Below, one piece after another: positions 1 to 64,000 of a stretch of DNA of 64,000 nt. The notes beneath the pieces are model-generated. The model ran no database searches, was not told the origin of the DNA, and worked only from the letters and a program-made list of their open reading frames with translations. Position 1 is the stretch's first letter. Each line of letters opens with the position of its first letter. The position numbers were made by a program, and so were the translations under genes. Source of the stretch: an uncultured Porphyromonadaceae bacterium (lineage in GTDB: Bacteria > Bacteroidota > Bacteroidia > Bacteroidales > Muribaculaceae); contig CAMWNP010000001.1 of assembly GCA_947175645.1 (NCBI GenBank), positions 148,801-212,800 of the forward strand, in the 5' to 3' direction.

Positions 1-264
1 GCAGGAAAAAGATTCGCCCTCAAACATTCACGTGTCATGATTCATCAGCCTATGGGTGGTGCCCAGGGGCAGGCGAGCGACATTGAAATCACCGCTCGTC
101 AGATTCAGATGCTTAAGAAAGAACTTTATGAAATCATCGCTACCCATTCTGGTCAGCCTTTTGAAAAAGTGGAGCGTGATTCCGACCGTGACTACTGGAT
201 GACCGCTATGGAAGCCAAGGAATACGGTATGATTGATGATGTTCTCATTAAAGCGCGTCACTGA
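1..264 (+). CDS. clpP: ATP-dependent Clp protease proteolytic subunit ClpP (C-terminal part)
   Basis: The frame is open from the first base, so the gene starts left of the window and only the last 87 residues are present. The segment around [12 protein letters not shown] is the ClpP region carrying the catalytic His, and the following [11 protein letters not shown] stretch carries the catalytic Asp; the nucleophilic Ser lies outside. ClpP is the cytoplasmic serine peptidase chamber that degrades proteins fed by ClpX. clpX follows 74 bases downstream on the same strand, the usual clpP-clpX order, so the two are probably co-transcribed. Confidence 0.97.
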
Positions 265-338
265 TAGGTTTTCTCCGTTTCACATACTTGAGCCTTTAAG
301 GCTATGCATGGTGAATCGGTTGGTTAGATAATTTTTAT

Positions 339-1595
339 ATGGCAAAAAAGACTAATAATTACGGTAATTGCTGTAGTTTCTGCGGACAGCCAAGCAGCGA
401 AAGTGAATTTTTCATTCCTTCGCCCATTAGCAATCAGACTTTCATCTGCTCAAATTGCGTGGAGCAGATCGAGATGATGATGAATGAATTCCGTAACGAA
501 AACTCAAACAGAAAGACCGCCAAGTTTGACAATTCTCTGAAAAAAATCCCTACTCCTAAAGAAATATGTGCGTTTCTTGATCAATACGTAGTAGGGCAGG
601 AAGAGGCAAAGAAATATTTGTCTGTGGCAGTCTACAACCACTACAAGAGACTCGGACAGAGTCTTGATGATGACACTGAAATTGAAAAGAGCAACGTAAT
701 TCTCGTCGGACCTACGGGAACCGGGAAAACTTTGCTCGCCAGAACAATAGCCCGCCTTCTGAACGTGCCGTTCACTATTGTTGATGCAACGGTACTTACT
801 CAAGCCGGATATGTAGGTGAGGATATTGAATCTCTTCTAACCCGACTGCTGCAGGCTGCTGACTATGATGTTAAGGCTGCAGAACGTGGAATTGTGTTCA
901 TTGATGAAATTGACAAAATTGCCCGAAAAGGTGATAACCCGTCAATAACACGTGATGTCAGCGGGGAGGGTGTTCAGCAAGGGTTGCTCAAACTTCTGGA
1001 GGGCTCAATAGTAAACGTACCGCCTCAGGGTGGTCGTAAGCACCCGGAACAGAAAATGATACCGGTTGACACCAAAAACATTCTGTTCATTTGTGGAGGA
1101 GCGTTCGATGGTATAGAACGTCGCATCGCGCAGCGCCTAAATACCCATTCAGTCGGTTATGCATCTGATAACTCTCGGAAAAGGATTGATGAGAAAAACA
1201 TAATGAAACATGTGGCCCCACAGGACTTGAAAGCGTTCGGACTCATACCGGAAATTATCGGACGTCTTCCCATCATTACTAATCTTGAGCCTTTGTCAAG
1301 AGAAGCGCTGAGAAACATCCTCACAGAACCTAAAAATGCCATAATCCGTCAGTATATTAAACTGTTTGATATGGATGGCATTAAACTGGAGTTTACACCT
1401 GAGGCACTTGACCTGATCGTTGATAAGGCGGTGGAATATAAACTCGGTGCGCGTGGCTTGAGATCGATTGTTGAGACTGTTATGGTCGATGCAATGTTTG
1501 AAGCCCCATCAATGAAGAAAAAGAAATTCGTGGTTGATGCCGACTACTGTCTGCAGAAATTACGTGAAGCAAATTTTGAAACCCAAATCCCTTAA
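339..1595 (+). CDS. clpX: ATP-dependent unfoldase ClpX
   Basis: 418 residues, the normal ClpX length. The N-terminal zinc-binding domain has CxxC pairs at Cys12/Cys15 and Cys37/Cys40. The AAA+ core shows Walker A GPTGTGKT at residues 124-131, pore loop GYVGED, Walker [10 protein letters not shown] and a sensor-2 region LGARGLRS. ClpX unfolds tagged substrates and threads them into ClpP. The loop that docks on ClpP, IGF in Escherichia coli ClpX, aligns here with VGY (in [11 protein letters not shown]). From memory this form occurs in other Bacteroidales. recQ follows after 91 bases. Confidence 0.98.
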
Positions 1596-1686
1596 TTATC
1601 GGAACCTGATATTAAGTTATCCCTGTAAACAGATTTCTCCTTATTATATTACAATCACTTGCAATATCTCCTGAAGTATTATCCTT

Positions 1687-3861
1687 ATGAAGAACGAACT
1701 TATTGATGCTCTGAAATATCACTTTGGATTTGACAAATTCAAAGGCAACCAGGAAGCCATTATCCGCTCCCTTATGGAGGGGCATGATACATTTGTTCTG
1801 ATGCCTACAGGAGGTGGAAAATCATTGTGTTACCAACTTCCTGCACTGTTGATGCAGGGTACTGCAATAGTGATTTCACCTCTTATTGCCCTCATGAAGA
1901 ACCAGGTTGATGCAATGCGGAATTTCTCGGAAGATGATGGTGTCGCGCACTTCCTCAATTCTTCTTTGAACAAGTCTGCCATCGACATGGTGAAACACGA
2001 TGTTCTGGCCGGTAAGACAAAGTTGCTCTATGTCGCTCCCGAGTCATTGACGAAGGATGAAAACATTGAGTTCCTGTCTACTGTGGATATATCTTTCTAT
2101 GCCGTTGACGAGGCTCATTGTATATCGGAATGGGGACATGATTTTCGCCCGGAATACCGCCGGATCAGACCTATTATTAATGAAATTTCCCAGCATCCGG
2201 TAATAGCACTCACGGCAACCGCTACGCCAAAGGTGCAGCATGATATCCAGAAAAACCTTGGCATGTCTGATGCCCGTGTGTTCAAGTCATCCTTTAACCG
2301 GGAGAACCTTTATTACGAAGTACGGCCTAAAACCGCAAATGTTGATAAAGATATTGTAAGGTTTATCAAGAATAACCCTGGTAAATCCGGGATTATTTAC
2401 TGCCTCAGCAGAAAGAAAGTCGAGGAACTGGCGGAACTTCTTAAACTCAATAACATTGAGTCACTGCCTTATCACGCGGGTATGGATGGACAGCAACGTT
2501 CTGAAAATCAAGACGCCTTCCTTCTGGAAAAAGTGGATGTCATTGTGGCCACTATTGCATTCGGTATGGGTATCGACAAGCCTGATGTGAGATTCGTCAT
2601 ACATTATGACATGCCCAAATCTCTTGAAGGATATTATCAGGAGACTGGTCGTGCCGGACGTGACGGTGGTGAAGGACGCTGCCTTACATTCTACTCTTCA
2701 AAAGACCTTCAGAAAATGGAGAAATTCATGCAGAGCAAGCCACTGACCGAACAGGAAATTGGAAAGCAACTCCTTTTGGAAACGGCGAGTTATGCTGAAT
2801 CTTCTGTTTGCAGACGGAAAACTTTATTGCATTATTTCGGAGAATATTTTGATTCTGATAATTGTGGAAACTGCGACAACTGTTTAAATCCCAAAAAACA
2901 AGTGGAAGCGAAAGACGATTTATGTGCCGTTATCGAAACGGTGATTGCACTTAAAGAAAAATTCAAAGCAAATCATATTATTGACGTCATGCTTGGAAAA
3001 AATACCAATGATGTCAAATCTTATCATCACGATGAACTCGATGTGTTCGGATGCACCGACAAGGCTGATGACCGTTACCTTAATTCGGTTATTCGTCAGG
3101 CCGTCATTGCTGGCTACCTCGAACGTGATATAGAAAATTTCGGACTCATCAAACTGACGCCGGAAGGTGAAAAGTTCCTCAAATCACCTAAATCTTTCAA
3201 GATCGTTGAAGATAATGATTTTAACGAGGAAGAAGAACCGGTAATGGCTAAGTCAGGTGGCTCCTGTGCTGTTGATCCTGAATTGTACTCTATTTTAAAA
3301 GATCTGAGAAAAAAACAAGCCAAAAAACTTGGACTTCCCCCTTACGTCCTTTTCCAGGATCCTTCTCTTGAAGCGATGGCAACCACATATCCCATCACTA
3401 TGGAAGAACTGGCAACCATCCCCGGAGTTGGAACAGGCAAGGCTAAACGCTATGGCGAGGAGTTCCTTAAGGTTATAAAAACTCACGTTGAAGAAAATGA
3501 GATTGAACGTCCGGAGGATCTCCGTGTGCGCAGTTTCGCTAACAAAAGCAAACTGAAAATCTCAATTATTCAGTCAATCGACCGAAAAATTGCCCTTGAT
3601 GAGTTTGCTGAATCTAAAGGTCTTGAATTCAGCGAGTTACTCGACCAGATTGAGGCAATTGTGTATTCCGGAACAAAAATCAATATCAACTATTTTATTG
3701 ATGAAGTAATTGATGAGGACCGTCAGGAAGAAATTTTTGACTATTTCAGAGAAAGTGAAAGTGATGACATTAATGAAGCCATAAGTGAACTCGGGGCAGA
3801 TTGCACTGAGGATGAAATAAGACTTGTAAGAATAAAATTCATTTCTGAAATGGGCAATTGA
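1687..3861 (+). CDS. recQ: ATP-dependent DNA helicase RecQ
   Basis: 724 residues. Superfamily-2 helicase core with Walker A MPTGGGKS at residues 39-46 and a DEAH box (Asp141-His144) followed by CISEWGHDFRPEYR, the RecQ aromatic-rich loop. The RQC zinc module follows with Cys residues in SVCRRKTLLHYFGE and NCGNCDNC. An HRDC domain lies at about 540-610 (LPPYVLFQDPSLEAMA, IPGVGTGKAKRYGEEF). About 110 acidic residues after HRDC form an extra tail that resembles other Bacteroidota RecQ proteins. RecQ unwinds DNA 3' to 5' during recombination and fork repair. The next gene starts 36 bases later, so read-through into the chaperone cassette is possible. Confidence 0.95.
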   Translation: MKNELIDALKYHFGFDKFKGNQEAIIRSLMEGHDTFVLMPTGGGKSLCYQLPALLMQGTAIVISPLIALMKNQVDAMRNFSEDDGVAHFLNSSLNKSAIDMVKHDVLAGKTKLLYVAPESLTKDENIEFLSTVDISFYAVDEAHCISEWGHDFRPEYRRIRPIINEISQHPVIALTATATPKVQHDIQKNLGMSDARVFKSSFNRENLYYEVRPKTANVDKDIVRFIKNNPGKSGIIYCLSRKKVEELAELLKLNNIESLPYHAGMDGQQRSENQDAFLLEKVDVIVATIAFGMGIDKPDVRFVIHYDMPKSLEGYYQETGRAGRDGGEGRCLTFYSSKDLQKMEKFMQSKPLTEQEIGKQLLLETASYAESSVCRRKTLLHYFGEYFDSDNCGNCDNCLNPKKQVEAKDDLCAVIETVIALKEKFKANHIIDVMLGKNTNDVKSYHHDELDVFGCTDKADDRYLNSVIRQAVIAGYLERDIENFGLIKLTPEGEKFLKSPKSFKIVEDNDFNEEEEPVMAKSGGSCAVDPELYSILKDLRKKQAKKLGLPPYVLFQDPSLEAMATTYPITMEELATIPGVGTGKAKRYGEEFLKVIKTHVEENEIERPEDLRVRSFANKSKLKISIIQSIDRKIALDEFAESKGLEFSELLDQIEAIVYSGTKININYFIDEVIDEDRQEEIFDYFRESESDDINEAISELGADCTEDEIRLVRIKFISEMGN

Positions 3862-3897
3862 TTTTCCCATCGGATTTTTCTTTACTGTTTTATTTCC

Positions 3898-4857
3898 ATG
3901 GCTCTCCCTCGCTTCATAATCTCCAATCCGTTCAGGATTTTAGGTATTCCTGCTAACAGTACGGAAAGGCAGATTAGTGCGTCGTTAGCCCGACTGCATG
4001 CTTATGCAAGGGTGGGGAAGTACTGTCCGAGTCCATTGGAATTCCCTGCCATATTCGGTCCTTTAAACAGGAATACTTCCATATTGGAGAGTTGTTCACG
4101 GTTAAGATATTCCACACCATTGCGTGTCAGAAACGCCATGGTGTGGTTTTCTGTTTCAACCGCTGCGGATTCATCTGCATTGGATTTTCTCAAAGAAGGG
4201 AACATAGATTCCGCAAGATATGTTCTTGACACGGCACCTCGGAATTACTCAGCGATTCTGAACTCCGCTGTGATAGATTTTTCTCATGATAACGTTGAAG
4301 ACGGAACGAAAAAAGTCATATCACTATTACAGGATGAGTATCTTCGGAAAGAATTCCTTTCTTCGCAGTCAGTAGAGGATGATTATATTGAATATGACCT
4401 CTTGCAGATGTTTATAGAACTCCTTTCGGAAACCTTCCCTTTTGATTCCGTTTCTTTATGGGTCAGAGAATCTGCTGAAGCAGTCGCTATCTTAAATTCA
4501 TTCCACTCACGGAAACTGACGAATATAATTGAAAACAGATTGTCTGTTGTGAAGTCATTCTCAGGTACCGACTATTCCTCATTGTTAAATTCCGTTGATG
4601 ATATTAAGTCATTGCTTGAAAGAACTGAGGAAATCTCTGTTGTGACGGATCATGCATCTTTACTTTTGCGAGACACCATTTCAAGAACTTTGCTTGAAAA
4701 GTCAATCTCTCTCTACAACTCAGGAGTAAACGTTTCAGAGAGCAGAATACTGTTACGTATAATCAAAGACGCATCCTTGATAACGCTAAACACAGCCCTG
4801 AAGATGCGTTGTAAAGAAAACTATTCACTGTTACTAAAAAATATATCCGGACAATGA
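3898..4857 (+). CDS. J-domain-like protein without HPD, first gene of an Hsp70 cassette
   Basis: 319 residues without signal peptide or membrane segment. The N-terminus (about residues 8-80) begins NPFRILGIPANSTERQISA, which matches helix I and the start of helix II of a J domain, and a third helix-like part (ILESCSRLRYSTPLRVRNA) ends in a WF pair. The HPD tripeptide that stimulates Hsp70 is absent; the helix II-III loop reads YARVGKYCPSP. The remaining 240 residues look alpha-helical and I do not recognise them. The stop overlaps the start of the next gene (ATGA), and an Hsp70 gene ends the cluster. That context supports a degenerate J-like partner. The J-domain assignment is an inference from the N-terminus and could be wrong. 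Confidence 0.6.
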   Translation: MALPRFIISNPFRILGIPANSTERQISASLARLHAYARVGKYCPSPLEFPAIFGPLNRNTSILESCSRLRYSTPLRVRNAMVWFSVSTAADSSALDFLKEGNIDSARYVLDTAPRNYSAILNSAVIDFSHDNVEDGTKKVISLLQDEYLRKEFLSSQSVEDDYIEYDLLQMFIELLSETFPFDSVSLWVRESAEAVAILNSFHSRKLTNIIENRLSVVKSFSGTDYSSLLNSVDDIKSLLERTEEISVVTDHASLLLRDTISRTLLEKSISLYNSGVNVSESRILLRIIKDASLITLNTALKMRCKENYSLLLKNISGQ

Positions 4858-5354
4858 TTTACATTTTTGGATTTATCGGATTCTTCATTCTCATTGTTAT
4901 AGCCACGTTGTTATTCTGTTCTGTCAGGAGAAACAACCGCGATGCTCAAACCATACGTGATTTAAGGATTAGATTGTCAAAGGCCGAGGATGCGTGTAAA
5001 GATATAAACCATAATCTGAATCTGGCTGTATTGAACGAAATATCAAGAATAGAACAGAACCTGCGGTCGATGGATTTCACTACTAAAGGTGTTACAAACT
5101 TATCTAATCGCGTGCTTGCAATGAAAGCCATTTATTCCTCTATCGGGTATGAATTGCCTGAACTCATTGGTAAACCCTATGAGAACTCCGAAAATCACCG
5201 GATTACAATGAAGTTTGATGATTCTCTTGACCCGGGGAAGGCCATAGTGACAAAAATTATACGTCCGGCCATACTCTTTAATGGTGTAATGATTCAAAGT
5301 GCAAATATCATAGTATCATATAATGAAGACAAACAGGATAATTTACGGAATTGA
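4854..5354 (+). CDS. membrane-anchored GrpE-like protein, putative Hsp70 exchange factor
   Basis: 166 residues. Residues 2-24 form one hydrophobic helix followed by RRNN, giving a membrane anchor with the rest in the cytoplasm. Residues 28-95 are heptad-like and charged (coiled coil). Residues 102-156 resemble the GrpE beta domain: G106-x-P-Y with a His nine residues after the Gly (GrpE has GxPFDPxxH), then a DPG turn at 126-128 and a beta-rich end (SANIIVSY). Overall order, length and position between a J-like gene and an Hsp70 gene fit a GrpE-type nucleotide exchange factor tethered to the inner membrane. It overlaps the upstream gene by 4 bases and the downstream gene by 32. Confidence 0.6.
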   Translation: MIYIFGFIGFFILIVIATLLFCSVRRNNRDAQTIRDLRIRLSKAEDACKDINHNLNLAVLNEISRIEQNLRSMDFTTKGVTNLSNRVLAMKAIYSSIGYELPELIGKPYENSENHRITMKFDDSLDPGKAIVTKIIRPAILFNGVMIQSANIIVSYNEDKQDNLRN

Positions 5355-7821
5355 TCTCGGTACCACAAACTCCGCTATCTCACGGATGATTAACGGAGTG
5401 CCCGTTACACTGAAAAGCGTTTTGCAACGGCCCGTTATACCCTCATGCGTGGCTGTTACCAGAAAAGGGAATGTTGTTGTGGGTGACAAAGCGCTTAATC
5501 TCCTTCAGCGTGACTATGCGAACTCCTTTGTTTCAGGAGAATTTTCATTTAACTCTTTTATTGAGTTCAAACGGCAGATGGGTAGGGATGTACGTTATTA
5601 TTCTTCAATCATCAACCGGTATTTCTCTCCTGAGGAACTTTCCGCAGAAGTGCTTATGGAACTGAAACGAATGGTTTTTGATGACGATGTCCGGGCAGCC
5701 GTAATTACTGTTCCTGCAATGTTTGACAATAACCAGAAGGATGCTACCGTAAGAGCAGCCAGAAAAGCCGGTTTTGACTATGTCGAACTCATCCAGGAGC
5801 CATTGGCGGCATCTGTTGCCTACGGTCTGACTGCTGACAAGGAAAACAAGTATTGGATAGTTTTTGACATGGGGGGAGGCACTTTTGATGTTGCTCTGAT
5901 GCGTATGCGGGACGGCATTGTCACTCCACTTGATACCACCGGTAGCAACCACTTGGGGGGTAAAGATATTGATGATGCCATTATTGACAATCTCATAATC
6001 CCGCATCTGAAGTCCGGGTACTGTCTGGATGATGTTTTGGCAAAACAGTCTCAGCAGTTCAAGGCTCTTTTGAAACATAAAGTGGAGGAATGTAAAATCG
6101 CATTATCAACAGTTGAGCAATTCGCCATTGAATCTGATACGGATGAAGATCTCGGGCTTGATGATAATGGAATTCCTGTGGAACTTAATTTTGTCTTATC
6201 AAGAAACGTTCTTGACAGAATACAGGAGCCGGTTTTCCGTAAGGCTATTGATCTTACAATGGCTATGCTGGAAAGAAACGGAATCGCTCCTTCCTCTATT
6301 CGTGACATTGTTCTTGTCGGTGGTCCCACTATGGCTCCTTTGTTACGTGAAATGCTGCTTTCCCATATACCGGCAGTAATTCGAAACGATGTTGATCCCA
6401 TGACTTGTGTCTCCCAAGGTGCCGCTATATACGCCTCCACGGTGAGTCTGCCCGATCACATACTCAATAAATCACGAACACCTGAAAAAATCCAACTTGA
6501 GGTTGTCGCTCGCGGCAACTCGGCAGAGATGTCGGAATTCGTATCTGTGAAAATCTTGCCAAAACTCTCTGATTTGCCACCTGAACCTTGGGTTACTGTG
6601 GAATTTTCGCGTAATGACGGAATGTGTACTACATCTCCCGTAAAAATTGATCAGTCAGGTGACGTTGTGGAACTCCCGCTAAAAAAAGATACGGTTAATA
6701 TCTTTTCTATAAGATGTTTCAACTGGCAGGGTAATCAGGTTGAATGTGAACCTTCGGAAATATCGGTTATTCAGGGCCTTGACGGTATTGCGGATGCGGT
6801 AATCCCGTTATCTTTGGGAATTGGTGTAAGCAATAACGATAATGATGAGGTATTCAAGGAAATACAGGGTTTGCAACGTGGAGCGCATCTTCCTGCTCAT
6901 GGTGTGGTCCTCGGCTTAAGGACACGTCAGGACATCTATCCTGCCGACTCTGATTCTGAAATACGTATTTCCTTGTATCAGAAAGAGATATATAAGGATA
7001 TGCTCACACGAACAATTCTATGCAATCACCTTTATGACATCATTTTAACCGGTGATGATTTGCCGGCAATGCTTCCGATGGGAAGTGAGGTAAACCTTCG
7101 GTTGCATGCTGATAAATCCGGCAGAATAGACAATTTCATTGTGGATATTCCCTTCCTTGATTATGAGATTGACGTCACTGACAGGGTTACATCTGCAACT
7201 AAAAGCGAAGTCCCCTTGCATATTGTTATCCACGAAGCATCAACAGCAATTAGTAAGGCGCGTCAACTCGGAAACAATCAATACGTTTCTGAGATTTCAT
7301 CTCTTGTCAACCATTTCCGCGATTGCGATAGTCGTGAGCAGAAGGATATCCTTTTTGAACAATTGTGTCAACTTAGTGAAAAGATTGACTTGGAATTCAA
7401 CAAGGATAAACTGAAGCGCGGCATAAAACGTCTTAAGGCGTTGTTCCATTCTTACTGCAAGGATGTTGAGAAGTATGGTCAGCCAAAGGATCATGCCGCT
7501 GTACCGCGAATCCGTGAAAAAATGGATAGCCTGATTGAATCAGCCGATTACAAGGCTGTCTCGGAATACACTGAACAACTCTGGCTGCTTGATTACCAAC
7601 TTGCGAAAATTGACTACTTTATCTCATGGATTTACAGTTGGAACTGCGATTTTGAAAACATGGGATGGCGCGATCCCGTCAGGGCTAAATTACTGCTGGA
7701 AAAGGCTATGTGTTTGATTGATGCTGAGAAGTCTGTCCGTGATCTGACCCCGGTTATTGAGGATCTCAAGTCTCTGCTCCCGGAATATCAGATACCTGTA
7801 AATGACATTCTTCAGGGTTGA
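5323..7821 (+). CDS. divergent Hsp70 (DnaK family) chaperone with an inserted domain
   Basis: 832 residues. The actin-like ATPase domain (about 1-385) is well conserved: GIDLGTTNS at 9-17, FDMGGGTFDV at 181-190 and VGGPT at 332-336. In DnaK the substrate domain starts about 20 residues after the GAA motif; here GAAIYAST (about 365-372) and IPLSLGI (494-500) are some 125 residues apart, with a beta-rich insert between. The substrate-binding beta domain can be followed to about residue 620 (RGAHLPAH, ISLYQKE, DKSGRIDNFIVD). A long helical lid or tail fills 620-832 and lacks the EEVD-like or DnaK-type end. The start overlaps the preceding gene by 32 bases, which suggests translational coupling. 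Substrates are unknown. Confidence 0.9.
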   Translation: MKTNRIIYGIDLGTTNSAISRMINGVPVTLKSVLQRPVIPSCVAVTRKGNVVVGDKALNLLQRDYANSFVSGEFSFNSFIEFKRQMGRDVRYYSSIINRYFSPEELSAEVLMELKRMVFDDDVRAAVITVPAMFDNNQKDATVRAARKAGFDYVELIQEPLAASVAYGLTADKENKYWIVFDMGGGTFDVALMRMRDGIVTPLDTTGSNHLGGKDIDDAIIDNLIIPHLKSGYCLDDVLAKQSQQFKALLKHKVEECKIALSTVEQFAIESDTDEDLGLDDNGIPVELNFVLSRNVLDRIQEPVFRKAIDLTMAMLERNGIAPSSIRDIVLVGGPTMAPLLREMLLSHIPAVIRNDVDPMTCVSQGAAIYASTVSLPDHILNKSRTPEKIQLEVVARGNSAEMSEFVSVKILPKLSDLPPEPWVTVEFSRNDGMCTTSPVKIDQSGDVVELPLKKDTVNIFSIRCFNWQGNQVECEPSEISVIQGLDGIADAVIPLSLGIGVSNNDNDEVFKEIQGLQRGAHLPAHGVVLGLRTRQDIYPADSDSEIRISLYQKEIYKDMLTRTILCNHLYDIILTGDDLPAMLPMGSEVNLRLHADKSGRIDNFIVDIPFLDYEIDVTDRVTSATKSEVPLHIVIHEASTAISKARQLGNNQYVSEISSLVNHFRDCDSREQKDILFEQLCQLSEKIDLEFNKDKLKRGIKRLKALFHSYCKDVEKYGQPKDHAAVPRIREKMDSLIESADYKAVSEYTEQLWLLDYQLAKIDYFISWIYSWNCDFENMGWRDPVRAKLLLEKAMCLIDAEKSVRDLTPVIEDLKSLLPEYQIPVNDILQG

Positions 7822-7957
7822 CGGAATTTTTATTGCTGTTTGAGAAGTTTTAGACAAAATTTAGCGGGCATCTTGTTTTTGGAATATTTCTATTGATGTG
7901 ATATTGTTGAAAAAAATATAAATAATTCACAGTTGCATCCTTAATTCCCAATTTGTG

Positions 7958-7988
7958 TTGCCTATTAGATTTGAAATAGTTAAATTTG
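7958..7988 (+). promoter_or_regulatory. Bacteroidota-type promoter for glnS
   Basis: TTG at 7958-7960, a 20-base spacer and TAAATTTG at 7981-7988 match the -33/-7 consensus. Transcription would begin near 7995, giving a leader of about 40 bases before the glnS ATG. The rest of the 215-base gap after the Hsp70 gene (7822-7957) is AT-rich, and I see no clear terminator or gene in it. Confidence 0.6.
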
Positions 7989-8036
7989 CACATTAATTAT
8001 ATTTCCTATAGATATTGAAACTACATTATAATAAAA

Positions 8037-9740
8037 ATGGAAGTAAATAAAGAAGCAGAAAGTACCGAAAAGAAGAGCCTCAGTTTCGTGGAACAGATGG
8101 TTCTCGATGATCTCAAGGCTGGTAAGAACGGCGGACGCCTTAACACTCGTTTTCCGCCGGAACCTAACGGCTATCTCCATATCGGACATGCTAAGGCTAT
8201 TTGTATGGATTTCGGTGTGGCTGAAAAATTTGGAGGTACATGTAACCTCAGGTTCGATGATACAAACCCCGTGAAAGAAGATGTCGAATATGTCGACTCT
8301 ATTCGTGAGGACATTCATTGGTTAGGTTTTGACTGGGGTGACAGAGAGTATTATGCCTCGGACTATTTCCCTCAGTTATTTGAACTTGCTTGCCGTCTGA
8401 TAAAAGAGGGTAAAGCATACGTTGACGATCAGACTTCGGAACAGATTGCTGCTCAAAAAGGAACTCCTACCACTCCCGGTACTGAGAGCCCTTATCGAAA
8501 CCGCACTCCTGAAGAAAATCTTGACCTTTTCATTCGTATGAACAATGGTGAATTTGAGGAAGGGGCAAGAGTTCTTCGTGCAAAAATTGATATGGCTTCA
8601 TCCAACATGCACTTCCGCGACCCTATAATGTACCGTATCATAAAGACTCCGCATCACCGTACCGGTACCCAGTGGAAAGTTTATCCAATGTATGATTTCG
8701 CCCACGGACAAAGCGATTTCTTTGAGGGAGTAACTCACTCCATCTGTACTCTTGAGTTCGTCCCTCACCGTCCTCTCTATGACTATTTCGTTGATGAACT
8801 TGCAGATGAAACTTACCGTCCCCGACAGATTGAGTTCAATCGCCTGAACCTGACTTACACAGTGATGAGCAAGCGTAAACTGCTTCAACTTGTTAAGGAA
8901 GGGCTTGTTGAAGGATGGGATGACCCGCGTATGCCAACAATCTCCGGAATGCGTCGCCGTGGTTTCACACCTAAATCAATTCGTAATTTCATCGAGCGTA
9001 TCGGTTACACAAAATACGAGGCGTTGAACAGTGTTTCTCTCCTTGAACATGCTGTGCGTGAAGACCTTAATGCAATTGCAACGCGTGGAATGGCAGTTAT
9101 GAATCCGGTTAAAGTAGTCATTACAAATTATCCCGAAGATAAAACAGAAATGGTTGAGATGGAGAATAATCCTGAAGACCCATCTGCCGGAACTCATTCC
9201 ATGCCTTTCTCTCGTGAAATTTTCATTGAACGTGATGACTTCATGGAGAATCCACCCAAAAAATTCTTCAGGCTTGCACCCGATGGTGAAGTACGGTTGA
9301 AAGGGGCATATATCATCAAATGTACCGGCATAAAGAAAAATGACAACGGTGAGATTGAAGAAATATATTGTACTTACGACCCCGAAAGCCGTAGTGGTCT
9401 GCCGGGTGCGAATCGTAAGGTAAAAGGTACTCTTCACTGGGTTTCAGTGCCTCATGCTGTTGATGCCACGGCTCGTCTTTATGACCGACTTTTCAACGTT
9501 GAGAACCCTTCTGCTGAAACCGAACGTGACTTCCGCGAACTTCTCAATCCTGATTCTCTCAAGGTTGTTGAAGGAATCAAGGTTGAACCTTTCATTGCAG
9601 AAAATGCTATTCCGGGAGCAAAGTTTCAGTTCCAGCGTATTGGCTATTTTACTCCTGACCTCACGTCAACTCCTGAACATCTTATCTTTAACCGTACCAT
9701 CGGACTTAAAGACAGTTGGGAAAAGGAACAGAAAAAGTAA
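8037..9740 (+). CDS. glnS: glutaminyl-tRNA synthetase
   Basis: 567 residues, the usual GlnRS size. Class I signatures: HIGH at residues 48-51 inside PEPNGYLHIGHAKAI, and the KMSKS equivalent VMSKR at 276-280. The sequence between (LRFDDTNP, EDIHWLGFDWG, CTLEFVPHRPLYDYF) is that of GlnRS rather than a non-discriminating GluRS, and the C-terminal anticodon-binding beta barrels are present. The enzyme charges tRNA-Gln with glutamine in the cytoplasm. It stands alone, with its own promoter and a strong terminator. Confidence 0.98.
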   Translation: MEVNKEAESTEKKSLSFVEQMVLDDLKAGKNGGRLNTRFPPEPNGYLHIGHAKAICMDFGVAEKFGGTCNLRFDDTNPVKEDVEYVDSIREDIHWLGFDWGDREYYASDYFPQLFELACRLIKEGKAYVDDQTSEQIAAQKGTPTTPGTESPYRNRTPEENLDLFIRMNNGEFEEGARVLRAKIDMASSNMHFRDPIMYRIIKTPHHRTGTQWKVYPMYDFAHGQSDFFEGVTHSICTLEFVPHRPLYDYFVDELADETYRPRQIEFNRLNLTYTVMSKRKLLQLVKEGLVEGWDDPRMPTISGMRRRGFTPKSIRNFIERIGYTKYEALNSVSLLEHAVREDLNAIATRGMAVMNPVKVVITNYPEDKTEMVEMENNPEDPSAGTHSMPFSREIFIERDDFMENPPKKFFRLAPDGEVRLKGAYIIKCTGIKKNDNGEIEEIYCTYDPESRSGLPGANRKVKGTLHWVSVPHAVDATARLYDRLFNVENPSAETERDFRELLNPDSLKVVEGIKVEPFIAENAIPGAKFQFQRIGYFTPDLTSTPEHLIFNRTIGLKDSWEKEQKK

Positions 9741-9758
9741 TACACACCGCCTTAATAG

Positions 9759-9800
9759 AAAAAAGAGGGAACTTCATGCTTAATGAGTTTCCCTCTTTTT
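9759..9800 (+). terminator. intrinsic terminator of glnS
   Basis: An AAAAAGAGGGAA arm and a TTTCCCTCTTTTT arm surround a loop of about 15 bases and end in a T run, 18 bases after the glnS stop. Confidence 0.85.
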
Positions 9801-9896
9801 ATGTGGTATTTTTCTTTATTAGGGATATATTGTCGGATTCTGAAATTTTTCCATCTCATTATCCGGTGTTAAAATTTTTTATATACCTTTGTTGTC

Positions 9897-10143
9897 GGAA
9901 AGGTTTAGACCTATCCACGACATTTTGGAAAAAAAGAAGCGTTATGCTCTCTTGTAAAATGAAAACGTAGGAAATTTTCAACTTGATACGAGAGAAAGCA
10001 TAGTGTTTCTCACGTGTATAGCGTGGGCTGCTATTGTTACATCTGTATCAAAGGTTTCCTACGACCCTCATTTTAGAAGTGGCATAGTTGGCTCAAGTTT
10101 TCTTATTAATAATTTTTCGGTGAAGAGCCTGCCGGAATTTTTT
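9897..10143 (+). ncRNA. structured RNA, possible leader or attenuator of the Crp/Fnr gene
   Basis: No coding frame is evident, but nested helices are. Outer stem: AAAATGA (9956-9962) with TCATTTT (10068-10074), and CGTAGGAAA (9966-9974) with TTTCCTACG (10055-10063). Next stem: TTGATAC (9983-9989) with GTATCAA (10045-10051). Inner hairpins: GAGAAA/TTTCTC (9992-9997 and 10006-10011) and CACG/CGTG (10011-10014 and 10022-10025). A terminator-like end follows: GGCA and GGCTC (10081-10094) pair with GAGCCTGCC (10125-10133), then six T at 10138-10143. The start is taken just after a TACCTTTG -7 element at 9884-9891; no good -33 box was seen. Strand follows from that element and from the T run. I cannot name an RNA family. 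It is either a cis leader of the regulator at 10155 or a free small RNA. Confidence 0.5.
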
Positions 10144-10154
10144 CAAACGAGACA

Positions 10155-10727
10155 GTGAGATCCTCCAACTTCAATACATATTACGATAACATTGATGCCA
10201 ATTTGTGGCGCAATCTATGCGTAGATAAAGGAGTATTGCTTAAATATGAAAAAGGAGATCTTTTTGCAGAAGAAGGTCGGAGTGCGAAATATTTGGGCTA
10301 CATTAAGTCTGGCTCTCTGAAATATGTTGTTTATGCATCCGATGGCACCGAGAGGGTTGTCGGCCTGGAATTTTCCGGTGGATTTGTCGCTGATTTTCCA
10401 TTCTCCCTCTACGGTAAAAAATCGCGTGTTTCAATAGTTGCGGTTACTCCATGCGAGATTTATTGCATCTCCGCTAAGGAAATCGGATCAAAAATGAAAT
10501 CTGATGCTGAATTATATAGAACTATTGCCGAAAGCAGTATGGCTCTTTTTGACACCACTTATAACCGGTATATCGACCTTTACATTAAATCTGCAAAAGA
10601 AAGATATTGTGAACTTGTTGAAAAACATGAAGACATTTTCTCGATTTTCTCCCTTAAGGACATTGCCTCTTACCTTAACATTACTCCTACTTATTTGAGT
10701 AGACTGAGAAAAAATAACAGCGAATAG
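10155..10727 (+). CDS. Crp/Fnr-family transcriptional regulator
   Basis: 190 residues with an N-terminal cyclic-nucleotide-binding-type beta barrel (about 25-125; KGDLFAEEGRSAKYLGYIKSG) and a C-terminal helix-turn-helix (KDIASYLNITPTYLSRLRK, about 167-186). This is the short Crp-like architecture common in Bacteroidales. There is no Cys cluster, so no Fnr-type iron-sulfur sensing is indicated. The start is GTG at 10155: the frame has a stop upstream and no ATG before the barrel. The start lies 11 bases after the T run of the structured RNA. The ligand and targets are unknown. The outer-membrane gene 86 bases downstream has its own promoter. Confidence 0.85.
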   Translation: MRSSNFNTYYDNIDANLWRNLCVDKGVLLKYEKGDLFAEEGRSAKYLGYIKSGSLKYVVYASDGTERVVGLEFSGGFVADFPFSLYGKKSRVSIVAVTPCEIYCISAKEIGSKMKSDAELYRTIAESSMALFDTTYNRYIDLYIKSAKERYCELVEKHEDIFSIFSLKDIASYLNITPTYLSRLRKNNSE

Positions 10728-10754
10728 TGTGTAAATCCTCGATTCTCAACTTTG

Positions 10755-10787
10755 TTTGAGAGTTAAGTATTTTTTTTCGTAACTTTG
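10755..10787 (+). promoter_or_regulatory. Bacteroidota-type promoter for the outer-membrane gene
   Basis: TTTG at 10755-10758, 21 bases, then TAACTTTG at 10780-10787. This is close to the full -33/-7 consensus, 26 bases before the ATG at 10814. Confidence 0.65.
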
Positions 10788-10813
10788 CATATAAAACTTA
10801 ATGAATCATAAAT

Positions 10814-12916
10814 ATGAAACGAAAAATTTTCATAATATGTACATTGCTTTGCTCTTTGAAAGTATTTGGTCAGAATGTTGAATCCGATTCAATCAAGACC
10901 AAGGATCTTGATGAAATTGTGGTTGAAGCACGCACTCAACGTGTGATAGAACGTGGGGTGGAATATATACCGGCAAAAAAGATTAAAAAAGCCGCCATTG
11001 ATGCTACGCAACTTTTAGAATTAATGAATATCCCGCAACTTGACATAACCCCGGGCAGTATGACCGTTAAGACTTATACAGGAAAGAATGTTGGCATGTT
11101 CATTGATTATATGGAGGCGACTGAGGAGGATTTAAAGGGATTACGTCCGGAAGATGTTCTTAGGGTTGAAGTATTACAATATCCTGAAGACCCTCGGTTC
11201 GGAGGACAGGCTAATGTTGTCAATTTCATTATGAGGAAATACGAATGGGGCGGATATACCAAATTGACTGCCATTGGTGCTACACTAAACTTTGACAAAG
11301 GTGAAGGCATACTGTATTCTAAATTTGTAAAAGGCAAGTGGACATTAGATGCCAACACAATAGGAAATATTGAATATTACAACACTTCACCGGCCTGTGA
11401 AACTGAAACTTTCCGGAATATTAATATTGGGAACAAACATTTTGATGAATTAGTCCGTACTACTAAATCCGGTGACGACTATATTCAGCAAAGTAATTCT
11501 CAATCGGTTTCATTTCGTGCTTCGTATAACACGAAATCAACAAGGGTTACTCATTCTGTCGCTTATAACCGTACAGGAAATCCGCATACAAGAAATTGGT
11601 CAGATCTCTTTTATTCCGATAATGTTTTTTCTGCATCTTCATCTCTGTCTAACGAATCAGGTCAGACAATATCACCCAGGTTAAGAGGCTACTATTACTT
11701 TGTTTTACCGAAAAATAATTTTTTGATTGCGTCATGGAGTTTCACGTATGCCAGTACACGAAGAAATTCTTCATATCTGCTTGGAGAGATGACTCCGATA
11801 TTAAACAATAACAAAGAAACGGTATACGAGCCCGTTGTTACAGTTCAGTATTCAAAGAAGTTTTCTCACAACAATACATTCAGAACATCTTTAATGAGTT
11901 ACAACACTGTCTATCACACTTATTATGAAGGGTCTTATGACGGATTGCAGAAACTTCTTTCATCTGAAAATATGATGTTCCTTGAATATTTGCAGAATTG
12001 GCAATCCGGCCTAAGCCTATATTCGCGCATTGGTGTATCTTATGTTATCGGCCGTTTGAACGGCGTTAATACCCTGGAGCAATGGAACCCTCGACTTGGT
12101 CTGCAATTGGAATATAAGATAAATGACAAGAACTCCGCTTCAATTGAAGGATGGTGGGGCAATAATCATCCTACTCCCGCCTCTTCAAATTCCGCTATTG
12201 TGCAGAGCAATGAACTTCTTTGGCTACAAGGCAACCCCGAACTTCGCAACACAACATTTACTACGGCTTCAGCCTCATATACCTTTATGCCGACGAATAA
12301 GTTGAACCTCTCGGCTACTGCGGAATACCATGGCTATTTGAACAAAACTGCATATGAATATTTTTCTTTAGAGGGTCATGACGGTCTTATTCGCAAAAAG
12401 ATAAACAGTGGAGACTTCTTTGATTTCTCGGGATATGTTTCTGCGTCTGTTAAACTATTCAGAAATTCTCTTTCACTACGTGCTACGGGAAAAATAGCAC
12501 ACCTGAAAAGTACCGGCATTGATGCTCAATCAATGAATATTGTAACGGCAAATGTTCAAGCCAATTACTATTTCAAGAATTTTTCATTCATTCTGTATTA
12601 TCAGACACCTAATAAAAACATCGCTCCTTTTAACAATGGTGTCAGAATTCGATACAAGAGTACCTATGGCCTTTTAGCAAATTATTCTGTTAGTGATTTC
12701 AAACTCGGCTTGCAGTTCCGGAACTGGTTCAACAAATATCAGTATTACTACTATTTTGATTCGGAACGATATTCATCTCACGGTTGGCAATGGAGCAGCG
12801 ACCTTGCCCGATCTGTTCAAATTACAGTTTCTTATACTTTACCTTATGGAAAGAAGGTGAAGCGAAATAACGAAATTCAAACTACAATAGAAAGCAATAG
12901 TGCAATCTTAAAATAG
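10814..12916 (+). CDS. outer-membrane beta-barrel protein, TonB-receptor-like
   Basis: 700 residues. A signal peptide (MKRKIFIICTLLCSLKVFGQ) is followed by a plug-like region of about 100 residues with LDEIVVEA, VGMFIDYMEA and LRVEVLQYPEDPRFGGQANVVNFIM. These match the plug of outer-membrane proteins in the TonB-receptor superfamily. Residues 140-700 are alternating aromatic beta strands ending near ITVSYTLPYGKK. No carboxypeptidase-like N-terminal domain and no SusD partner is present, so it is not a standard SusC pair. Substrate or partner unknown. It may be controlled by the Crp/Fnr protein encoded upstream, by proximity only. Confidence 0.8.
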   Translation: MKRKIFIICTLLCSLKVFGQNVESDSIKTKDLDEIVVEARTQRVIERGVEYIPAKKIKKAAIDATQLLELMNIPQLDITPGSMTVKTYTGKNVGMFIDYMEATEEDLKGLRPEDVLRVEVLQYPEDPRFGGQANVVNFIMRKYEWGGYTKLTAIGATLNFDKGEGILYSKFVKGKWTLDANTIGNIEYYNTSPACETETFRNINIGNKHFDELVRTTKSGDDYIQQSNSQSVSFRASYNTKSTRVTHSVAYNRTGNPHTRNWSDLFYSDNVFSASSSLSNESGQTISPRLRGYYYFVLPKNNFLIASWSFTYASTRRNSSYLLGEMTPILNNNKETVYEPVVTVQYSKKFSHNNTFRTSLMSYNTVYHTYYEGSYDGLQKLLSSENMMFLEYLQNWQSGLSLYSRIGVSYVIGRLNGVNTLEQWNPRLGLQLEYKINDKNSASIEGWWGNNHPTPASSNSAIVQSNELLWLQGNPELRNTTFTTASASYTFMPTNKLNLSATAEYHGYLNKTAYEYFSLEGHDGLIRKKINSGDFFDFSGYVSASVKLFRNSLSLRATGKIAHLKSTGIDAQSMNIVTANVQANYYFKNFSFILYYQTPNKNIAPFNNGVRIRYKSTYGLLANYSVSDFKLGLQFRNWFNKYQYYYYFDSERYSSHGWQWSSDLARSVQITVSYTLPYGKKVKRNNEIQTTIESNSAILK

Positions 12917-12939
12917 CAAACAGCAATTCATACTTTTTG

Positions 12940-12978
12940 AAGAGGGTATGTCGAAATGCAATTTTGACATACCCTCTT
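12940..12978. terminator. bidirectional terminator-like hairpin
   Basis: Perfect 13-base arms, AAGAGGGTATGTC and its complement, around a 13-base loop 23 bases after the outer-membrane gene. The flanking T and A runs are short. Confidence 0.75.
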
Positions 12979-12980
12979 AA

Positions 12981-13100
12981 GGTTTGTCAGAATAGGTCGG
13001 ATGCAAGGCGCTGAGGATTAGGCTGATGGGAGCATACCTAAGTATGTGACCGAAGCCGAATTCCGAAAGCAACGACGCAGATGGCTTATTATGACACACC
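12981..13100. repeat. 120-base imperfect palindrome (REP-like element)
   Basis: The ends are 16-base inverted repeats with three mismatches (GGTTTGTCAGAATAGG at left, the complement of GGTGTGTCATAATAAG at right). The two halves also match each other imperfectly inward to a small apical hairpin (CATACCTAAGTATG, 13032-13045), so the whole element can fold as one long hairpin. Its core in the minus direction, GTCACATA...TATGCTCC, resembles the core of the palindrome inside the repeat at 23444-23757. The rest of the gap to the next gene (13101-13309) shows no gene or signal that I recognise. Confidence 0.6.
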
Positions 13101-13309
13101 GCCTTTATTATGAAGTTGACTACGCCGGAGTCCTTTTGACCGGATAATTGTTCATCTTCCATTTTGTCAAATTCTGAACATGTTTGCATGACCTATCAGT
13201 AGCATCAAGTCCATACGGCCTATTTGCTACCTGAACTGGTTAATATCATTTTCCAGATTACCCGCCTTAATGAATTATAGTGACGGTGATAGGTTAGAAG
13301 AGAAGGGAA

Positions 13310-13753
13310 TTATTTAAGGCCGATAAATTCACCGTTTGTATTGAACATTAAATCCAGATTATTTACCAATTCAACCTCATAACCATAATGAGTCTTGGAA
13401 ATCTCATTGATTCCTGTCCCGGCGTAATTTGATACAATATATAGATCAATTTCTGATGGATAGAAACCATTAGGGATTGTTTGTCCTGGAGCACCGTCAA
13501 CATTCTTCCAATCCCCGGAAAGTGTGAAGTCTATTTCTGTACCACCGTTAAGAACTACCTCATATTCATCAGTATCTCTATGTGTTGACAAGATCTTTAC
13601 TCCGGGAAAAAACTGAGAAAGGAAGATTTTTGCCTGATTTGGAAGTTGTTCATAAGTGACATATTCTACTTCATCTTCGTTATCACAACTGATAATAGCC
13701 GATCCAAAAATGGGAATAAGCAGGACCAGAAGGAGGTTTGAAATTTTTTTCAT
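13310..13753 (-). CDS. PepSY-like (DUF2874-type) lipoprotein
   Basis: 147 residues. A lipoprotein signal (MKKISNLLLVLLIPIFGSAI) ends at the lipobox Cys of SAIISCDNE. The mature part has the PepSY-like pattern seen in Bacteroidales periplasmic proteins: LPNQAKIFLSQFFPG, a strand TDEYEVVLNGGTEIDF, DWKNVDG and YEVEL near the end. Such proteins bind or inhibit unknown partners at the envelope. The family name rests on pattern recognition. The gene is separated from dnaA by 170 bases and probably has its own transcript. Confidence 0.65.
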   Translation of the reverse strand: MKKISNLLLVLLIPIFGSAIISCDNEDEVEYVTYEQLPNQAKIFLSQFFPGVKILSTHRDTDEYEVVLNGGTEIDFTLSGDWKNVDGAPGQTIPNGFYPSEIDLYIVSNYAGTGINEISKTHYGYEVELVNNLDLMFNTNGEFIGLK

Positions 13754-13866
13754 AGTATAATAGATTTTTAGTGCGTTTGAATATTAAACCCAATTAGATA
13801 CAATTTTGTTTAGGAGAAACGACAAAATGTGTTGGTGTATGATCATCATGTAATACAACAATGAAA

Positions 13867-13885
13867 GGGTAATCAAACGTTACCC
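13867..13885. terminator. weak hairpin downstream of dnaA
   Basis: GGGTAA and TTACCC arms with a 7-base loop lie 39 bases past the dnaA stop on the minus strand. No long T run follows, so termination here is uncertain. Confidence 0.3.
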
Positions 13886-13923
13886 TCTCGTTGGATCATA
13901 CCTTATGAATGATGAATGGAGCC

Positions 13924-15309
13924 TTAAATTGTTGTAAATGACTTTTCTATGGAGGCGACATCTTCCTGAAGTTGCTTTTCAAATGGAAGGCGTTCCTCAA
14001 TATTCTTACATGCATACAAAACTGTAGCATGGGTACGTGACAGACGTGTTCCGATAGCGGTCAACGGCATCTTTGCATATTTTTTTGCCATATACATAAC
14101 CATCTGGCGTGCATCTGAAATCTCCCGCTTTCTTGATTTTGTAAATAATTGATCGGGATCAACATTGTAGTAACTGCTTACCCCCTGGGTCACCATCTCG
14201 AAATTAATCTGACGTTGTGACACTTTCACCGCATTTGACAAGACGCTCTTGGCAAGGTCAACGGTTATCTCCATGTTCAAAATGGTGGCATGGGCAACCA
14301 GTGAAACCATAACTCCTTCGAGTTCACGGATACTTTCGGTTACGTTTTCCGCTATAAATTCTATAACATCATCACTGATTTTCAATCCGTCACGCTGTGC
14401 CTTTAGAGCAAGCACTTCACGACGTAATTCAAGATCCGGACGATCAAGTTTAACGGTCATGCCCCATTTGAACCGTGTCATCATTCGTTCCGGCAAACCT
14501 TTCATCTGCGACTGGGGACAATCGCTTGAAAGAATAATCTGCTTGTTGTTAAGATGAAGATGATTGAAAATATGGAAGAACGCGTTCTGGGTTTTCTCCT
14601 TTCCGATAAGGTCCTGAATATCATCAATTATCAGGCAGTCGATACTCTGATAGAAATAAATGAAATCATTAATTTTCTTATTCAGAAGAGCGGCAGTGAA
14701 CTGACTCTCGAACAGGCGGGCCGTTACATATAGTACACGAAGACGGGGATTACGTTCCTTCAGACGTATTCCTATGGCGTGCATAAGGTGTGTTTTGCCT
14801 ACACCTGACGGACCTATGATAAACAATGGATTGAAGGTCTTGCAGTTGGGATCATCTCCTATTGTCTCGCCAATGGAACGGGCAACTTTGTTTGACATGC
14901 TCCCACAGTAGTTCTCAAAAGTGTATCGCGGATTGAGTTGAGAATCAATGTTAGGCTCAATATTTACTGAAAATGGATTTGCGGGGGGGAGTCCGGGCTT
15001 GATTGCCTGGGAAGGATTTTCGCTACGGACATCAACAACGGTTGACGGTTCTTTGTCAACCTGATAATAACGGTAGAACAATCCTTCAACATTGCCATAG
15101 ACCCTTTTCAGTGTGGCCACAAGCAAGTTGATGTAATGCTCCTCAATGTGCTCCATATAATAAGAGGTAGGCACATTCAAGGTCAATTTGCCCTGTTCGA
15201 AACTATATGAGGATATAGGTTCAAACCATGTGGCATATTGCTCGGGAGAGAGATTATCTTTTATGATTCGTAGACAGTCCTCCCACAATTGTATGTGGTT
15301 TTTTTCCAT
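13924..15309 (-). CDS. dnaA: chromosomal replication initiator DnaA
   Basis: 461 residues. Domain I at the N-terminus (LWEDCLRIIKDNLSPEQYATWF) is followed by a short linker and the AAA+ domain with Walker A GPSGVGKT at 166-173 and Walker B LIIDDIQ at about 226-232. Domain IV carries the DnaA-box-binding signature LSRTHATVLYACKNI. DnaA-ATP opens the replication origin. No cluster of TTATCCACA-type boxes is visible on either side, so the origin is probably not here. A 17-base palindrome lies about 100 bases upstream of the start. Confidence 0.98.
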   Translation of the reverse strand: MEKNHIQLWEDCLRIIKDNLSPEQYATWFEPISSYSFEQGKLTLNVPTSYYMEHIEEHYINLLVATLKRVYGNVEGLFYRYYQVDKEPSTVVDVRSENPSQAIKPGLPPANPFSVNIEPNIDSQLNPRYTFENYCGSMSNKVARSIGETIGDDPNCKTFNPLFIIGPSGVGKTHLMHAIGIRLKERNPRLRVLYVTARLFESQFTAALLNKKINDFIYFYQSIDCLIIDDIQDLIGKEKTQNAFFHIFNHLHLNNKQIILSSDCPQSQMKGLPERMMTRFKWGMTVKLDRPDLELRREVLALKAQRDGLKISDDVIEFIAENVTESIRELEGVMVSLVAHATILNMEITVDLAKSVLSNAVKVSQRQINFEMVTQGVSSYYNVDPDQLFTKSRKREISDARQMVMYMAKKYAKMPLTAIGTRLSRTHATVLYACKNIEERLPFEKQLQEDVASIEKSFTTI

Positions 15310-15410
15310 TTAGTAAATTTATTGCGATACTTTTTCCAATACAAAATTCCCAATAATTTTTTATTAAAACAAATACTTTTTTATTTGGAATTTTGTGTTT
15401 TCATGCAACT

Positions 15411-15427
15411 ATGCTGACATTCAGCAT
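15411..15427. promoter_or_regulatory. palindrome upstream of dnaA
   Basis: ATGCTGA, CAT, TCAGCAT is a perfect 7-base inverted repeat with a 3-base centre, 102 bases upstream of the dnaA start. It could be an operator. No TAnnTTTG promoter for dnaA was found between it and the gene, and the rest of 15310-15550 shows nothing clear. Confidence 0.3.
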
Positions 15428-15556
15428 GTTAGAATAGTAGATAATAAAAATTTGATGACCGCCCATTGGTGGTGAATCTCAATTCGCTGATTATCAGTGA
15501 ACTAAATTTGATCATTGAAGTGATGGTTTATTCGGAGTCAGTTCCCGATTTGTTAT

Positions 15557-15604
15557 AAAAAGGGGCTCAATCGCACTATTTAAAAGCATTTGCAATTAAG
15601 CCCC
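15557..15604 (-). terminator. terminator of the amidase-MCE operon
   Basis: Arms GGGGCTCAATCGC (15562-15574) and GCAATTAAGCCCC (15592-15604) pair with two mismatches. On the minus strand they are followed by five T, about 30 bases after the MCE gene stop. Confidence 0.65.
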
Positions 15605-15633
15605 GAAAAAGCATTATTTAGAATGTGTCTAAA

Positions 15634-16524
15634 TTATAGAAGTTTGATGTTGATATATCGTTTCGGGTTCTTCTTTATGTCAATGAACAAGGAATCAAGT
15701 GACCCTACGGTACTGTTAAGATTATTATAAAGTGCGGGATCGTTCATCAATAATCCCAGTGTTGAATTAGGATTGTTCAGGTCTTCGGTGAGTTTGCGTA
15801 GATTGTCGGTTGTAACTTTCAGATTGTTCATTGTTGAATCAAGAGGCATTTGGGCTACATCAGCCGAAACTATCGCAAGATCCGAAGTGATTTTATTCAG
15901 ATTTCCGGTTGTATTATCCACATTATTCATGATAGCGGGTAGGGTAGACACGGATCGGTTAAGTTGTGTCATTGTCATTTCCAGATTCGCGGTTATTCCG
16001 TCAAGACGCTGAACCGAACTTCTCAAAGCCGGATCCGCAACCAAAGTATTGATGGCAGTCAGCAGTGAGTCAACCTTTGGTATAATATTGGCAACAGTTG
16101 GCAATAGATTGTCGGAAACGTTTGCCATAAGCCCTTTGTCGGTCTTGCCTATGAGTTTGTCTCCTACATTGTGATAATCTCCTGATGTGGATAACTTCAG
16201 GTTGACCGTAGCCGTTCCAAGCATATCTGTCACTATGATTGCCTCTGAGCCGGCTGGAACTTTCAATGCCTTGTCCAGACTCAGTTCAACCTTTATATGT
16301 CCCGGATTATCATATTCATATTCTATGCTGTTGACTTGTCCGACCTTGTAGCCGTTAAGCGTTACAGGTGCTGACAATGCCAGTCCGTTTACATCCGTAT
16401 ATGACACTTCATAATAGTTGGCCGGTTTAAATACATTAATACCTTTAAGGTATTCTATTCCTACGAAAAGAAAGCATAATGCCAGAATTACGCAGATGCC
16501 GATTGTAATTTCTTTTTTCTTCAT
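15634..16524 (-). CDS. MCE/MlaD-family lipid-transport protein
   Basis: 296 residues. One N-terminal membrane helix (ITIGICVILALCFLFVGIEY) precedes an MCE domain at about 38-115 (YYEVSYTDVNGLALSAPVTLNGYKVG split over strands, then VTDMLGTATVNLKL). A long helical and coiled tail follows, with repeated small and hydrophobic residues. MCE proteins are the substrate-binding subunits of systems moving phospholipids between inner and outer membrane. No ABC permease or ATPase lies beside it, so partners must be elsewhere. It starts 2 bases after the amidase stop, so the two are one operon. Confidence 0.88.
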   Translation of the reverse strand: MKKKEITIGICVILALCFLFVGIEYLKGINVFKPANYYEVSYTDVNGLALSAPVTLNGYKVGQVNSIEYEYDNPGHIKVELSLDKALKVPAGSEAIIVTDMLGTATVNLKLSTSGDYHNVGDKLIGKTDKGLMANVSDNLLPTVANIIPKVDSLLTAINTLVADPALRSSVQRLDGITANLEMTMTQLNRSVSTLPAIMNNVDNTTGNLNKITSDLAIVSADVAQMPLDSTMNNLKVTTDNLRKLTEDLNNPNSTLGLLMNDPALYNNLNSTVGSLDSLFIDIKKNPKRYINIKLL

Positions 16525-16526
16525 GA

Positions 16527-17648
16527 TTATTTTATTCTTTTTCCGTTTTTCATTTTTATGATAAATGCCGATGGAAATTTCTGTTGAACTTCAGCAAGAA
16601 GTTTCTTTGCTGACTGAATTTCATTGAAATTACCGACTGTATATTTATATAACCCGTTATCCTTGTAAAAAGATGTGTTAGAGAGTCCTTTAAATTCTTT
16701 TCCCGCCGCAGATAATTCTTTTGAACTCGTGAGGAACTGAATTTTGTATATTTCAACGTCTGTATTTACAGCGGATTCCGCTTCTTTAGAAATTGAACTT
16801 TCATCTTTGGCGGATTTCTTATAGTCCAATGTCAGAGGATCTGAAGCCTTGACATCAAGCGGAAGGTTCGCCTTGCTGGATTTGTATTTTGCAAAGGCTC
16901 TGACTATCGCGTCTGCCAGTTCTTGTTTCCCATTCTCAGACGCGAGATACTTTTCTTGCTCCGGATTGCAGATGAAATCCAGTTCAATCAGTACCGACGG
17001 CATACTTGTGCTCCACAGAACCCAGAAGCCGGCCTGACGGACACCCTTGTCCACACGGTTGGCATACCTCACAAGTTGATCCTGAATCGCTCCAGCAAGC
17101 CTCACGCTTTGTTCAAGATGTTGATTCTGCGACAACTCAAAAATTATATAACTCTCGCTTGAGTCAGGATTGAAACCCTCGTATGAACTGGTGTAATCAT
17201 CTTCCATGGCCATAACCGCATTCTCACGCTTGGCAACCTCAAGGTTGTCAGCCGATTTATGCAATCCAAGCGTATAAACCGATGCACCCTGGATGATGCT
17301 CCGGTTGCGGTTCTTCTTATCAACCGAATTCACATGGATAGAAATAAAAAGATCACCACCCGCTTCATTGGCAATTGTAGCCCTATCTTTCAGTGAAACA
17401 AATGAGTCATCGTCACGAGTGTAAACTATCTCCACATCATCATATAAATCCTCGATCTTCTCACCAACAAGTTGGGCAACCCGCAGATTTATGCTCTTTT
17501 CATTAGTGATCTTTCCTATAGCACCATAATCCTTACCGCCATGACCCGGGTCCAGCACAAGCACAAAGTCACGGGCATAGGTCATACCGAATGCCGATGC
17601 CGCAACAAACAGGGCCATACTCCCTTTTTTTAAGTACTTGCCGAACAT
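16527..17648 (-). CDS. N-acetylmuramoyl-L-alanine amidase (Amidase_3) with SPOR-like end
   Basis: 373 residues. An N-terminal signal sequence (GSMALFVAASAFGMTYA) is followed by an Amidase_3 catalytic domain at about 26-255. Zinc ligands and catalytic residues are visible in LDPGHGG (His), FISIHVNS (His) and the late VLIELDFICN (Glu). The last 80 residues (IYKIQFLTSS, LYKYTVGNF, FIIKMKNGKRI) look like a SPOR peptidoglycan-binding module. The enzyme would cleave stem peptides from murein during cell separation. On the minus strand a TATTTTTG -7 element lies about 18-25 bases upstream, without a clear -33 box. The MCE gene follows directly. Confidence 0.92.
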   Translation of the reverse strand: MFGKYLKKGSMALFVAASAFGMTYARDFVLVLDPGHGGKDYGAIGKITNEKSINLRVAQLVGEKIEDLYDDVEIVYTRDDDSFVSLKDRATIANEAGGDLFISIHVNSVDKKNRNRSIIQGASVYTLGLHKSADNLEVAKRENAVMAMEDDYTSSYEGFNPDSSESYIIFELSQNQHLEQSVRLAGAIQDQLVRYANRVDKGVRQAGFWVLWSTSMPSVLIELDFICNPEQEKYLASENGKQELADAIVRAFAKYKSSKANLPLDVKASDPLTLDYKKSAKDESSISKEAESAVNTDVEIYKIQFLTSSKELSAAGKEFKGLSNTSFYKDNGLYKYTVGNFNEIQSAKKLLAEVQQKFPSAFIIKMKNGKRIK

Positions 17649-17783
17649 ATTCTTTAAAACTTATGCAAAAATAGTCATTTGCCACAACATTTCGGCCTTT
17701 TTTTACGAATTATTCTTCATTTTTCGCGTATTTGCCCAATTCCACCGTAAAAAATGACATAAGGATATGCCTCTCGCACAAAA

Positions 17784-17816
17784 AAGATGAGCCCATGAAT
17801 TTCATGAGCCCATCTT
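17784..17816 (-). terminator. terminator after the small lipoprotein gene
   Basis: Sixteen-base arms (AAGATGAGCCCATGAA and TTCATGAGCCCATCTT) pair with two mismatches. The minus-strand exit runs into TTTTTT. It lies 24 bases past the stop at 17840. Confidence 0.75.
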
Positions 17817-17839
17817 GAATGATAATTTAAGCGTTTGTT

Positions 17840-18313
17840 TTACTTCGTATCTGATGAGATTTTTGCGTAGTTGGTGATAGTGGGATTCTGCTGACCGTCA
17901 TCGGGCAAATCATCTTCTGATTCTACAATCTTGATTTTGAATTGCGCAGCCCCGAAACAAACGGGATAATCCTCTACGTAAATACCACAGTCCAATGAGA
18001 GAATATGGTTTCCTACAGGATCTCCGGTGGTCTCGAATGTGGCGGTATAAGGTGCTACTACCTGACTGCCGACTCTAATATAATCCCAGTAATAGGATAC
18101 TACACCTAAGGTTCCTTTCTTATCGGTATTGTTGATAAGTGACACAGATTCTATTGTGATGGGTTCACCTTGAACCACATAGATCACATCATCTTTAACG
18201 GTCACACCGCTGAACTGGATGTCGAGATCAACATTTGGCAAATCATCGTCATCATGACAGGCACTCAGCATAATCATAGGGAGTGCCACAAGTAAATAAA
18301 GTAGTTTTTTCAT
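17840..18313 (-). CDS. hypothetical lipoprotein with Ig-like features
   Basis: 157 residues. A lipoprotein signal (MKKLLYLLVALPMIMLSAC) gives Cys19 as the first mature residue, followed by an acidic spacer HDDDDLPNVDLD. The rest is beta-rich (VTVKDDVIYVVQGEPITIES, VSYYWDYIRVG, FETTGDPVGNHILSLDCGI), suggestive of an Ig/PKD-like fold, and ends in an acidic tail. The acidic residues after the Cys resemble the surface-export signal of Bacteroidota lipoproteins, so it may face outward. I recognise no named family. It sits alone between two hairpins. Confidence 0.6.
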   Translation of the reverse strand: MKKLLYLLVALPMIMLSACHDDDDLPNVDLDIQFSGVTVKDDVIYVVQGEPITIESVSLINNTDKKGTLGVVSYYWDYIRVGSQVVAPYTATFETTGDPVGNHILSLDCGIYVEDYPVCFGAAQFKIKIVESEDDLPDDGQQNPTITNYAKISSDTK

Positions 18314-18353
18314 ACGTTGTTAAATTAAGATTTAGTTTATGTGTTTAAGTAAA

Positions 18354-18391
18354 CTTTGAAATGAGCCGGTTCAAACCGGCTCATTTCAAAG
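18354..18391. terminator. long perfect hairpin downstream of clpB
   Basis: CTTTGAAATGAGCCGGTT and its perfect 18-base complement are separated by only CA. It lies 21 bases past the clpB stop on the minus strand, with a weak T run after it, and probably terminates clpB. Confidence 0.7.
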
Positions 18392-18412
18392 GGTAGGGTA
18401 TTGGTTCTGTTT

Positions 18413-21001
18413 TCAATTTCTGAAAATCAGTTCATCATCCTTCACATCAATAACGATGGGTTTGTCCTTCTCAACCTTTTGGGCAAGCATATCTTTGGCC
18501 AGTTGGTTAAGAACCAGACGGTGGATTGCTCTCTTAACCGGACGGGCACCGAATTCAGGATCGTAGCCTTCCTCGGCAAGATATTTGAGCGCGGCCGGAG
18601 TAATATTGAGTTCAACCCCGTTGGTTGCCAGCATCTTCTTGATACTCTTTATCTGCAGGCCAACGATTTCCTCAATCTCTTTCTCGTTAAGGGGAGTGAA
18701 CATGATAATCTCATCGATTCGGTTCAGGAACTCCGGTCGGATGGTCTGTTTGAGCATATCCAGAACTTCGTTCTTGGTCTTGTCAATGGTCTCTTCCTTA
18801 TTTTCATCGGTCATCTTGGCGAAGTTTTCGCGGATTAGATGTGAACCCATGTTTGTGGTCATGATGATGATAGTGTTCTTGAAGTTGACCAGACGGCCTT
18901 TATTGTCAGTCAGACGTCCATCGTCAAGAACCTGGAGAAGGATATTGAACACATCGGGATGTGCTTTCTCAATCTCATCGAACAGAACAACTGAGTAAGG
19001 TTTACGACGTACAGCCTCGGTCAACTGACCACCTTCATCATATCCGACATATCCCGGAGGCGCTCCGACAAGTCGGCTCACAGCGTGTTTCTCCTGATAT
19101 TCACTCATATCGATACGAGTCATCATATTCTCGTCATCGAACAGATATTCAGCGAGTGCCTTGGCAAGTTCGGTCTTACCAACACCGGTAGTACCCAGGA
19201 AGATGAATGAACCGATAGGACGACGGGGATCATTAAGTCCGGCACGGCTTCTGCGCACGGCATCTGCAATAGCGCGGATGGCCTCATCCTGACCTACCAC
19301 ACGGTTGTGGAGTTCTTCTTCCAGATGGAGCAGTTTCTCTTTCTCGCTCTGAACCATCTTGTTAACTGGGATTCCGGTCCAGCGTGAAACTACATCGGCA
19401 ATATCCTCGGCATCAACTTCTTCTTTGATGAGGGCTTTCTCGCCCTGCATCATTTTCAGTTGTTCCTGAATATTTTTGTTCTCATCTTCTTTCTGCTGAA
19501 TGCGTGAGTAACGTATTTCGGCAACCTTAGCGTAGTCGCCTTCACGTTCGGCACGTTCAGCATCGAAGTTGAGTTGTTCAATGTCAATCTTGTTCTGCTG
19601 AATCTTATTGATAAGTTCTTTCTCGGCTTTCCACTTGGCGGTGAATTCCTTTTCTTCCTCGCGCAGTTGAGCCAAATCCTTTTCAATCTCCTTGACATGT
19701 TCCTTATCGCCCTCACGTTTGATAGCCTCACGTTCAATCTCTTTTTGAGCGATCATGCGTGAAATCTCATCAAGAGCCTGGGGAACCGAGTCAATTTCCA
19801 GACGGAGTTTTGAGGCCGCCTCATCAACAAGGTCAATAGCCTTATCAGGGAGGAATCGGTCTGTTATGTAACGGACGGAAAGTTGTACGGCAGCGATAAT
19901 CGCCTCGTCACGGATACGTACCTTGTGGTGGTTCTCATAACGTTCTTTCAAACCGCGTAGGATAGCGATGGCACTTGTTTCGTCAGGTTCATTAACCATA
20001 ACCTTCTGGAAACGGCGCTCAAGAGCCTTGTCCTTCTCGAAATACTTCTGGTATTCATCAAGAGTTGTGGCACCGATGCTACGGAGTTCACCACGGGCAA
20101 GCGCAGGTTTGAGGATGTTTGCAGCATCCATTGCACCTTCACCTTTACCGGCACCGACAAGGGTGTGGATTTCATCGATAAAAAGGATAATCTCGCCATC
20201 ACTCTGAGTAACTTCGTTGACAATGGCTTTCAGACGTTCTTCAAATTCACCTTTATATTTGGCACCTGCGACAAGTGCCCCCATATCAAGGGAGAATATC
20301 TGCTTTGAGCGCAGGTTTTCGGGTACATCGCCTCTTACTATACGCTGTGCAAGACCTTCAGCAATGGCAGTCTTACCTGTACCCGGCTCACCAATGAGCA
20401 TAGGGTTGTTCTTGGTACGGCGGCTAAGAATCTGAAGTACACGGCGAATCTCATCATCACGACCGATGACGGGATCAAGTTTACCGCTGCGTGCACGCTC
20501 ATTGAGGTTAATGGCATATTTACTCAGTGCATTGTAGGTGTCCTCCGCACTCTGGTCAGTGGCTTTCTTTCCTTTACGGAGTTCGTTGATGGCCGCTTCA
20601 AGTTCTTTCTCGCTGAGCCCAGCATCCTTAAGGATGTTCGATGCCGGAGAATTTACCTGGAACAGAGCCATGAGAAGAGCCTCTATTGTAACGTATTCAT
20701 CACCTTGTTTTTTTGCGATGTCAAGTGCTTTCTGCAAAACATCGTTAGCCGTACGGCTAAGATAAGGTTCTCCACCACTAACTTTAGGGAGTGTGGAAAT
20801 TTCACGGTCAACTCTTTCTGCCACCACGGCAGGATTAGCGCCAATCTTCTGGAAAATGAATTTGATTAGTGCTTCACCCTCAGTCATGATGGCTTTCAGA
20901 ATGTGAACCGGCTCAATCTGCTGTTGTCCGGCGGCGCGGGTTATTTCCAGCGCTTTCTGAATCGCTTCCTGAGACTTGATAGTAAAACTGTTGAAATTCA
21001 T
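18413..21001 (-). CDS. clpB: ATP-dependent disaggregase ClpB
   Basis: 862 residues, the full ClpB length. A Clp N domain (repeat motifs around [11 protein letters not shown] and [11 protein letters not shown]) is followed by the first AAA+ module with [14 protein letters not shown] long coiled-coil middle domain rich in Glu, Lys and Arg spans about 400-520 and distinguishes ClpB from ClpA/ClpC. The second AAA+ module has [14 protein letters not shown]. ClpB pulls polypeptides from aggregates together with DnaK. The 190-base gap to dnaG is divergent and must hold both promoters; no clear TAnnTTTG box for clpB was found. Confidence 0.98.
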
Positions 21002-21174
21002 AATATCTTTGTTTAATGTTATAACTACAATTTTAACAAAATGTAAAGAAAAAGGTTTAAGTATTAAGTAGAAGTTGATAATATAAACTATTTTCTACAT
21101 CTGCTTATAATGCAAATTCCGTACCAAAATCCCTTTTGCGCCATATATTATTTCATTTTTTTGATTTTTATCCT

Positions 21175-21182
21175 TATCTTTG
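21175..21182 (+). promoter_or_regulatory. possible -7 element of dnaG
   Basis: TATCTTTG matches TAnnTTTG but lies only 9 bases before the dnaG ATG, with no good -33 box. If used, the mRNA would be nearly leaderless. It may be a chance match. Confidence 0.3.
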
Positions 21183-21191
21183 TATTTTGAT

Positions 21192-23444
21192 ATGGGAAGA
21201 ATAGATCAGGAAACTGTCCAGCGAATACTCGACGCCGCAGATATTGTGGATGTTGTCAGTGACTTCGTCAGCCTTAAAAGGCGGGGAGCCAACTATATTG
21301 GTCTTTGTCCCTTCCATAATGAAAGGACTCCTTCATTCTCGGTGTCAAAGTCAAAAGGGATCTGCAAGTGTTTCAGTTGTGGTAAAGGCGGATCTGCAGT
21401 GAATTTCATCATGCAGTTGGAGCAGATGTCATATCAGGAGGCACTGCGTTATCTTGCCAAGAAATACAATATCGAGATCAAGGAACGTGAACTGACAGAC
21501 AAGGAAAGGGAGACGGCATCCGAACGCGAGGCCCTCTTTGCTGTCAATGAGTTCGCCCTCAATCACTTTGAACATAATCTCCTTGAAACAACAGAAGGTG
21601 TTAACGTGGGATTAGCGTATTTCCGTGAACGCGGATTGAGCGATGCCATGATAAAGAAATTCCGACTCGGGTACTCGCTTGACAAACGTGATGATCTTCT
21701 TCAGGAGGCACTCAAAAAAGGTTACAGAGAAGAGAATCTATTGACAACAGGACTGATAGGAAGATCTGAAAAAGGTGAGTTTTACGACCGTTTCCGCGGG
21801 CGTGTCATCTATCCTGTCTTTTCCATATCCGGGAAAGTGGTTGCATTCGGCGGACGTATCCTCAGAAAAGATAAACCCGGTGGAAAATATGTGAATTCAC
21901 CTGAGTCGGTGATTTACAGCAAGAGCCGGGAACTCTACGGACTGTATCAGGCCAAACCTGCCATTGTGAAAAAGAATAAGTGCATAATGGTTGAAGGTTA
22001 CATGGATGTGATTTCCATGCATCAGAGTGGAATAGAGAATGTGGTTGCTTCATCAGGCACTTCGCTGACGGAGGGGCAGATTCGCCTATTACACAGGTTT
22101 ACTGATAATGTGACAGTAATATATGACAGCGATGCGGCCGGCATCAAGGCATCGCTTCGTGGTATTGATATGCTTTTAGCAGAGGGACTGAATGTGAAAG
22201 TCCTTCAGTTGCCGGAAGGTGATGACCCGGACTCATTCGCCCAGAATCACTCCTCTTCAGAGGTAGAGGCGTATCTTGAGAAAAATGAGGTGGATTTCGT
22301 CAAGTTCAAGATGAACATTCTGCTTGACGGAGTAGGGGATGACCCCATAAAGTGGTCGAGAGTAACTTCTGATATTGTAAGGTCCATAGCGGTAATTCCG
22401 GATGATATCTCCCGTAATGCCTATATCAAAGAGTGCTGCTATGCACTTGGTGTCGATGAGAAAATCCTCCTTAATGAAGTGGGAAAGAGCAGGGTTGCTA
22501 TACGGGAGCAGGAATTCAAGCGCCAGCAACAGGATAAAACAAGAGCAGCCCATGCGACAGTTCCGGAAGCCGTATCCGGGTCAGAAACTCCGGAGGTTCA
22601 GCAGGAAAAATCTACTGATGGTCAGGATGCAGAATACATTGTTTCAGCGGATTTAAGAAAGAATACAGACCGAAGTGCCATATTAGAGCCCTTTGAAAAG
22701 CAGGTGTTGCGCTATGTACTGAAATATGGGATGCTTACTCTTTTTGATGAGGAGGAAGATGGCATCAGCCAGCCGGTAAATGTGATGGATTTCGTTGAGT
22801 CAGAAATGGCAGCCGATGAAATACGTTTCACCGTTCCTGCCTATGGACGTTTGTTCAGTATGGCACTCGCTCTCCGTGACAGGTTTATGCAGGATTATTC
22901 ATCAGCGAGGGATAGAGCCATGCAGAAGCGAAGTGAAGCATGGACTTCCGGCGAGGAAAAAATAAGGTCGGAGGCTACCGGTATGGATGATATAATACAG
23001 AGAGAGAAGCATTTGACCGAGGAATGTGAGGAAATCATGAATCAATACATGCATGATTTTGCACAAAACTATGTTGAGCGGATTCTATCTTCATCAGATG
23101 ATGATGAAGCACGAACCATAACAGCCGAACTTGTAATGGAGAAACATCAGTTAAGCAAAATCCATACAAAATTCGCACATGTTGAAAGTGAACAGGAGCA
23201 GTTGGGGCAGTTGTTGCCACGAGCGTTATTTGAACTGAAAAATGCCATCCTTCTGTGTGATATCAATGATCTGCAGGATGAACTTAAAAAAGAGTATTCT
23301 TCCCAATCTCCTGACGGTGAGAGAATTATGGATATAATGAACGGTCTTGGCCGTATGTTGCAACTCAGGGCGGAATTTGCAAAGCGCATGGGAGAACGTG
23401 TTGTGACTCCCGGAGTGTCAAAAGTCAGATCTCGCAGGATTTAG
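21192..23444 (+). CDS. dnaG: DNA primase DnaG
   Basis: 750 residues from ATG at 21192. An in-frame TTG at 21180 is less likely, since family members begin close to (M)xxIDQxTVxRIL as this ATG does. The CHC2 zinc finger has Cys39, His42, Cys60 and Cys63 (CPFH, CKCFSCGKGG). The TOPRIM core shows MVEGYMDVISMHQSG and DSDAAG. The C-terminal third is the variable helicase-interaction region. DnaG makes RNA primers at the fork. The stop TAG is formed at the junction with an inserted repeat (TA from the target, G from the element), and the coding sequence appears intact. Confidence 0.97.
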   Translation: MGRIDQETVQRILDAADIVDVVSDFVSLKRRGANYIGLCPFHNERTPSFSVSKSKGICKCFSCGKGGSAVNFIMQLEQMSYQEALRYLAKKYNIEIKERELTDKERETASEREALFAVNEFALNHFEHNLLETTEGVNVGLAYFRERGLSDAMIKKFRLGYSLDKRDDLLQEALKKGYREENLLTTGLIGRSEKGEFYDRFRGRVIYPVFSISGKVVAFGGRILRKDKPGGKYVNSPESVIYSKSRELYGLYQAKPAIVKKNKCIMVEGYMDVISMHQSGIENVVASSGTSLTEGQIRLLHRFTDNVTVIYDSDAAGIKASLRGIDMLLAEGLNVKVLQLPEGDDPDSFAQNHSSSEVEAYLEKNEVDFVKFKMNILLDGVGDDPIKWSRVTSDIVRSIAVIPDDISRNAYIKECCYALGVDEKILLNEVGKSRVAIREQEFKRQQQDKTRAAHATVPEAVSGSETPEVQQEKSTDGQDAEYIVSADLRKNTDRSAILEPFEKQVLRYVLKYGMLTLFDEEEDGISQPVNVMDFVESEMAADEIRFTVPAYGRLFSMALALRDRFMQDYSSARDRAMQKRSEAWTSGEEKIRSEATGMDDIIQREKHLTEECEEIMNQYMHDFAQNYVERILSSSDDDEARTITAELVMEKHQLSKIHTKFAHVESEQEQLGQLLPRALFELKNAILLCDINDLQDELKKEYSSQSPDGERIMDIMNGLGRMLQLRAEFAKRMGERVVTPGVSKVRSRRI

Positions 23445-23757
23445 ACCCGGTTCCCCAATATTTGTTAATACTGAGGCGGCCAATGGTAACTCATGCCACG
23501 GATAAGTAAGAATAATGATATGTAAGGATTTATATCCCAATTTATCCTGACATGTTGCAAATGATTAAATTCATATAACCGAATTTTGGCACTTGTAATT
23601 GTGTACTGTGGCAAAAAGTTACCTTACCACCGCATCTCACCGGCGCTTTTTTCCTTGTTCTTCAGTCACGTAACTACGGCTACGCTCCTTCATCACAAGC
23701 CAAAAAACTCTCGGCGATATGCCTCCTCAGTATTAACAAATATTGGGGAACCGGGTC
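23444..23757. mobile_element. 314-base MITE-like element with 33-base inverted repeats
   Basis: Perfect 33-base terminal inverted repeats begin GACCCGGTTCCCC and end CTGAGG. They are flanked by the direct repeat TTA (23441-23443 and 23758-23760), consistent with transposition and a 3-base target duplication. It encodes no transposase. Inside, GGTAACT...GCCAC (from 23485) matches the complement of a segment at about 23607-23624. A palindrome of about 95 bases (about 23625-23725) can fold with CACGTAACTACGGCTACG near its tip. It lies between convergent dnaG and helicase genes and fills the gap 23445-23801. Confidence 0.75.
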
Positions 23758-23801
23758 TTAGATTGCAGAATATTTTATACTCCCTCAGAAATATTAGAGG
23801 T

Positions 23802-25805
23802 TCATTTCTTTTTGCGACGCAGTTTTGACGCTAACGCCTTGTATTTTTTTGATTCACCTTTTTCACCTACGCGCAGATAAATCTCAGCGATATAATCGTA
23901 AGGTTCAGGGTTGTCAGGCACAAGATTAACCGCTGTCAGGAATGTGTCAAGAGCCTGAAATAAAGAGTCGGAAGAAAGGGCAAGTTTTCCCAATATTAAT
24001 CTTGCTTCAAAATTGTCCGGTTCGGTTTTGACTGCTTTTTCGGCAAGGGAAATTGCAGCGTCAAATTCACCAATATCAAACAAAAGTTTTGATTTCTCAA
24101 TCAAAGCATCCACAAAATCAGGATATATGGAGATTGCCTTGTTGAAATTCTTAATGGCCGGTTCGGGACCGTTTCCTGTTTTCAGACATAACCTGCCCAT
24201 TGTAAGATATTCTTCTGCCAGGGTCCTGAGAGTAGTTTTAATGTCCGCTATTTCACTTTTAAGTTTAACGATTTCATCTTTTTGCTGAGATATTACGCTG
24301 AGTTTCTGCTTGATGTAACGTTTTACAACCGGGTTGTCGAGGCGGTATTCAACTGCGGAACCCTCGATAAGATTGTCGATTGCGTGATTGATATCCCCCT
24401 TATTCCAGTTCTTCGCCGCCAACCTGAACAGTTCCTTAACATGTGCTTCTTCGATAGCGCTTTTGAACAGCGTATCGGAATTAAAACGGTTACTGAAACT
24501 AACTATTGCAGGGTTTACAAACATATCCCGCTGATTGACAGTGGAACGAAGTGTCAAACCTTCCAGAGAACGGCAACGGCTTAGAGCCACATAAGTCTGT
24601 CCTCCGGAAAATGCACCCCTGCCCATGTCAATAATAACATTGTTGAAGGTAAGACCCTGACTTTTGTGGATAGTCAGTGCCCAGGCAAGACGTAGAGGAT
24701 ACTGTGTATATGAACCCAGTTCAACCTCGGTTATTTTTTTCGTATCCTCATCGTAGTCATATCGGATATTTGACCAGCGTTCCGGTTCGAGAATATGACG
24801 GTCGCCTGATTCAAGTTCTATTTCAAGTGAATCTGCCGAAGCACTATAAACCTTTCCCAATGTACCGTTGACCCAGCGGTGATCCTTGTCGTTCTTTATA
24901 AATACAACCTGGGCTCCCACTTTCAACTGGAGTTCCATGGGAGTGGGTAGTGCAGTTTCCGGGAACTCTCCGGTAACCACACCGAGATATGTCATAACCG
25001 GGGATTTTAATAGATTGAGGTGATGGTCATTGATGGAATCAACCATGTCACGATGTGTTGCGAGAGTCATGACGAAATCACCTTTTGACGGAGTTGTATC
25101 CTGTTGAAGATGAGAGTTAAGAAGCCGGATATCTTCACGTGTAGGCACGCCGGCTCTTACACGGTCAAGAAGAGATATGAAAAGAGGGTCATTCTGACGG
25201 TATATCTTCTTCAGTTCGATGGGTATTACACTGAACTCCTTGAACACATTGGCTGAGAAGAAGAAAGAATTGTCATAATATTTCCGTATTATGTCACGTG
25301 TCTCGGTTTGAACAACCGGTTCAAGTTGGAATATATCACCAACAAGGAGCATTTGCTTTCCCCCGAACGGCTCACGTCGCTTTCCCGTGTAAAATCTGAG
25401 CAGTTTGTCAATAAAGTCTATAGTATCAGCCCTGACCATTGAAATTTCATCGATGATTATAAGGTCAAGTTCCCTGAGAAGTCTCACAAAGTCGCCTGAA
25501 TATTTCATTCGTTCCCTCAGATAACGTATACTAAAATCGGGATCATCAGGCATTACAGGCTTGAATGGCAGTTTAAAGAACGAATGAAGAGTGACTCCAC
25601 CTGCATTTACGGCCGCGATCCCTGTAGGTGCGAGTACGACATATTTCTTCTTTGTGTTTTCAGTGATATAACGTAGAAACGTTGATTTACCCGCACCTGC
25701 TTTTCCGGTAAGAAACACGCTTCGGTTAGTGTGGGATATCAGTTCCCACACTTTCTGAAACTCCTTGTTATCAAGGTCAATATTTTCAGAATTACCAGAA
25801 CTCAT
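23802..25805 (-). CDS. Pif1-like superfamily-1 helicase with C-terminal TPRs
   Basis: 667 residues. Helicase motifs in order: Walker A LTGKAGAGKSTFLRY at about 33-47, GIAAVNAGGVTLHSFF, DEISMVRADTIDFID (motif II) and GDIFQLEPV. A UvrD-C-2-type motif follows: LAWALTIHKSQGLTF and YVALSRCRSLEGL. This is the Pif1/RecD2-like arrangement common in Bacteroidota. Residues 540-660 carry tetratricopeptide repeats (AIKNFNKAISIYPDFVDAL, AISLAEKAVKTEPDNFEAR). It probably unwinds DNA 5' to 3'. The TPR tail suggests a protein partner. It starts 8 bases after the RNA helicase gene, in one operon. Confidence 0.88.
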   Translation of the reverse strand: MSSGNSENIDLDNKEFQKVWELISHTNRSVFLTGKAGAGKSTFLRYITENTKKKYVVLAPTGIAAVNAGGVTLHSFFKLPFKPVMPDDPDFSIRYLRERMKYSGDFVRLLRELDLIIIDEISMVRADTIDFIDKLLRFYTGKRREPFGGKQMLLVGDIFQLEPVVQTETRDIIRKYYDNSFFFSANVFKEFSVIPIELKKIYRQNDPLFISLLDRVRAGVPTREDIRLLNSHLQQDTTPSKGDFVMTLATHRDMVDSINDHHLNLLKSPVMTYLGVVTGEFPETALPTPMELQLKVGAQVVFIKNDKDHRWVNGTLGKVYSASADSLEIELESGDRHILEPERWSNIRYDYDEDTKKITEVELGSYTQYPLRLAWALTIHKSQGLTFNNVIIDMGRGAFSGGQTYVALSRCRSLEGLTLRSTVNQRDMFVNPAIVSFSNRFNSDTLFKSAIEEAHVKELFRLAAKNWNKGDINHAIDNLIEGSAVEYRLDNPVVKRYIKQKLSVISQQKDEIVKLKSEIADIKTTLRTLAEEYLTMGRLCLKTGNGPEPAIKNFNKAISIYPDFVDALIEKSKLLFDIGEFDAAISLAEKAVKTEPDNFEARLILGKLALSSDSLFQALDTFLTAVNLVPDNPEPYDYIAEIYLRVGEKGESKKYKALASKLRRKKK

Positions 25806-25813
25806 TCTTTCGG

Positions 25814-27097
25814 TTACTGTTTGGTGTTTTTATCAGCATTGCTTTTTCCGGAGCGATTCCGGAATCCGTTTCTACGCCCTGGCTTAGGTCTGTTACCAGC
25901 CTTAGAGCGATTGCTCCATTTTTTTCTGCTTTTGGACGGAGTGGGCGGATAAGCGGGTGATTCACCCATTCCTTCAGGAAGAGCCGGCTTAAGTATTTCG
26001 GTTTCAAGCAACTGTTCAATCCGTTGGAATCTGATTCTGTCACGTTCGCTGATAAAAGTAACCGCCTTTCCTGAGTTATTGGCACGTGCAGTTCTTCCCA
26101 CACGGTGGACGTATTCTTCCGGTTCAGCGGGAACATCGTAGTTAATGACGAGTTCAATATCATCAATGTCGATACCACGGGAGATGATATTTGTGGCAAT
26201 TAAAATATCAATTTTACCGGTGGTGAACCGGTGCATAATGTCGTCCCTGCGCTCCTGTTCAAGATCGGAGTGCATTTCGGCAACCTTATATTTGCTTTTG
26301 CGCATTTGAAGCGCAAGTTCCTTCACTTTAAGTTTTGATGATGCAAATACGATAACTCTCTGATGCGTTACGGAGTCAAGTATGTGACAAAGCATAGCCG
26401 GCTTGAAATTCTCATATATAAGATAAGCGGACTGTTCAATTTTTTCGGCCGGTTTGCTAACGGCAATTTTTATTTCCTCCGGCTGATAAAGTATTGACCC
26501 TGCAAGTTGTTTGATTTTCGGAGGCATGGTTGCAGAGAAGAGGAGTGTCTGACGATTTTTGGGCAACTTATTGACAATCTGCATGATGTCATCATAGAAA
26601 CCCATATCAAGCATACGGTCAGCCTCGTCAAGAATCAACACTTCAACATCGTTCAGATTGACGTACCCCATCTGGATATGGGCGATAAGACGCCCCGGAG
26701 TGGCAATTACAACATCTGCACCCTGTTTGAGTCCGTTTTGCTGGATTGCAAACGTTTTTCCATCAGTTCCGCCATAAATCGGAACACTACTGACGGGTAG
26801 AAAGTAACTGAATCCTTCCATCTGAACGTCGATCTGACGGGCAAGTTCTCGAGTGGGTGCCATGATGATGCACTTAATGGAATTGCTGTTATCCTTGTTG
26901 TAAGCCAGATAGTCAATTACCGGAAGTAAGTAAGCGGCTGTCTTTCCTGTTCCGGTCTGCGCTATGGCTATAAGGTCTTTTCCTTCAGTTATCACAGGTA
27001 TAGCCTGTTCCTGAATTGGTGTGCATTCTTCAAAATGCATCGCATCAAGTGCATCAAGTATTTCGTTGCTTAAATCGAGTTCTTCAAATTTCGTCAT
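25814..27097 (-). CDS. DEAD-box ATP-dependent RNA helicase (RhlE-like)
   Basis: 427 residues from ATG at 27097. A TTG 24 bases further upstream is also open, but the family normally begins at MTKFEEL-type sequence. Motifs: Q motif TPIQEQAIPVI, AQTGTGKTAAYLLPV, PTRELARQ, DEADRMLDMGF, SAT, ARGID-type SRGIDIDDIELVINYD, and HRVGRTARA. The tail (about 375-427) is basic and low-complexity (KSRKKWSNRSKAG, RPKPGRRNGFRNRSGK), as in RhlE. It remodels RNA in ribosome assembly or decay. It leads a two-gene operon with the Pif1-like helicase. Confidence 0.94.
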   Translation of the reverse strand: MTKFEELDLSNEILDALDAMHFEECTPIQEQAIPVITEGKDLIAIAQTGTGKTAAYLLPVIDYLAYNKDNSNSIKCIIMAPTRELARQIDVQMEGFSYFLPVSSVPIYGGTDGKTFAIQQNGLKQGADVVIATPGRLIAHIQMGYVNLNDVEVLILDEADRMLDMGFYDDIMQIVNKLPKNRQTLLFSATMPPKIKQLAGSILYQPEEIKIAVSKPAEKIEQSAYLIYENFKPAMLCHILDSVTHQRVIVFASSKLKVKELALQMRKSKYKVAEMHSDLEQERRDDIMHRFTTGKIDILIATNIISRGIDIDDIELVINYDVPAEPEEYVHRVGRTARANNSGKAVTFISERDRIRFQRIEQLLETEILKPALPEGMGESPAYPPTPSKSRKKWSNRSKAGNRPKPGRRNGFRNRSGKSNADKNTKQ

Positions 27098-27267
27098 TTC
27101 TGATATGCTTATGCCTTTCAACAGAATCTTTCCCGGAGGACATCGGCTGATGTGTTTTTTTTGTTCAGAAACAAGATGTGTTGAAAATTTATTGCAAATT
27201 TACGGAATTTTCCATTTTATTTTAGTATAATTGCAGTGAAAAATAGTTTTGATAATATAAATGTAGT

Positions 27268-28644
27268 ATGGGAAAGTTCAGCACATTTGCGGATAAGGTT
27301 ACTTCATGGCTAAAAGAGTATTTGAATGTCAGTGAAGATCTGTTACCACAACCGGATATTGAAGAAAGTATCCGTAGCGGAGTAGTATTCAAGGGTAGTC
27401 AGTTGCTCACGCTTGTGTTTGCCATAGGAGTGGCATCGGTAGGTCTGAACGCCAACAGTATTCCCGTAATAATCGGTGCCATGCTCATTTCCCCGCTTAT
27501 GGGTCCGATAATAGGGATGGGACTTGCTATAGGAATAGAGGACTTTGAACTACTAAAGAAAGGTTTGCTCAATATCGGGCTTGCCGTATTAGGTTCATTG
27601 TTGGCATCGGCATTATATTTCACAGTTTCACCACAGTTTGAGGAGTCAAGTCAGTTGCTGGCCCGTACCACCCCTTCGTTCTATGACATCCTGATAGCGT
27701 TGTTCGGCGGAGCGGCAGGAATCCTTAGTATTGCGGTGAAAAATAAGGGACAGGTGCTTCCAGGAGTTGCCATCGCCACGTCACTTATGCCTCCATTGTG
27801 TACCGCCGGATATGGAATTGCAACCATGCAGGCAGATTTCTTCTTCGGTGCATTATATCTGTTCTTCACCAACATGATATTCATAATGTTCGCAACATGG
27901 GCCGGAGTAAAACTGATGAGACTAAAGAAAGTAGAAACCGGTGTTTCTACCCGATACCATAAGGTTAAACTCATTCTGTATGCTGCCGTGACATTTACCA
28001 TAGGTATGAGTGCTTTTCTGTCGTTCAGAATGTTCAGTAAACGAATATTTACTGTAAAGGCATCGGAATTCGTGGAACAGCAGATGGTGTTCCCAAATAC
28101 ACAGGTTCTCAACTATAAAGTGCTGTTTCAGAATGGCAAACGTATCATTGATGTGAATCTTATCGGTGCAGAATTACCAAAGGATTCATTGCAGTTGGCG
28201 ATGATGAACAAACTTGATTCATGTGGACTTGCCGGCACTGTGCTTAACATACGGCAGGGTGTGACAGTGGGAAACAACTCAGGAGTCACCGATCATGCTG
28301 ATTTTGCTCAATTTTTCAATGACCTTCAGATTAAACTTACTGATTCACGCGAAGAAGTTGACTCGCTCAAACGGGTGATCAATGAGGGTGATGGCAAGCA
28401 ATCAATGGAGATACTTAAGGAAATCAGAGTATTGTTTCCTACTGTCAGGAATATTGCGGTAAGTAAAATGTATCTTGGAAGTACGGAGGGTAACGAATCC
28501 ATAGACACTGTAAATGTGGCCTTTATCAGTAGTTCAGGGCAGATGGGAACTTCAGAAGAGAAGAAACTTAAAGAGTACCTTGAGGTACGCCTTGACAGGT
28601 CAGATGTTCACCTGATGGTCAATCCGTCAGGGTTCCCCTGGTAA
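27268..28644 (+). CDS. DUF389-family membrane protein
   Basis: 458 residues. Residues about 40-265 hold six or so hydrophobic helices with the DUF389 signatures IPVIIGAMLISPLMGPIIGM and GVAIATSLMPPLCTAGYGIA. A soluble C-terminal region of about 190 residues (FVEQQMVFPNTQVLNYKVLF onward) follows. Members are integral membrane proteins of unknown or debated transport role. The 3' end overlaps the convergent gene at 28619 by 26 bases, so the two messages share complementary ends. Confidence 0.88.
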   Translation: MGKFSTFADKVTSWLKEYLNVSEDLLPQPDIEESIRSGVVFKGSQLLTLVFAIGVASVGLNANSIPVIIGAMLISPLMGPIIGMGLAIGIEDFELLKKGLLNIGLAVLGSLLASALYFTVSPQFEESSQLLARTTPSFYDILIALFGGAAGILSIAVKNKGQVLPGVAIATSLMPPLCTAGYGIATMQADFFFGALYLFFTNMIFIMFATWAGVKLMRLKKVETGVSTRYHKVKLILYAAVTFTIGMSAFLSFRMFSKRIFTVKASEFVEQQMVFPNTQVLNYKVLFQNGKRIIDVNLIGAELPKDSLQLAMMNKLDSCGLAGTVLNIRQGVTVGNNSGVTDHADFAQFFNDLQIKLTDSREEVDSLKRVINEGDGKQSMEILKEIRVLFPTVRNIAVSKMYLGSTEGNESIDTVNVAFISSSGQMGTSEEKKLKEYLEVRLDRSDVHLMVNPSGFPW

Positions 28645-29287
28645 CAATAATCTTGTCGTTCCAGCACTGTTCGGCTATCCATTCACTCATAGAAGGGAAG
28701 GGGGCAAATGTAATTTTATCACTTTCCAGTTGAGAGCATATCTCCATCTGCTCACGCAGTTTGGGGGCAAATGTTTTGATTTCTTCTTTAATCATGGGAA
28801 AGTGATATTTAAGGCGGGAAAATTCCTTCTGAATATCATCTTTCCTGGCGGGATAAAGGTCATAGAACTCCTTGAATGAGGAAAAAAAAGGATTTGAGGA
28901 AAGACTAACAAAAGGGACATTCCCGGAGTTTGGAAGTGATCTTTTGTTGAGTACCCGATGTTTCTCAACTGTTACTTTCGCCTGAGCCGAAGTTGGTGCG
29001 GATGATCCGGCAGGTGATTTTCCGGCAAAGCGTGAAGCGCGTTTCTCCTGTAATCGTTTTTTCCGTATTGCAGCCTCGCGCGCTCCATCAAAATCATACT
29101 CCTCGTTCATAGAGATAATCTCGGATTTTATAAGTTTATAGGCCAGCGATGCGGCCTTATCGAGATTTTCCGGATCTCTGCCATGGATAGCAAAAGTATA
29201 TATTGCGTCCATAACAGTGTCACGAAGTTCTTTTGATTCTTCTTCCAGAATTTTGAGCCAGTCTTCTTTTATGATAATATTCTTCAT
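28619..29287 (-). CDS. hypothetical protein with DUF6291-like N-terminus
   Basis: 222 residues, no signal peptide. Residues 8-60 (EDWLKILEEESKELRDTVMD, TFAIHGRDPENLD, AYKLIKSEI) resemble the helical N-terminal domain of DUF6291 proteins, often found in phage or plasmid replication genes. A basic stretch RKKRLQEKRASRFAGK and a disordered linker lead to a C-terminal helical part (FFSSFKEFYDLYPARKDD and a final WIAEQCW region). It may be a former mobile-element gene kept in the chromosome. The family link is tentative and the function unknown. Confidence 0.55.
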   Translation of the reverse strand: MKNIIIKEDWLKILEEESKELRDTVMDAIYTFAIHGRDPENLDKAASLAYKLIKSEIISMNEEYDFDGAREAAIRKKRLQEKRASRFAGKSPAGSSAPTSAQAKVTVEKHRVLNKRSLPNSGNVPFVSLSSNPFFSSFKEFYDLYPARKDDIQKEFSRLKYHFPMIKEEIKTFAPKLREQMEICSQLESDKITFAPFPSMSEWIAEQCWNDKIIVTRGTLTD

Positions 29288-29482
29288 AGGTGTGTGTTTT
29301 TTTTCTGCAAAGATACAACCGGAATATCATGATTCTACAAAAAATTGTCACACCACCATATTTATCATTTCTGATATTTAACATAGAAATCTGAATATAA
29401 GGAACTGATTAAAAGAATATTGAGAAATGCATTTTACCATTGTTAATTATGCATGAAAAGTTCAAGAATATATAAAATAATA

Positions 29483-29746
29483 TTGGTGTCCAGTAAACGT
29501 GTATAATATCCTATTTAGATCTGTTTTAAGGTTTGACAAGCCCCCTATTCCAAGGAATATGTCGGCTGTCCGATAAAAACACTCTCCTTTATTGAGGTAT
29601 TGGTTGGGGTATGATACTAAATTTGCCCATCTTTGGTTCTCCCTATGGATTATCACCTCAAAATAGAGACTCTATACATTTTATATATCGGCTGTCCGGA
29701 GAAAAAGAATCTTCAAATTACACTTTTAAGTTTTACCGGACACCAA
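29483..29746. mobile_element. 264-base MITE-like or decayed IS element
   Basis: The ends are inverted repeats, TTGGTGTCCAGTAAA at left and the complement of TTGGTGTCCGGTAAA at right (one mismatch), flanked by the 5-base direct repeat TAATA (29478-29482 and 29747-29751). Inside, TCGGCTGTCCG occurs twice in direct orientation (29562-29572 and 29688-29698). A 64-codon minus-strand frame runs through the left end, but I see no transposase motif. It occupies most of the gap 29288-29820; 29288-29477 is AT-rich with nothing else recognised. Confidence 0.6.
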
Positions 29747-29757
29747 TAATAAAATAA

Positions 29758-29794
29758 TCAGAGGATATTGCAGAATTTCTGAAACATCCTCTGA
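29758..29794 (-). terminator. terminator of rho
   Basis: TCAGAGGAT (29758-29766) and ATCCTCTGA (29786-29794) pair around a 19-base loop. On the minus strand the exit is T-rich (TTATTTTATTA). It lies 27 bases past the rho stop. Confidence 0.75.
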
Positions 29795-29820
29795 ATTTAT
29801 TATTTTATGAAAATTCTTTG

Positions 29821-31857
29821 TCAGTCACCCATAGTACGCAGAAGTTCATCATTATCAGATGTACGCTCCATGCGTTCCTTGATGAATTCCATCGCTTCAA
29901 TAGAGTTACGGTCTGATAGGAACCTGCGCAGAATCCACATTCTGTTAAGAGTTTCATCCTGAAGAAGAAGATCGTCTCGTCGGGTACTTGAAGCCATGAT
30001 GTCAACTGCCGGGAAAATTCGTTTGTTGGATAATTTACGGTCAAGTTGGAGTTCCATGTTGCCGGTTCCTTTGAATTCTTCGAAGATAACCTCATCCATT
30101 TTTGAACTTGTCTCGGTGAGGGCCGTGGCAATTATTGTAAGTGAGCCACCGTTCTCAATGTTTCGTGCAGCACCGAAGAACCGTTTGGGTTTCTGCAATG
30201 CGTTTGCATCAACACCTCCTGACAGGATTTTTCCTGAAGCAGGCGAAACAGTGTTGTAGGCACGGGCCAGACGGGTGATCGAGTCCAGCAGGATGACAAC
30301 GTCATGACCGCACTCTACCATTCTCTTTGCCTTTTCAAGTACGATACCTGCAATTTTCACGTGACGTTCAGCAGGTTCATCAAATGTTGACGCTATAACT
30401 TCGGCGTTTACACTGCGCATCATATCGGTCACCTCTTCAGGACGTTCGTCAATAAGCAGGATCATGATATATGTTTCAGGGTGATTCTCCGCTATGGCGT
30501 TCGCAATATCCTTTAGCAGCAACGTCTTACCTGTTTTTGGCGGTGCTACGATCAATCCACGCTGACCTTTTCCGATGGGTGAGAACATATCCACGACACG
30601 TGTTGACAAATTGCTTGTCTTGCCACCGCAAAGATTGAATTTTTCATCCGGGAAGAGTGGTGTCAGATGTTCAAAAGGAACACGGTCACGAATAAAATCG
30701 GGACGTCGGCCGTTGACACTGATAACGTTGCACATGGGGAAGTATTTTTCGTTCTCCATGGGAGGACGGATAGTACACTCCACAACATCTCCGGCCTTTA
30801 ACCCCCATGATTTTATCTGTGGTTGAGTTAAATACACATCGTCGGGTGAGGCCAGATAATTATAATCGCTTGAGCGGAGGAATCCGAATCCTTCCGGCAT
30901 AATTTCAAGTACCCCCTGAGCCTGTATAAGATTGTCAAAATTATAAGCGGGCTGAGGTTGACGCTCCCTATTTTTTTTGTTTTTCTTTCCTTGTTGTGGC
31001 TGTTGTGCAACCTGAGTTGTTTTTGTAGGCTCTGTCAGTTGAATTGTCTGAGGACCCTGGGGAACGGTTGGTTGCTGCTTAGGCTGAGATTTCTGCACAT
31101 TGGTGTGCTCAGCCTGAACATTGTTGTTCGTGTTCTTGTCAAACTGACTGCGAGGAGTGAAAATTCGCCCCTGTGTACGTGGGAAAAACGATCCGAATTC
31201 GCCATCTTTTTTGGGACGGAAGTCACGAACCGGCTCCGGTATGTTCTTTTCTTCCGGTTTTGTGTCCTCTGTTGAAGAATTGGCGGGATTTTTAACATCT
31301 TCAGCAATAGGGAGGAGCACTTCACTCTTAACGGCAGGGGAATCTTCAGTTATTGCTGCGGGAGTAACGCTTGAATCCTGAGTGTCAGATTTCTTACGTC
31401 CACGTTTACCCTTATGCTCAGGTTTGTCAGTGTTTTCAGCGACAACAGACTCAGAGGTGTCCGCGTTCTCTGCTTTAACTGGATTGATTTCAGTGGGTTC
31501 TGTGGAATCCTGTTCTACCTGATCAGAGGGAGGGAGATTCTTTTTGGGACGACCTGCTTTGCGTTTGGTTGGTTTATCCGGAGTCTGCTCTGCTTCTGTT
31601 GTTACAGAATTTGCAGTTTGCTCCTCCTGAGCAGGCTCATTGCCTTGTTTCTTGGCCTTCGGCTGTTTATCCTTCTGCTGTTTTTTGATTTTGTTGTTGC
31701 GTTCAGGAGTTGCGGCATGAACCTCAGCCTGTTTGTCAAGAATATCGTAAATCAGATCTTGTTTTTGAGCAGGATTGCTATTTTTCAATCCCAGGGTATC
31801 TGCAACGGATTTCAGTTGGTCATCCGACATTGCAGTTAACTCGTCAATATTGTACAT
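29821..31857 (-). CDS. rho: transcription termination factor Rho with long disordered insert
   Basis: 678 residues; E. coli Rho has 419. The N-terminal Rho_N helices ([20 protein letters not shown]) are split from the RNA-binding cold-shock domain ([20 protein letters not shown], about 315 on) by some 260 residues rich in Glu, Lys, Pro, Thr, Gln and Asn. The motor domain has Walker [30 protein letters not shown] and [12 protein letters not shown]. Rho is the hexameric RNA translocase that ends transcription. Rho of Bacteroides thetaiotaomicron also carries such an insert, reported to drive condensate formation. A long leader (about 155 bases) precedes the start. Confidence 0.97.
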
Positions 31858-32017
31858 AAAAAATGTATAAGTTTATTCAGATGTGGGGTGGGGTGGAGAG
31901 ATGCCTTTCGTATCATTAAAGGCTAACAGGCAACAGTAATTACTGAAATATCCTGCAAAAGAAATAGTTGAAAATAAGAATAAGGAATCTGTATTTCTTT
32001 TATTATCAAATACAGCG

Positions 32018-32049
32018 CGAAGTTATGAATATTCTTTCAATATTACAAA
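32018..32049 (-). promoter_or_regulatory. probable rho promoter
   Basis: On the minus strand, TTTG (32049-32046), 20 bases and TAACTTCG (32025-32018) fit the -33/-7 pattern with one mismatch. The predicted leader runs from about 32010 to 31858. No gene is present in 31858-32139. Confidence 0.5.
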
Positions 32050-32082
32050 TGTTTTTCATATTTTTTTATGTTCCTAAAAAGA

Positions 32083-32118
32083 AAAAGAGGTTTTTTCGAG
32101 AATGAAAAAACCTCTTTT
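32083..32118 (-). terminator. terminator of the DegQ-type protease gene
   Basis: AAAAGAGGTTTTTTC and its perfect 15-base complement around a 6-base loop, 22 bases past the stop. Confidence 0.85.
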
Positions 32119-32139
32119 ATCAGATGAGAGAGTTATCTA

Positions 32140-33648
32140 TCAGTCAGCAATGTCAACAGCGTAGTATACTTTTTTTCCGGTTGGATAAACTCCAACAATA
32201 AACATTACTTTGTCATACTCCGGTCCGCTGGTCAGAATCGCTTTATATATTTTTTCAATATCTTCCGGTGAGGTTACCTTACCGTTGTTGATCTCTGTGA
32301 TGATGAGCCCGTCACGAATTCCGGCCGATTTGAAAACACCATCCTTCAGTCCTGTAACCTGCACACCGTTGCTGATTTCAAGTTGACGCAATGTTTCTTC
32401 AGGAACTTTCTTGAACGCGCAGCCAAGTGCCATAAGATCGGCCGGGCGTGTAACTTCAGTACTTCCTTTGGAGTTACGTAAAGTGACGGTCACGGTGTGG
32501 GGCTTATTGTCACGATAGTATTTCACTTCTACCTTATCACCGGGACGATGTTTGGCAATCTCCTCCTGTAACTGTGCGGTGTTGGAAGTAGGATCACCCG
32601 CAATGCTTACAATTACGTCACCTTCCCTCAATCCGGCTTCGTAAGCGGCTGAGCGATCTTCCACACTACCAACATAAATACCTTGAGTGACAGCGGTGAT
32701 ATTCTTTTCCTGAGCCAGTTTGGGTGTAAGTTCAGCGAAGCGTATGCCAAGGATAGCCCGCTGTACGGTTCCATACTGTTTGAGGTCAGTAACAACTTTC
32801 TTTACAATTGATGTCGGTATGGCAAACGAATATCCTGCAAACGAACCGGTCTGTGAATAGATGGCGGTGTTTATACCCACAAGTTCTCCTTGCATGTTCA
32901 CAAGAGCGCCTCCCGAGTTACCCGGATTCACCGCGGCATCAGTCTGAATGAATGACTCTACCCCTGATGGAACAGACTGAGTGATCGATGATATGTTTCG
33001 GGCTTTAGCACTTACGATACCTTTGGTTACGGTAGATGTGAAGCCGAACGGATTACCAACGGCAAGTACCCATTCCCCAACTTTTAGGTTTTCTGAGTCA
33101 CCCATAGGGATCACATGAAGATTTTCTCCGTCAATCTTGATCAACGCGAGATCGGTTGTAGGATCTGTTCCAACCACCGTTGCATTGTATGTTTTGTTGT
33201 CATTCAGTGAAACTTCAAGTTTCTCGGCCCCATCGACCACATGATTGTTGGTTACGATATAACCGTCAGCACTGAGGATAACACCGGATCCCAGCCCTGT
33301 CTGGCGAGGTTCGTCAGAGTGTGGTTGCTGACGTGGCTGCTGTCTGCCACCGCCGAAAAAGTATTCAAAGAAAGGATCGGAGAAAGGCTGTGCCTGTGGC
33401 TGGTTATATCTTGGAGTAGCAAAACTTTTGATACTGACAACACCGTTCACCGTACTTTCGGCGGCCGTAACGAAATCAGGTGCAACTTCATTAGGTGAAA
33501 GTTTCACATTCCGGGTAAATCCATCGGGTGTTTCATTCCAGTTCAATGGTTCTGATTTTGATTCCTGGTGTAAGGCATATACGGTTGAAATTGAACTCAA
33601 TACGGCTACGCCTATTGCAAGAAGCGATGTTTTAAGATTGATGTTCAT
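32140..33648 (-). CDS. periplasmic serine protease, Do/DegQ (HtrA) family
   Basis: 502 residues. A signal peptide or anchor (LLAIGVAVLSSISTVYA) leads to a trypsin-like domain with the triad in NNHVVDGA (His), TTDLALIKI (Asp) and NPGNSGGALV (Ser). Two PDZ domains follow (about 305-395 and 415-495; AILGIRFAELTP, GVQVTGLKDGVFKSAG). A Gln/Pro-rich loop (YNQPQAQPFSDPFFEYFFGGG split by GGRQQPRQQP) precedes the catalytic domain, as in other Bacteroidales Do proteases. It would degrade or hold misfolded envelope proteins. It has its own promoter and terminator. Confidence 0.95.
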   Translation of the reverse strand: MNINLKTSLLAIGVAVLSSISTVYALHQESKSEPLNWNETPDGFTRNVKLSPNEVAPDFVTAAESTVNGVVSIKSFATPRYNQPQAQPFSDPFFEYFFGGGRQQPRQQPHSDEPRQTGLGSGVILSADGYIVTNNHVVDGAEKLEVSLNDNKTYNATVVGTDPTTDLALIKIDGENLHVIPMGDSENLKVGEWVLAVGNPFGFTSTVTKGIVSAKARNISSITQSVPSGVESFIQTDAAVNPGNSGGALVNMQGELVGINTAIYSQTGSFAGYSFAIPTSIVKKVVTDLKQYGTVQRAILGIRFAELTPKLAQEKNITAVTQGIYVGSVEDRSAAYEAGLREGDVIVSIAGDPTSNTAQLQEEIAKHRPGDKVEVKYYRDNKPHTVTVTLRNSKGSTEVTRPADLMALGCAFKKVPEETLRQLEISNGVQVTGLKDGVFKSAGIRDGLIITEINNGKVTSPEDIEKIYKAILTSGPEYDKVMFIVGVYPTGKKVYYAVDIAD

Positions 33649-33702
33649 AATTGTGATGTGTTAAATTTGATAATCTCGTTAAGTTAATTATTAACATTAC
33701 GC

Positions 33703-33733
33703 CAAAATTACCATAATATTATATCACTGTCAA
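33703..33733 (-). promoter_or_regulatory. promoter of the DegQ-type protease gene
   Basis: On the minus strand, TTG (33733-33731), 20 bases and TAATTTTG (33710-33703), about 55 bases before the ATG. This is a near-consensus Bacteroidota promoter. Confidence 0.65.
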
Positions 33734-33828
33734 TTCAATTAAACTTAATTAACCGCAAATGCCATGTTTTAAACTGTTTTCACTATCAAAGGTGCAAGAA
33801 ATGTTAACGTAATATGTAACTTATTTTC

Positions 33829-33836
33829 TAAATTTG
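33829..33836 (+). promoter_or_regulatory. -7 element before the 53-codon gene
   Basis: TAAATTTG ends 22 bases before the ATG at 33859. The -33 region is poor, but the element is exact and correctly placed. Confidence 0.45.
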
Positions 33837-33858
33837 CGTCTAAAAGAAAAAAGTAAAG

Positions 33859-34020
33859 ATGAATACGTATATTTTTATTATTGGGTTGTGCGACCTTGTC
33901 ATAGGTTTTGCCGGTTTGAAAAAACGTGGAACAAAAAGAAATTTTCTTGGTTATTCCTGCATTATTCTTGGAATATTTATGGTTATTGCAAGTTTGACTA
34001 TGTTCAGTCATGAGAATTAG
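33859..34020 (+). CDS. 53-residue predicted membrane protein
   Basis: A short open frame from ATG 33859 to TAG. Two hydrophobic segments (residues 4-20, IFIIGLCDLVIGFAG, and 32-50, YSCIILGIFMVIASL) flank a basic turn KKRGTKRN, giving a hairpin membrane protein with the turn probably cytoplasmic. An exact TAAATTTG element stands 22 bases upstream and the A-rich AAAGTAAAG precedes the ATG, as is usual for translated Bacteroidota genes. I do not recognise a family. The coding call rests on hydropathy, promoter and spacing in an otherwise empty 516-base gap. Confidence 0.6.
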   Translation: MNTYIFIIGLCDLVIGFAGLKKRGTKRNFLGYSCIILGIFMVIASLTMFSHEN

Positions 34021-34100
34021 CAGGGTACGGACTCTCAATCCGGAATATTTGAATCTCAAATGCTGAAAGATAGAAAATTTGGTGAAATTTATAATAAAAG

Positions 34101-34131
34101 TTTCAAAAGTCTGATATTTTCTTTAAATTTG
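34101..34131 (+). promoter_or_regulatory. probable promoter of the GYF/TM2 gene
   Basis: TTTC at 34101-34104, 19 bases, then an exact TAAATTTG at 34124-34131, 33 bases before the ATG. Confidence 0.5.
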
Positions 34132-34164
34132 CATAATTAATTAATAATCACGAAGATTACAATC

Positions 34165-34668
34165 ATGTATTACATTATCTACAACGGACAGAAATTCGGT
34201 CCTATGCCTGCTGAGGAGTTGGTGAAATATGGTCTTAATCCTGAGTCTGAAGTATGGACTGAGGGAATGGCAAACTGGATGAAAGCATTTGAGGTTGCTG
34301 AACTTGCTCCTTATCTTTCACGCCCCATGAGTGCCCCGGTTCCCCCCCAAGCACAGTATGGCTACCAGAATAATTACAACAACAACTATAATGGCGGACA
34401 AAATGGATATCCGGCTCCTTCAAACAATAATGCCGGAGAAAAGAAAATTATCTTTGCCGTTCTTGCGTTTCTGTTTGGCTACCTGGGAGTACAGTATTTT
34501 TACATTGGAAAGATAGGTGGAGGAATAATCTGTTTACTTCTCTCATTAGTAACTTGTGGAGCATGGGATCTGCTGATATTCATTCAGGCAATCATAGTTC
34601 TCACGATGAAAGATGAGGATTTCGACAGAAAGTTCATCAACTCTAATTCGATGATGCCTTTGTTCTAA
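34165..34668 (+). CDS. GYF-like plus TM2 domain membrane protein
   Basis: 167 residues. Residues 1-50 are a GYF_2-type module (YYIIYNGQKFGPMPAEELV, then WTEGMANWMKAFEVAEL) as found in many bacterial membrane proteins. A Gln, Asn, Tyr and Gly-rich linker (about 60-92) leads to a TM2 domain with two helices (IFAVLAFLFGYLGVQYFYIG and LSLVTCGAWDLLIFIQAIIV). The function of such proteins is not established; the GYF part suggests binding of proline-rich peptides. A single-gene unit with its own promoter and terminator. Confidence 0.85.
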   Translation: MYYIIYNGQKFGPMPAEELVKYGLNPESEVWTEGMANWMKAFEVAELAPYLSRPMSAPVPPQAQYGYQNNYNNNYNGGQNGYPAPSNNNAGEKKIIFAVLAFLFGYLGVQYFYIGKIGGGIICLLLSLVTCGAWDLLIFIQAIIVLTMKDEDFDRKFINSNSMMPLF

Positions 34669-34678
34669 AATAAACAAT

Positions 34679-34728
34679 AATCATCCCCGCCATGAATAGA
34701 TTGAACAGTATTCTTGACGGGGTTGATT
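34679..34728. terminator. terminator between convergent genes
   Basis: AATCATCCCCG (34679-34689) and CGGGGTTGATT (34718-34728) pair with one mismatch, followed by a T-rich stretch on the plus strand. It serves the TM2 gene and possibly the phosphorylase gene. Confidence 0.65.
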
Positions 34729-34744
34729 TTTATTATATTGTATA

Positions 34745-35617
34745 TCAGATTCGTTCCAGGACTGTGTGTATCAAATCGTGAATAGCGTTCTTGTAGGAAG
34801 GATTCACATTATTATTCATGCGGTTGGCGATAATTGAACATACTGTCATGGCACGGTGGCCCATCAGTTTTCCGAGACCCTGGAGAGGTGCTGATTCCAT
34901 TTCGTAGTTTGTCACTTTGCGTCCGTTGAAACGGAACTCCTCGATTGAACGGTTAAGGTCAGGATTTGCAAGCGGCAAGCGTAGTTCGCGTCCCTGTGGA
35001 CCGTAGAATCCAACTGCTGAGATAGTGTTGCCTCTCACCATATCATCTTTGCCAATCTGTGCTACCAGTTCAGGGTCGGCATCAACAACGTATGGCTTGG
35101 CCCAGAGAGGGTTCCATTTGGTGTGTTCAACAAAGGCTTTTTCAAAATCGAGGTCAGCCACCTCGTTTCTTCCCGCGTAGTAGTTTAGAACACCGTCAAA
35201 ACCGATAGCCTTTTCAGCGATCACCGGAGTCCCTATTGTCAACTCAGGCTGAAGTGCACCGGATGTGCCGATTCTTACCATTGTCAGTTGCCTGTGATCC
35301 GGCTTTACTTCACGAGTATTGAAATCAATATTGGCAAGAGCGTCAAGTTCATTGACCACAATGTCAATATTATCGGGACCGATACCGTGGCTGATAGCCA
35401 TGATCGGCTTCCCTTTGTATGTTCCACCTATCGTATGGAATTCACGTGACGAAACCTCAAACTCGCGGGTGTCGAAAAATTCTGCAATCATATTAACTCG
35501 TCCGGGGTCGCCGCACATAATAATACGATCAGTCAGTTGATCAGGACGGAGATGAATGTGGAACACACTTCCGTCGGGATTGATGATGAGTTCGGATGGT
35601 GCAATGATTTTTGTCAT
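34745..35617 (-). CDS. nucleoside phosphorylase, uridine phosphorylase-like
   Basis: 290 residues of the PNP/UDP family. The phosphate-binding GDPGRVNMIAEFF lies near residue 36, the GTSGALQPELTIG segment marks the central sheet, and NYEMESAPL holds the Glu-Met-Glu group that contacts ribose. The enzyme cleaves a nucleoside with phosphate to base and ribose-1-phosphate. The overall pattern favours uridine phosphorylase over purine phosphorylase, but specificity cannot be fixed by eye. It lies 41 bases downstream of dprA on the same strand. Confidence 0.88.
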   Translation of the reverse strand: MTKIIAPSELIINPDGSVFHIHLRPDQLTDRIIMCGDPGRVNMIAEFFDTREFEVSSREFHTIGGTYKGKPIMAISHGIGPDNIDIVVNELDALANIDFNTREVKPDHRQLTMVRIGTSGALQPELTIGTPVIAEKAIGFDGVLNYYAGRNEVADLDFEKAFVEHTKWNPLWAKPYVVDADPELVAQIGKDDMVRGNTISAVGFYGPQGRELRLPLANPDLNRSIEEFRFNGRKVTNYEMESAPLQGLGKLMGHRAMTVCSIIANRMNNNVNPSYKNAIHDLIHTVLERI

Positions 35618-35658
35618 TAGTAAAAGATTTATAGTTAGTATTCGTTATTAATTAAAGG

Positions 35659-36777
35659 TCAGGGCAGGCGATATGTGCCGCCCGGATATGCTGTGATGTG
35701 CCCGTCAAACTCCATATCGGACATAATTCTCATAGCCTGAGGTATAGAAATAGCAAGTGCACGTGCAACAGTGGGGGTGTCAATTTCCCCTGCTATATTA
35801 ATGAGGTCTATGACCTTTTGTTCATTTTCGCTTAAATCAGGAGCATCGAACATCTGTTGCTGATCTCCTTCTGTTTTATCAGGAGTCCACATCATTGATG
35901 ATATCAAGTCTTCGGCAGATGTGATTACTGACGCAATATTGTTCCTTATCAGCGAATTTGTTCCTTCCGAAAATTTATCGGTAATACGTCCGGGAAGTGC
36001 AAAGACATCGCGCCCGTAGCCGGATGCCAGACGGGCTGTAAACATAGCCCCTCCTTTTATTGCTGATTCCGCTACGATAGTAGCGTCACTCATGGCAGCC
36101 ACTATTCTGTTTCTTGCCAGAAAGTTACCTTGATGAATCTGAGCGTCATGAAAATAGTCCGTAAGGAGTCCACCATCGTTTTTTAGCATTTCTTTTGCAA
36201 CAGATCTGTGTTGAGAGGGGTAAATTTGATTAAGTCCGTGAGCAAGAACACCAACGGTGGGTATATTGTTGTTTAATGCCGCCTTATGAGCCGTGACATC
36301 TATACCATAGGCTAATCCGCTTACAATAAGCAGGTCTGACAATCCGGAATGGAGGTCTTCGATAAGTTTATTAATGAATCCGATTCCGTAAGGGGTGGCT
36401 TTGCGCGTTCCCACTATTGAAATTACATACTTCGGATTAAGGTTAGGTTTTCCGCAAACAAACACCATAACCGGGGAATCATCGCACTGGAGCAATCGGT
36501 CTGGGTAGTCTTCGTCTGTGAAATATAGAGGCCGGACATTGTTTTCATGTATCCACTCAAGTTCTTTGCGCACGTCCTCCAGCATTTTTGTCCGCAATGA
36601 GATTTCAAACAGTTTGCTCTCCGACTTAAACAGATGTATGAGGTCTGTTTTATCGAGTTTGAAGAATTCTTCAGGAGAAGATACTGTTTCCAATATCTGC
36701 TGCGCAAGGACAAGCCTCATCCCAGGGAGATGAGAAAGTGCAAGTTTATACAACATGGATTTGTCAACGCTGTCCAT
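35659..36777 (-). CDS. dprA: DNA-processing protein DprA
   Basis: 372 residues. The Rossmann-like DprA core is clear: ISIVGTRKATPYG, LIVSGLAYGIDVTAHKAAL, VGVLAHGLNQIYP, GGLLTDY, FLARNRIVAAMSDATIVAES and FALPGRITDKFSEGTNSLI. An N-terminal helical (SAM-like) part and a C-terminal winged helix (LINIAGEIDTPTVARAL) complete the normal layout. DprA loads RecA on incoming single-stranded DNA and also has roles in DNA repair. It starts 14 bases after the thioesterase gene, so the two share a transcript. Confidence 0.95.
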   Translation of the reverse strand: MDSVDKSMLYKLALSHLPGMRLVLAQQILETVSSPEEFFKLDKTDLIHLFKSESKLFEISLRTKMLEDVRKELEWIHENNVRPLYFTDEDYPDRLLQCDDSPVMVFVCGKPNLNPKYVISIVGTRKATPYGIGFINKLIEDLHSGLSDLLIVSGLAYGIDVTAHKAALNNNIPTVGVLAHGLNQIYPSQHRSVAKEMLKNDGGLLTDYFHDAQIHQGNFLARNRIVAAMSDATIVAESAIKGGAMFTARLASGYGRDVFALPGRITDKFSEGTNSLIRNNIASVITSAEDLISSMMWTPDKTEGDQQQMFDAPDLSENEQKVIDLINIAGEIDTPTVARALAISIPQAMRIMSDMEFDGHITAYPGGTYRLP

Positions 36778-36791
36778 CTTAATAGGCTGAA

Positions 36792-37196
36792 TTACAAATA
36801 TTTGCTGAATGCTTTCGCAACTTCTTCACCTTTTGATATACTCCCGTCCTTCAGCATGACAACGGTAACCAGTGCCTTGACAACCGGCTGTCCGTCACTT
36901 TTACGGAAAATGTCCTGATGAAAAATGAACCGTGGTCCTTTACGTTCCATGTTTATGAAACTCTGCATGACATCACCGCTGCGAAGAGGAACCAGATATT
37001 CTATTTCAACCTTGCGCAATACCGGGTCAATTCCTGATTCACGCATCTGAGAAAAGGTAAAACCTGCCATGCGGCAGAATTCATGCCGGGTATGTTCAAG
37101 ATAGTGCAGGTAGTTAGCGTTGTTCACAATCCCCTCAGCATCAAGTTCATAGTCGCGTACATCAATTTCCGTGCCGAAAATATATTTTTGTTCCAT
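36792..37196 (-). CDS. acyl-CoA thioesterase, YbgC/4HBT hotdog family
   Basis: 134 residues forming a single hotdog domain. VRDYELDAEGIVNNANYLHY carries the catalytic Asp/Asn region of the 4-hydroxybenzoyl-CoA thioesterase group, followed by YLEHTRHEFCRMAG and strands VEIEYLVPLRSGD and FIFHQDIFRK. The enzyme hydrolyses acyl-CoA thioesters; the substrate is unknown. It is the first gene ahead of dprA and the phosphorylase on the minus strand, with divergent transcription from the recombinase gene. Confidence 0.9.
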   Translation of the reverse strand: MEQKYIFGTEIDVRDYELDAEGIVNNANYLHYLEHTRHEFCRMAGFTFSQMRESGIDPVLRKVEIEYLVPLRSGDVMQSFINMERKGPRFIFHQDIFRKSDGQPVVKALVTVVMLKDGSISKGEEVAKAFSKYL

Positions 37197-37343
37197 AATC
37201 TACTTTTTCATTGAAACGTGCTAACGGTAATATCCATCAATTTACCGAAAGTAAAGTTAAGAATAATTCGGAAAATTACAAAATTAGTCAGAATATTCTT
37301 TATTCTATATGGTGAAAATATTTTTTACAAAAGCCGCGTTGTG

Positions 37344-37351
37344 TATTTTTG
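37344..37351 (+). promoter_or_regulatory. -7 element of the recombinase gene
   Basis: TATTTTTG, 18 bases before the ATG at 37370, with a T-rich -33 region (TTTTTTA, 37321-37327) at correct spacing. Confidence 0.45.
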
Positions 37352-37369
37352 AGAAAAAAGAGAAAAATC

Positions 37370-38605
37370 ATGACATCAATAAAGGTAAAATTTCGATACT
37401 CCACCAAAGAAGACAGGGATGGGGTCATTTATTATCAGATTATTCACGAAAGACGGGTCCGTCAGATTACAACAAAATATAGATTAAGGAGTTATGAATG
37501 GAATGAAGCCCGGTCACAGGTTGTGATGACAGGAGATTTGATAAGAATGTCGTATCTGGAGAAAGTAAGCAAGAAAGTCAGGGAGGATATCGGCAGACTA
37601 ACAAGAATTGTAAACCGAATGCGTGCTTCAGATCATTCTTTCAGCGTAAATGATATTGTGGATGAATATGACAGATTCATGCGTGATTACTCTCTGTTCA
37701 ACTATATGGATAGAATCATAGAAAGGCTGAAATTGCAGGGTAGGTGGAGGACCTCCGAAACCTATCATGCGGCACGGGAAAGTTTTCGGAAATTTATTTC
37801 TCAAACATCCGAAATCAACAGAGCGGAACTTAATGACGGTATTACACTCGACTGTCTGGACTCAGAAATGTTGGAACGATATGAAACGTGGCATAAAAGC
37901 CGAGGTAACACTCCCAATACAATTTCATTTTACATGAGAATTCTCAGGGCTGTTTATAGAAGAGGGGTAGAGGAAAATGCTATAGATAACCGCAATCCCT
38001 TCAAGCATGTTTATACAGGAGTCTACAAAACAGTGAAGCGTGCCCTTCCCCTAAGTGTGATACGAAAAATTCGTTATCTTGATCTGTCGGATTCGCCTTC
38101 ACTGGATTTTGCAAGGGATATGTTTATAATGAGTTTTTATTTGCGTGGCATGAGTTTTATCGACATGGCATTTCTAAGAAAAACAGACTTGAAAAACGGT
38201 TATATAACCTACCGGCGCCGGAAAACAGGACAACAACTGATTATTAAATGGACAAAGGAAATGCAGCAGATAATGGATAAATATTCCTGCTCACAGGGAA
38301 AGTATCTTCTGCCAATCCTCAAATCATCAAATACCGATGAACGGATGGCATATCGAAATGCAGGATATAATATTAATCGGAATTTGAAAGAAGTAGCACG
38401 GAAAGCAGAAATCAATGTGGCACTTACAATGTATGTGGCCCGCCACAGTTGGGCTTCTGCCGCACATACAATCGGTATTCCATTAAATGTAATAAGCGAG
38501 GGAATGGGACACGACTCAGAACTGACTACAAGAATATACCTTGCAAGCCTTGACACTTCTGTCGTAGACAATGCCAACTACATCATTCTTAACAGCATAC
38601 GTTGA
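37370..38605 (+). CDS. tyrosine recombinase (phage-integrase family, Bacteroidota type)
   Basis: 411 residues from ATG at 37370. A TTG at 37349 is in frame but overlaps the promoter element. An arm-binding N-terminus (IKVKFRYSTKEDRDGVIYY) and a SAM-like core-binding domain (NTISFYMRILRAVYRRGVEE) precede the catalytic part. Arg is in FYLRGMSFIDMAFL, Lys in RRRKTGQ, the second Arg-His in YVARHSWASAA (Tyr in place of the usual first His of HxxRH), His in GMGHDSELTTR and the nucleophile Tyr in RIYLASL. It stands directly before a fimbrial operon, an arrangement common in Bacteroidales. No inverted repeats marking a switchable segment were found in the flanking gaps. Confidence 0.92.
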   Translation: MTSIKVKFRYSTKEDRDGVIYYQIIHERRVRQITTKYRLRSYEWNEARSQVVMTGDLIRMSYLEKVSKKVREDIGRLTRIVNRMRASDHSFSVNDIVDEYDRFMRDYSLFNYMDRIIERLKLQGRWRTSETYHAARESFRKFISQTSEINRAELNDGITLDCLDSEMLERYETWHKSRGNTPNTISFYMRILRAVYRRGVEENAIDNRNPFKHVYTGVYKTVKRALPLSVIRKIRYLDLSDSPSLDFARDMFIMSFYLRGMSFIDMAFLRKTDLKNGYITYRRRKTGQQLIIKWTKEMQQIMDKYSCSQGKYLLPILKSSNTDERMAYRNAGYNINRNLKEVARKAEINVALTMYVARHSWASAAHTIGIPLNVISEGMGHDSELTTRIYLASLDTSVVDNANYIILNSIR

Positions 38606-38697
38606 CAAAACTTCAGAACCAAAATCAAAAGAGAATTGTTATAATATTGTACTTCAGACGCATTACGTTATGCTTTCCCTGACAGTTCATCATTATT

Positions 38698-39954
38698 ATG
38701 AAAAACTCACTACTGTTAACCGTCTGTTTGATAACGGGATACCAGTTGGCTGTATCTCAAAATTACAAAGATTCCGTTATGGTGGAATTCCATCAATCCA
38801 AAACGGAGTATGATTCTGCATATATGCATAACGGCGAGCGGGTCAACAGTTTTTTTAGGCGGTTTACTCCTGAAGGAGAGAACGGTATCCGTTACTATCT
38901 AAAATCTGTGAATGTTACCGGAGGCGCCTCACCTGAGGGATCAGTCAGTTTTAATAGATATCTTTCTGAAAAAAGAGCCGATGAAATATTCTCGGTTATT
39001 GATGAAAAGGAATTGCTTCCTGACTCTCTTGTAAAGTTTATCTTTTTAGGCCGTGACTGGAACGGTCTGTATGGAGAAGTGGAGAAAGACATGAATGTGC
39101 CATATCGCGCCGAGGTGCTTTCATTTATTGAAAGCAATATTGGCAATGATGACGCAGGTGATCCGCTTAACGGACTGAAATCTTTGAGAGGAGGTGTGCC
39201 GTATGCATATATGTACAGAAATTTATTCCCAAGTCTGAGGAATTCAAGATTAGTTGTAGAATATGAAAGACTTCGTCCGGTCAATGTTACTATGGAAAAC
39301 GTAACGCTAATGTTTCCTTATCCGGATCCGTTAGTATGTCCCGATGTTGAATTCCGGTATCTGACAGGCAGTGTCAAGGAGTGCAAACCGTTCTATCTGG
39401 GACTTAAGACAAATCTGATTTCCGATTTATTGTTGATTCCACATGTCGGTGCAGACCTGTATGTGGGAAAGGGATGGTCAGTTACGGCAGACTGGATGTA
39501 CGGATGGTGGGACAAAGACAGAACTCATCACTATTGGCGAGCCTACGGAGGTACGGTTGGAACGCGAAAATGGCTTGGTAGAAAAGCGGCGGAAAAACCG
39601 CTGACCGGTCACCATATAGGAGTATATGCCGGCATAGTCACTTATGATTTTGAGTTTGGCGGACGCGGATATATGGGTGGCAAGCCTCACGGAACGCTAT
39701 GGGAACGCTGCAATTTTGTAGGAGGTGTGGAATATGGATATTCAATGCCTGTGGCACGCAGGTTGAATATTGATTTCACAATAGGAATAGGTTACCTTGG
39801 TGGACGCTATCTCGAGTATGTCCCTAAAGACGGTTTCTATATGTGGCAATCCACCCATCATCTCAACTGGTTTGGGCCAACGAAAGCGGAGGTTTCGCTT
39901 GTCTGGCTTATTGGATGTGATAACTATAACAGAAGGAAAGGAGGAAGATTATGA
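38698..39954 (+). CDS. DUF3575 outer-membrane protein with OmpA-like N-terminus
   Basis: 418 residues. The signal peptide MKNSLLLTVCLITGYQLAVS is followed by a periplasmic part (about 22-160) with an OmpA-like pattern: LKSVNVTGGASPEG, FNRYLSEKRADEIFSV and FLGRDWNGL. The C-terminal 200 residues are the DUF3575 domain, a predicted eight-stranded barrel (YLGLKTNLISDLLLIPHVGA, WSVTADWMYGWW, HHIGVYAGIVTYDFE). Such proteins accompany Mfa/FimA-type fimbriae in Bacteroidales and are thought to act in assembly at the outer membrane. The stop overlaps the next start by 4 bases. A ribosome site GGAGGAAG precedes that start. Confidence 0.85.
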   Translation: MKNSLLLTVCLITGYQLAVSQNYKDSVMVEFHQSKTEYDSAYMHNGERVNSFFRRFTPEGENGIRYYLKSVNVTGGASPEGSVSFNRYLSEKRADEIFSVIDEKELLPDSLVKFIFLGRDWNGLYGEVEKDMNVPYRAEVLSFIESNIGNDDAGDPLNGLKSLRGGVPYAYMYRNLFPSLRNSRLVVEYERLRPVNVTMENVTLMFPYPDPLVCPDVEFRYLTGSVKECKPFYLGLKTNLISDLLLIPHVGADLYVGKGWSVTADWMYGWWDKDRTHHYWRAYGGTVGTRKWLGRKAAEKPLTGHHIGVYAGIVTYDFEFGGRGYMGGKPHGTLWERCNFVGGVEYGYSMPVARRLNIDFTIGIGYLGGRYLEYVPKDGFYMWQSTHHLNWFGPTKAEVSLVWLIGCDNYNRRKGGRL

Positions 39955-40919
39955 AAATCAACGTAATGACAGGATATACAGCGATTGTGGCACTGGCATC
40001 CCTTGGAATTCTGACTTCCTGCAGACATAAGGATCTTTATATGGAAGAGTCCATGACTTCAAAACTAACCGTTGTGTTTGACTGGCGTAACGCGCCTGAT
40101 GCAAATCCTTCATCAATGGCTCTGTATCTTTATGAAAAGGACGGTCATTCTCCAATGCGATACATTTTTAATAACCGTGAGGGTGGGGAAATAAAGGCTC
40201 CTTTCGGAACACGCCACGCTCTTTACATGAACGCTGACAATACGGATTGGATACACATTAGAGGACATGAGAATGTAGAAACTATGGAATTGTTCACATC
40301 CGATGCCGAAGCACTTGAATCACAAGGATTAAATACGGCTGCCATTCCCCGGGCAAGAGAGGCAGAATCTGAGCGGATGGTCAAAACTCCCGGAATGATA
40401 TGGGGAAGCAGAACCAATGATATCCAGATAATTCCTCATGATGGTGAACAGAAAATCACGTTATATCCGAAAGAGGCCGTATGCCACTACATTGTTGATA
40501 TATATGATGTGGAAAATATAGATGGTGTAAAATCAGCCTCGGTTGATGCCACTCTTTCAGGTATGGCGGAAGCCTATTCATTAAGTCAGGAATCATCCAC
40601 AGATACCCCCGTAACCATGACATTGAACCTTACGGCAATTCCTTCTGAATCCTGTCTGCACAGTGAGTTCCTGACTTTCGGTGACTGTTGTACAACCTCA
40701 CGCAGCCATTTGCTCACAGTCTACATGATATTGACAGACGGTTCAAAATGGTGGCACTCGTTTGATGTGACAGATCAGGTTGACGATGCACCGGACCCCA
40801 CTCATGTTCATATAATAATAAAAGGACTACCGTTACCTGAACCCCCGTCAACAGGAGGTTCGGACGTAAGTGCGGATGTCAACGAATGGCAACCAATAAA
40901 TATTGATTTAAAAATGTGA
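39951..40919 (+). CDS. DUF5119 / FimB-Mfa2-like fimbrial anchor lipoprotein
   Basis: 322 residues. A lipoprotein signal ends in ILTSC (Cys24). The mature N-terminus has the DUF5119 signature: LTVVFDWRNAPDANPSSMAL, LYLYEKDG and YMNADNTDW. A second beta domain follows from about residue 165 (TLYPKEAVCHYIVDIYDVEN). The family is related to FimB/Mfa2, which anchor fimbriae and control their length. Position between the DUF3575 gene and the fimbrillin supports that role here. Confidence 0.82.
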   Translation: MKINVMTGYTAIVALASLGILTSCRHKDLYMEESMTSKLTVVFDWRNAPDANPSSMALYLYEKDGHSPMRYIFNNREGGEIKAPFGTRHALYMNADNTDWIHIRGHENVETMELFTSDAEALESQGLNTAAIPRAREAESERMVKTPGMIWGSRTNDIQIIPHDGEQKITLYPKEAVCHYIVDIYDVENIDGVKSASVDATLSGMAEAYSLSQESSTDTPVTMTLNLTAIPSESCLHSEFLTFGDCCTTSRSHLLTVYMILTDGSKWWHSFDVTDQVDDAPDPTHVHIIIKGLPLPEPPSTGGSDVSADVNEWQPINIDLKM

Positions 40920-40992
40920 TTTTTATTGAACATTTGTTTTACTAAACATGTTGTATATTACAAATACCGATAACAATTTAACACACACTAAT

Positions 40993-42090
40993 ATGAAAAA
41001 CGCACAGTTATTTCTCATCGCTTTATCAGCACTGACGCTTGCATCCTGTGCTTACGACGAGCCGGAAAGTATCCGAACAAAATCAGATGAAGCAATTTCA
41101 TTCCGTTCAGGAATGGCTTCACGCGCTACGGAAACCACAAACGCCAACCTGAAATCAATGTATGTGACCGCATTCACCGGTACCACACCTTATTTTGAAA
41201 ACGCTAACTTTGTCAAAGGCTCAGACTCGTTCTTCACCTCGACCTCAAAATATTCGTGGCTTGAGGATAACGAAGAAATAGATTTCTTTGCTTACGCACC
41301 CTCTCAGGATGAAATCGGCGCAGATATAACACCGCTTACTGACAAGGCAGGTGTAAAACTTGAGAATTTCGCTGTTGCTGAAAACATAGCAGATCAGGTT
41401 GATTTTATTACTGCGAATGCTTCAGGTACACGCAAAACTAATGAAACTACCGGTGTTGAACTGACATTCGACCATAGACTTTCGCAGATTGAAATTCAGG
41501 CTAAGTCAGAAAATCCTGACTATACATTTAAAGTAACAGGTGTGAGAATCGGTCGTGCCGAATATATGGGATCATTCGATTTCACTACCAATCAGTGGAC
41601 TCTTGATGACTGGCATGATACCGCGGTTTATACTTCCTCCTGTGATGAGGTGACACTTTCAGGAACTCCTCAGTCTATTATGGGTGAATCCGGTAATGCT
41701 ATGCTACTTCCTCAGACACTGACCCCTTGGAGTCCGGTAAATGATCCTGATAACGTTGCACGTGAGGCTTATCTCAGTGTACTTGTAAGAATAACCCGCA
41801 CAGACAATGGTTATGTGATTTATCCTTATCCTAACGACAAGATAAAAGATGCCGATGGTAATCCTCGCCAGTATGCCTGGGCTTCAATACCTCTGTCAGG
41901 AACATGGGAACAGGGAAAGAAATATATCTACACTCTTGACTTTACAGAAGGTGCAGGAAACATAGATCCCGATGATCCTAATCCAGGTAATCCTGTTATA
42001 GGTGGTGATATCAAATTCAAGGTCGATATTAATCAGTGGGTTGATGCAGACAGTTCTATTCCTATGACTCCTGTTGTAAAAACGAATTAA
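40993..42090 (+). CDS. fimbrillin-family lipoprotein (Mfa1/FimA-like structural subunit)
   Basis: 365 residues from ATG at 40993. An ATG 45 bases upstream is in frame but would put 15 polar residues before the signal sequence. The signal KNAQLFLIALSALTLASC ends in a lipobox Cys. Mature motifs fit the fimbrillin family (Mfa_like_1): the region after the Cys with SRATET, KYSWLEDNEEIDFFAYAP, GVELTFDHRLSQIEIQ and the end FKVDINQWVDADSS. Type V pilins of this kind are exported as lipoproteins and polymerise after proteolytic trimming by donor-strand exchange. It is the last gene of the operon and has a strong terminator. Confidence 0.85.
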   Translation: MKNAQLFLIALSALTLASCAYDEPESIRTKSDEAISFRSGMASRATETTNANLKSMYVTAFTGTTPYFENANFVKGSDSFFTSTSKYSWLEDNEEIDFFAYAPSQDEIGADITPLTDKAGVKLENFAVAENIADQVDFITANASGTRKTNETTGVELTFDHRLSQIEIQAKSENPDYTFKVTGVRIGRAEYMGSFDFTTNQWTLDDWHDTAVYTSSCDEVTLSGTPQSIMGESGNAMLLPQTLTPWSPVNDPDNVAREAYLSVLVRITRTDNGYVIYPYPNDKIKDADGNPRQYAWASIPLSGTWEQGKKYIYTLDFTEGAGNIDPDDPNPGNPVIGGDIKFKVDINQWVDADSSIPMTPVVKTN

Positions 42091-42114
42091 TGAATATTAT
42101 AATAATCAGATAAG

Positions 42115-42153
42115 AAAAGGCTGCGACTCAAAAAAACATGGTCGCAGCCTTTT
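42115..42153. terminator. bidirectional terminator
   Basis: AAAAGGCTGCGAC and its perfect 13-base complement with a 13-base loop and T runs on both exits. It separates the fimbrial operon from the convergent metallophosphatase gene. Confidence 0.85.
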
Positions 42154-42170
42154 CTATTTTAGTGCGGTAA

Positions 42171-44000
42171 TTATTTCTTCTTTATGTGGAAGATGGTACC
42201 TTCAATCAAGGATATAAAAACATCGCCGGTTGCCGGATCAATGTCTATTCCATTTACTTCGGAAACTCCTACCGGGATAGTCCAGAGGTGTTCAAGCGAG
42301 GCTGCGTCAACCGCAGCGATCTTACCGCTTCTGGAGCCGGCATAAATAATACCGTCTGATTCAGCCACGATGCATGGCGCATGTTCATATCCAAGTTTCA
42401 GATCCACACATGCAATTTCATTAAAATCAGGGGAGGTCAGATCCACTATTACAAGTTCTCCGTCCATGGTTTTCGCATAGGCACGTGTGTTGTCGGCATT
42501 GTGTCCCAGGCTTTCACGATACTTATGATTGTTTACTCGCCAGATTGTTTCGCCGGTATTCCTGTCAATTGCAGTCATGTAGCGGTCAGGTGCAACAGTA
42601 ATGACTTTTGTGTCTGTAACAACCGGAACGACGTTGCCCGGACCAAGCATATTCGCGGTCTTTCCATTGCTCCATTTCCAATTAAGTTTACCTGAGTCGG
42701 CATCAACGCTGCGGAGAAAGGTGTCCCATGCTCCGAAAAAAAGATCATCGCCATCAACTACCGGTGCTGCCTGACAGTAGTTTCCGAGTGAATCCATTCT
42801 CCACATCAGTGTGTCAGCCTGCATATCCCATTTCTCGAATTTCTTATATCCACCTTGATAGAGTTTACCGTCAATAGCAAGACCATCGGCCACATAAGCA
42901 CCGGAAGAAGGTATTGTTTTTAGAATAGAGCCGTCCTTAGTATCCATGATAAACATAGCGTGTACCCCTCCCGGCATATAAACTTTAGAGTTATATGACT
43001 GTGGGCGTGAGAAAAGAGAAGCACCGGTTGGGGTTGCCCACTTCAAATCTCCTGTTTTCTTATCTATCGCTTTTGCATATCCCAGTGAGTTGCCGAAATA
43101 TATGTTGTTGTCATCAATCCCAAGGCGTGTAAAGATTGATGCTGAGTCAGTCCAAAGTTTTTCTATAACAAAACCTTCAGGTACAGAAAAGGATTGGAGT
43201 TCTTCAGCAACAAAAGGTTTATTTTCTGTTTTAACGGGGAATGAGGCTTTTTGTTCGGCATCGTTACCAAGAGGTTTACTGTAGATAAAAATACTGTCAT
43301 TGTCAACATCCACTATTGAATAGCCATATTCGTTGTTTCCACGGTCAAGAGCCGCCAACATCATTCCCTGAATATCACCGGCAGGGTAGGGAATGTATTT
43401 GTGGTAGTGGCCATTAAGATGGATAATGGTTGGATATTGTTCAAGGATTTTAATGTAATCGGAGTAGTTGTCAAGATCATCCTTGCGAAGAGGATAGTGA
43501 TTTACAGAAACCACTCGTTTCCCATCCTTAACCATTCGGTCGAGAGTAGCCTTCAACCAATGTAAATCCTCCTGTTTGACGTGACCGTCACCCATTTTCA
43601 TGAAAGGTCCGCAGTTACATCCTATAACAACCAGGTCATTGACTTCTGTCACGAAGCGATCATTTCCCCATAGATCTATAAACGTTTTGGTAGCACTCTG
43701 ACTCCAGTTGTTTTCATGGTTGCCGGGGATATAGAATGAAGGGAGTGTTATGTTATCCAGTATTCCTTTAACATTTGTCAGTTGTTCGTCCGATCCTTCG
43801 TTTGTAAGATCACCAAGAATAAGAACGGCATCAGCCTTGGAATTATTGATTTCTTCAACGGCCTCTTTAAGTTTTGATTCGTTTGGATTTCCCGGAGTTA
43901 CGTGAACGTCAGTAAGAATAAAAAAACGTGTAGGGTTCGCTATCAGAGCAAATGGAAACAATAGCGATAGAACTAAAAGTTGCAAGAAACGTAGTTTCAT
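42171..44000 (-). CDS. secreted metallophosphatase with PQQ-type beta-propeller
   Basis: 609 residues. The signal peptide (LLVLSLLFPFALIA) is followed by a calcineurin-like phosphoesterase domain (about 24-240) with all metal motifs: TDVHVTP, LILGDLTNEG, IPGNHENN, SVNHYP and NGHYHKY. Residues 300-609 form repeated PQQ-type blades (AKAIDKKTGDLKWATPTG, MTAIDRNTGETIWRVNNH, AAVDAASLEHLWTIPVG). The enzyme acts outside the cytoplasm, and its substrate (phosphodiester or phosphomonoester) is unknown. The combination of phosphatase and propeller in one chain recurs in Bacteroidota. It stands alone. Confidence 0.88.
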   Translation of the reverse strand: MKLRFLQLLVLSLLFPFALIANPTRFFILTDVHVTPGNPNESKLKEAVEEINNSKADAVLILGDLTNEGSDEQLTNVKGILDNITLPSFYIPGNHENNWSQSATKTFIDLWGNDRFVTEVNDLVVIGCNCGPFMKMGDGHVKQEDLHWLKATLDRMVKDGKRVVSVNHYPLRKDDLDNYSDYIKILEQYPTIIHLNGHYHKYIPYPAGDIQGMMLAALDRGNNEYGYSIVDVDNDSIFIYSKPLGNDAEQKASFPVKTENKPFVAEELQSFSVPEGFVIEKLWTDSASIFTRLGIDDNNIYFGNSLGYAKAIDKKTGDLKWATPTGASLFSRPQSYNSKVYMPGGVHAMFIMDTKDGSILKTIPSSGAYVADGLAIDGKLYQGGYKKFEKWDMQADTLMWRMDSLGNYCQAAPVVDGDDLFFGAWDTFLRSVDADSGKLNWKWSNGKTANMLGPGNVVPVVTDTKVITVAPDRYMTAIDRNTGETIWRVNNHKYRESLGHNADNTRAYAKTMDGELVIVDLTSPDFNEIACVDLKLGYEHAPCIVAESDGIIYAGSRSGKIAAVDAASLEHLWTIPVGVSEVNGIDIDPATGDVFISLIEGTIFHIKKK

Positions 44001-44123
44001 TAATATATTATTTAAGGGTTAGAAATTGTGACAATTATATCAGGTATATTTAGAATTGGTATTACATGACAAATCAGGTACTTATCAAAAGAAAAATCAC
44101 CTGGATACCCGGACAAACAACAA

Positions 44124-44156
44124 GAGGCTGTGCCTAAGCATTATGGACACAGCCTC
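44124..44156 (-). terminator. terminator of prs
   Basis: GAGGCTGTG (44124-44132) and CACAGCCTC (44148-44156) around a 15-base loop, 29 bases past the prs stop. The T run is weak on the minus side. Confidence 0.6.
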
Positions 44157-44184
44157 ATTGTCAAAGTCTTGATTTAGGGTTGAA

Positions 44185-45117
44185 TCAGATAAGATATTGT
44201 GATGAAATTGATTCGTTTTCATGCACGCGACGGATGGTATCCGCAAACAGGCGCGCTACGGAAAGTATGGTAGCCTTCTTGCAATCCTTGTTAAAAGGTA
44301 TGCTGTTTGTGAAAATCATTTCGGTCATGCCGCAGTTGTCAATACGTTCGGAAGCGGGGTCGCTCATAATAGCGTGTGAGCAAAGTGCACGTACGGATTT
44401 GGCACCATTAGCAATCATTAGGTCGGCAGCCTTTGTGATAGTTCCGGCAGTGTCAACCATGTCATCAATAAGGATAACGTTTTTATCTTTCACATCACCG
44501 ATAACAGTCATTGTTGCCACAACATTTGCTTTGGCGCGTTGTTTATGACACAGAACCAGAGGAACGTTGAAATATTTAGCATAACTGTTAGCGCGTTTTG
44601 CACCTCCAACATCAGGAGTTGCAATTACCATATCTTCGAGATTGAGAGATTTAATATAAGGAATGAAAACTGAAGATCCATAGAGGTGGTCAACCGGAAC
44701 ATTGAAGAAACCCTGGATCTGATCAGCATGGAGGTCCATTGTAATCACACGGTCAACGCCCGCGGTACTGAGCAAGTCAGCCACAAGTTTTGCAGCGATT
44801 GATACACGAGGTTTGTCCTTACGGTCCTGGCGAGCCCATCCGAAATAAGGCATTACTGCGACAATAGATTTTGCAGAGGCGCGTTTTGCCGCGTCAATCA
44901 TCAGGAGGAGTTCCATCAGATTGTCAGTGTTGGGGAATGTTGACTGAACGAGGTAAACTTCACACCCACGGATCGATTCTTCAAATGATACTTCAAATTC
45001 GCCGTCGGCGAAGTGCTGAATGTTCATTTTGCCTAATTCAACTCCGAGGTCTTTGCAAATTTCCTCAGCCATGTAGCGCGATTTCGTGCCGGAAAAAATC
45101 TTGAAAGGAGGTAACAT
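44185..45117 (-). CDS. prs: ribose-phosphate pyrophosphokinase (PRPP synthetase)
   Basis: 310 residues, the usual length. Class I signatures: FADGEFEVSFEESIRG near the N-terminus, FGWARQDRKDKPRVSIAAK (flexible loop with ATP contacts), the divalent-cation site MDLHADQIQGFF and the PRPP-binding loop VILIDDMVDTAGTI. It makes PRPP from ribose-5-phosphate and ATP for nucleotide, histidine and tryptophan synthesis. Single gene; a TAACTTTG element lies upstream. Confidence 0.97.
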   Translation of the reverse strand: MLPPFKIFSGTKSRYMAEEICKDLGVELGKMNIQHFADGEFEVSFEESIRGCEVYLVQSTFPNTDNLMELLLMIDAAKRASAKSIVAVMPYFGWARQDRKDKPRVSIAAKLVADLLSTAGVDRVITMDLHADQIQGFFNVPVDHLYGSSVFIPYIKSLNLEDMVIATPDVGGAKRANSYAKYFNVPLVLCHKQRAKANVVATMTVIGDVKDKNVILIDDMVDTAGTITKAADLMIANGAKSVRALCSHAIMSDPASERIDNCGMTEMIFTNSIPFNKDCKKATILSVARLFADTIRRVHENESISSQYLI

Positions 45118-45184
45118 ATAAAAAATATGAGGTTATAAGTATGTTCTGAAAATGATATAACGGAGAGCCTTCAAAAATTTTTTG

Positions 45185-45192
45185 CAAAGTTA
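45185..45192 (-). promoter_or_regulatory. -7 element of prs
   Basis: TAACTTTG on the minus strand, about 70 bases before the prs ATG. No TTG is found at the -33 distance. Confidence 0.45.
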
Positions 45193-45198
45193 GTTATT

Positions 45199-46926
45199 TT
45201 AACTGTTTTTTTGGTGTTTTCCGGAAGATTTTTTTCTGCCGGTTTTAATTGCCTGATGCTCAATTTTCCAAATTACGGCGTTATGCGGTGCAATAAACGT
45301 GTCGAAAGGAACCATGTCAGAAAGTATTTTACCGGATTTTTCTCCTGAAAGCAATTCTGTTGCCTCTACTGTTCCGCGCGGTATCCCAAGCATGTTAAAT
45401 GCGTCTGAAGGGATGTTGATTCTTAAGTCAGCGGTGTTGTGGCTGAAGTTCACTGCAATGAGAAGAGTGACATCATTATATGACCGCAGATAAACGAAGT
45501 GACGGTGAGGATTAAGCGAAGGGTTCTGGTAGTTGACATACATCAGATCAAAGAACGCCCCTTCACTGATAGCCTTTTCTTCATTGCAAAGATTGAGTAT
45601 ACGGGAATACAGGTCACGTAACCACCGTTCCCGAGCCGTCAGTTTCTTGACTCCCGGCTCTCCGTCATTCAGCCAACGGCGCAGTGTTGGTATGCTCCAG
45701 TAATCAAAGATAGTAGTACGACCGTCATGACCACTGAAACCTTCAGCATCCAACGCGGGTTCGCCCAGTTCCTGACCGGCATAAATCATCATCGGACCTG
45801 TTGACATTGTTGCGCTGACAACTAATGAAGGAATTACAAGAGCAGGGTCTCCGGCATATTGTTCCGAAGCGAATCGTTGTTCATCGTGATTTTCAAGGAA
45901 GTTAAGCATCTTCGGACCAATACCTTCCACGGTCTGCCAGCAACTTGTCAGTTGGGCGGCTGAATAATTTGAGCATTGTATTCCCCGAAGCGTATCGTAG
46001 AGATTTACCTTGTCATAAAGATAGTCGAAATGACCACGGGAAAGGAAGTCCCGGTAAAGTGATATGTCATAAATCTCAGCGATGAATATGATATCGGGAT
46101 AATGCTGTTTCACCTGAGGAATAGCCCATTCCCAGAATTCCAGCGGAACCATGAAAACCATGTCACAGCGGAATCCATCAATCCCTTTGGATGCCCAGTA
46201 GCGGAGGATGTGAAGCATTTTCATCCATGTTGATGGAATCGGGTCGAAATGTCGGGAGTTATCACCGTAATCAACGCCATAGTTAAGTTTGACGGTTTCA
46301 TACCAGTCGTTTCTCCCCGGGAACGCTGAAAAACAGTCGTTACCGGATGCTTTGGCAGGAAATTCAATATAAGCGTTATCACCATCTCCAAGATCTATAG
46401 ACGGGGCGAATAACTGCCTTGTGATATAATAGAAATTGTTTTGGGAATCAAAGAATTTAGTGGAATCATCATTAACTCCAAAATCTTCAATACCAACTGG
46501 TTTCGCATCAGATTCATATCTGCGGGCAACATGGTTGGGCACGAAGTCAATGATAACTTTCATTCCTGCTTTATGGGTACGCTTGACCAGATTTTCAAAC
46601 TCCTTCATTCTGTCAGGGACAGATTGGGCTATATCAGGGTCTATGTCGTAGTAATCACTTATGGCATAAGGTGAGCCTGCTTTTCCTTTAACTATTGAAG
46701 GGTTATCCGGCGTAATTCCATATTTGGAGTAGTCGGTTGCATGGGCATGTTCAATTACTCCGGTATACCAAATATGTGTTATTCCCAATTTCTTTATCTC
46801 ATTCAAAACTTTGGGAGTGAAATCATTCATCTTCCCGGATCCGTTGACTGTAATGTCGCCGTCAGGGATGCACGTTTCACATTTATTTAACAGTCGGGGG
46901 AGGATCTGGTATATGATAGGTTTCAT
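45199..46926 (-). CDS. cytoplasmic alpha-amylase family (GH13) enzyme
   Basis: 575 residues without a signal peptide. A TIM barrel with the GH13 conserved regions: VIIDFVPNHV (region I), GIDGFRCDMVF (nucleophile Asp), IIFIAEIYD (acid Glu) and FLENHDEQR (third Asp). A C-terminal beta domain (from about 480) and a basic tail TGRKKSSGKHQKN follow. It should act on alpha-1,4-glucans inside the cell, for example glycogen or imported maltodextrin. The exact specificity cannot be told. It starts 19 bases after the patatin gene stop and is probably co-transcribed with it. Confidence 0.92.
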   Translation of the reverse strand: MKPIIYQILPRLLNKCETCIPDGDITVNGSGKMNDFTPKVLNEIKKLGITHIWYTGVIEHAHATDYSKYGITPDNPSIVKGKAGSPYAISDYYDIDPDIAQSVPDRMKEFENLVKRTHKAGMKVIIDFVPNHVARRYESDAKPVGIEDFGVNDDSTKFFDSQNNFYYITRQLFAPSIDLGDGDNAYIEFPAKASGNDCFSAFPGRNDWYETVKLNYGVDYGDNSRHFDPIPSTWMKMLHILRYWASKGIDGFRCDMVFMVPLEFWEWAIPQVKQHYPDIIFIAEIYDISLYRDFLSRGHFDYLYDKVNLYDTLRGIQCSNYSAAQLTSCWQTVEGIGPKMLNFLENHDEQRFASEQYAGDPALVIPSLVVSATMSTGPMMIYAGQELGEPALDAEGFSGHDGRTTIFDYWSIPTLRRWLNDGEPGVKKLTARERWLRDLYSRILNLCNEEKAISEGAFFDLMYVNYQNPSLNPHRHFVYLRSYNDVTLLIAVNFSHNTADLRINIPSDAFNMLGIPRGTVEATELLSGEKSGKILSDMVPFDTFIAPHNAVIWKIEHQAIKTGRKKSSGKHQKNS

Positions 46927-46945
46927 AGAGATATGGGAAAGTGGT

Positions 46946-47740
46946 TTATTGAGTTTTCTTCAATTTATTTATGTAATTCTTGATGGCGCGTCGACCTGAG
47001 GAGTAGCCGCTGATGTACACCTGACGTATCTCCTTCAGATTAAACACTTTATAATTGGCGATTTCAGGCATCTCAACATGAAGGTCACATAAGGCGATAT
47101 CTTCGGCTTGATTTGAACGTTCCATCAGCATGAATGTGCGGAGCGCAATGTCAAGGATTGAATTCTTGTAGGTGTGATGAAGAAGCGGACTGCAGTTAAC
47201 TCCAATCAGTTCCTTGCATTTGTCACGAATCATCCATGCCGGGAGGTTGCGCAGCACACCGCCATCTACGTAGGGAATGCCGTCAATGATTATTGGTTTG
47301 AACACAATGGGTATGCAGCACGAAGCCATGACTGTTTCTGCAATGTCGCCGGTGTGAAATTCAACGGGTACGCCTTTGCTGAAGTCAGTGGCGCCAACAT
47401 AAGTGGGTATCGGCAGTTCTTCAAGACGAGTGTAAGGCGCAACGGCTTTCTTTATCAAATCGCCGAAACGTTCCAGCAGGAAGAAAGAATCGCCATGGAA
47501 GTTCCAGTCAGTCAATGTGCGTAGTTTTTTGTCGGCGAACATTCCGAGAATCTCATCGGAAGTTCTACCGGCTGCATAAAGGACAGCCGCCACAGAACCC
47601 GCGCTCACACCGGAAATGATATCCGGTTTGTAACCGAACTCTTCAAAGGCTTTTAATGCGCCAACGTGGGCGAATCCACGTGCACCCCCTCCACTGAGGG
47701 CAATACCGCATTTGTATGGTGACTCTGACGATTCCATCAT
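46946..47740 (-). CDS. patatin-like phospholipase (RssA-type)
   Basis: 264 residues. The oxyanion-hole motif SGGGARGFAHVGAL lies at about 15-28, the nucleophile Ser in GVSAGS (about 43-48) and the catalytic Asp in YVDGGVLRN (about 155). The short single-domain form resembles cytoplasmic RssA-like proteins. It would hydrolyse acyl esters of membrane lipids. A consensus promoter lies upstream and the GH13 gene follows in the same direction. Confidence 0.92.
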   Translation of the reverse strand: MMESSESPYKCGIALSGGGARGFAHVGALKAFEEFGYKPDIISGVSAGSVAAVLYAAGRTSDEILGMFADKKLRTLTDWNFHGDSFFLLERFGDLIKKAVAPYTRLEELPIPTYVGATDFSKGVPVEFHTGDIAETVMASCCIPIVFKPIIIDGIPYVDGGVLRNLPAWMIRDKCKELIGVNCSPLLHHTYKNSILDIALRTFMLMERSNQAEDIALCDLHVEMPEIANYKVFNLKEIRQVYISGYSSGRRAIKNYINKLKKTQ

Positions 47741-47755
47741 ATATTATTTGTGATG

Positions 47756-47786
47756 CAAATTTACTTAAAACATATTATATGTGCAA
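47756..47786 (-). promoter_or_regulatory. promoter of the patatin-amylase operon
   Basis: TTG (47786-47784), 20 bases and TAAATTTG (47763-47756) on the minus strand, a full match to the consensus 15 bases before the ATG. Confidence 0.65.
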
Positions 47787-47805
47787 TACTCGGCAAAATG
47801 CCATA

Positions 47806-48990
47806 TTAAAAAAGTTTAGGGGTAAATTCAAGCAGGTAGAGCCGCCAGTTTTTCCATATGTGTCCGTCAGGAGTCTCATAATAGGTGTACGGCAGATTGT
47901 GAGAGTCAAGAAATTTGCGAAACTCGACATTAGAGTCGTAGAGGAAGTCATTCTCACCGATACCTATCCAGTAAAGTTCGGGCTTTTTGGAAAACTGAAC
48001 AAGCATTTTTTCTTCAAAGTTATCATATACAGGAGAAGTGCCTCCGTAGGGTGATCTGATTGCAGCAGAAAACAGTCCTACATAATCAAACATGTCAGGA
48101 TATAACTTGGAGATATGGCATGAATGGAAACCTCCCATTGACAGTCCGGCAATGGCACGATGTTTTTTGTCAGGAATAGTGCGGTAAGCGGAATCCACGA
48201 ATGTAACAACATCCGGGAAAGCCATTTCAAACGAACCTTCCATTGTCTTAGGTAATGAAATATTCGGCTGAACCATACCGATGGAAGATTCTCCGGGGGC
48301 TGCCTCCTGCGAAGCATTCCCATTTGTCATCACAACAATCATCGGTTTGGCTTTTCCCTGAGCAATCAAATTATCAAGGATCTGAGATGCACGTCCTAAA
48401 GTAAGCCACGCCTCTTCGTCGCCACCCATACCATGCAGTAGATAAAATACCGGATAGTTTTCCGACCCGGTTTCATAACCTGCCGGTGTATAGACACTCA
48501 TGCGACGCTTGGTTCCGAGGGTGGGGGAATCATACCACACTTTTGATACAGTTCCGTGGGGAACATCATTAACAGCATAATTGTCAGCGTGAGCCCCCGG
48601 GATAATGAAGATGTTGCTAAGCGATGAAATGTCACGTGTGAGATATACATTTGAGGGATCATTGACACGCATTCCGTCAACCACAAAAGAGTAACTATAG
48701 AGTTCAGGATTTAGTTTTGATGTGGTGAATTCCCATATTCCATCAGAATTTTTCTGAAGTGGAGCAAATCCGGGTTGTTCCATCTCACCTCTTTCAGTTG
48801 TGATGATTCTCTTTGGCAGGAAATCGCCGGTAATCAATACTTCAGCAGCCTTTGGCGCTAAAAGTCTGAATGTGACGGTTGTGTCAGCGTTTATCTGGGG
48901 TGATACTACAGGTTGATTGCTCCAGAGGGCTTCCTGAGGGCAGGCTACAAAAGCCGTAAGGAGCATGATGGATGAGAACAGTTTTTTCAT
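47806..48990 (-). CDS. secreted esterase with N-terminal CBM48-like domain
   Basis: 394 residues. A signal peptide (SIMLLTAFVACPQEALWS) is followed by a beta-sandwich (about 30-130; TVTFRLLAPKAAEVLITGDF, GIWEFTTSKLNPELYSYSF) like the early-set domain of carbohydrate esterases. The alpha/beta-hydrolase part shows YPVFYLLHGMGGDEEAW, nucleophile Ser in IAGLSMGGFHS, Asp in IGENDFLYDS and His in PDGHIWKNW. This matches the feruloyl or xylan esterase group (CE1-like). It would remove acyl groups from plant polysaccharides in the periplasm or at the surface. No polysaccharide-utilisation locus surrounds it. Confidence 0.88.
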   Translation of the reverse strand: MKKLFSSIMLLTAFVACPQEALWSNQPVVSPQINADTTVTFRLLAPKAAEVLITGDFLPKRIITTERGEMEQPGFAPLQKNSDGIWEFTTSKLNPELYSYSFVVDGMRVNDPSNVYLTRDISSLSNIFIIPGAHADNYAVNDVPHGTVSKVWYDSPTLGTKRRMSVYTPAGYETGSENYPVFYLLHGMGGDEEAWLTLGRASQILDNLIAQGKAKPMIVVMTNGNASQEAAPGESSIGMVQPNISLPKTMEGSFEMAFPDVVTFVDSAYRTIPDKKHRAIAGLSMGGFHSCHISKLYPDMFDYVGLFSAAIRSPYGGTSPVYDNFEEKMLVQFSKKPELYWIGIGENDFLYDSNVEFRKFLDSHNLPYTYYETPDGHIWKNWRLYLLEFTPKLF

Positions 48991-49009
48991 GAGTGTTTAT
49001 TTTGAAAAT

Positions 49010-49038
49010 AACCCGTACAACAGACGGTCATACGGGTT
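49010..49038 (-). terminator. terminator of the DUF5606 gene
   Basis: AACCCGTA (49010-49017) and TACGGGTT (49031-49038) with a 13-base loop; the minus exit is T-rich (ATTTTC). Confidence 0.7.
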
Positions 49039-49065
49039 ATATAATAGTTATATTTCTGAGATTGG

Positions 49066-49485
49066 TTACTCTTCCTCAGTTTTTTCTGTGGTTTCTTCTT
49101 CAACGAAGGTGGTGAAACCTGCTTCAATGAGTTGATTATACCAGTTGAAGAGTTTCTTAATGTCGGCGGTATAAACCCGATCTTCATCAAAAGTGGGAAG
49201 AATCTCCTTGAAAAATGCACGTACATCCTTGTCGCTTCCAAGCCCTTTGACATCAATGGCTTTACCTTCCGCTTTATTGAAAACGAGGGTAAGAACCTCA
49301 CCGAGGGGAATGTCATCTTCAACAGTATACATTGAAACATCACCTAATGAAATCACTTTGTCATGAGCATAAGCGGGAACGCGTTTGCCAGTCTGGAGGG
49401 ATTCCACAATCAGCATGTTTTTTCCCTGATTGACGAGACGAAAGAGTCCGGGACGACCCGAGATTGAAAGTATTCTTTTGAGCAT
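49066..49485 (-). CDS. DUF5606-family protein
   Basis: 139 residues from ATG at 49485. A TTG 9 bases upstream is also in frame, but family members begin MLKxILSISGxPGLF as here. The protein starts with a small beta module (LFRLVNQGKNMLIVESLQTG), continues with helices (KDVRAFFKEILPTFDEDRVY, IKKLFNWYNQLIEAG) and ends in an acidic tail (EEETTEKTEEE). The family is conserved in Bacteroidota and, as far as I know, has no assigned function. The leader of about 115 bases contains two adjoining palindromes. Confidence 0.82.
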   Translation of the reverse strand: MLKRILSISGRPGLFRLVNQGKNMLIVESLQTGKRVPAYAHDKVISLGDVSMYTVEDDIPLGEVLTLVFNKAEGKAIDVKGLGSDKDVRAFFKEILPTFDEDRVYTADIKKLFNWYNQLIEAGFTTFVEEETTEKTEEE

Positions 49486-49540
49486 AGTTTCCAAATTTTG
49501 GATAAAATTGATTAATAATATAATTCGGAATGATTCTTAA

Positions 49541-49572
49541 TTAAGCAAAATTTGCTTAAACTGACAGTTTAA
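49541..49572. promoter_or_regulatory. two adjoining palindromes in the DUF5606 leader
   Basis: TTAAGCAAA-A-TTTGCTTAA (49541-49559) and TTAAACTG-A-CAGTTTAA (49556-49572) are perfect inverted repeats sharing TTAA. They lie between the predicted transcription start (about 49602) and the ATG, so they could be an operator or RNA hairpins. Confidence 0.45.
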
Positions 49573-49608
49573 ATTCAGCAAGTATCCGTCCGACTTTTAT
49601 CTTCAGTG

Positions 49609-49640
49609 CAAAAATAGGAAAATAGGATGACGTGAGCAAA
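49609..49640 (-). promoter_or_regulatory. promoter of the DUF5606 gene
   Basis: TTTG (49640-49637), 20 bases and TATTTTTG (49616-49609) on the minus strand, a full consensus match in the gap downstream of the flippase gene. Confidence 0.6.
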
Positions 49641-49655
49641 TCTACAGCAAATTTC

Positions 49656-51143
49656 CTATCTGTTTTTTTTATGCTTTAACAAATAATCAATAAGTTCTTC
49701 CTGAATTTTTGATCCAAGTATACGGTTAACTCCAAGATATAGAGTAATAATTACAATACTCTGGAGGAGAATTGTAATCCATGGATCAGTGCATAAATCA
49801 GATACCAAATATTCAGGGAACATGATCAGGACGGTCAGTAGGAAATAGGGGAGTAACTGATATAAGAATTTGAACGCAGAAGATCCGGTTTTGCCTGCTG
49901 TCACCAGAAGGGATATTACCCAGGTCAGGGCTGATGCAATTATTTGTCCCCATAACATAACCGAGAGACCGGCTACAGGGTTGTCAGGTGTCCGGAGGGT
50001 TATTATCGGAAGCGTGATAAAAAGGGCGGCAATAGCAATTCCATCACGAAGAAATTCCATGAGAACAATCATTTTAGATTGTGCAAGTGATACGAGATAA
50101 TTGTTATATAAACCCGTGAGGATGGTGAATACCCCTCTTACCAGAAGCAGTTGGAAAAGGATGATGGATGGATCCCATTTATAACCGAACAGCGCATGAA
50201 ATATTGGGGTTGCCATCACCATAAGGAAACCCATTGCGGGGAACGTCAGGTAAGCAGTGAACCGATTCATTTTCGAAACAGTTCTGGTAAGACGTTCCTT
50301 GTCATCCTGAACTGCTGATAACGTAGGCAGAAAGGCAGATGTTATGGATTGAGACAGGGATGTTATTCCCATTTTACTCCATTTGTCGGCCTGAGTATAA
50401 TAACCGAGTGGAGCCATACCGGCCATGTTCCCGATAAAGAAAGAATAAATGTTTTGAAAGAGGGTATTTAGGAATGAAGATGCAAGTATTCCGGAACCGA
50501 CTTTAAAGAATGATTTCAGGGCTGAAAACGAGAAGTTGACAGATGGATACCACCGGCTTAAGAACCATAGAGCCCCTGATTTAACAATACCGTTTGCTAT
50601 GGTTTGCCATACTATTGCCCATGCTCCGTAGCCCATGAGAGCCAAGTATATACCTGTAACCGCACTTCCGGTAAGTCCGAGCGCGTTCGCAGCGGCAAGT
50701 GGGCGTACATTCATGCTTTTCATCAACCGGTTTGCCTGAACGATGGATGTTGAGTTGATTATTATGGCAAGAAACATCACTCTTGAAAGAGGTGTAATCC
50801 GGCTATCATGGAAAAGGGATGCTATCCACGGAGCGGCCAGGAAGAGCAGAAGATAGAGGGAAATGGCGACACCGATATTGAACCAGAAAACTGTTGAGTA
50901 ATCTGTTTGAGTAGGAGACTTACGCTGAATAAGTGCGGTTGAGAATCCGCTGTCAACCATCATTTGAGCAAAAGCCTGGAACACGAGGATGGCTCCTATA
51001 AGACCAAAGTCTTCCTGTGAGAGAACTCGAGCAAGAATAATTCCGGTTATGGCATACAGAACCTGAGAGGCAACGCGGTCAATCACGTTCCATTTCAGTG
51101 ACTTGGCAGTCAGTTCCTTAAGGTTGCCGTTTTCGTATGCCAT
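49656..51143 (-). CDS. polysaccharide flippase / exporter (Wzx-like, MOP superfamily)
   Basis: 495 residues with about 12-14 hydrophobic helices. The N-terminal LKWNVIDRVASQVLYAITGI and ARVLSQEDFGLIGAILVFQ match the WzxC/TuaB group of lipid-linked oligosaccharide exporters, as do MVDSGFSTALIQRK and LGYYTQADKWSKM. It would flip undecaprenyl-linked glycans across the inner membrane. No glycosyltransferase genes are adjacent, which is unusual for this family. It follows a DUF2807 gene by 34 bases, so it is probably the last gene of the dusB operon. Confidence 0.88.
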   Translation of the reverse strand: MAYENGNLKELTAKSLKWNVIDRVASQVLYAITGIILARVLSQEDFGLIGAILVFQAFAQMMVDSGFSTALIQRKSPTQTDYSTVFWFNIGVAISLYLLLFLAAPWIASLFHDSRITPLSRVMFLAIIINSTSIVQANRLMKSMNVRPLAAANALGLTGSAVTGIYLALMGYGAWAIVWQTIANGIVKSGALWFLSRWYPSVNFSFSALKSFFKVGSGILASSFLNTLFQNIYSFFIGNMAGMAPLGYYTQADKWSKMGITSLSQSITSAFLPTLSAVQDDKERLTRTVSKMNRFTAYLTFPAMGFLMVMATPIFHALFGYKWDPSIILFQLLLVRGVFTILTGLYNNYLVSLAQSKMIVLMEFLRDGIAIAALFITLPIITLRTPDNPVAGLSVMLWGQIIASALTWVISLLVTAGKTGSSAFKFLYQLLPYFLLTVLIMFPEYLVSDLCTDPWITILLQSIVIITLYLGVNRILGSKIQEELIDYLLKHKKNR

Positions 51144-51177
51144 TTATCCGGAGAAAGTCAGATGTGAAGGAGGTCTC

Positions 51178-51888
51178 TTACTCTTCTTCGTTCATGGATA
51201 TAAGTTTCACCTTTATGGCATTATTCTCAACACTTTTTGGGGTGCCGAAATAGTATACCTTGCCGGTTCCCGCCCCGGCAACGGAGATTGAATTAGATGG
51301 GGTGCAGCCGATGGAACCTGTACCTATAAGTTTACATTTGACATCCTTCGCCTGAAGTTTGTCTGCCTGAATAGTGCCGGCGCTCATGTTGGTTATATTC
51401 GCCTGGTCACATTCCCCGCTTACAACAAGCAGTCCATTGCCTGTGGTGATTGAAGCAGATACTTCGTTCGCACTCACCTCATCTGCAATCAGTTTTCCAT
51501 TACCCATCACACGGAGTTTAATCTGCGGACCTGAGTTGGGCCGGATCAGATGAATGGTGGAATCTGATTGATTTTCAGCAAGGGTAATAAACCGGGAATA
51601 TACTGTGACTACGGGAGGATTTGCAGGTTTATTTTTCTTGTTTGCGAATTCTACAGAAAGTTTCCCCTTGTCGCTTGTAAATACGATATGTGGAGCAACA
51701 TCGGAGGTCGTATAAAAGACTGCCATACCGGCTGAATCGGGGCTGCTTTTGTAGACTATATTAATGTTATCACGTATTTTCAACTGAGTGAAATCATCGA
51801 ATTTAACTTCATACCGATTTATTTGAGCGGAAGAAACAAACACGGCAGCAATACACATGAATGCGGTAATAATTGATTTACGAAGCAT
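51178..51888 (-). CDS. exported DUF2807 (head-GIN) protein
   Basis: 236 residues. A signal peptide (SIITAFMCIAAVFVSSAQ) is followed by a DUF2807 right-handed beta-helix-like domain: FDDFTQLKIRDNINIVYKSS, LRVMGNGKLIADEVSANEV, ITTGNGLLVVSGECDQANI and GTGSIGC. The repeated Gly-x-Gly turns between strands are typical. Function unknown; members are periplasmic or surface proteins with a putative adhesion or auto-processing role. A second, diverged copy lies 22 bases upstream in the same operon. Confidence 0.82.
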   Translation of the reverse strand: MLRKSIITAFMCIAAVFVSSAQINRYEVKFDDFTQLKIRDNINIVYKSSPDSAGMAVFYTTSDVAPHIVFTSDKGKLSVEFANKKNKPANPPVVTVYSRFITLAENQSDSTIHLIRPNSGPQIKLRVMGNGKLIADEVSANEVSASITTGNGLLVVSGECDQANITNMSAGTIQADKLQAKDVKCKLIGTGSIGCTPSNSISVAGAGTGKVYYFGTPKSVENNAIKVKLISMNEEE

Positions 51889-51910
51889 AATAATGAGATA
51901 TCGGTTATGG

Positions 51911-52690
51911 TTATTTTAATGTTATGGTGCCAGTGCCGTAATTGGCATTACTGATTTTTTGGCATATGAAATCAGAGAGGTTGATTTTTCCGGCGGAGTA
52001 GTTAACTACCGCAAAAGCGCGAGCTTTGCCGGACACTTTAATTTCTCCGTCGGAATTATTGATTATTTCTCCACGCCTTGATTTAAGATCTTTAACAGAG
52101 ATAGTTCCAAAGGAATTGTTCAGAATTCTTGTTCCACGGCAACGCATGGATGCAATGGCTATATTGCCTGAGCCATTACCATAGATGTCAATGAAACGCC
52201 CCTTTACTTCGCCGAGGAACAGAAATGCGGAACCGTTGTCAGACAACATGAGGTGATGAGCACTTAATGATCTGCACTTAATCACTCCATTCCCGCTGCT
52301 TATTGCGCAGAAATCATTAACCCGCGGAAGATCCTTAATCAGAATTGTTCCTGAACCGTTGTTAATGACGCTTGTAACAGTGTCATTTGCAAGTACCAGA
52401 ACTCTTGAAATAACGGCATTTTCAATTGAATCTCCTGAAATATGAAGTGTATTTACACTATCGACAATACAATGAAGTTTTGGAGATACAGTGTCTGAGG
52501 TATGGTACACCACATATCCTTTATGATCCTTGTGGAAGAGAATCTCAACCGTCAGGTTGCCGTTTGTCACGATTTTGTCAAAGTGGCCGGGCATGGCAAG
52601 TACTACACGATTTTCCTCGTTAAAATCTGCTGCACTGATGTTAAAAAACGCAGTCAGAACAAGTAAAAGAAATAAACTATTTTTCAGCAT
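51911..52690 (-). CDS. second exported DUF2807 protein
   Basis: 259 residues. The signal peptide is LFLLLVLTAFFNISAA. The body repeats the same beta-helix pattern (HFDKIVTNGNLTVEILFHKD, NNGSGTILIKDLPRVND, ISSGNGVIKCRSLSAHH, GNGSGNIAIASM, NYGTGTITLK). Both paralogues share a VVYHTSD or VFYTTSD segment about 50 residues in, which supports tandem duplication. The start overlaps the end of dusB by 14 bases, so it is translated from the dusB message. Confidence 0.78.
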   Translation of the reverse strand: MLKNSLFLLLVLTAFFNISAADFNEENRVVLAMPGHFDKIVTNGNLTVEILFHKDHKGYVVYHTSDTVSPKLHCIVDSVNTLHISGDSIENAVISRVLVLANDTVTSVINNGSGTILIKDLPRVNDFCAISSGNGVIKCRSLSAHHLMLSDNGSAFLFLGEVKGRFIDIYGNGSGNIAIASMRCRGTRILNNSFGTISVKDLKSRRGEIINNSDGEIKVSGKARAFAVVNYSAGKINLSDFICQKISNANYGTGTITLK

Positions 52691-53675
52691 CTATAGAGGG
52701 TAATATTTCAGTTTCTATTCTTTGAAGTATGGAATCAAGTTCCCCATAGTTGTCGGCACGAAGCATTGCTATTCTTGTTTCACGGAAATGAGGTATACCT
52801 TTAAACAGAGGGGATGCTGCAAGGTGACGACGTATGTGAAGAATACCCCGGTATTCATCAATCCTGTCAATACTTTCAATAATCTGACGTCGAAGGATTT
52901 CAAATTTTTGAGATATGGAAAGTTCGGCAGCCTTACCATCTTTCAGATAAGTTTTCATTTCGTGAAAAATCCATGGCGCACCAATGGAGGCTCGTCCTAC
53001 CATTACACCGTCAACTCCGTACAGATCAAACGCCTGTTTCAATTTTTCCGGCGTTGTAATGTCACCATTACCGATAACAGGAATTTTTAACCTTGGATTA
53101 GCCTTGACTCTGGCTATCATGTTCCAGTCGGCTTCACCGGTGTACATCTGTGAGCGGGTACGACCGTGAACAGTAAGTGCCTGAATACCACAATCCTGGA
53201 GTTGCTCGGCAAGATCAACGATAATTTTGTTCTCATGATCCCATCCAAGGCGCGTCTTAACTGTAACGGGAATATTTACCGCTTTAACAACGCTTGACGT
53301 TATTTCAAGCAGTTTGGGAATATCCTTCAACATTCCTGCACCTGCTCCCTTTCCTGCAACTTTTTTTACCGGACAGCCGAAGTTGATGTCAATAATATCA
53401 GGCTTGACCTCTTCAACGATTTTTGCGGCTTCTACCATAGAGTCCACGTCACGACCATAGATCTGAATCGCCGTGGGGCGTTCTTTCTGATCAATGTGAA
53501 GTTTACGGGTTGTGGCTGCAATATTCCTTATAAGGGCATCTGCTGATACGAATTCAGTGTATACCATATCAGCACCCAATTCCTTGCAGATAAGACGAAA
53601 CGAGTGATCGGTGACATCCTCCATGGGGGCGAGCATCACCGGTTGTGGACCTAATTCAACATTTCCAATTCTCAT
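52677..53675 (-). CDS. dusB: tRNA-dihydrouridine synthase (DusB-type)
   Basis: 332 residues. FMN-dependent TIM barrel with APMEDVTDHSFRLICKELGA at the N-terminus, the catalytic Cys in INFGCPVKKVAGKGAGAGM, VKTRLGWD, LTVHGRTRSQMYTG, PVIGNGDI and GVMVGRASIGAPW. The enzyme reduces uridines in the tRNA D-loop. The Cys-centred motif fits DusB better than DusA or DusC. The operon continues with two DUF2807 genes and a flippase; no functional link to tRNA modification is apparent. Confidence 0.93.
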   Translation of the reverse strand: MRIGNVELGPQPVMLAPMEDVTDHSFRLICKELGADMVYTEFVSADALIRNIAATTRKLHIDQKERPTAIQIYGRDVDSMVEAAKIVEEVKPDIIDINFGCPVKKVAGKGAGAGMLKDIPKLLEITSSVVKAVNIPVTVKTRLGWDHENKIIVDLAEQLQDCGIQALTVHGRTRSQMYTGEADWNMIARVKANPRLKIPVIGNGDITTPEKLKQAFDLYGVDGVMVGRASIGAPWIFHEMKTYLKDGKAAELSISQKFEILRRQIIESIDRIDEYRGILHIRRHLAASPLFKGIPHFRETRIAMLRADNYGELDSILQRIETEILPSIDAEK

Positions 53676-53693
53676 CTGTACAAAATTTATGAG

Positions 53694-53724
53694 CGAAGTT
53701 ACGCAAAAAACATGGTTAATGCAA
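53694..53724 (-). promoter_or_regulatory. promoter of the dusB operon
   Basis: TTG (53724-53722), 20 bases and TAACTTCG (53701-53694) on the minus strand; same -7 variant as rho. It is 18 bases before the ATG. Confidence 0.55.
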
Positions 53725-53768
53725 GCCTTTAAGAAAGATTTAGATAAGATGATGACAGATGAACGGAT

Positions 53769-55958
53769 TCAGAATAATGAATCAAAAATGAAAGGAAGTT
53801 CAGAGGTGTCTATACCTATGGATTTGAGTCGTTCTTCATCTTCCGATATCAAAGAGATAACTCTCTCTCTGTCGTTATCCATTCTCTCAACTGCAAGGTT
53901 GTAGGAGTTTACTGCCTCGGCATAATCCTTGGCTGCGAGAGCAACGTGACCCATGTTGATGTAGTCCGATGCCTCAGGATCTTCAAGTATTATGGTCCTG
54001 TAGGTTTTTATGGAGTTGATAAAATCACCTGACATCATATAGCACCATGCAATAGCACGTAATGCCTTTAAATCATGTGGATTAAGATAGTTTATCTTAT
54101 GGAATGCTTTAAGGGCCGAAGAGTAGTTTTTTAAGGCTATCCTGCAGTTACCGAGGTTCATGATGAAACTGATGTTTTCAGGTTGATCTTTCTCGAGTTG
54201 TGCATAATATTTTTCCGCTTCTTCGAAATCGCCCAAGAGGAAAAGAAGACGGGCAATATTCTTACGTGTCCACTCAGACCTGGCATCAAGTAATTCCGAC
54301 ATTCTGAAATATTTCAGAGCCTGTTCTAATTGATTTAGTCTGAAATAACAGAATCCAATTTTTTGATATAATTGTGCGGAGGATAGCCCACGTTGCTCAA
54401 GTTTTAAGAATATTGCAAGGCTCTCCTCATAGTAGTGGTGCTTGAAATAGAACTCTGCAACCAGACTCAGAGTTTCTGAGTCATTGAATTTGTTGACGAG
54501 AGAAGGGATGTCGGCCACACTCAAACTACCGTCAAACGGATCACGGAATTCACCTTTCCGCCTGAACAGTTTAAAAAACCTATAGAGATTCTGAACAAAT
54601 TTGTTTACGATATTCTTACGGTCAGTAACTGCTGAATTTAATGCCGCAGAACGGATTTCATCAGCGTCAATATTCTGCATCCGCATCTGGGAAAGCATCA
54701 TGTTGCGTTGAGATTCCGGAATGTTATTCAAAGACAACAAGAATGAGTATTTGTCAGAATCACAAAGGAATGGAGAGGCCGAGATGACGTCTGCAATAGT
54801 GCGTTTCTGTTCATCGGCACCGTTCATCAGAGTGTGATCTGTATGGAAAGGTATAAACCAGTTGGCTATTTCATTAAAATACGGGAATGATTTGAGGTGT
54901 GCGAATGTACTCATGAACACATCGCCTCCTTCTTCCTGTATTTTTGAAAGGGCACGCAGTTTGTCCGAGATTCCGCTTTGCGAAAGTTTTTCCTGCCACT
55001 CAGGATTCTCCTCCAGATCAGCGATATCATCAATGGAACTAAGTTCTGAATTTATTTTTTTTATGTCAGGCTGAAGTTTGAGCAGTTCCGGCATTACCTC
55101 CTGCTGCATCTTTCGGTATATGCGCTCGGTATCAATAGACCTCACAAATTCGGTAAGAACTATCCTTAAGTCAGATTCCCAGGAGTTTGCTGAAGCCGCC
55201 ATTTCTATGGCAGCGGTAATTCTTGGAGTAACAGGTCGATCCGGAAACATCATTCCGGAAATAACAGCACATGTCATTGCCTGGAGAGCGAGAACCGGTT
55301 CTTTTGTCACATTACGCGAATAAATATCCCATAGAAGGGCGAGCCTTTTGTCATCATAAAATTCCAGAAGTCCCATGAAAAGCGAGGAGATAACCATTTG
55401 CCTTACATACACAGGGATTGATTCGGAATTTAGGAAATCATTCAATATGGAAACCGTGTCGTCATGCAGAGGAAACGATACCCACAATCGATTGAAAATC
55501 CTTCGTTCAAGCATTTCTCTGTTGTAAACATTCTCATTCTTCTCGTGATTATCTTCAGCAACAAGATTGAATAATGAGGAATCATTCACCAGACGAGAAT
55601 ATTCATTAAGCAAATCGGCCACTGAAACATCATTTTTGGTGGCTTCATAACGGAGAGTACCGTAATATAGTGAGGGTGTATCCACTGAAAGAGAGTTTCT
55701 TTCAAGAGAATCAGCGAGAGTGAAAATTTTGTTGACGAAAACAACGTATTGTGTCATCCTCTGGGGGTCATCCGCTCCGGATTGCATGAATGAAAGGAGT
55801 CTGTTATAGTTTTCTTCAATCTCATTGATGCTACTTATGACACGGTTGTTTCTTACGGTCAACGCTATATTTCGGAGTTCCTGAATTGCCGCACGCAAAC
55901 GTTTGGAAGAAAGTAAATTTTTGACTTTGGCAGTGTGGGGTAATATATCAATTTTCAT
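53769..55958 (-). CDS. TPR-repeat protein
   Basis: 729 residues, no signal peptide or membrane segment. The first 450 residues are helical and I do not recognise them (IDILPHTAKVKNLLSSKRLR, WVSFPLHDDTVSILND). From about 490 there are tetratricopeptide repeats: LVAEFYFKHHYYEESLAIFL, QLYQKIGFCYFRLNQLEQAL, NLGNCRIALKNYSSALKAFH, LRAIAWCYMMSGDFINSI and NMGHVALAAKDYAEAVNSYN. TPRs bind partner proteins; the partner is unknown. It has its own transcript between dusB and the deaminase-like genes. Confidence 0.78.
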   Translation of the reverse strand: MKIDILPHTAKVKNLLSSKRLRAAIQELRNIALTVRNNRVISSINEIEENYNRLLSFMQSGADDPQRMTQYVVFVNKIFTLADSLERNSLSVDTPSLYYGTLRYEATKNDVSVADLLNEYSRLVNDSSLFNLVAEDNHEKNENVYNREMLERRIFNRLWVSFPLHDDTVSILNDFLNSESIPVYVRQMVISSLFMGLLEFYDDKRLALLWDIYSRNVTKEPVLALQAMTCAVISGMMFPDRPVTPRITAAIEMAASANSWESDLRIVLTEFVRSIDTERIYRKMQQEVMPELLKLQPDIKKINSELSSIDDIADLEENPEWQEKLSQSGISDKLRALSKIQEEGGDVFMSTFAHLKSFPYFNEIANWFIPFHTDHTLMNGADEQKRTIADVISASPFLCDSDKYSFLLSLNNIPESQRNMMLSQMRMQNIDADEIRSAALNSAVTDRKNIVNKFVQNLYRFFKLFRRKGEFRDPFDGSLSVADIPSLVNKFNDSETLSLVAEFYFKHHYYEESLAIFLKLEQRGLSSAQLYQKIGFCYFRLNQLEQALKYFRMSELLDARSEWTRKNIARLLFLLGDFEEAEKYYAQLEKDQPENISFIMNLGNCRIALKNYSSALKAFHKINYLNPHDLKALRAIAWCYMMSGDFINSIKTYRTIILEDPEASDYINMGHVALAAKDYAEAVNSYNLAVERMDNDRERVISLISEDEERLKSIGIDTSELPFIFDSLF

Positions 55959-56091
55959 AATCTTTTCTATTTAGCAAGAGGAAAGCGGCAAATGCCGTTA
56001 CCTACATTTCTATAACAACCGGACACTGCAAAAATCTTGCCAATCTTTCAAAAAAAAATAAAATAGGTAAGCGTATAACTGTATATTCAAC

Positions 56092-56592
56092 TTATTTCAG
56101 AAGAAGTCCCGCATCAGGAAATTCAATCTGAAACATAGGAATCTTTACAACAGATTGAGGCAGAGAAGAATCATTATAGTCAGCGGCTGTTGCAATACCC
56201 GCCTTGATGACCGCATTTCTGTCGTTTACAAAATAAATCGCACCGATTTTATTGTCACATAGAAACTTATATACGGCGGTTGTGGGTTCATTCACAGTAT
56301 ATAATGTAACGCCTTCCAGCGAACTTAACCGTGATTTCTTGAAAGCAGTTTCCTCAGCCGAAGATGTGGCAGTAGAGCGACCAGAAGAACGGAATTCGCC
56401 GTTGATTACAAGTACTGCTCCTGACGGAGCCAGACCTCTGCTTTTGTTTTCCTTCGCTGCATCGGTAGCCATGTCAAGAAAAACCATGTCAGTTGGTGAG
56501 TACTGTTCAACTTTAGATATTGGAATTTGAGCGACAACGGAAGTTGTTGTTGACGCAGCCAGCAATAGTGTTGAGAGTATAATTTTTTTCAT
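56092..56592 (-). CDS. exported deaminase-like protein lacking zinc ligands (putative pseudoenzyme)
   Basis: 166 residues from ATG at 56592. An earlier in-frame start would place a basic stretch before the signal sequence. The signal KKIILSTLLLAASTTTSVVAQ is followed by a chain that aligns with the nucleoside deaminase encoded 5 bases upstream: TDMVFLDMATDAAKENKSRG against ADIKFMDMAAALAEENVRKG, and SGAVLVINGE against FGAVIVRDGE. The HAE motif is SAE (78-80), and the PCPMC cysteines become Thr104 and Val107, so zinc binding is lost while the Glu remains. It is therefore unlikely to deaminate and would act outside the cytoplasm. The role is unknown. Confidence 0.7.
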   Translation of the reverse strand: MKKIILSTLLLAASTTTSVVAQIPISKVEQYSPTDMVFLDMATDAAKENKSRGLAPSGAVLVINGEFRSSGRSTATSSAEETAFKKSRLSSLEGVTLYTVNEPTTAVYKFLCDNKIGAIYFVNDRNAVIKAGIATAADYNDSSLPQSVVKIPMFQIEFPDAGLLLK

Positions 56593-56597
56593 GATAA

Positions 56598-57092
56598 TCA
56601 ATATTCTATTTTGTCCTCTTTGTCGGCCCACATTTCGAAGGCTTTGATGGTGCGGCGGTTCTTAAGGTGAACGCATGGAAGACTACGGTTATCCTTGTCA
56701 CGTGACAGTTCGTCATAAATGAATTTATCGCTGAAATTGATTTTGTCCGCGTCGTCCTGTGTATTGCCGTAAAAAATCCTGTCAACTCCGGCCCAGTACA
56801 ATGCACTTAAACACATTGGGCATGGTTCGCATGAACTATAGACAGTACAACCTTTTAAAGAAAAGGTATTTTCCTTCGCGCAAGCCGAACGGATAGCGTT
56901 AACCTCGGCGTGAGCAGTAGGATCATTCGTCAAGGTCACCGAGTTGGCACCTGTGGCGATGACTTCCCCATCACGGACGATAACCGCACCGAAAGGTCCA
57001 CCTCCTTTTCTGACATTCTCTTCAGCAAGAGCAGCAGCCATGTCCATGAACTTTATATCGGCCGGAGTAATTTCAATCTCTCGTCTATTCAT
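56598..57092 (-). CDS. nucleoside/guanine deaminase (CMP/dCMP deaminase fold)
   Basis: 164 residues. Zinc site His61 and Glu63 in THAEVNA-type sequence (TAHAEVNAI) with Cys91 and Cys94 in CEPCPMC. The ring of conserved residues GGPFGAVIVRDGEVIATG and the tail around NFSDKFIYDELS match guanine deaminases of the GuaD type, which turn guanine into xanthine. Cytoplasmic. It is the upstream partner of the exported pseudo-deaminase gene, 5 bases apart, and both come from one ancestral fold. Confidence 0.9.
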   Translation of the reverse strand: MNRREIEITPADIKFMDMAAALAEENVRKGGGPFGAVIVRDGEVIATGANSVTLTNDPTAHAEVNAIRSACAKENTFSLKGCTVYSSCEPCPMCLSALYWAGVDRIFYGNTQDDADKINFSDKFIYDELSRDKDNRSLPCVHLKNRRTIKAFEMWADKEDKIEY

Positions 57093-57128
57093 TTTTGAAC
57101 TAAATATTATTCACAAAAATAATGAAAA

Positions 57129-57584
57129 TTACAGTATCTCCAAAATTTGAGAGGCATGATTTGCTGTTTTGATTTGTTTAGGAGTGAAAATATGGGTTAT
57201 CACACCGTTTTCATCAACGAGAAATGTTGTACGGAATGTGCCCATGTATTTACGCCCGTACATGCTTTTTTCACCCCATACCCCCATTTTTTCAACAAGA
57301 TTATGGTCGGTATCTGAAATGAGGTTGAAAGGAAGTTCCTGCTTCTCGATAAATTTTTTGTGAGAAGCCTGAGAATCAACACTAACACCTACAACTTCAT
57401 AGCCCTTCTCTTTTAAATCATTTATATGGTCACGGAAAGAGCGTGCTTCAGCCGAACAGCCGGAAGTATTGTCCTTAGGATAGAAGTACAGTACAAGTTT
57501 TTTCCCTGCGAAATCAGAAAGTCTGATTTCTTTCCCATCCTGATTCAAACCTAAAATTTCAGGTATTTTATCTCCAATATTCAT
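57129..57584 (-). CDS. bcp: thiol peroxidase, BCP/PrxQ-type peroxiredoxin
   Basis: 151 residues, the usual BCP size. The fold is evident from KLVLYFYPKDNTSGCSAEAR, VVGVSVDSQASHKKF, FNLISDTDHNLVEKMGVWGE and RTTFLVDENGVI. The peroxidatic Cys is Cys43 (TSGC). BCP proteins usually have the resolving Cys five residues on; here that residue is Arg48, and no other Cys exists in the protein. It should thus work as a 1-Cys enzyme that needs an outside thiol. It reduces hydroperoxides in the cytoplasm. The gene is separate from the deaminase pair by 36 bases on the same strand. Confidence 0.92.
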   Translation of the reverse strand: MNIGDKIPEILGLNQDGKEIRLSDFAGKKLVLYFYPKDNTSGCSAEARSFRDHINDLKEKGYEVVGVSVDSQASHKKFIEKQELPFNLISDTDHNLVEKMGVWGEKSMYGRKYMGTFRTTFLVDENGVITHIFTPKQIKTANHASQILEIL

Positions 57585-57695
57585 AATGGTAAGTTCAATT
57601 TGTTATGTTCTTTATTATTTAGACAAATAAAGAATGATAAAGTTTAAGAAAAAAAATGTAACTTCGCGGATAATTTCAAACATCAGGATTATTAT

Positions 57696-58805
57696 ATGTC
57701 AGAAAATTCATTACTTTCACGGCTCGACGGCATAGAAGCAAGATTTGAAGAGGTTGCGACATTAATCACTGACCCCGGAGTGATTGCAGATATGAAGCGA
57801 TACGTGAAACTGAACAAAGAATATAAGGAACTTGAGTGCTTGACAGAAGCCACACACAGATATCGTGCAGCACTTGACAATATGCAGGAAGCCCGAGAAC
57901 TACTTGAGAGTGAGGATGATGAAGAAATCCGTGCAATGGCCAAGCAACAACTGGAGGAAGCGAACGCTTCAATTCCTGCGATGGAAGAAGAAATAAAGTT
58001 GTTACTGATACCTGCGGATCCTGAGGACGGGAAAAATGCTATCGTGGAAATTCGCGGCGGTACAGGTGGAGATGAGGCTGCTATATTCGCCGGTGACTTG
58101 TTCAAAATGTATACGAAATATTGCGAGTCAAAAGGGTGGAACGTAGCCGTTACAAGTTTCAACGAGGGTTCTGCCGGAGGTTATAAGGAAATTGTATTTG
58201 CCGTTACGGGAGATAATGTCTATGGTACTCTGAAATATGAAAGTGGTGTTCACAGGGTGCAACGTGTACCAGCCACGGAAACACAGGGTAGGGTACACAC
58301 TTCAGCCGCCACAGTTGCCGTACTCCCGGAAGCCGAAGAGTTTGATGTGGAAATCAACGAGGGTGAGATAAAATGGGATACTTTCCGAAGTGGAGGCGCC
58401 GGTGGACAGAATGTGAACAAGGTAGAGTCAGGTGTAAGGCTTAGATATATGTGGCGTAATCCAAATACAGGTGTCACTGAAGAAATTCTAATTGAATGTA
58501 CGGAAACACGTGACCAGCCCAAGAATAAGGAGAGGGCTCTCAGCCGTTTAAGGACATTTATCTACGACAAGGAGCATCAGAAGTATCTTGATGATATTGC
58601 ATCCCGTAGGAAAACAATGGTTTCTACCGGAGACCGTTCAGCAAAGATCCGCACCTATAATTATCCACAAGGTAGAATTACGGATCATCGGATCAATTAC
58701 ACTATTTATAATTTACAGGCGTTTGTTGACGGTGATATTCAGGACTGCATAGATCATCTGATAATTGCCGAGAATGCAGAAAAACTCAAAGAATCAGAAT
58801 TATAA
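57696..58805 (+). CDS. prfA: peptide chain release factor 1
   Basis: 369 residues. The catalytic GGQ loop is in [17 protein letters not shown], and the stop-codon-reading region has [20 protein letters not shown], the PAT form typical of RF1 (RF2 has SPF). RF1 reads UAA and UAG and releases the peptide. The N-terminal coiled domain ([17 protein letters not shown]-like) is complete. pyrF starts 4 bases after the stop and is co-transcribed. A TAACTTCG -7 element lies at 57659-57666. Confidence 0.97.
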
Positions 58806-58809
58806 CAAA

Positions 58810-59637
58810 ATGAATAAGAAACAGTTAACAGAAGAAATCAAGCGAACAGGATCATTCTTGTGTGTAGGACTTGACACGGATATAAAGAAAATACCGTCAC
58901 ATCTGCTTGCCAAAGAGAATCCGGTAATGGAGTTCAATAAAGCGATAATTGATGCCACTGCCCCTTTCTGTGTAGCATATAAACCTAATACGGCTTTTTA
59001 TGAAACAATGGGTGCGAAAGGTTGGGAAAATCTTCAGGAGACAGTGGATTATATCCGTACAAAATATCCTGAAAAATTAATTATTGCCGATGCAAAACGT
59101 GGAGATATCGGTAATACATCGGCCATGTATGCCAGAACTTTCTTTGACACCATGGGTGTGGATGCTGTTACTGTTGCACCATATATGGGTGAGGACTCTG
59201 TGAAACCTTTCCTTGGATATGAAGATAAATGGGTTATTCTTCTTGCTCTAACTTCTAATAAGGGTTCCCACGATTTTCAGATGCAGACGTTGGAAGATGG
59301 TATACGACTCTTTGAAAAGGTGCTGACTGTTTCAAAAGAGTGGGGAAGTGACGATACAATGATGTATGTTGTCGGTGCCACACAGAGCGAAATGCTTTCA
59401 GAGATACGCAAAATCATTCCGTCGCATTTTCTTCTGGTTCCCGGTGTGGGAGCACAAGGAGGAAGCCTTGAAGAGGTTTGCCGTCACGGTATGACGAAAG
59501 ATTGCGGTTTGCTCGTAAACGCTTCGCGCAGCATAATCTATGCTTCCAATGGTGAGGATTACGCAGAGGCTGCCGCGACCGAGGCAAAAAAACTTGCCGA
59601 TGAAATGAAAGGCTACCTCAATCAGCAGGGCGTATGA
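58810..59637 (+). CDS. pyrF: orotidine 5'-phosphate decarboxylase
   Basis: 275 residues from ATG at 58810; an earlier in-frame ATG lies inside prfA and is unlikely. The long OMPDC subtype is shown by [30 protein letters not shown], the catalytic [13 protein letters not shown] (Lys and Asp pairs) and [16 protein letters not shown]. The enzyme makes UMP in pyrimidine synthesis. The last 20 bases overlap the convergent U32 peptidase gene. Confidence 0.96.
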
Positions 59638-61468
59638 CACGCATCATACATTTATCACAGTCAAACTGTAGTCGATAGCGGTTTCTGCCTGATTTAATGT
59701 AAAGTCTGTCGGGATATTTCCCGGCAGATTTTGTTTTCAGACATGCACCGAGTTCGCGTCGCAGACAGTAACGTGTTTCCATAACCTGCTGATCCTTGTT
59801 TAAATCGGGTCGGTTCACTTCCAGGGCTGGTGTTATTGCTGTTGCCCCTGCTGCATAATAAAACTTTCTCGCCAAACTGTTTGCTACATTGTCTCGGGCT
59901 TCCAAAACTTTATTACCGGGCAACGTTAGATTGTCAACGGCCGGACGACGGAATTCACGGGGATAAGACACCTCACGGGAAAGGTCAAGCATGGCGATGG
60001 ATTTTCGTCGGAGGGTTGTCAATGTTGAAGCAGGAATAAAATACTCACCTGCAAGGTCTGAGAGATTATTAAGCCGATACACGGTGTCGCCAAGTTTGGA
60101 AAGTACTCTCCGGCGTGATTCTTTCTGATCTGAACGTGCAGGTTCCAAGGGTGAGTCTAATTCAACTGTAGCGGTAGCGACTGTTTTGTCATCAATGGCG
60201 ACATCAAGCGCAATCATGGATCTTGACACTAACCTAAGTGTCATATCTGAATTAATAAACCGAGTTGCTGTTTCGCCTGACATCAAATCATCAAACACTT
60301 TGCTTCGGTTTCTGTAGATGGTTGTTCCTGCGGAAATATTGATTGGAGAACGCAAAATCAGTTTGTCACCGTCTACTTTATTAAGTCTGAAGCCGGTGAA
60401 CTGACCATTTCCATCAAAGTAACCGAGTCCGTCACCATTTGCCAGATCTGCTTCAGCGGCGATAAAAATTGTGTTTCCTCTGACAGATTTAACTTTCCCT
60501 ACAGGTTGTCCTATGGCTTTAGGTGTATCAAAAGATGCAATCCCAGCCTCTTTTCTGTCTGTCAGGAAATACTGAGTGAAACCTCTGTTGAAGGCATTAT
60601 CCAGATCAGGTTTGAATGTCAGTTCAGTTACACCACGTGAACTTCTCTTGTATTTCTCCGGATGAGCGGCAATAATCCTGTCTATTTCAGACCGGTAAGC
60701 GGCAACGGTAGTTTTAACGTATGACTCATCTTTCAAACGTCCCTCAATCTTGAATGAACTTACACCTGCTTCAAGTAATGACTCAATCTGATTTATCCTG
60801 TTCATATCCTTGAGAGAGAGCAAATGTTTTCCTTTAATGAGGATGTTTCCGTTTTCATCACAAAGGTCGTAGGGTAGACGACACATCTGCGCACACTCAC
60901 CACGGTTTGCACTTCGTCCGGTTGCGAGAAGACTTGCCTGACAGTCGCCACTGAAACTCACACACAGGGCACCATGAACGAAAACTTCAAGTGGGACATC
61001 GGTATTCCGGTATATCCGGTTTATTTCATTTAACGTAAGTTCGCGGGCAAGAACAATCTGAGAAAATCCGGCGTCCTGAAGAAATTTCGCTTTGGTGGTA
61101 TCACGAGTGTCACACTGAGTGCTTGAGTGAAGGGCAATCGGCGGGATGTCCATTTCAAGAATACCCATATCCTGAACAATGAGTGCATCTACACCTATTT
61201 TGTATAGTTTGCCGATCATTTCTTCCACACCTTTGATCTCGTTTTCATATACAAGCGTATTTACCGTTACGTATACACGAACATCGAACTTATGGGCAAA
61301 TTCAACAACGGCCGCAATATCATCAATAGAGTTTGTGGCGGCTGCTCTTGCTCCATGTGAAGGTGCGCCCATATACACGGCATCCGCTCCATGAAGGATA
61401 GCCTGTTTTGCTGTTTCAGCATCTTTAGCCGGAGCCAAAAGTTCTATATATCGGATTTTCTCAGCCAT
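59618..61468 (-). CDS. peptidase U32 family protein, RlhA-like
   Basis: 616 residues. The U32 N-terminal barrel shows [36 protein letters not shown] and [18 protein letters not shown], then the Cys-bearing [19 protein letters not shown] later Cys pair (FDCDKCMMR) ends the protein. The long form with a C-terminal DUF3656-like region (about 390-600) resembles E. coli RlhA, which hydroxylates a 23S rRNA cytidine, rather than a collagenase. Which role applies cannot be settled by eye. The start overlaps the metA stop by 8 bases and the stop overlaps pyrF. Confidence 0.82.
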
Positions 61469-62384
61469 TTATTTTAGAAATGTCAAAAGGGGTGATTTGA
61501 TAGACGAAATAATTCAACCAGTTGGAGAACAACAGGTTGGCATGTGAACGCCATCGAACAACCGGTATTCTCTTGTCAACATCGTCGTTAAGAAAATAGT
61601 TTTCCGGAGGAAGAGGGTTAAGTCCTCGGGAGATATCTCGCTCATATTCAAGTTTCAGGGCTTCAGGTGAGTATTCCGAGTGACCTGTTATATAGAACTC
61701 GCGCCCGTTCCTACCCATGATGATGTGTGGACCCACTTCATCTCCGTAAGTTATAACGGACAATTCGTCAATAGTCCTGATATCAGACATCCTGACACCG
61801 GTAAACCGACTGTGGGGAACATGGAAAATGTCATCGAAACCGCGAAGAAGAGGATTTTGAGGGGCGAGAATCTTGTGGGGATAAACGCCTGATAATTTTT
61901 TTTCATTATCAATTTTCGGGATGCCATAGTGGTGATAAAGTCCTGCAAAGGCAGCCCAGCATATGTATAATGTGGAGGTAACATGGGTTCTGGCCCAGTC
62001 CATTATCTTAATGAGTTCTTCCCAAAAATCAACTTCTTCGAAAGGCAATTGCTCTACTGGTGCCCCCGTGATTATAAGCCCGTCATAGTTGAAGGTCTTG
62101 ATATCATCGAAATGCTTGTAAAACATGCTTAAATGTTGCGAAGGCGTATTCTTTGATTGATGTGAAGCCATGTCAATGAAGTCTACTTCTATCTGCAGAG
62201 GAGAGTTGGAAAGGACTCGCAGGAAATCAGTCTCCGTTTGAATTTTCAAAGGCATGAGATTGATAATGCCTATCCTCAATTGACGAATGTCCTGTGCATC
62301 TGCGCGTTCATTGTCAATTAAAAATATATTTTCTTTTTTCAGCACTTCAACAGAGGGCAAGTTGCCGGGAACTCTTATGGGCAT
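61461..62384 (-). CDS. metA: homoserine O-acyltransferase MetA, acetyl-CoA type predicted
   Basis: 307 residues, close to E. coli MetA (309), and the alignment keeps the same numbering: nucleophile Cys142 (YICWAAFAG), His235 and Glu237 (TGHSEY). Residue 111 is Glu (TGAPVEQLPFEEVDFW). In characterised members Glu at this place gives acetyl-CoA use and Gly gives succinyl-CoA use, so O-acetylhomoserine is the likely product for methionine synthesis. No SAM riboswitch is visible in the 35-base leader. It leads an operon with the U32 peptidase gene. Confidence 0.93.
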   Translation of the reverse strand: MPIRVPGNLPSVEVLKKENIFLIDNERADAQDIRQLRIGIINLMPLKIQTETDFLRVLSNSPLQIEVDFIDMASHQSKNTPSQHLSMFYKHFDDIKTFNYDGLIITGAPVEQLPFEEVDFWEELIKIMDWARTHVTSTLYICWAAFAGLYHHYGIPKIDNEKKLSGVYPHKILAPQNPLLRGFDDIFHVPHSRFTGVRMSDIRTIDELSVITYGDEVGPHIIMGRNGREFYITGHSEYSPEALKLEYERDISRGLNPLPPENYFLNDDVDKRIPVVRWRSHANLLFSNWLNYFVYQITPFDISKING

Positions 62385-62434
62385 AAGATTTATCTATTAT
62401 TTGTGTTCCTTTGAGAATCCATTTGTATCATTTG

Positions 62435-62442
62435 CAAAATTA
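62435..62442 (-). promoter_or_regulatory. -7 element of metA
   Basis: TAATTTTG on the minus strand, 50 bases before the metA ATG; the -33 region is T-rich without a clear TTG. The 129-base gap 62385-62513 is divergent with tRNA-Cys. Confidence 0.45.
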
Positions 62443-62461
62443 CAAAAAATAAGATAAAAAC

Positions 62462-62492
62462 TTGCATAGTTGAAAAAAAGGTTTTAACTTTG
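62462..62492 (+). promoter_or_regulatory. promoter of tRNA-Cys
   Basis: TTG at 62462-62464, 20 bases, TAACTTTG at 62485-62492, placed 21 bases before the tRNA. A full consensus match. Confidence 0.65.
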
Positions 62493-62513
62493 CACCGCAA
62501 TAAATAAAGGAAT

Positions 62514-62584
62514 GGTTCCTTGGCCGAGTGGTTAGGTACCGGTCTGCAAAACCGTTTACAGCGGTTCGAATCCGCTAGGAACCT
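62514..62584 (+). tRNA. tRNA-Cys (anticodon GCA)
   Basis: A 71-base cloverleaf: acceptor arm GGTTCCT with AGGAACC, anticodon arm CCGGTCTGCAAAACCG with loop anticodon GCA, T arm GCGGTTCGAATCCGC. The discriminator is T (U73), the main identity base of tRNA-Cys. CCA is not encoded. Confidence 0.97.
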
Positions 62585-62586
62585 CA

Positions 62587-62621
62587 AAAAAAAGGATGTA
62601 TCGGAAGGTGCATCCCTTTTT
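62587..62621 (+). terminator. terminator of tRNA-Cys
   Basis: AAAAGGATG and CATCCCTTTTT arms around a 12-base loop with a T run, directly after the tRNA. The rest of 62622-62741 holds nothing recognised. Confidence 0.7.
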
Positions 62622-62741
62622 ATTAATCTAAAGTTTAAGGACTTTAGTGGTCGGCCGGCAAGGTTTAACGCCGGGATTGATTAGTCTCTTAAATAAATAG
62701 AATTACCCATCAATCAGTCGTAAGGTATCTCCATTCTTGCA

Positions 62742-63731
62742 ATGAAAATAATTAAATCCAATAGATTGGCCGGTATTGACATCATGAAATTTATCATGGC
62801 CTTTGCAGTTCTGACAATACATGTCCAGGTCTTTTTCTCATATAATTATCCTTCTTTTATCAATTGGTTCATACGCCTCGCAGTTCCGTTCTATTTTCTT
62901 TCATCCGGATATCTTACGGCACAGCGATACATGGGTCTTTCTGATAAAAATGAGAAGGCTGAGTATCTGAGGCATAAGGGCTTTCGTTTCGGCCGGATGT
63001 TCATGCTTTGGATTATAATTTATATGCCTTTTTCTATTATTGATTTTGAGTTCAACAGCCCTTCTCTGTTTATAAAAGATGTGGCATTATATATATTTAA
63101 AATCATTGTGACGGGAGAATCAAGATTTGCCTGGCCGTTATGGTATCTTTATTCTTCTATGGTGGCATATCTATTGTTTGGAGTTTTGTGTAAATTAAAA
63201 AACTTCAAATATTATGCTGTTTTACTTTCAATCATCACGATTGCCGGAGTGCTTTTTGCACCCCATATTCATTTATCAAACATGATACAAACCATGTATA
63301 ACGGAGTATTTGAACGGTTGTTGGGTGGCTTCCCTTACATAGCCATTGGATTCCTATTGTTCCGATATAAGGAGAAATTAACCGGATGGGTTGCCATGCT
63401 TTTGAACTTGGGACTCTCATATATCCTGTTCATTTTCGGTGTGATGGGGCTTTTCCCTTTATTTGGAGGTGTTGCCATGTTTTTATTCTCTAATAGTCTG
63501 CAGTTACCCGGTGGTAAATTATATTATAAACTGAACGTTATAAGTATTTGGATTTATTTGACCCACATGTTCAATATATTGATTTTCAATCGGATGATAG
63601 AATTTTGTGGATTCGTACCTGAACAATTTCTTTCATTGCTGATTGTTTCCGTATTCACATTACTGACTTCTTCCATACTTTTTGGATTGAGTAACCTGTC
63701 TCCCTTCGGATTCTTAAAACAATTGGTATAA
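62742..63731 (+). CDS. acyltransferase 3 family membrane protein
   Basis: 329 residues with about ten hydrophobic helices. The start RLAGIDIMKFIMAFAVLTIH carries the family D-x-M-K-F and catalytic-type His, followed by the family motif AVPFYFLSSGYL. These enzymes transfer acetyl or succinyl groups to extracytoplasmic glycans or other acceptors (OafA/WecH-like). The short single-domain form lacks the SGNH domain of OafA. The acceptor is unknown and no glycan cluster adjoins it. It lies between two tRNA genes, a frequent place for acquired genes, but base use looks like its neighbours. Confidence 0.85.
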   Translation: MKIIKSNRLAGIDIMKFIMAFAVLTIHVQVFFSYNYPSFINWFIRLAVPFYFLSSGYLTAQRYMGLSDKNEKAEYLRHKGFRFGRMFMLWIIIYMPFSIIDFEFNSPSLFIKDVALYIFKIIVTGESRFAWPLWYLYSSMVAYLLFGVLCKLKNFKYYAVLLSIITIAGVLFAPHIHLSNMIQTMYNGVFERLLGGFPYIAIGFLLFRYKEKLTGWVAMLLNLGLSYILFIFGVMGLFPLFGGVAMFLFSNSLQLPGGKLYYKLNVISIWIYLTHMFNILIFNRMIEFCGFVPEQFLSLLIVSVFTLLTSSILFGLSNLSPFGFLKQLV

Positions 63732-63889
63732 AAATTATATCGGAATATCGAAATAGAATAATTGGGATAATAGTGTTTTGTAGACCGGAATTATCTTACT
63801 ATCCACATTTCACAAAAGTGAAAATTTATTTTTTTGAAATTCCTATCATAAAAAATCATTTAACCTTTTATTTATAGAAAAATAATTAG

Positions 63890-63897
63890 TATCTTTG
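63890..63897 (+). promoter_or_regulatory. -7 element of tRNA-Ser
   Basis: TATCTTTG, 10 bases before the tRNA, with a T-rich -33 region (63866-63873). The 176-base gap after the acyltransferase holds no gene. Confidence 0.5.
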
Positions 63898-63907
63898 CAG
63901 AACAAAA

Positions 63908-63995
63908 GGAGTGGTGCTCGAGTGGCTGAAGAGGCACGCCTGGAAAGCGTGTATACGCCAAAAGCGTATCCCGAGTTCGAATCTCGGTCACTCCG
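63908..63995 (+). tRNA. tRNA-Ser (anticodon GGA)
   Basis: 88 bases with a long variable arm (TATACGCCAAAAGCGTAT), as serine tRNAs have. Acceptor GGAGTGG with TCACTCC, anticodon arm CACGCCTGGAAAGCGTG with anticodon GGA, T arm CCGAGTTCGAATCTCGG, discriminator G. CCA is not encoded. It ends 5 bases before the window edge. Confidence 0.96.
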
Positions 63996-64000
63996 CAAAA

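Follow-up and report, generated by a model that had tools for sequence, protein, structure and literature searches.

The HPD motif of J proteins is described as essential for Hsp70 stimulation, and J proteins in which it is altered are presumably nonfunctional, HPE being the sole replacement that seems to be tolerated (PMC13254874). On the Hsp70 side, R167 of DnaK is contacted by D35 of DnaJ in a salt bridge that drives activation, and L391 by H33; DnaJ D35N suppresses the non-functional DnaK R167A (PMC13012618). Pam16 is a J-like protein without HPD that is inactive or inhibitory, and other such proteins may be so too; PMC13254874 also mentions designed J-domain analogues and a viral protein that lacks HPD yet binds Hsc70. 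Here a three-gene cassette is described in which, as judged from alignments, replacement of HPD is paired with substitution of R167 on the Hsp70, and this pairing is what appears to be new. No title among the matches listed from open-access papers was recognised as treating this cassette. With a probability of roughly 0.55, we read it as a dedicated inner-membrane Hsp70 machine with its own co-chaperones, insulated from DnaK and DnaJ.

The cassette occupies positions 3898-7821 of the window, the whole stretch of 64,000 nucleotides that was analysed, and the first-pass annotation was right to report it. Its three reading frames all lie on the + strand, with overlaps of 4 nt between genes 1 and 2 and of 32 nt between genes 2 and 3 (Table 1). 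On its 5' side are clpX (339-1595) and recQ (1687-3861); clpP is expected before the window start, and genome G014 has clpP in the equivalent place (by eye). The clpP-clpX-recQ setting had been taken to place the cassette among quality-control genes. This meaning is rejected because the context varies and because recQ and glnS adjoin directly, with no gene between them, in four of the five cassette-less same-genus genomes in which the recQ region was compared. Among 93 related stretches (a few loci being counted twice), clpX and recQ gave no match and clpP and glnS one each. Elsewhere, the own genome carries one DnaJ (PF00226) and one GrpE (PF01025).

Table 1. Coordinates of the cassette genes and of features within them (positions in the window).
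Feature	Position	Strand	Basis
Gene 1: J-like N-terminal region and helical-repeat body, 319 aa	3898..4857	+	
Gene 1 J-like region, residues 10-84 (NPFRILG ... VWF)	3925..4149	+	profile-profile similarity to J domains in helices I-II; conserved columns
Gene 1 R38-V39-G40-K41, on DnaJ HPD-K if the helix I-II match is extended gap-free	4009..4020	+	
Gene 2: predicted membrane-anchored GrpE-fold protein, 166 aa	4854..5354	+	
Gene 2 hydrophobic membrane segment, residues 4-22	4863..4919	+	hydropathy rule
Gene 2 GrpE-like helix pair and beta domain, residues 54-157	5013..5324	+	
Gene 3: divergent Hsp70, 832 aa	5323..7821	+	
Gene 3 Hsp70 nucleotide-binding domain, residues 8-372	5344..6438	+	PF00012 match
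Gene 3 E155, at the place of DnaK R167 (HPD contact)	5785..5787	+	

Gene 3 encodes a real Hsp70 with intact ATPase motifs, as had been proposed. It matches PF00012 at 8.3e-61 and keeps the six catalytic residues D8, K70, E171, D194, T199 and D201 (numbered as in E. coli DnaK by motif placement). The NCBIfam equivalog cut-offs for DnaK (228.9 of 822.55 bits) and HscA (212.2 of 708.55 bits) are both missed. The cassette Hsp70s keep the GrpE-signature loop in a longer form (16-18 versus 15 residues) and have lost the two residues, K55 and R56, that span the cleft of DnaK. Beyond residue 372, where the PF00012 match ends, the C-terminal half is unrecognised. Comparison of its substrate-binding domain with that of DnaK by hhalign gave a score of 16.5, which two of ten shuffles exceeded and which is not significant; to the eye, gene 3 could plausibly contain an inserted beta domain together with one of the DnaK type, but this was likewise not significant. 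Searched against PDB sequences, the profile of the C-terminal half was led by helical and designed proteins, and whole-length profiles by coiled coils and TPRs.

The gene 2 product has a predicted GrpE fold. Its structure model (pLDDT 87) returned GrpE chains as all of its first 13 PDB matches, with a best E of 2.4e-5, and its architecture consists of one hydrophobic segment (residues 4-22) followed by helices and a beta-rich C-terminal domain. At the level of profiles, the match to GrpE is weak (E 2.4e-4, probability 44%), and no Pfam family, PF01025 included, is matched at E <= 1. Of 71 gene 2 relatives, 69 have a predicted membrane segment by a hydropathy rule that is crude and also flags 8 of 89 Hsp70s, and the GrpE side of the internal membrane segment is the more positive one in 61/67. 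Both proposals of the first-pass annotation for this gene, a GrpE-like protein and membrane tethering of the putative exchange factor, are thereby strengthened. In most GrpE-like proteins of complete modules, a coiled-coil-like stretch precedes the internal membrane segment. The gene 2 alignment (71 rows) comprises the window protein and 70 of the 71 relatives. A GrpE search of viral contigs gave no match.

Gene 1 appears from profile comparison to be J-like in helices I-II only. The match to the J-domain profile covers 26 columns in these helices (E 3.2e-5; score 28.9, the highest of 20 column shuffles reaching 16.45) and ends before the motif, the pairing of the motif being a gap-free extension. 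The J-like stretch, NPFRILGIPANSTERQISASLARLHAYARVGK, starts at residue 10 and has no HPD, and helices are predicted at residues 11-15, 23-38, 60-70 and 73-80. HPD is absent from the first 140 residues of all 71 aligned gene 1 proteins (the window protein and 70 of 84 dereplicated J-like proteins, those omitted being mostly second copies and very long ones). Its place is occupied mostly by K/R-V-G-K, and this stretch is itself conserved.

Neither gene 1 nor gene 2 matched a Pfam or NCBIfam model; gene 1 reached no Pfam family at E <= 1, hence no PF00226, and the ten Pfam families matched by its 71 relatives include no J-domain family. No plain J domain was present among the best 50 of 547 Foldseek matches or among the 50 VIA matches listed, which does not exclude one. 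The listed matches of both searches are TPR-like and other helical folds, and the Foldseek ones include P58-IPK (a TPR protein, of which chain 2y4t also has a J domain), aligned over its length. Of the J-like start without HPD that had been annotated, helices I-II and the missing motif stand; the listed fold-search results gave no J-domain match. These findings bear on a different reading, in which gene 1 serves as a scaffold of TPR type whose J domain is degenerate and non-activating (Pam16-like), and the Hsp70 is run by the exchange factor alone or by some other activator. The lack of HPD in 71/71 proteins and the helical folds returned by the structure searches agree with it, as does the view that only HPE among altered motifs escapes presumed loss of function (PMC13254874).

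Conservation of K/R-V-G-K argues against a degenerate J domain, as do the parallel changes on the partner. Judged by alignment, the Hsp70 residues that would contact HPD are changed along with the J motif, a point overlooked in the first-pass annotation. The place of R167 is taken by E in 80 of 84 cassette Hsp70s (D in one, S in two, V in one) compared with R in 26/26 DnaK-type proteins. N170 is replaced by Q, and T173 by I, V or L, in 84/84. At L391, Leu is found in all 26 DnaK-type proteins versus 1/87 cassette Hsp70s (Q in 32, A in 24, K in 18), in a linker alignment that contains gaps and a set that includes three pairs more than 95% identical; L392 is kept, counting from D393. N170 and T173, which we take to be residues with a role in J-domain contact, are not named in the excerpts of the two papers examined for them. 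Both S167 Hsp70s (one sister pair, 76.5% identical) go with a D that opens the J motif, where no other row has this residue. The charge pairing is not strict, as E167 rows include Glu (three rows) or an uncharged residue at this position, and in three distant sets the R167 place holds P, V and V. R167 is absent, and canonical DnaJ is therefore an unlikely activator. Furthermore, when the loci were searched with a J-domain profile built from three sequences, canonical J domains turned up at the DnaJ loci themselves and at no other. Taken with these points, a scaffold with a non-activating J domain seems unlikely to us.

The Hsp70 was found at E <= 1e-50 in 8 of 150 same-family genomes, the own genome included. 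Gene 1 was present in seven genomes, all among these eight, and in the eighth (G049) the contig begins inside gene 2, so the association is not due to chance. The gene 2 search of the 150 genomes gave eight matches, seven of them in Hsp70-bearing genomes; the match in G011 (E 9e-5) falls within a TPR-like protein of 620 aa and was judged spurious by eye. One genome, G119, has the J-like and Hsp70 genes and no GrpE-like gene. Across the order, the cassette occurs in 10/247 genomes. Among the best 80 of 278 relatives, the J-like gene lies upstream of the Hsp70 gene in 68/68 testable loci and the GrpE-like gene in 67/68, while a kinase-AAA+ fusion lies downstream in 62/64 loci and a TerB-like gene in 55/64, all counted without dereplication. 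The family genomes and this J-E-H order bear out the expected co-occurrence of the three genes. Searches of the window genus found neither the kinase-AAA+ fusion (9 genomes) nor the TerB-like gene (3 genomes, in a search without positive control), and genes 1 and 2 are shortened. The cassette is therefore a reduced relative of a larger module that is common in Bacteroidota, a point which had also been overlooked.

The missing downstream genes and the shortened genes 1 and 2, together with a gene 2 in genome G121 whose open frame has no membrane segment, would fit a window copy that is a decaying, functionless fragment of the larger module. This is very improbable, however: all three frames are intact in both the window and G014, in the same order and place and with an Hsp70 identity of 66%, and all checked ATPase residues are kept in the window Hsp70. 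A phage origin was also rejected, the C-terminal half of one relative's Hsp70 having no match in 50,697 phage records; the same query gave one match among 72,556 plasmids. Two scans of viral contigs with family alignments gave no match in the first and two in the second.

The full module could instead be an alarm or defence device, in which the Hsp70 and its co-chaperones restrain a kinase-AAA+/TerB effector or assemble it on phage or envelope stress, and of which the window copy would be a remnant or regulator. The patchy distribution (8/150 in the family, 10/247 in the order) is consistent with this, and two copies touch BREX: one (L048) lies between brxC and pglX within a BREX locus, and a plasmid copy (L209) lies beside brxL and pglZ. 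PADLOC confirms BrxA, BrxB, BrxC, PglX, BrxL and PglZ at the BREX-linked copies, but the BREX proteins of these two loci match their own loci alone in 119 stretches including 20 controls. By eye, tyrosine-recombinase-like and RhuM-like neighbour clusters occur at 6/82 loci each, and some neighbouring genes are presumably PtuB, ZorA and SbcD. PADLOC families matched numbered 76 for 139 neighbours (a random part of 277) versus 37 for 126 control proteins (part of 181); this leans towards defence, but the figures count redundant models rather than proteins, with named systems matched in both sets (25 families of each listed). In a Pfam search run on the neighbours alone, without control, the 25 families listed of 184 are mostly TPR or housekeeping, and none of those listed belongs to restriction, CRISPR or integrase functions. 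A general enrichment in defence islands is thus not borne out by the PADLOC, Pfam and BREX comparisons. PADLOC on genes 1-3 gave just a weak Hsp70 match (PDC-M61B, E 0.0096), and the supposed effector genes are those that the window genus was found to lack in the genomes searched. A precedent is offered by GTPase-centred conflict systems that include Hsp70, GrpE and DnaJ fusions (Kaur et al., PMC7159879). On balance, a defence device is improbable.

In the inner-membrane machine that we favour, the GrpE-fold protein would be tethered by its N-terminal helix with the exchange-factor domain in the cytoplasm, and would keep the Hsp70 at the membrane and release its ADP. The J-like protein may deliver or present clients through its helical-repeat body and engage the Hsp70 at an altered contact surface, where HPD-K has become mostly K/R-V-G-K, R167 Glu, and L391 Gln, Ala or Lys. 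Because both sides of the interface are changed, canonical DnaJ would not drive the cassette Hsp70, nor would gene 1 drive DnaK. In complete modules, the coiled-coil-like stretch of the GrpE-like protein would be placed in the periplasm, which might let the full system link a signal from the envelope to the chaperone cycle, and the window genus would have retained the chaperone core alone. We infer that the three proteins act together; exchange activity, coupling to the ATPase, topology, clients and orthogonality are all putative. A bolder proposal is that the Hsp70-J pair works without HPD, the K/R-V-G-K motif and the changes of R167 to Glu and of L391 to Gln, Ala or Lys forming a charge-changed orthogonal switch at the inner membrane under a transmembrane GrpE with an envelope-sensing outer coiled coil. 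This is put forward tentatively, as somewhat less than an even bet.

A conserved HPD-less J-like protein together with changed Hsp70 contacts makes it directly testable whether this switch can also be driven through a different interface. Anchoring a GrpE fold in the membrane would be a new means of positioning an Hsp70 and perhaps of gating it. Should the pair prove orthogonal, it would be of use as a tool as well.

Compared to the DnaK-DnaJ-GrpE system, the cassette shares the three-part logic, the GrpE fold (predicted for gene 2), the Hsp70 ATPase residues and the GrpE-signature loop. It differs in several features. First, it has neither HPD nor R167. Second, its exchange-factor fold is predicted to sit in the membrane. 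Third, its Hsp70 is about 830 aa long with an unrecognised C-terminal half, and genes 1 and 2 fall outside the Pfam and NCBIfam families. The Pam16/Pam18-mtHsp70 import motor likewise uses an HPD-less J-like protein with an Hsp70, there at a membrane import channel (PMC13254874), whereas no HPD-bearing partner J protein was seen in the cassette loci and gene 1 carries a large helical-repeat body. Accessory Hsp70 sets also occur in the gene neighbourhoods of GAP1-N2 conflict systems, but these are GTPase-centred, are found mainly in Actinobacteria and Firmicutes, and have a DnaJ domain fused to an FNIII protein (PMC7159879). In M. xanthus, DnaK2 and the GrpE MXAN_6672 form a private Hsp70-GrpE pair in one operon; the excerpts of PMC11019930 mention no J-like gene or GrpE membrane anchor, and the cassette has both, the anchor being predicted. 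Finally, HscC with DjlB and DjlC in E. coli resembles the cassette in being an extra Hsp70 with private membrane-anchored partners and proposed action at the plasma membrane (PMC8215388). The anchors of the HscC system are J proteins, carrying HPE (PMC13254874), whereas in the cassette it is an exchange-factor fold that is encoded and, by prediction, anchored. The GrpE signature is missing from HscC, which would not be expected to depend on GrpE, while the cassette Hsp70 keeps the GrpE-signature loop.

The cassette begins 36 nt after the end of recQ, with gene 1 overlapping gene 2 by 4 nt and gene 2 overlapping gene 3 by 32 nt. At a threshold as loose as E <= 1, Pfam, NCBIfam and PADLOC gave no family for genes 1 and 2. 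Gene 3 matched PF00012 at 8.3e-61 and scored far under the NCBIfam cut-offs for DnaK and HscA. Besides gene 3, the genome encodes a DnaK-like Hsp70 (contig C18) and one PF00226 DnaJ adjoining one PF01025 GrpE (contig C9). These parts fit a private inner-membrane Hsp70 machine with a rewired J–Hsp70 contact, for which ATPase coupling, exchange and clients are what we infer.

Coordinates of the cassette genes and of other features (window positions unless a locus is named)
Feature	Position	Strand	Length	Remark
Gene 1, J-like	3898-4857	+	319 aa	open frame intact
Gene 2, membrane-anchored GrpE-fold	4854-5354	+	166 aa	open frame intact
Gene 3, divergent Hsp70	5323-7821	+	832 aa	open frame intact
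Crp-like regulator ORF, then outer-membrane-barrel-like ORF	10155-12916		700 aa (second ORF)	by eye
Set of the third Hsp70, own genome, contig C2	L003:530-3940		518 aa (Hsp70)
Two J-like genes	L015:3172-8116		1103 aa (one of the two)
Small membrane protein	L135:15942-16253
Lipoprotein-like protein	L125:11944-12630			by eye
Distant Hsp70 set	L053:1483-5528
Distant Hsp70 set	L052:4648-10589
Full module in BREX locus	L048:80-17181			PADLOC-confirmed
Five-gene module on Haliscomenobacter plasmid	L209:5187-17113			brxL and pglZ beside it PADLOC-confirmed

The third Hsp70 of the genome lies between an uncharacterised 321-aa protein, which comes first, and a 291-aa protein that ends in a hydrophobic tail. 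In the alignment it carries Ala at the place of R167 (E. coli DnaK numbering, placed by motif) and a short GrpE-signature loop; the set is possibly a second private Hsp70 set.

At the threshold used, recQ was found in eight of nine same-genus genomes, and the cassette follows it in three of the eight (own, G014 and G121); in G121, the gene next to the cassette is not glnS. Among the five recQ regions of cassette-free genomes, recQ and glnS adjoin directly in four, and other genes lie at this place in one (G094); the cassette is therefore a presence/absence module at the recQ site. The 93 related stretches contained no match to clpX or recQ and one each to clpP (L057) and glnS (L066). Across the family, the Hsp70 was found at E <= 1e-50 in 8/150 genomes, own included. 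Gene 1 was found in seven, all within these eight; the contig of the remaining one (G049) starts inside gene 2. Gene 2 matched in seven of the eight and in G011, where the match was judged spurious. G119 is without gene 2, and the C-terminal end of its gene 1 is a hydrophobic segment. In the order, 10/247 genomes (own included) matched a profile built from the C-terminal half of the Hsp70; among these loci, L051-L053 are three distant ones and L050 is a fragment of a contig. The distant sets of L052 and L053 lie near genes that by eye are methyltransferase-like and HNH-like; L053 has a 111-aa GrpE-like gene, also by eye, and a further gene in the J-like position.

When one genome per species was scanned, 278 relatives were found, of which the best 80 were retained. 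Seventy-four are labelled Bacteroidota; the others are labelled Clostridia (two), Desulfovibrionaceae, Aeromonadales, Dojkabacteria and Akkermansiaceae, possibly through wrong bin assignment. In other genera the order is J-like, GrpE-like, Hsp70, no or some small genes, a kinase–AAA+ fusion and a TerB-like gene. Among these 80, counting only loci with enough flanking DNA, the J-like gene was present upstream in 68/68 and the GrpE-like gene in 67/68, the fusion downstream in 62/64 and the TerB-like gene in 55/64, and all five genes in 48 of the 58 loci testable on both sides. The one fusion protein tested gave Pkinase and AAA matches, and the one TerB-like protein tested a weak TerB match (E 0.004). 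Walker A was found in 77/78 fusions. The HxD catalytic position holds Asp in 22/78, Glu in 36 and other residues in three, the pattern not being found in 17; because the catalytic Asp is present in only 22, many kinase parts are probably weak or dead. In nine same-genus genomes (own, G014, G121 and six more) the fusion was not found at E <= 1e-20; there its profile matches only the AAA part of ~700-aa proteins, taken for FtsH. The TerB-like gene was not found in the own genome, G014 and G121 by a search without positive control.

Some modules carry two J-like genes, as in L015. A small membrane protein cluster (DUF6804 for the one member tested) lies near or inside the module in 25/82 loci, directly after it in 17. 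A lipoprotein-like cluster occurs in 19/82, inside the module in 15; the one member tested had no Pfam match above cut-off.

The patchy spread of the module, its recombinase-like neighbours (by eye) and the raw PADLOC count lean to a defence device, as do two BREX-linked copies, one between brxC and pglX (L048) and one directly adjoining brxL and pglZ (L209). However, BREX matches are lacking at the other loci among the stretches searched, and the neighbours' Pfam families among the matches listed are ordinary; both weaken the reading of the module as an alarm or defence device, which appears unlikely. The L209 record annotates gene 1 as a CFI-box-CTERM protein and gene 2 as a septum formation initiator.

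The first-pass annotation had gene 1 start like a J domain and lack HPD. The likeness is supported, for helices I-II, by a profile-profile match to 46 J-domain sequences (E 3.2e-5, probability 73%, score 28.9, 26 columns), compared to at most 16.45 for 20 column shuffles and at most 11.99 for six other controls and the reversed profile; five J domains gave E 8.2e-6. The confident model (pLDDT 94.9) shows helices at 11-15, 23-38, 60-70 and 73-80 ahead of a body of helical repeats, and the J fold was not confirmed because fold searches gave helical repeats among the matches listed. The lack of HPD holds throughout, with HPD in 0/71 aligned proteins (first 140 residues). If the match is extended without gap, R38-V39-G40-K41 falls on HPD-K of DnaJ; the four columns hold K 44, R 6, S 9, N 5 and others; V 61, I 9; G 60, N 7, S 3; and K 52, R 13, Q 4. 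A C-terminal hydrophobic segment occurs in 49/71 and a CFI-box in 15/71, 14 of these without the segment; eight, including the window protein, have neither.

N170 and T173 of DnaK are in contact with the J domain. All 26 DnaK-type proteins, taken from 25 genomes of the phylum, keep R167, N170, T173 and L391. Among 84 of 87 cassette Hsp70s with letters at the first three places, R167 is replaced by E in 80 (D 1, S 2, V 1), N170 by Q in all 84 and T173 by I 59, V 24 or L 1. With alignment gaps nearby in the linker, the L391 place holds Q in 32, A in 24, K in 18, other residues in 12 and L in one (n=87), and the L392 place is conserved (L in 77, I in nine, F in one). The four motif residues of the 69 J-like proteins paired with E have a net charge of +2 in 48, +1 in 15, 0 in five and -2 in one, and three motifs start with Glu; a basic motif is thus not universal among them. 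Only the two Hsp70s with S (L072, L075) are paired with a J-like motif that starts with D; as they are sisters (76.5% identity), the joint change counts as one event. At the R167 place, the distant Hsp70s have P in L051 and V in both L052 and L053.

In the DnaK–DnaJ pair, by the part of PMC13012618 on which we draw, HPD D35 pairs with R167 and H33 with linker L391, and R167A is non-functional and rescued by DnaJ D35N. The K55 and R56 places mostly hold other residues in the cassette Hsp70s. The GrpE-signature loop, which part of PMC8215388 gives as absent from HscA and HscC, is kept in the cassette Hsp70s and is longer, at 16-18 residues, compared to 15 in 25/26 DnaK-type proteins and nine in one.
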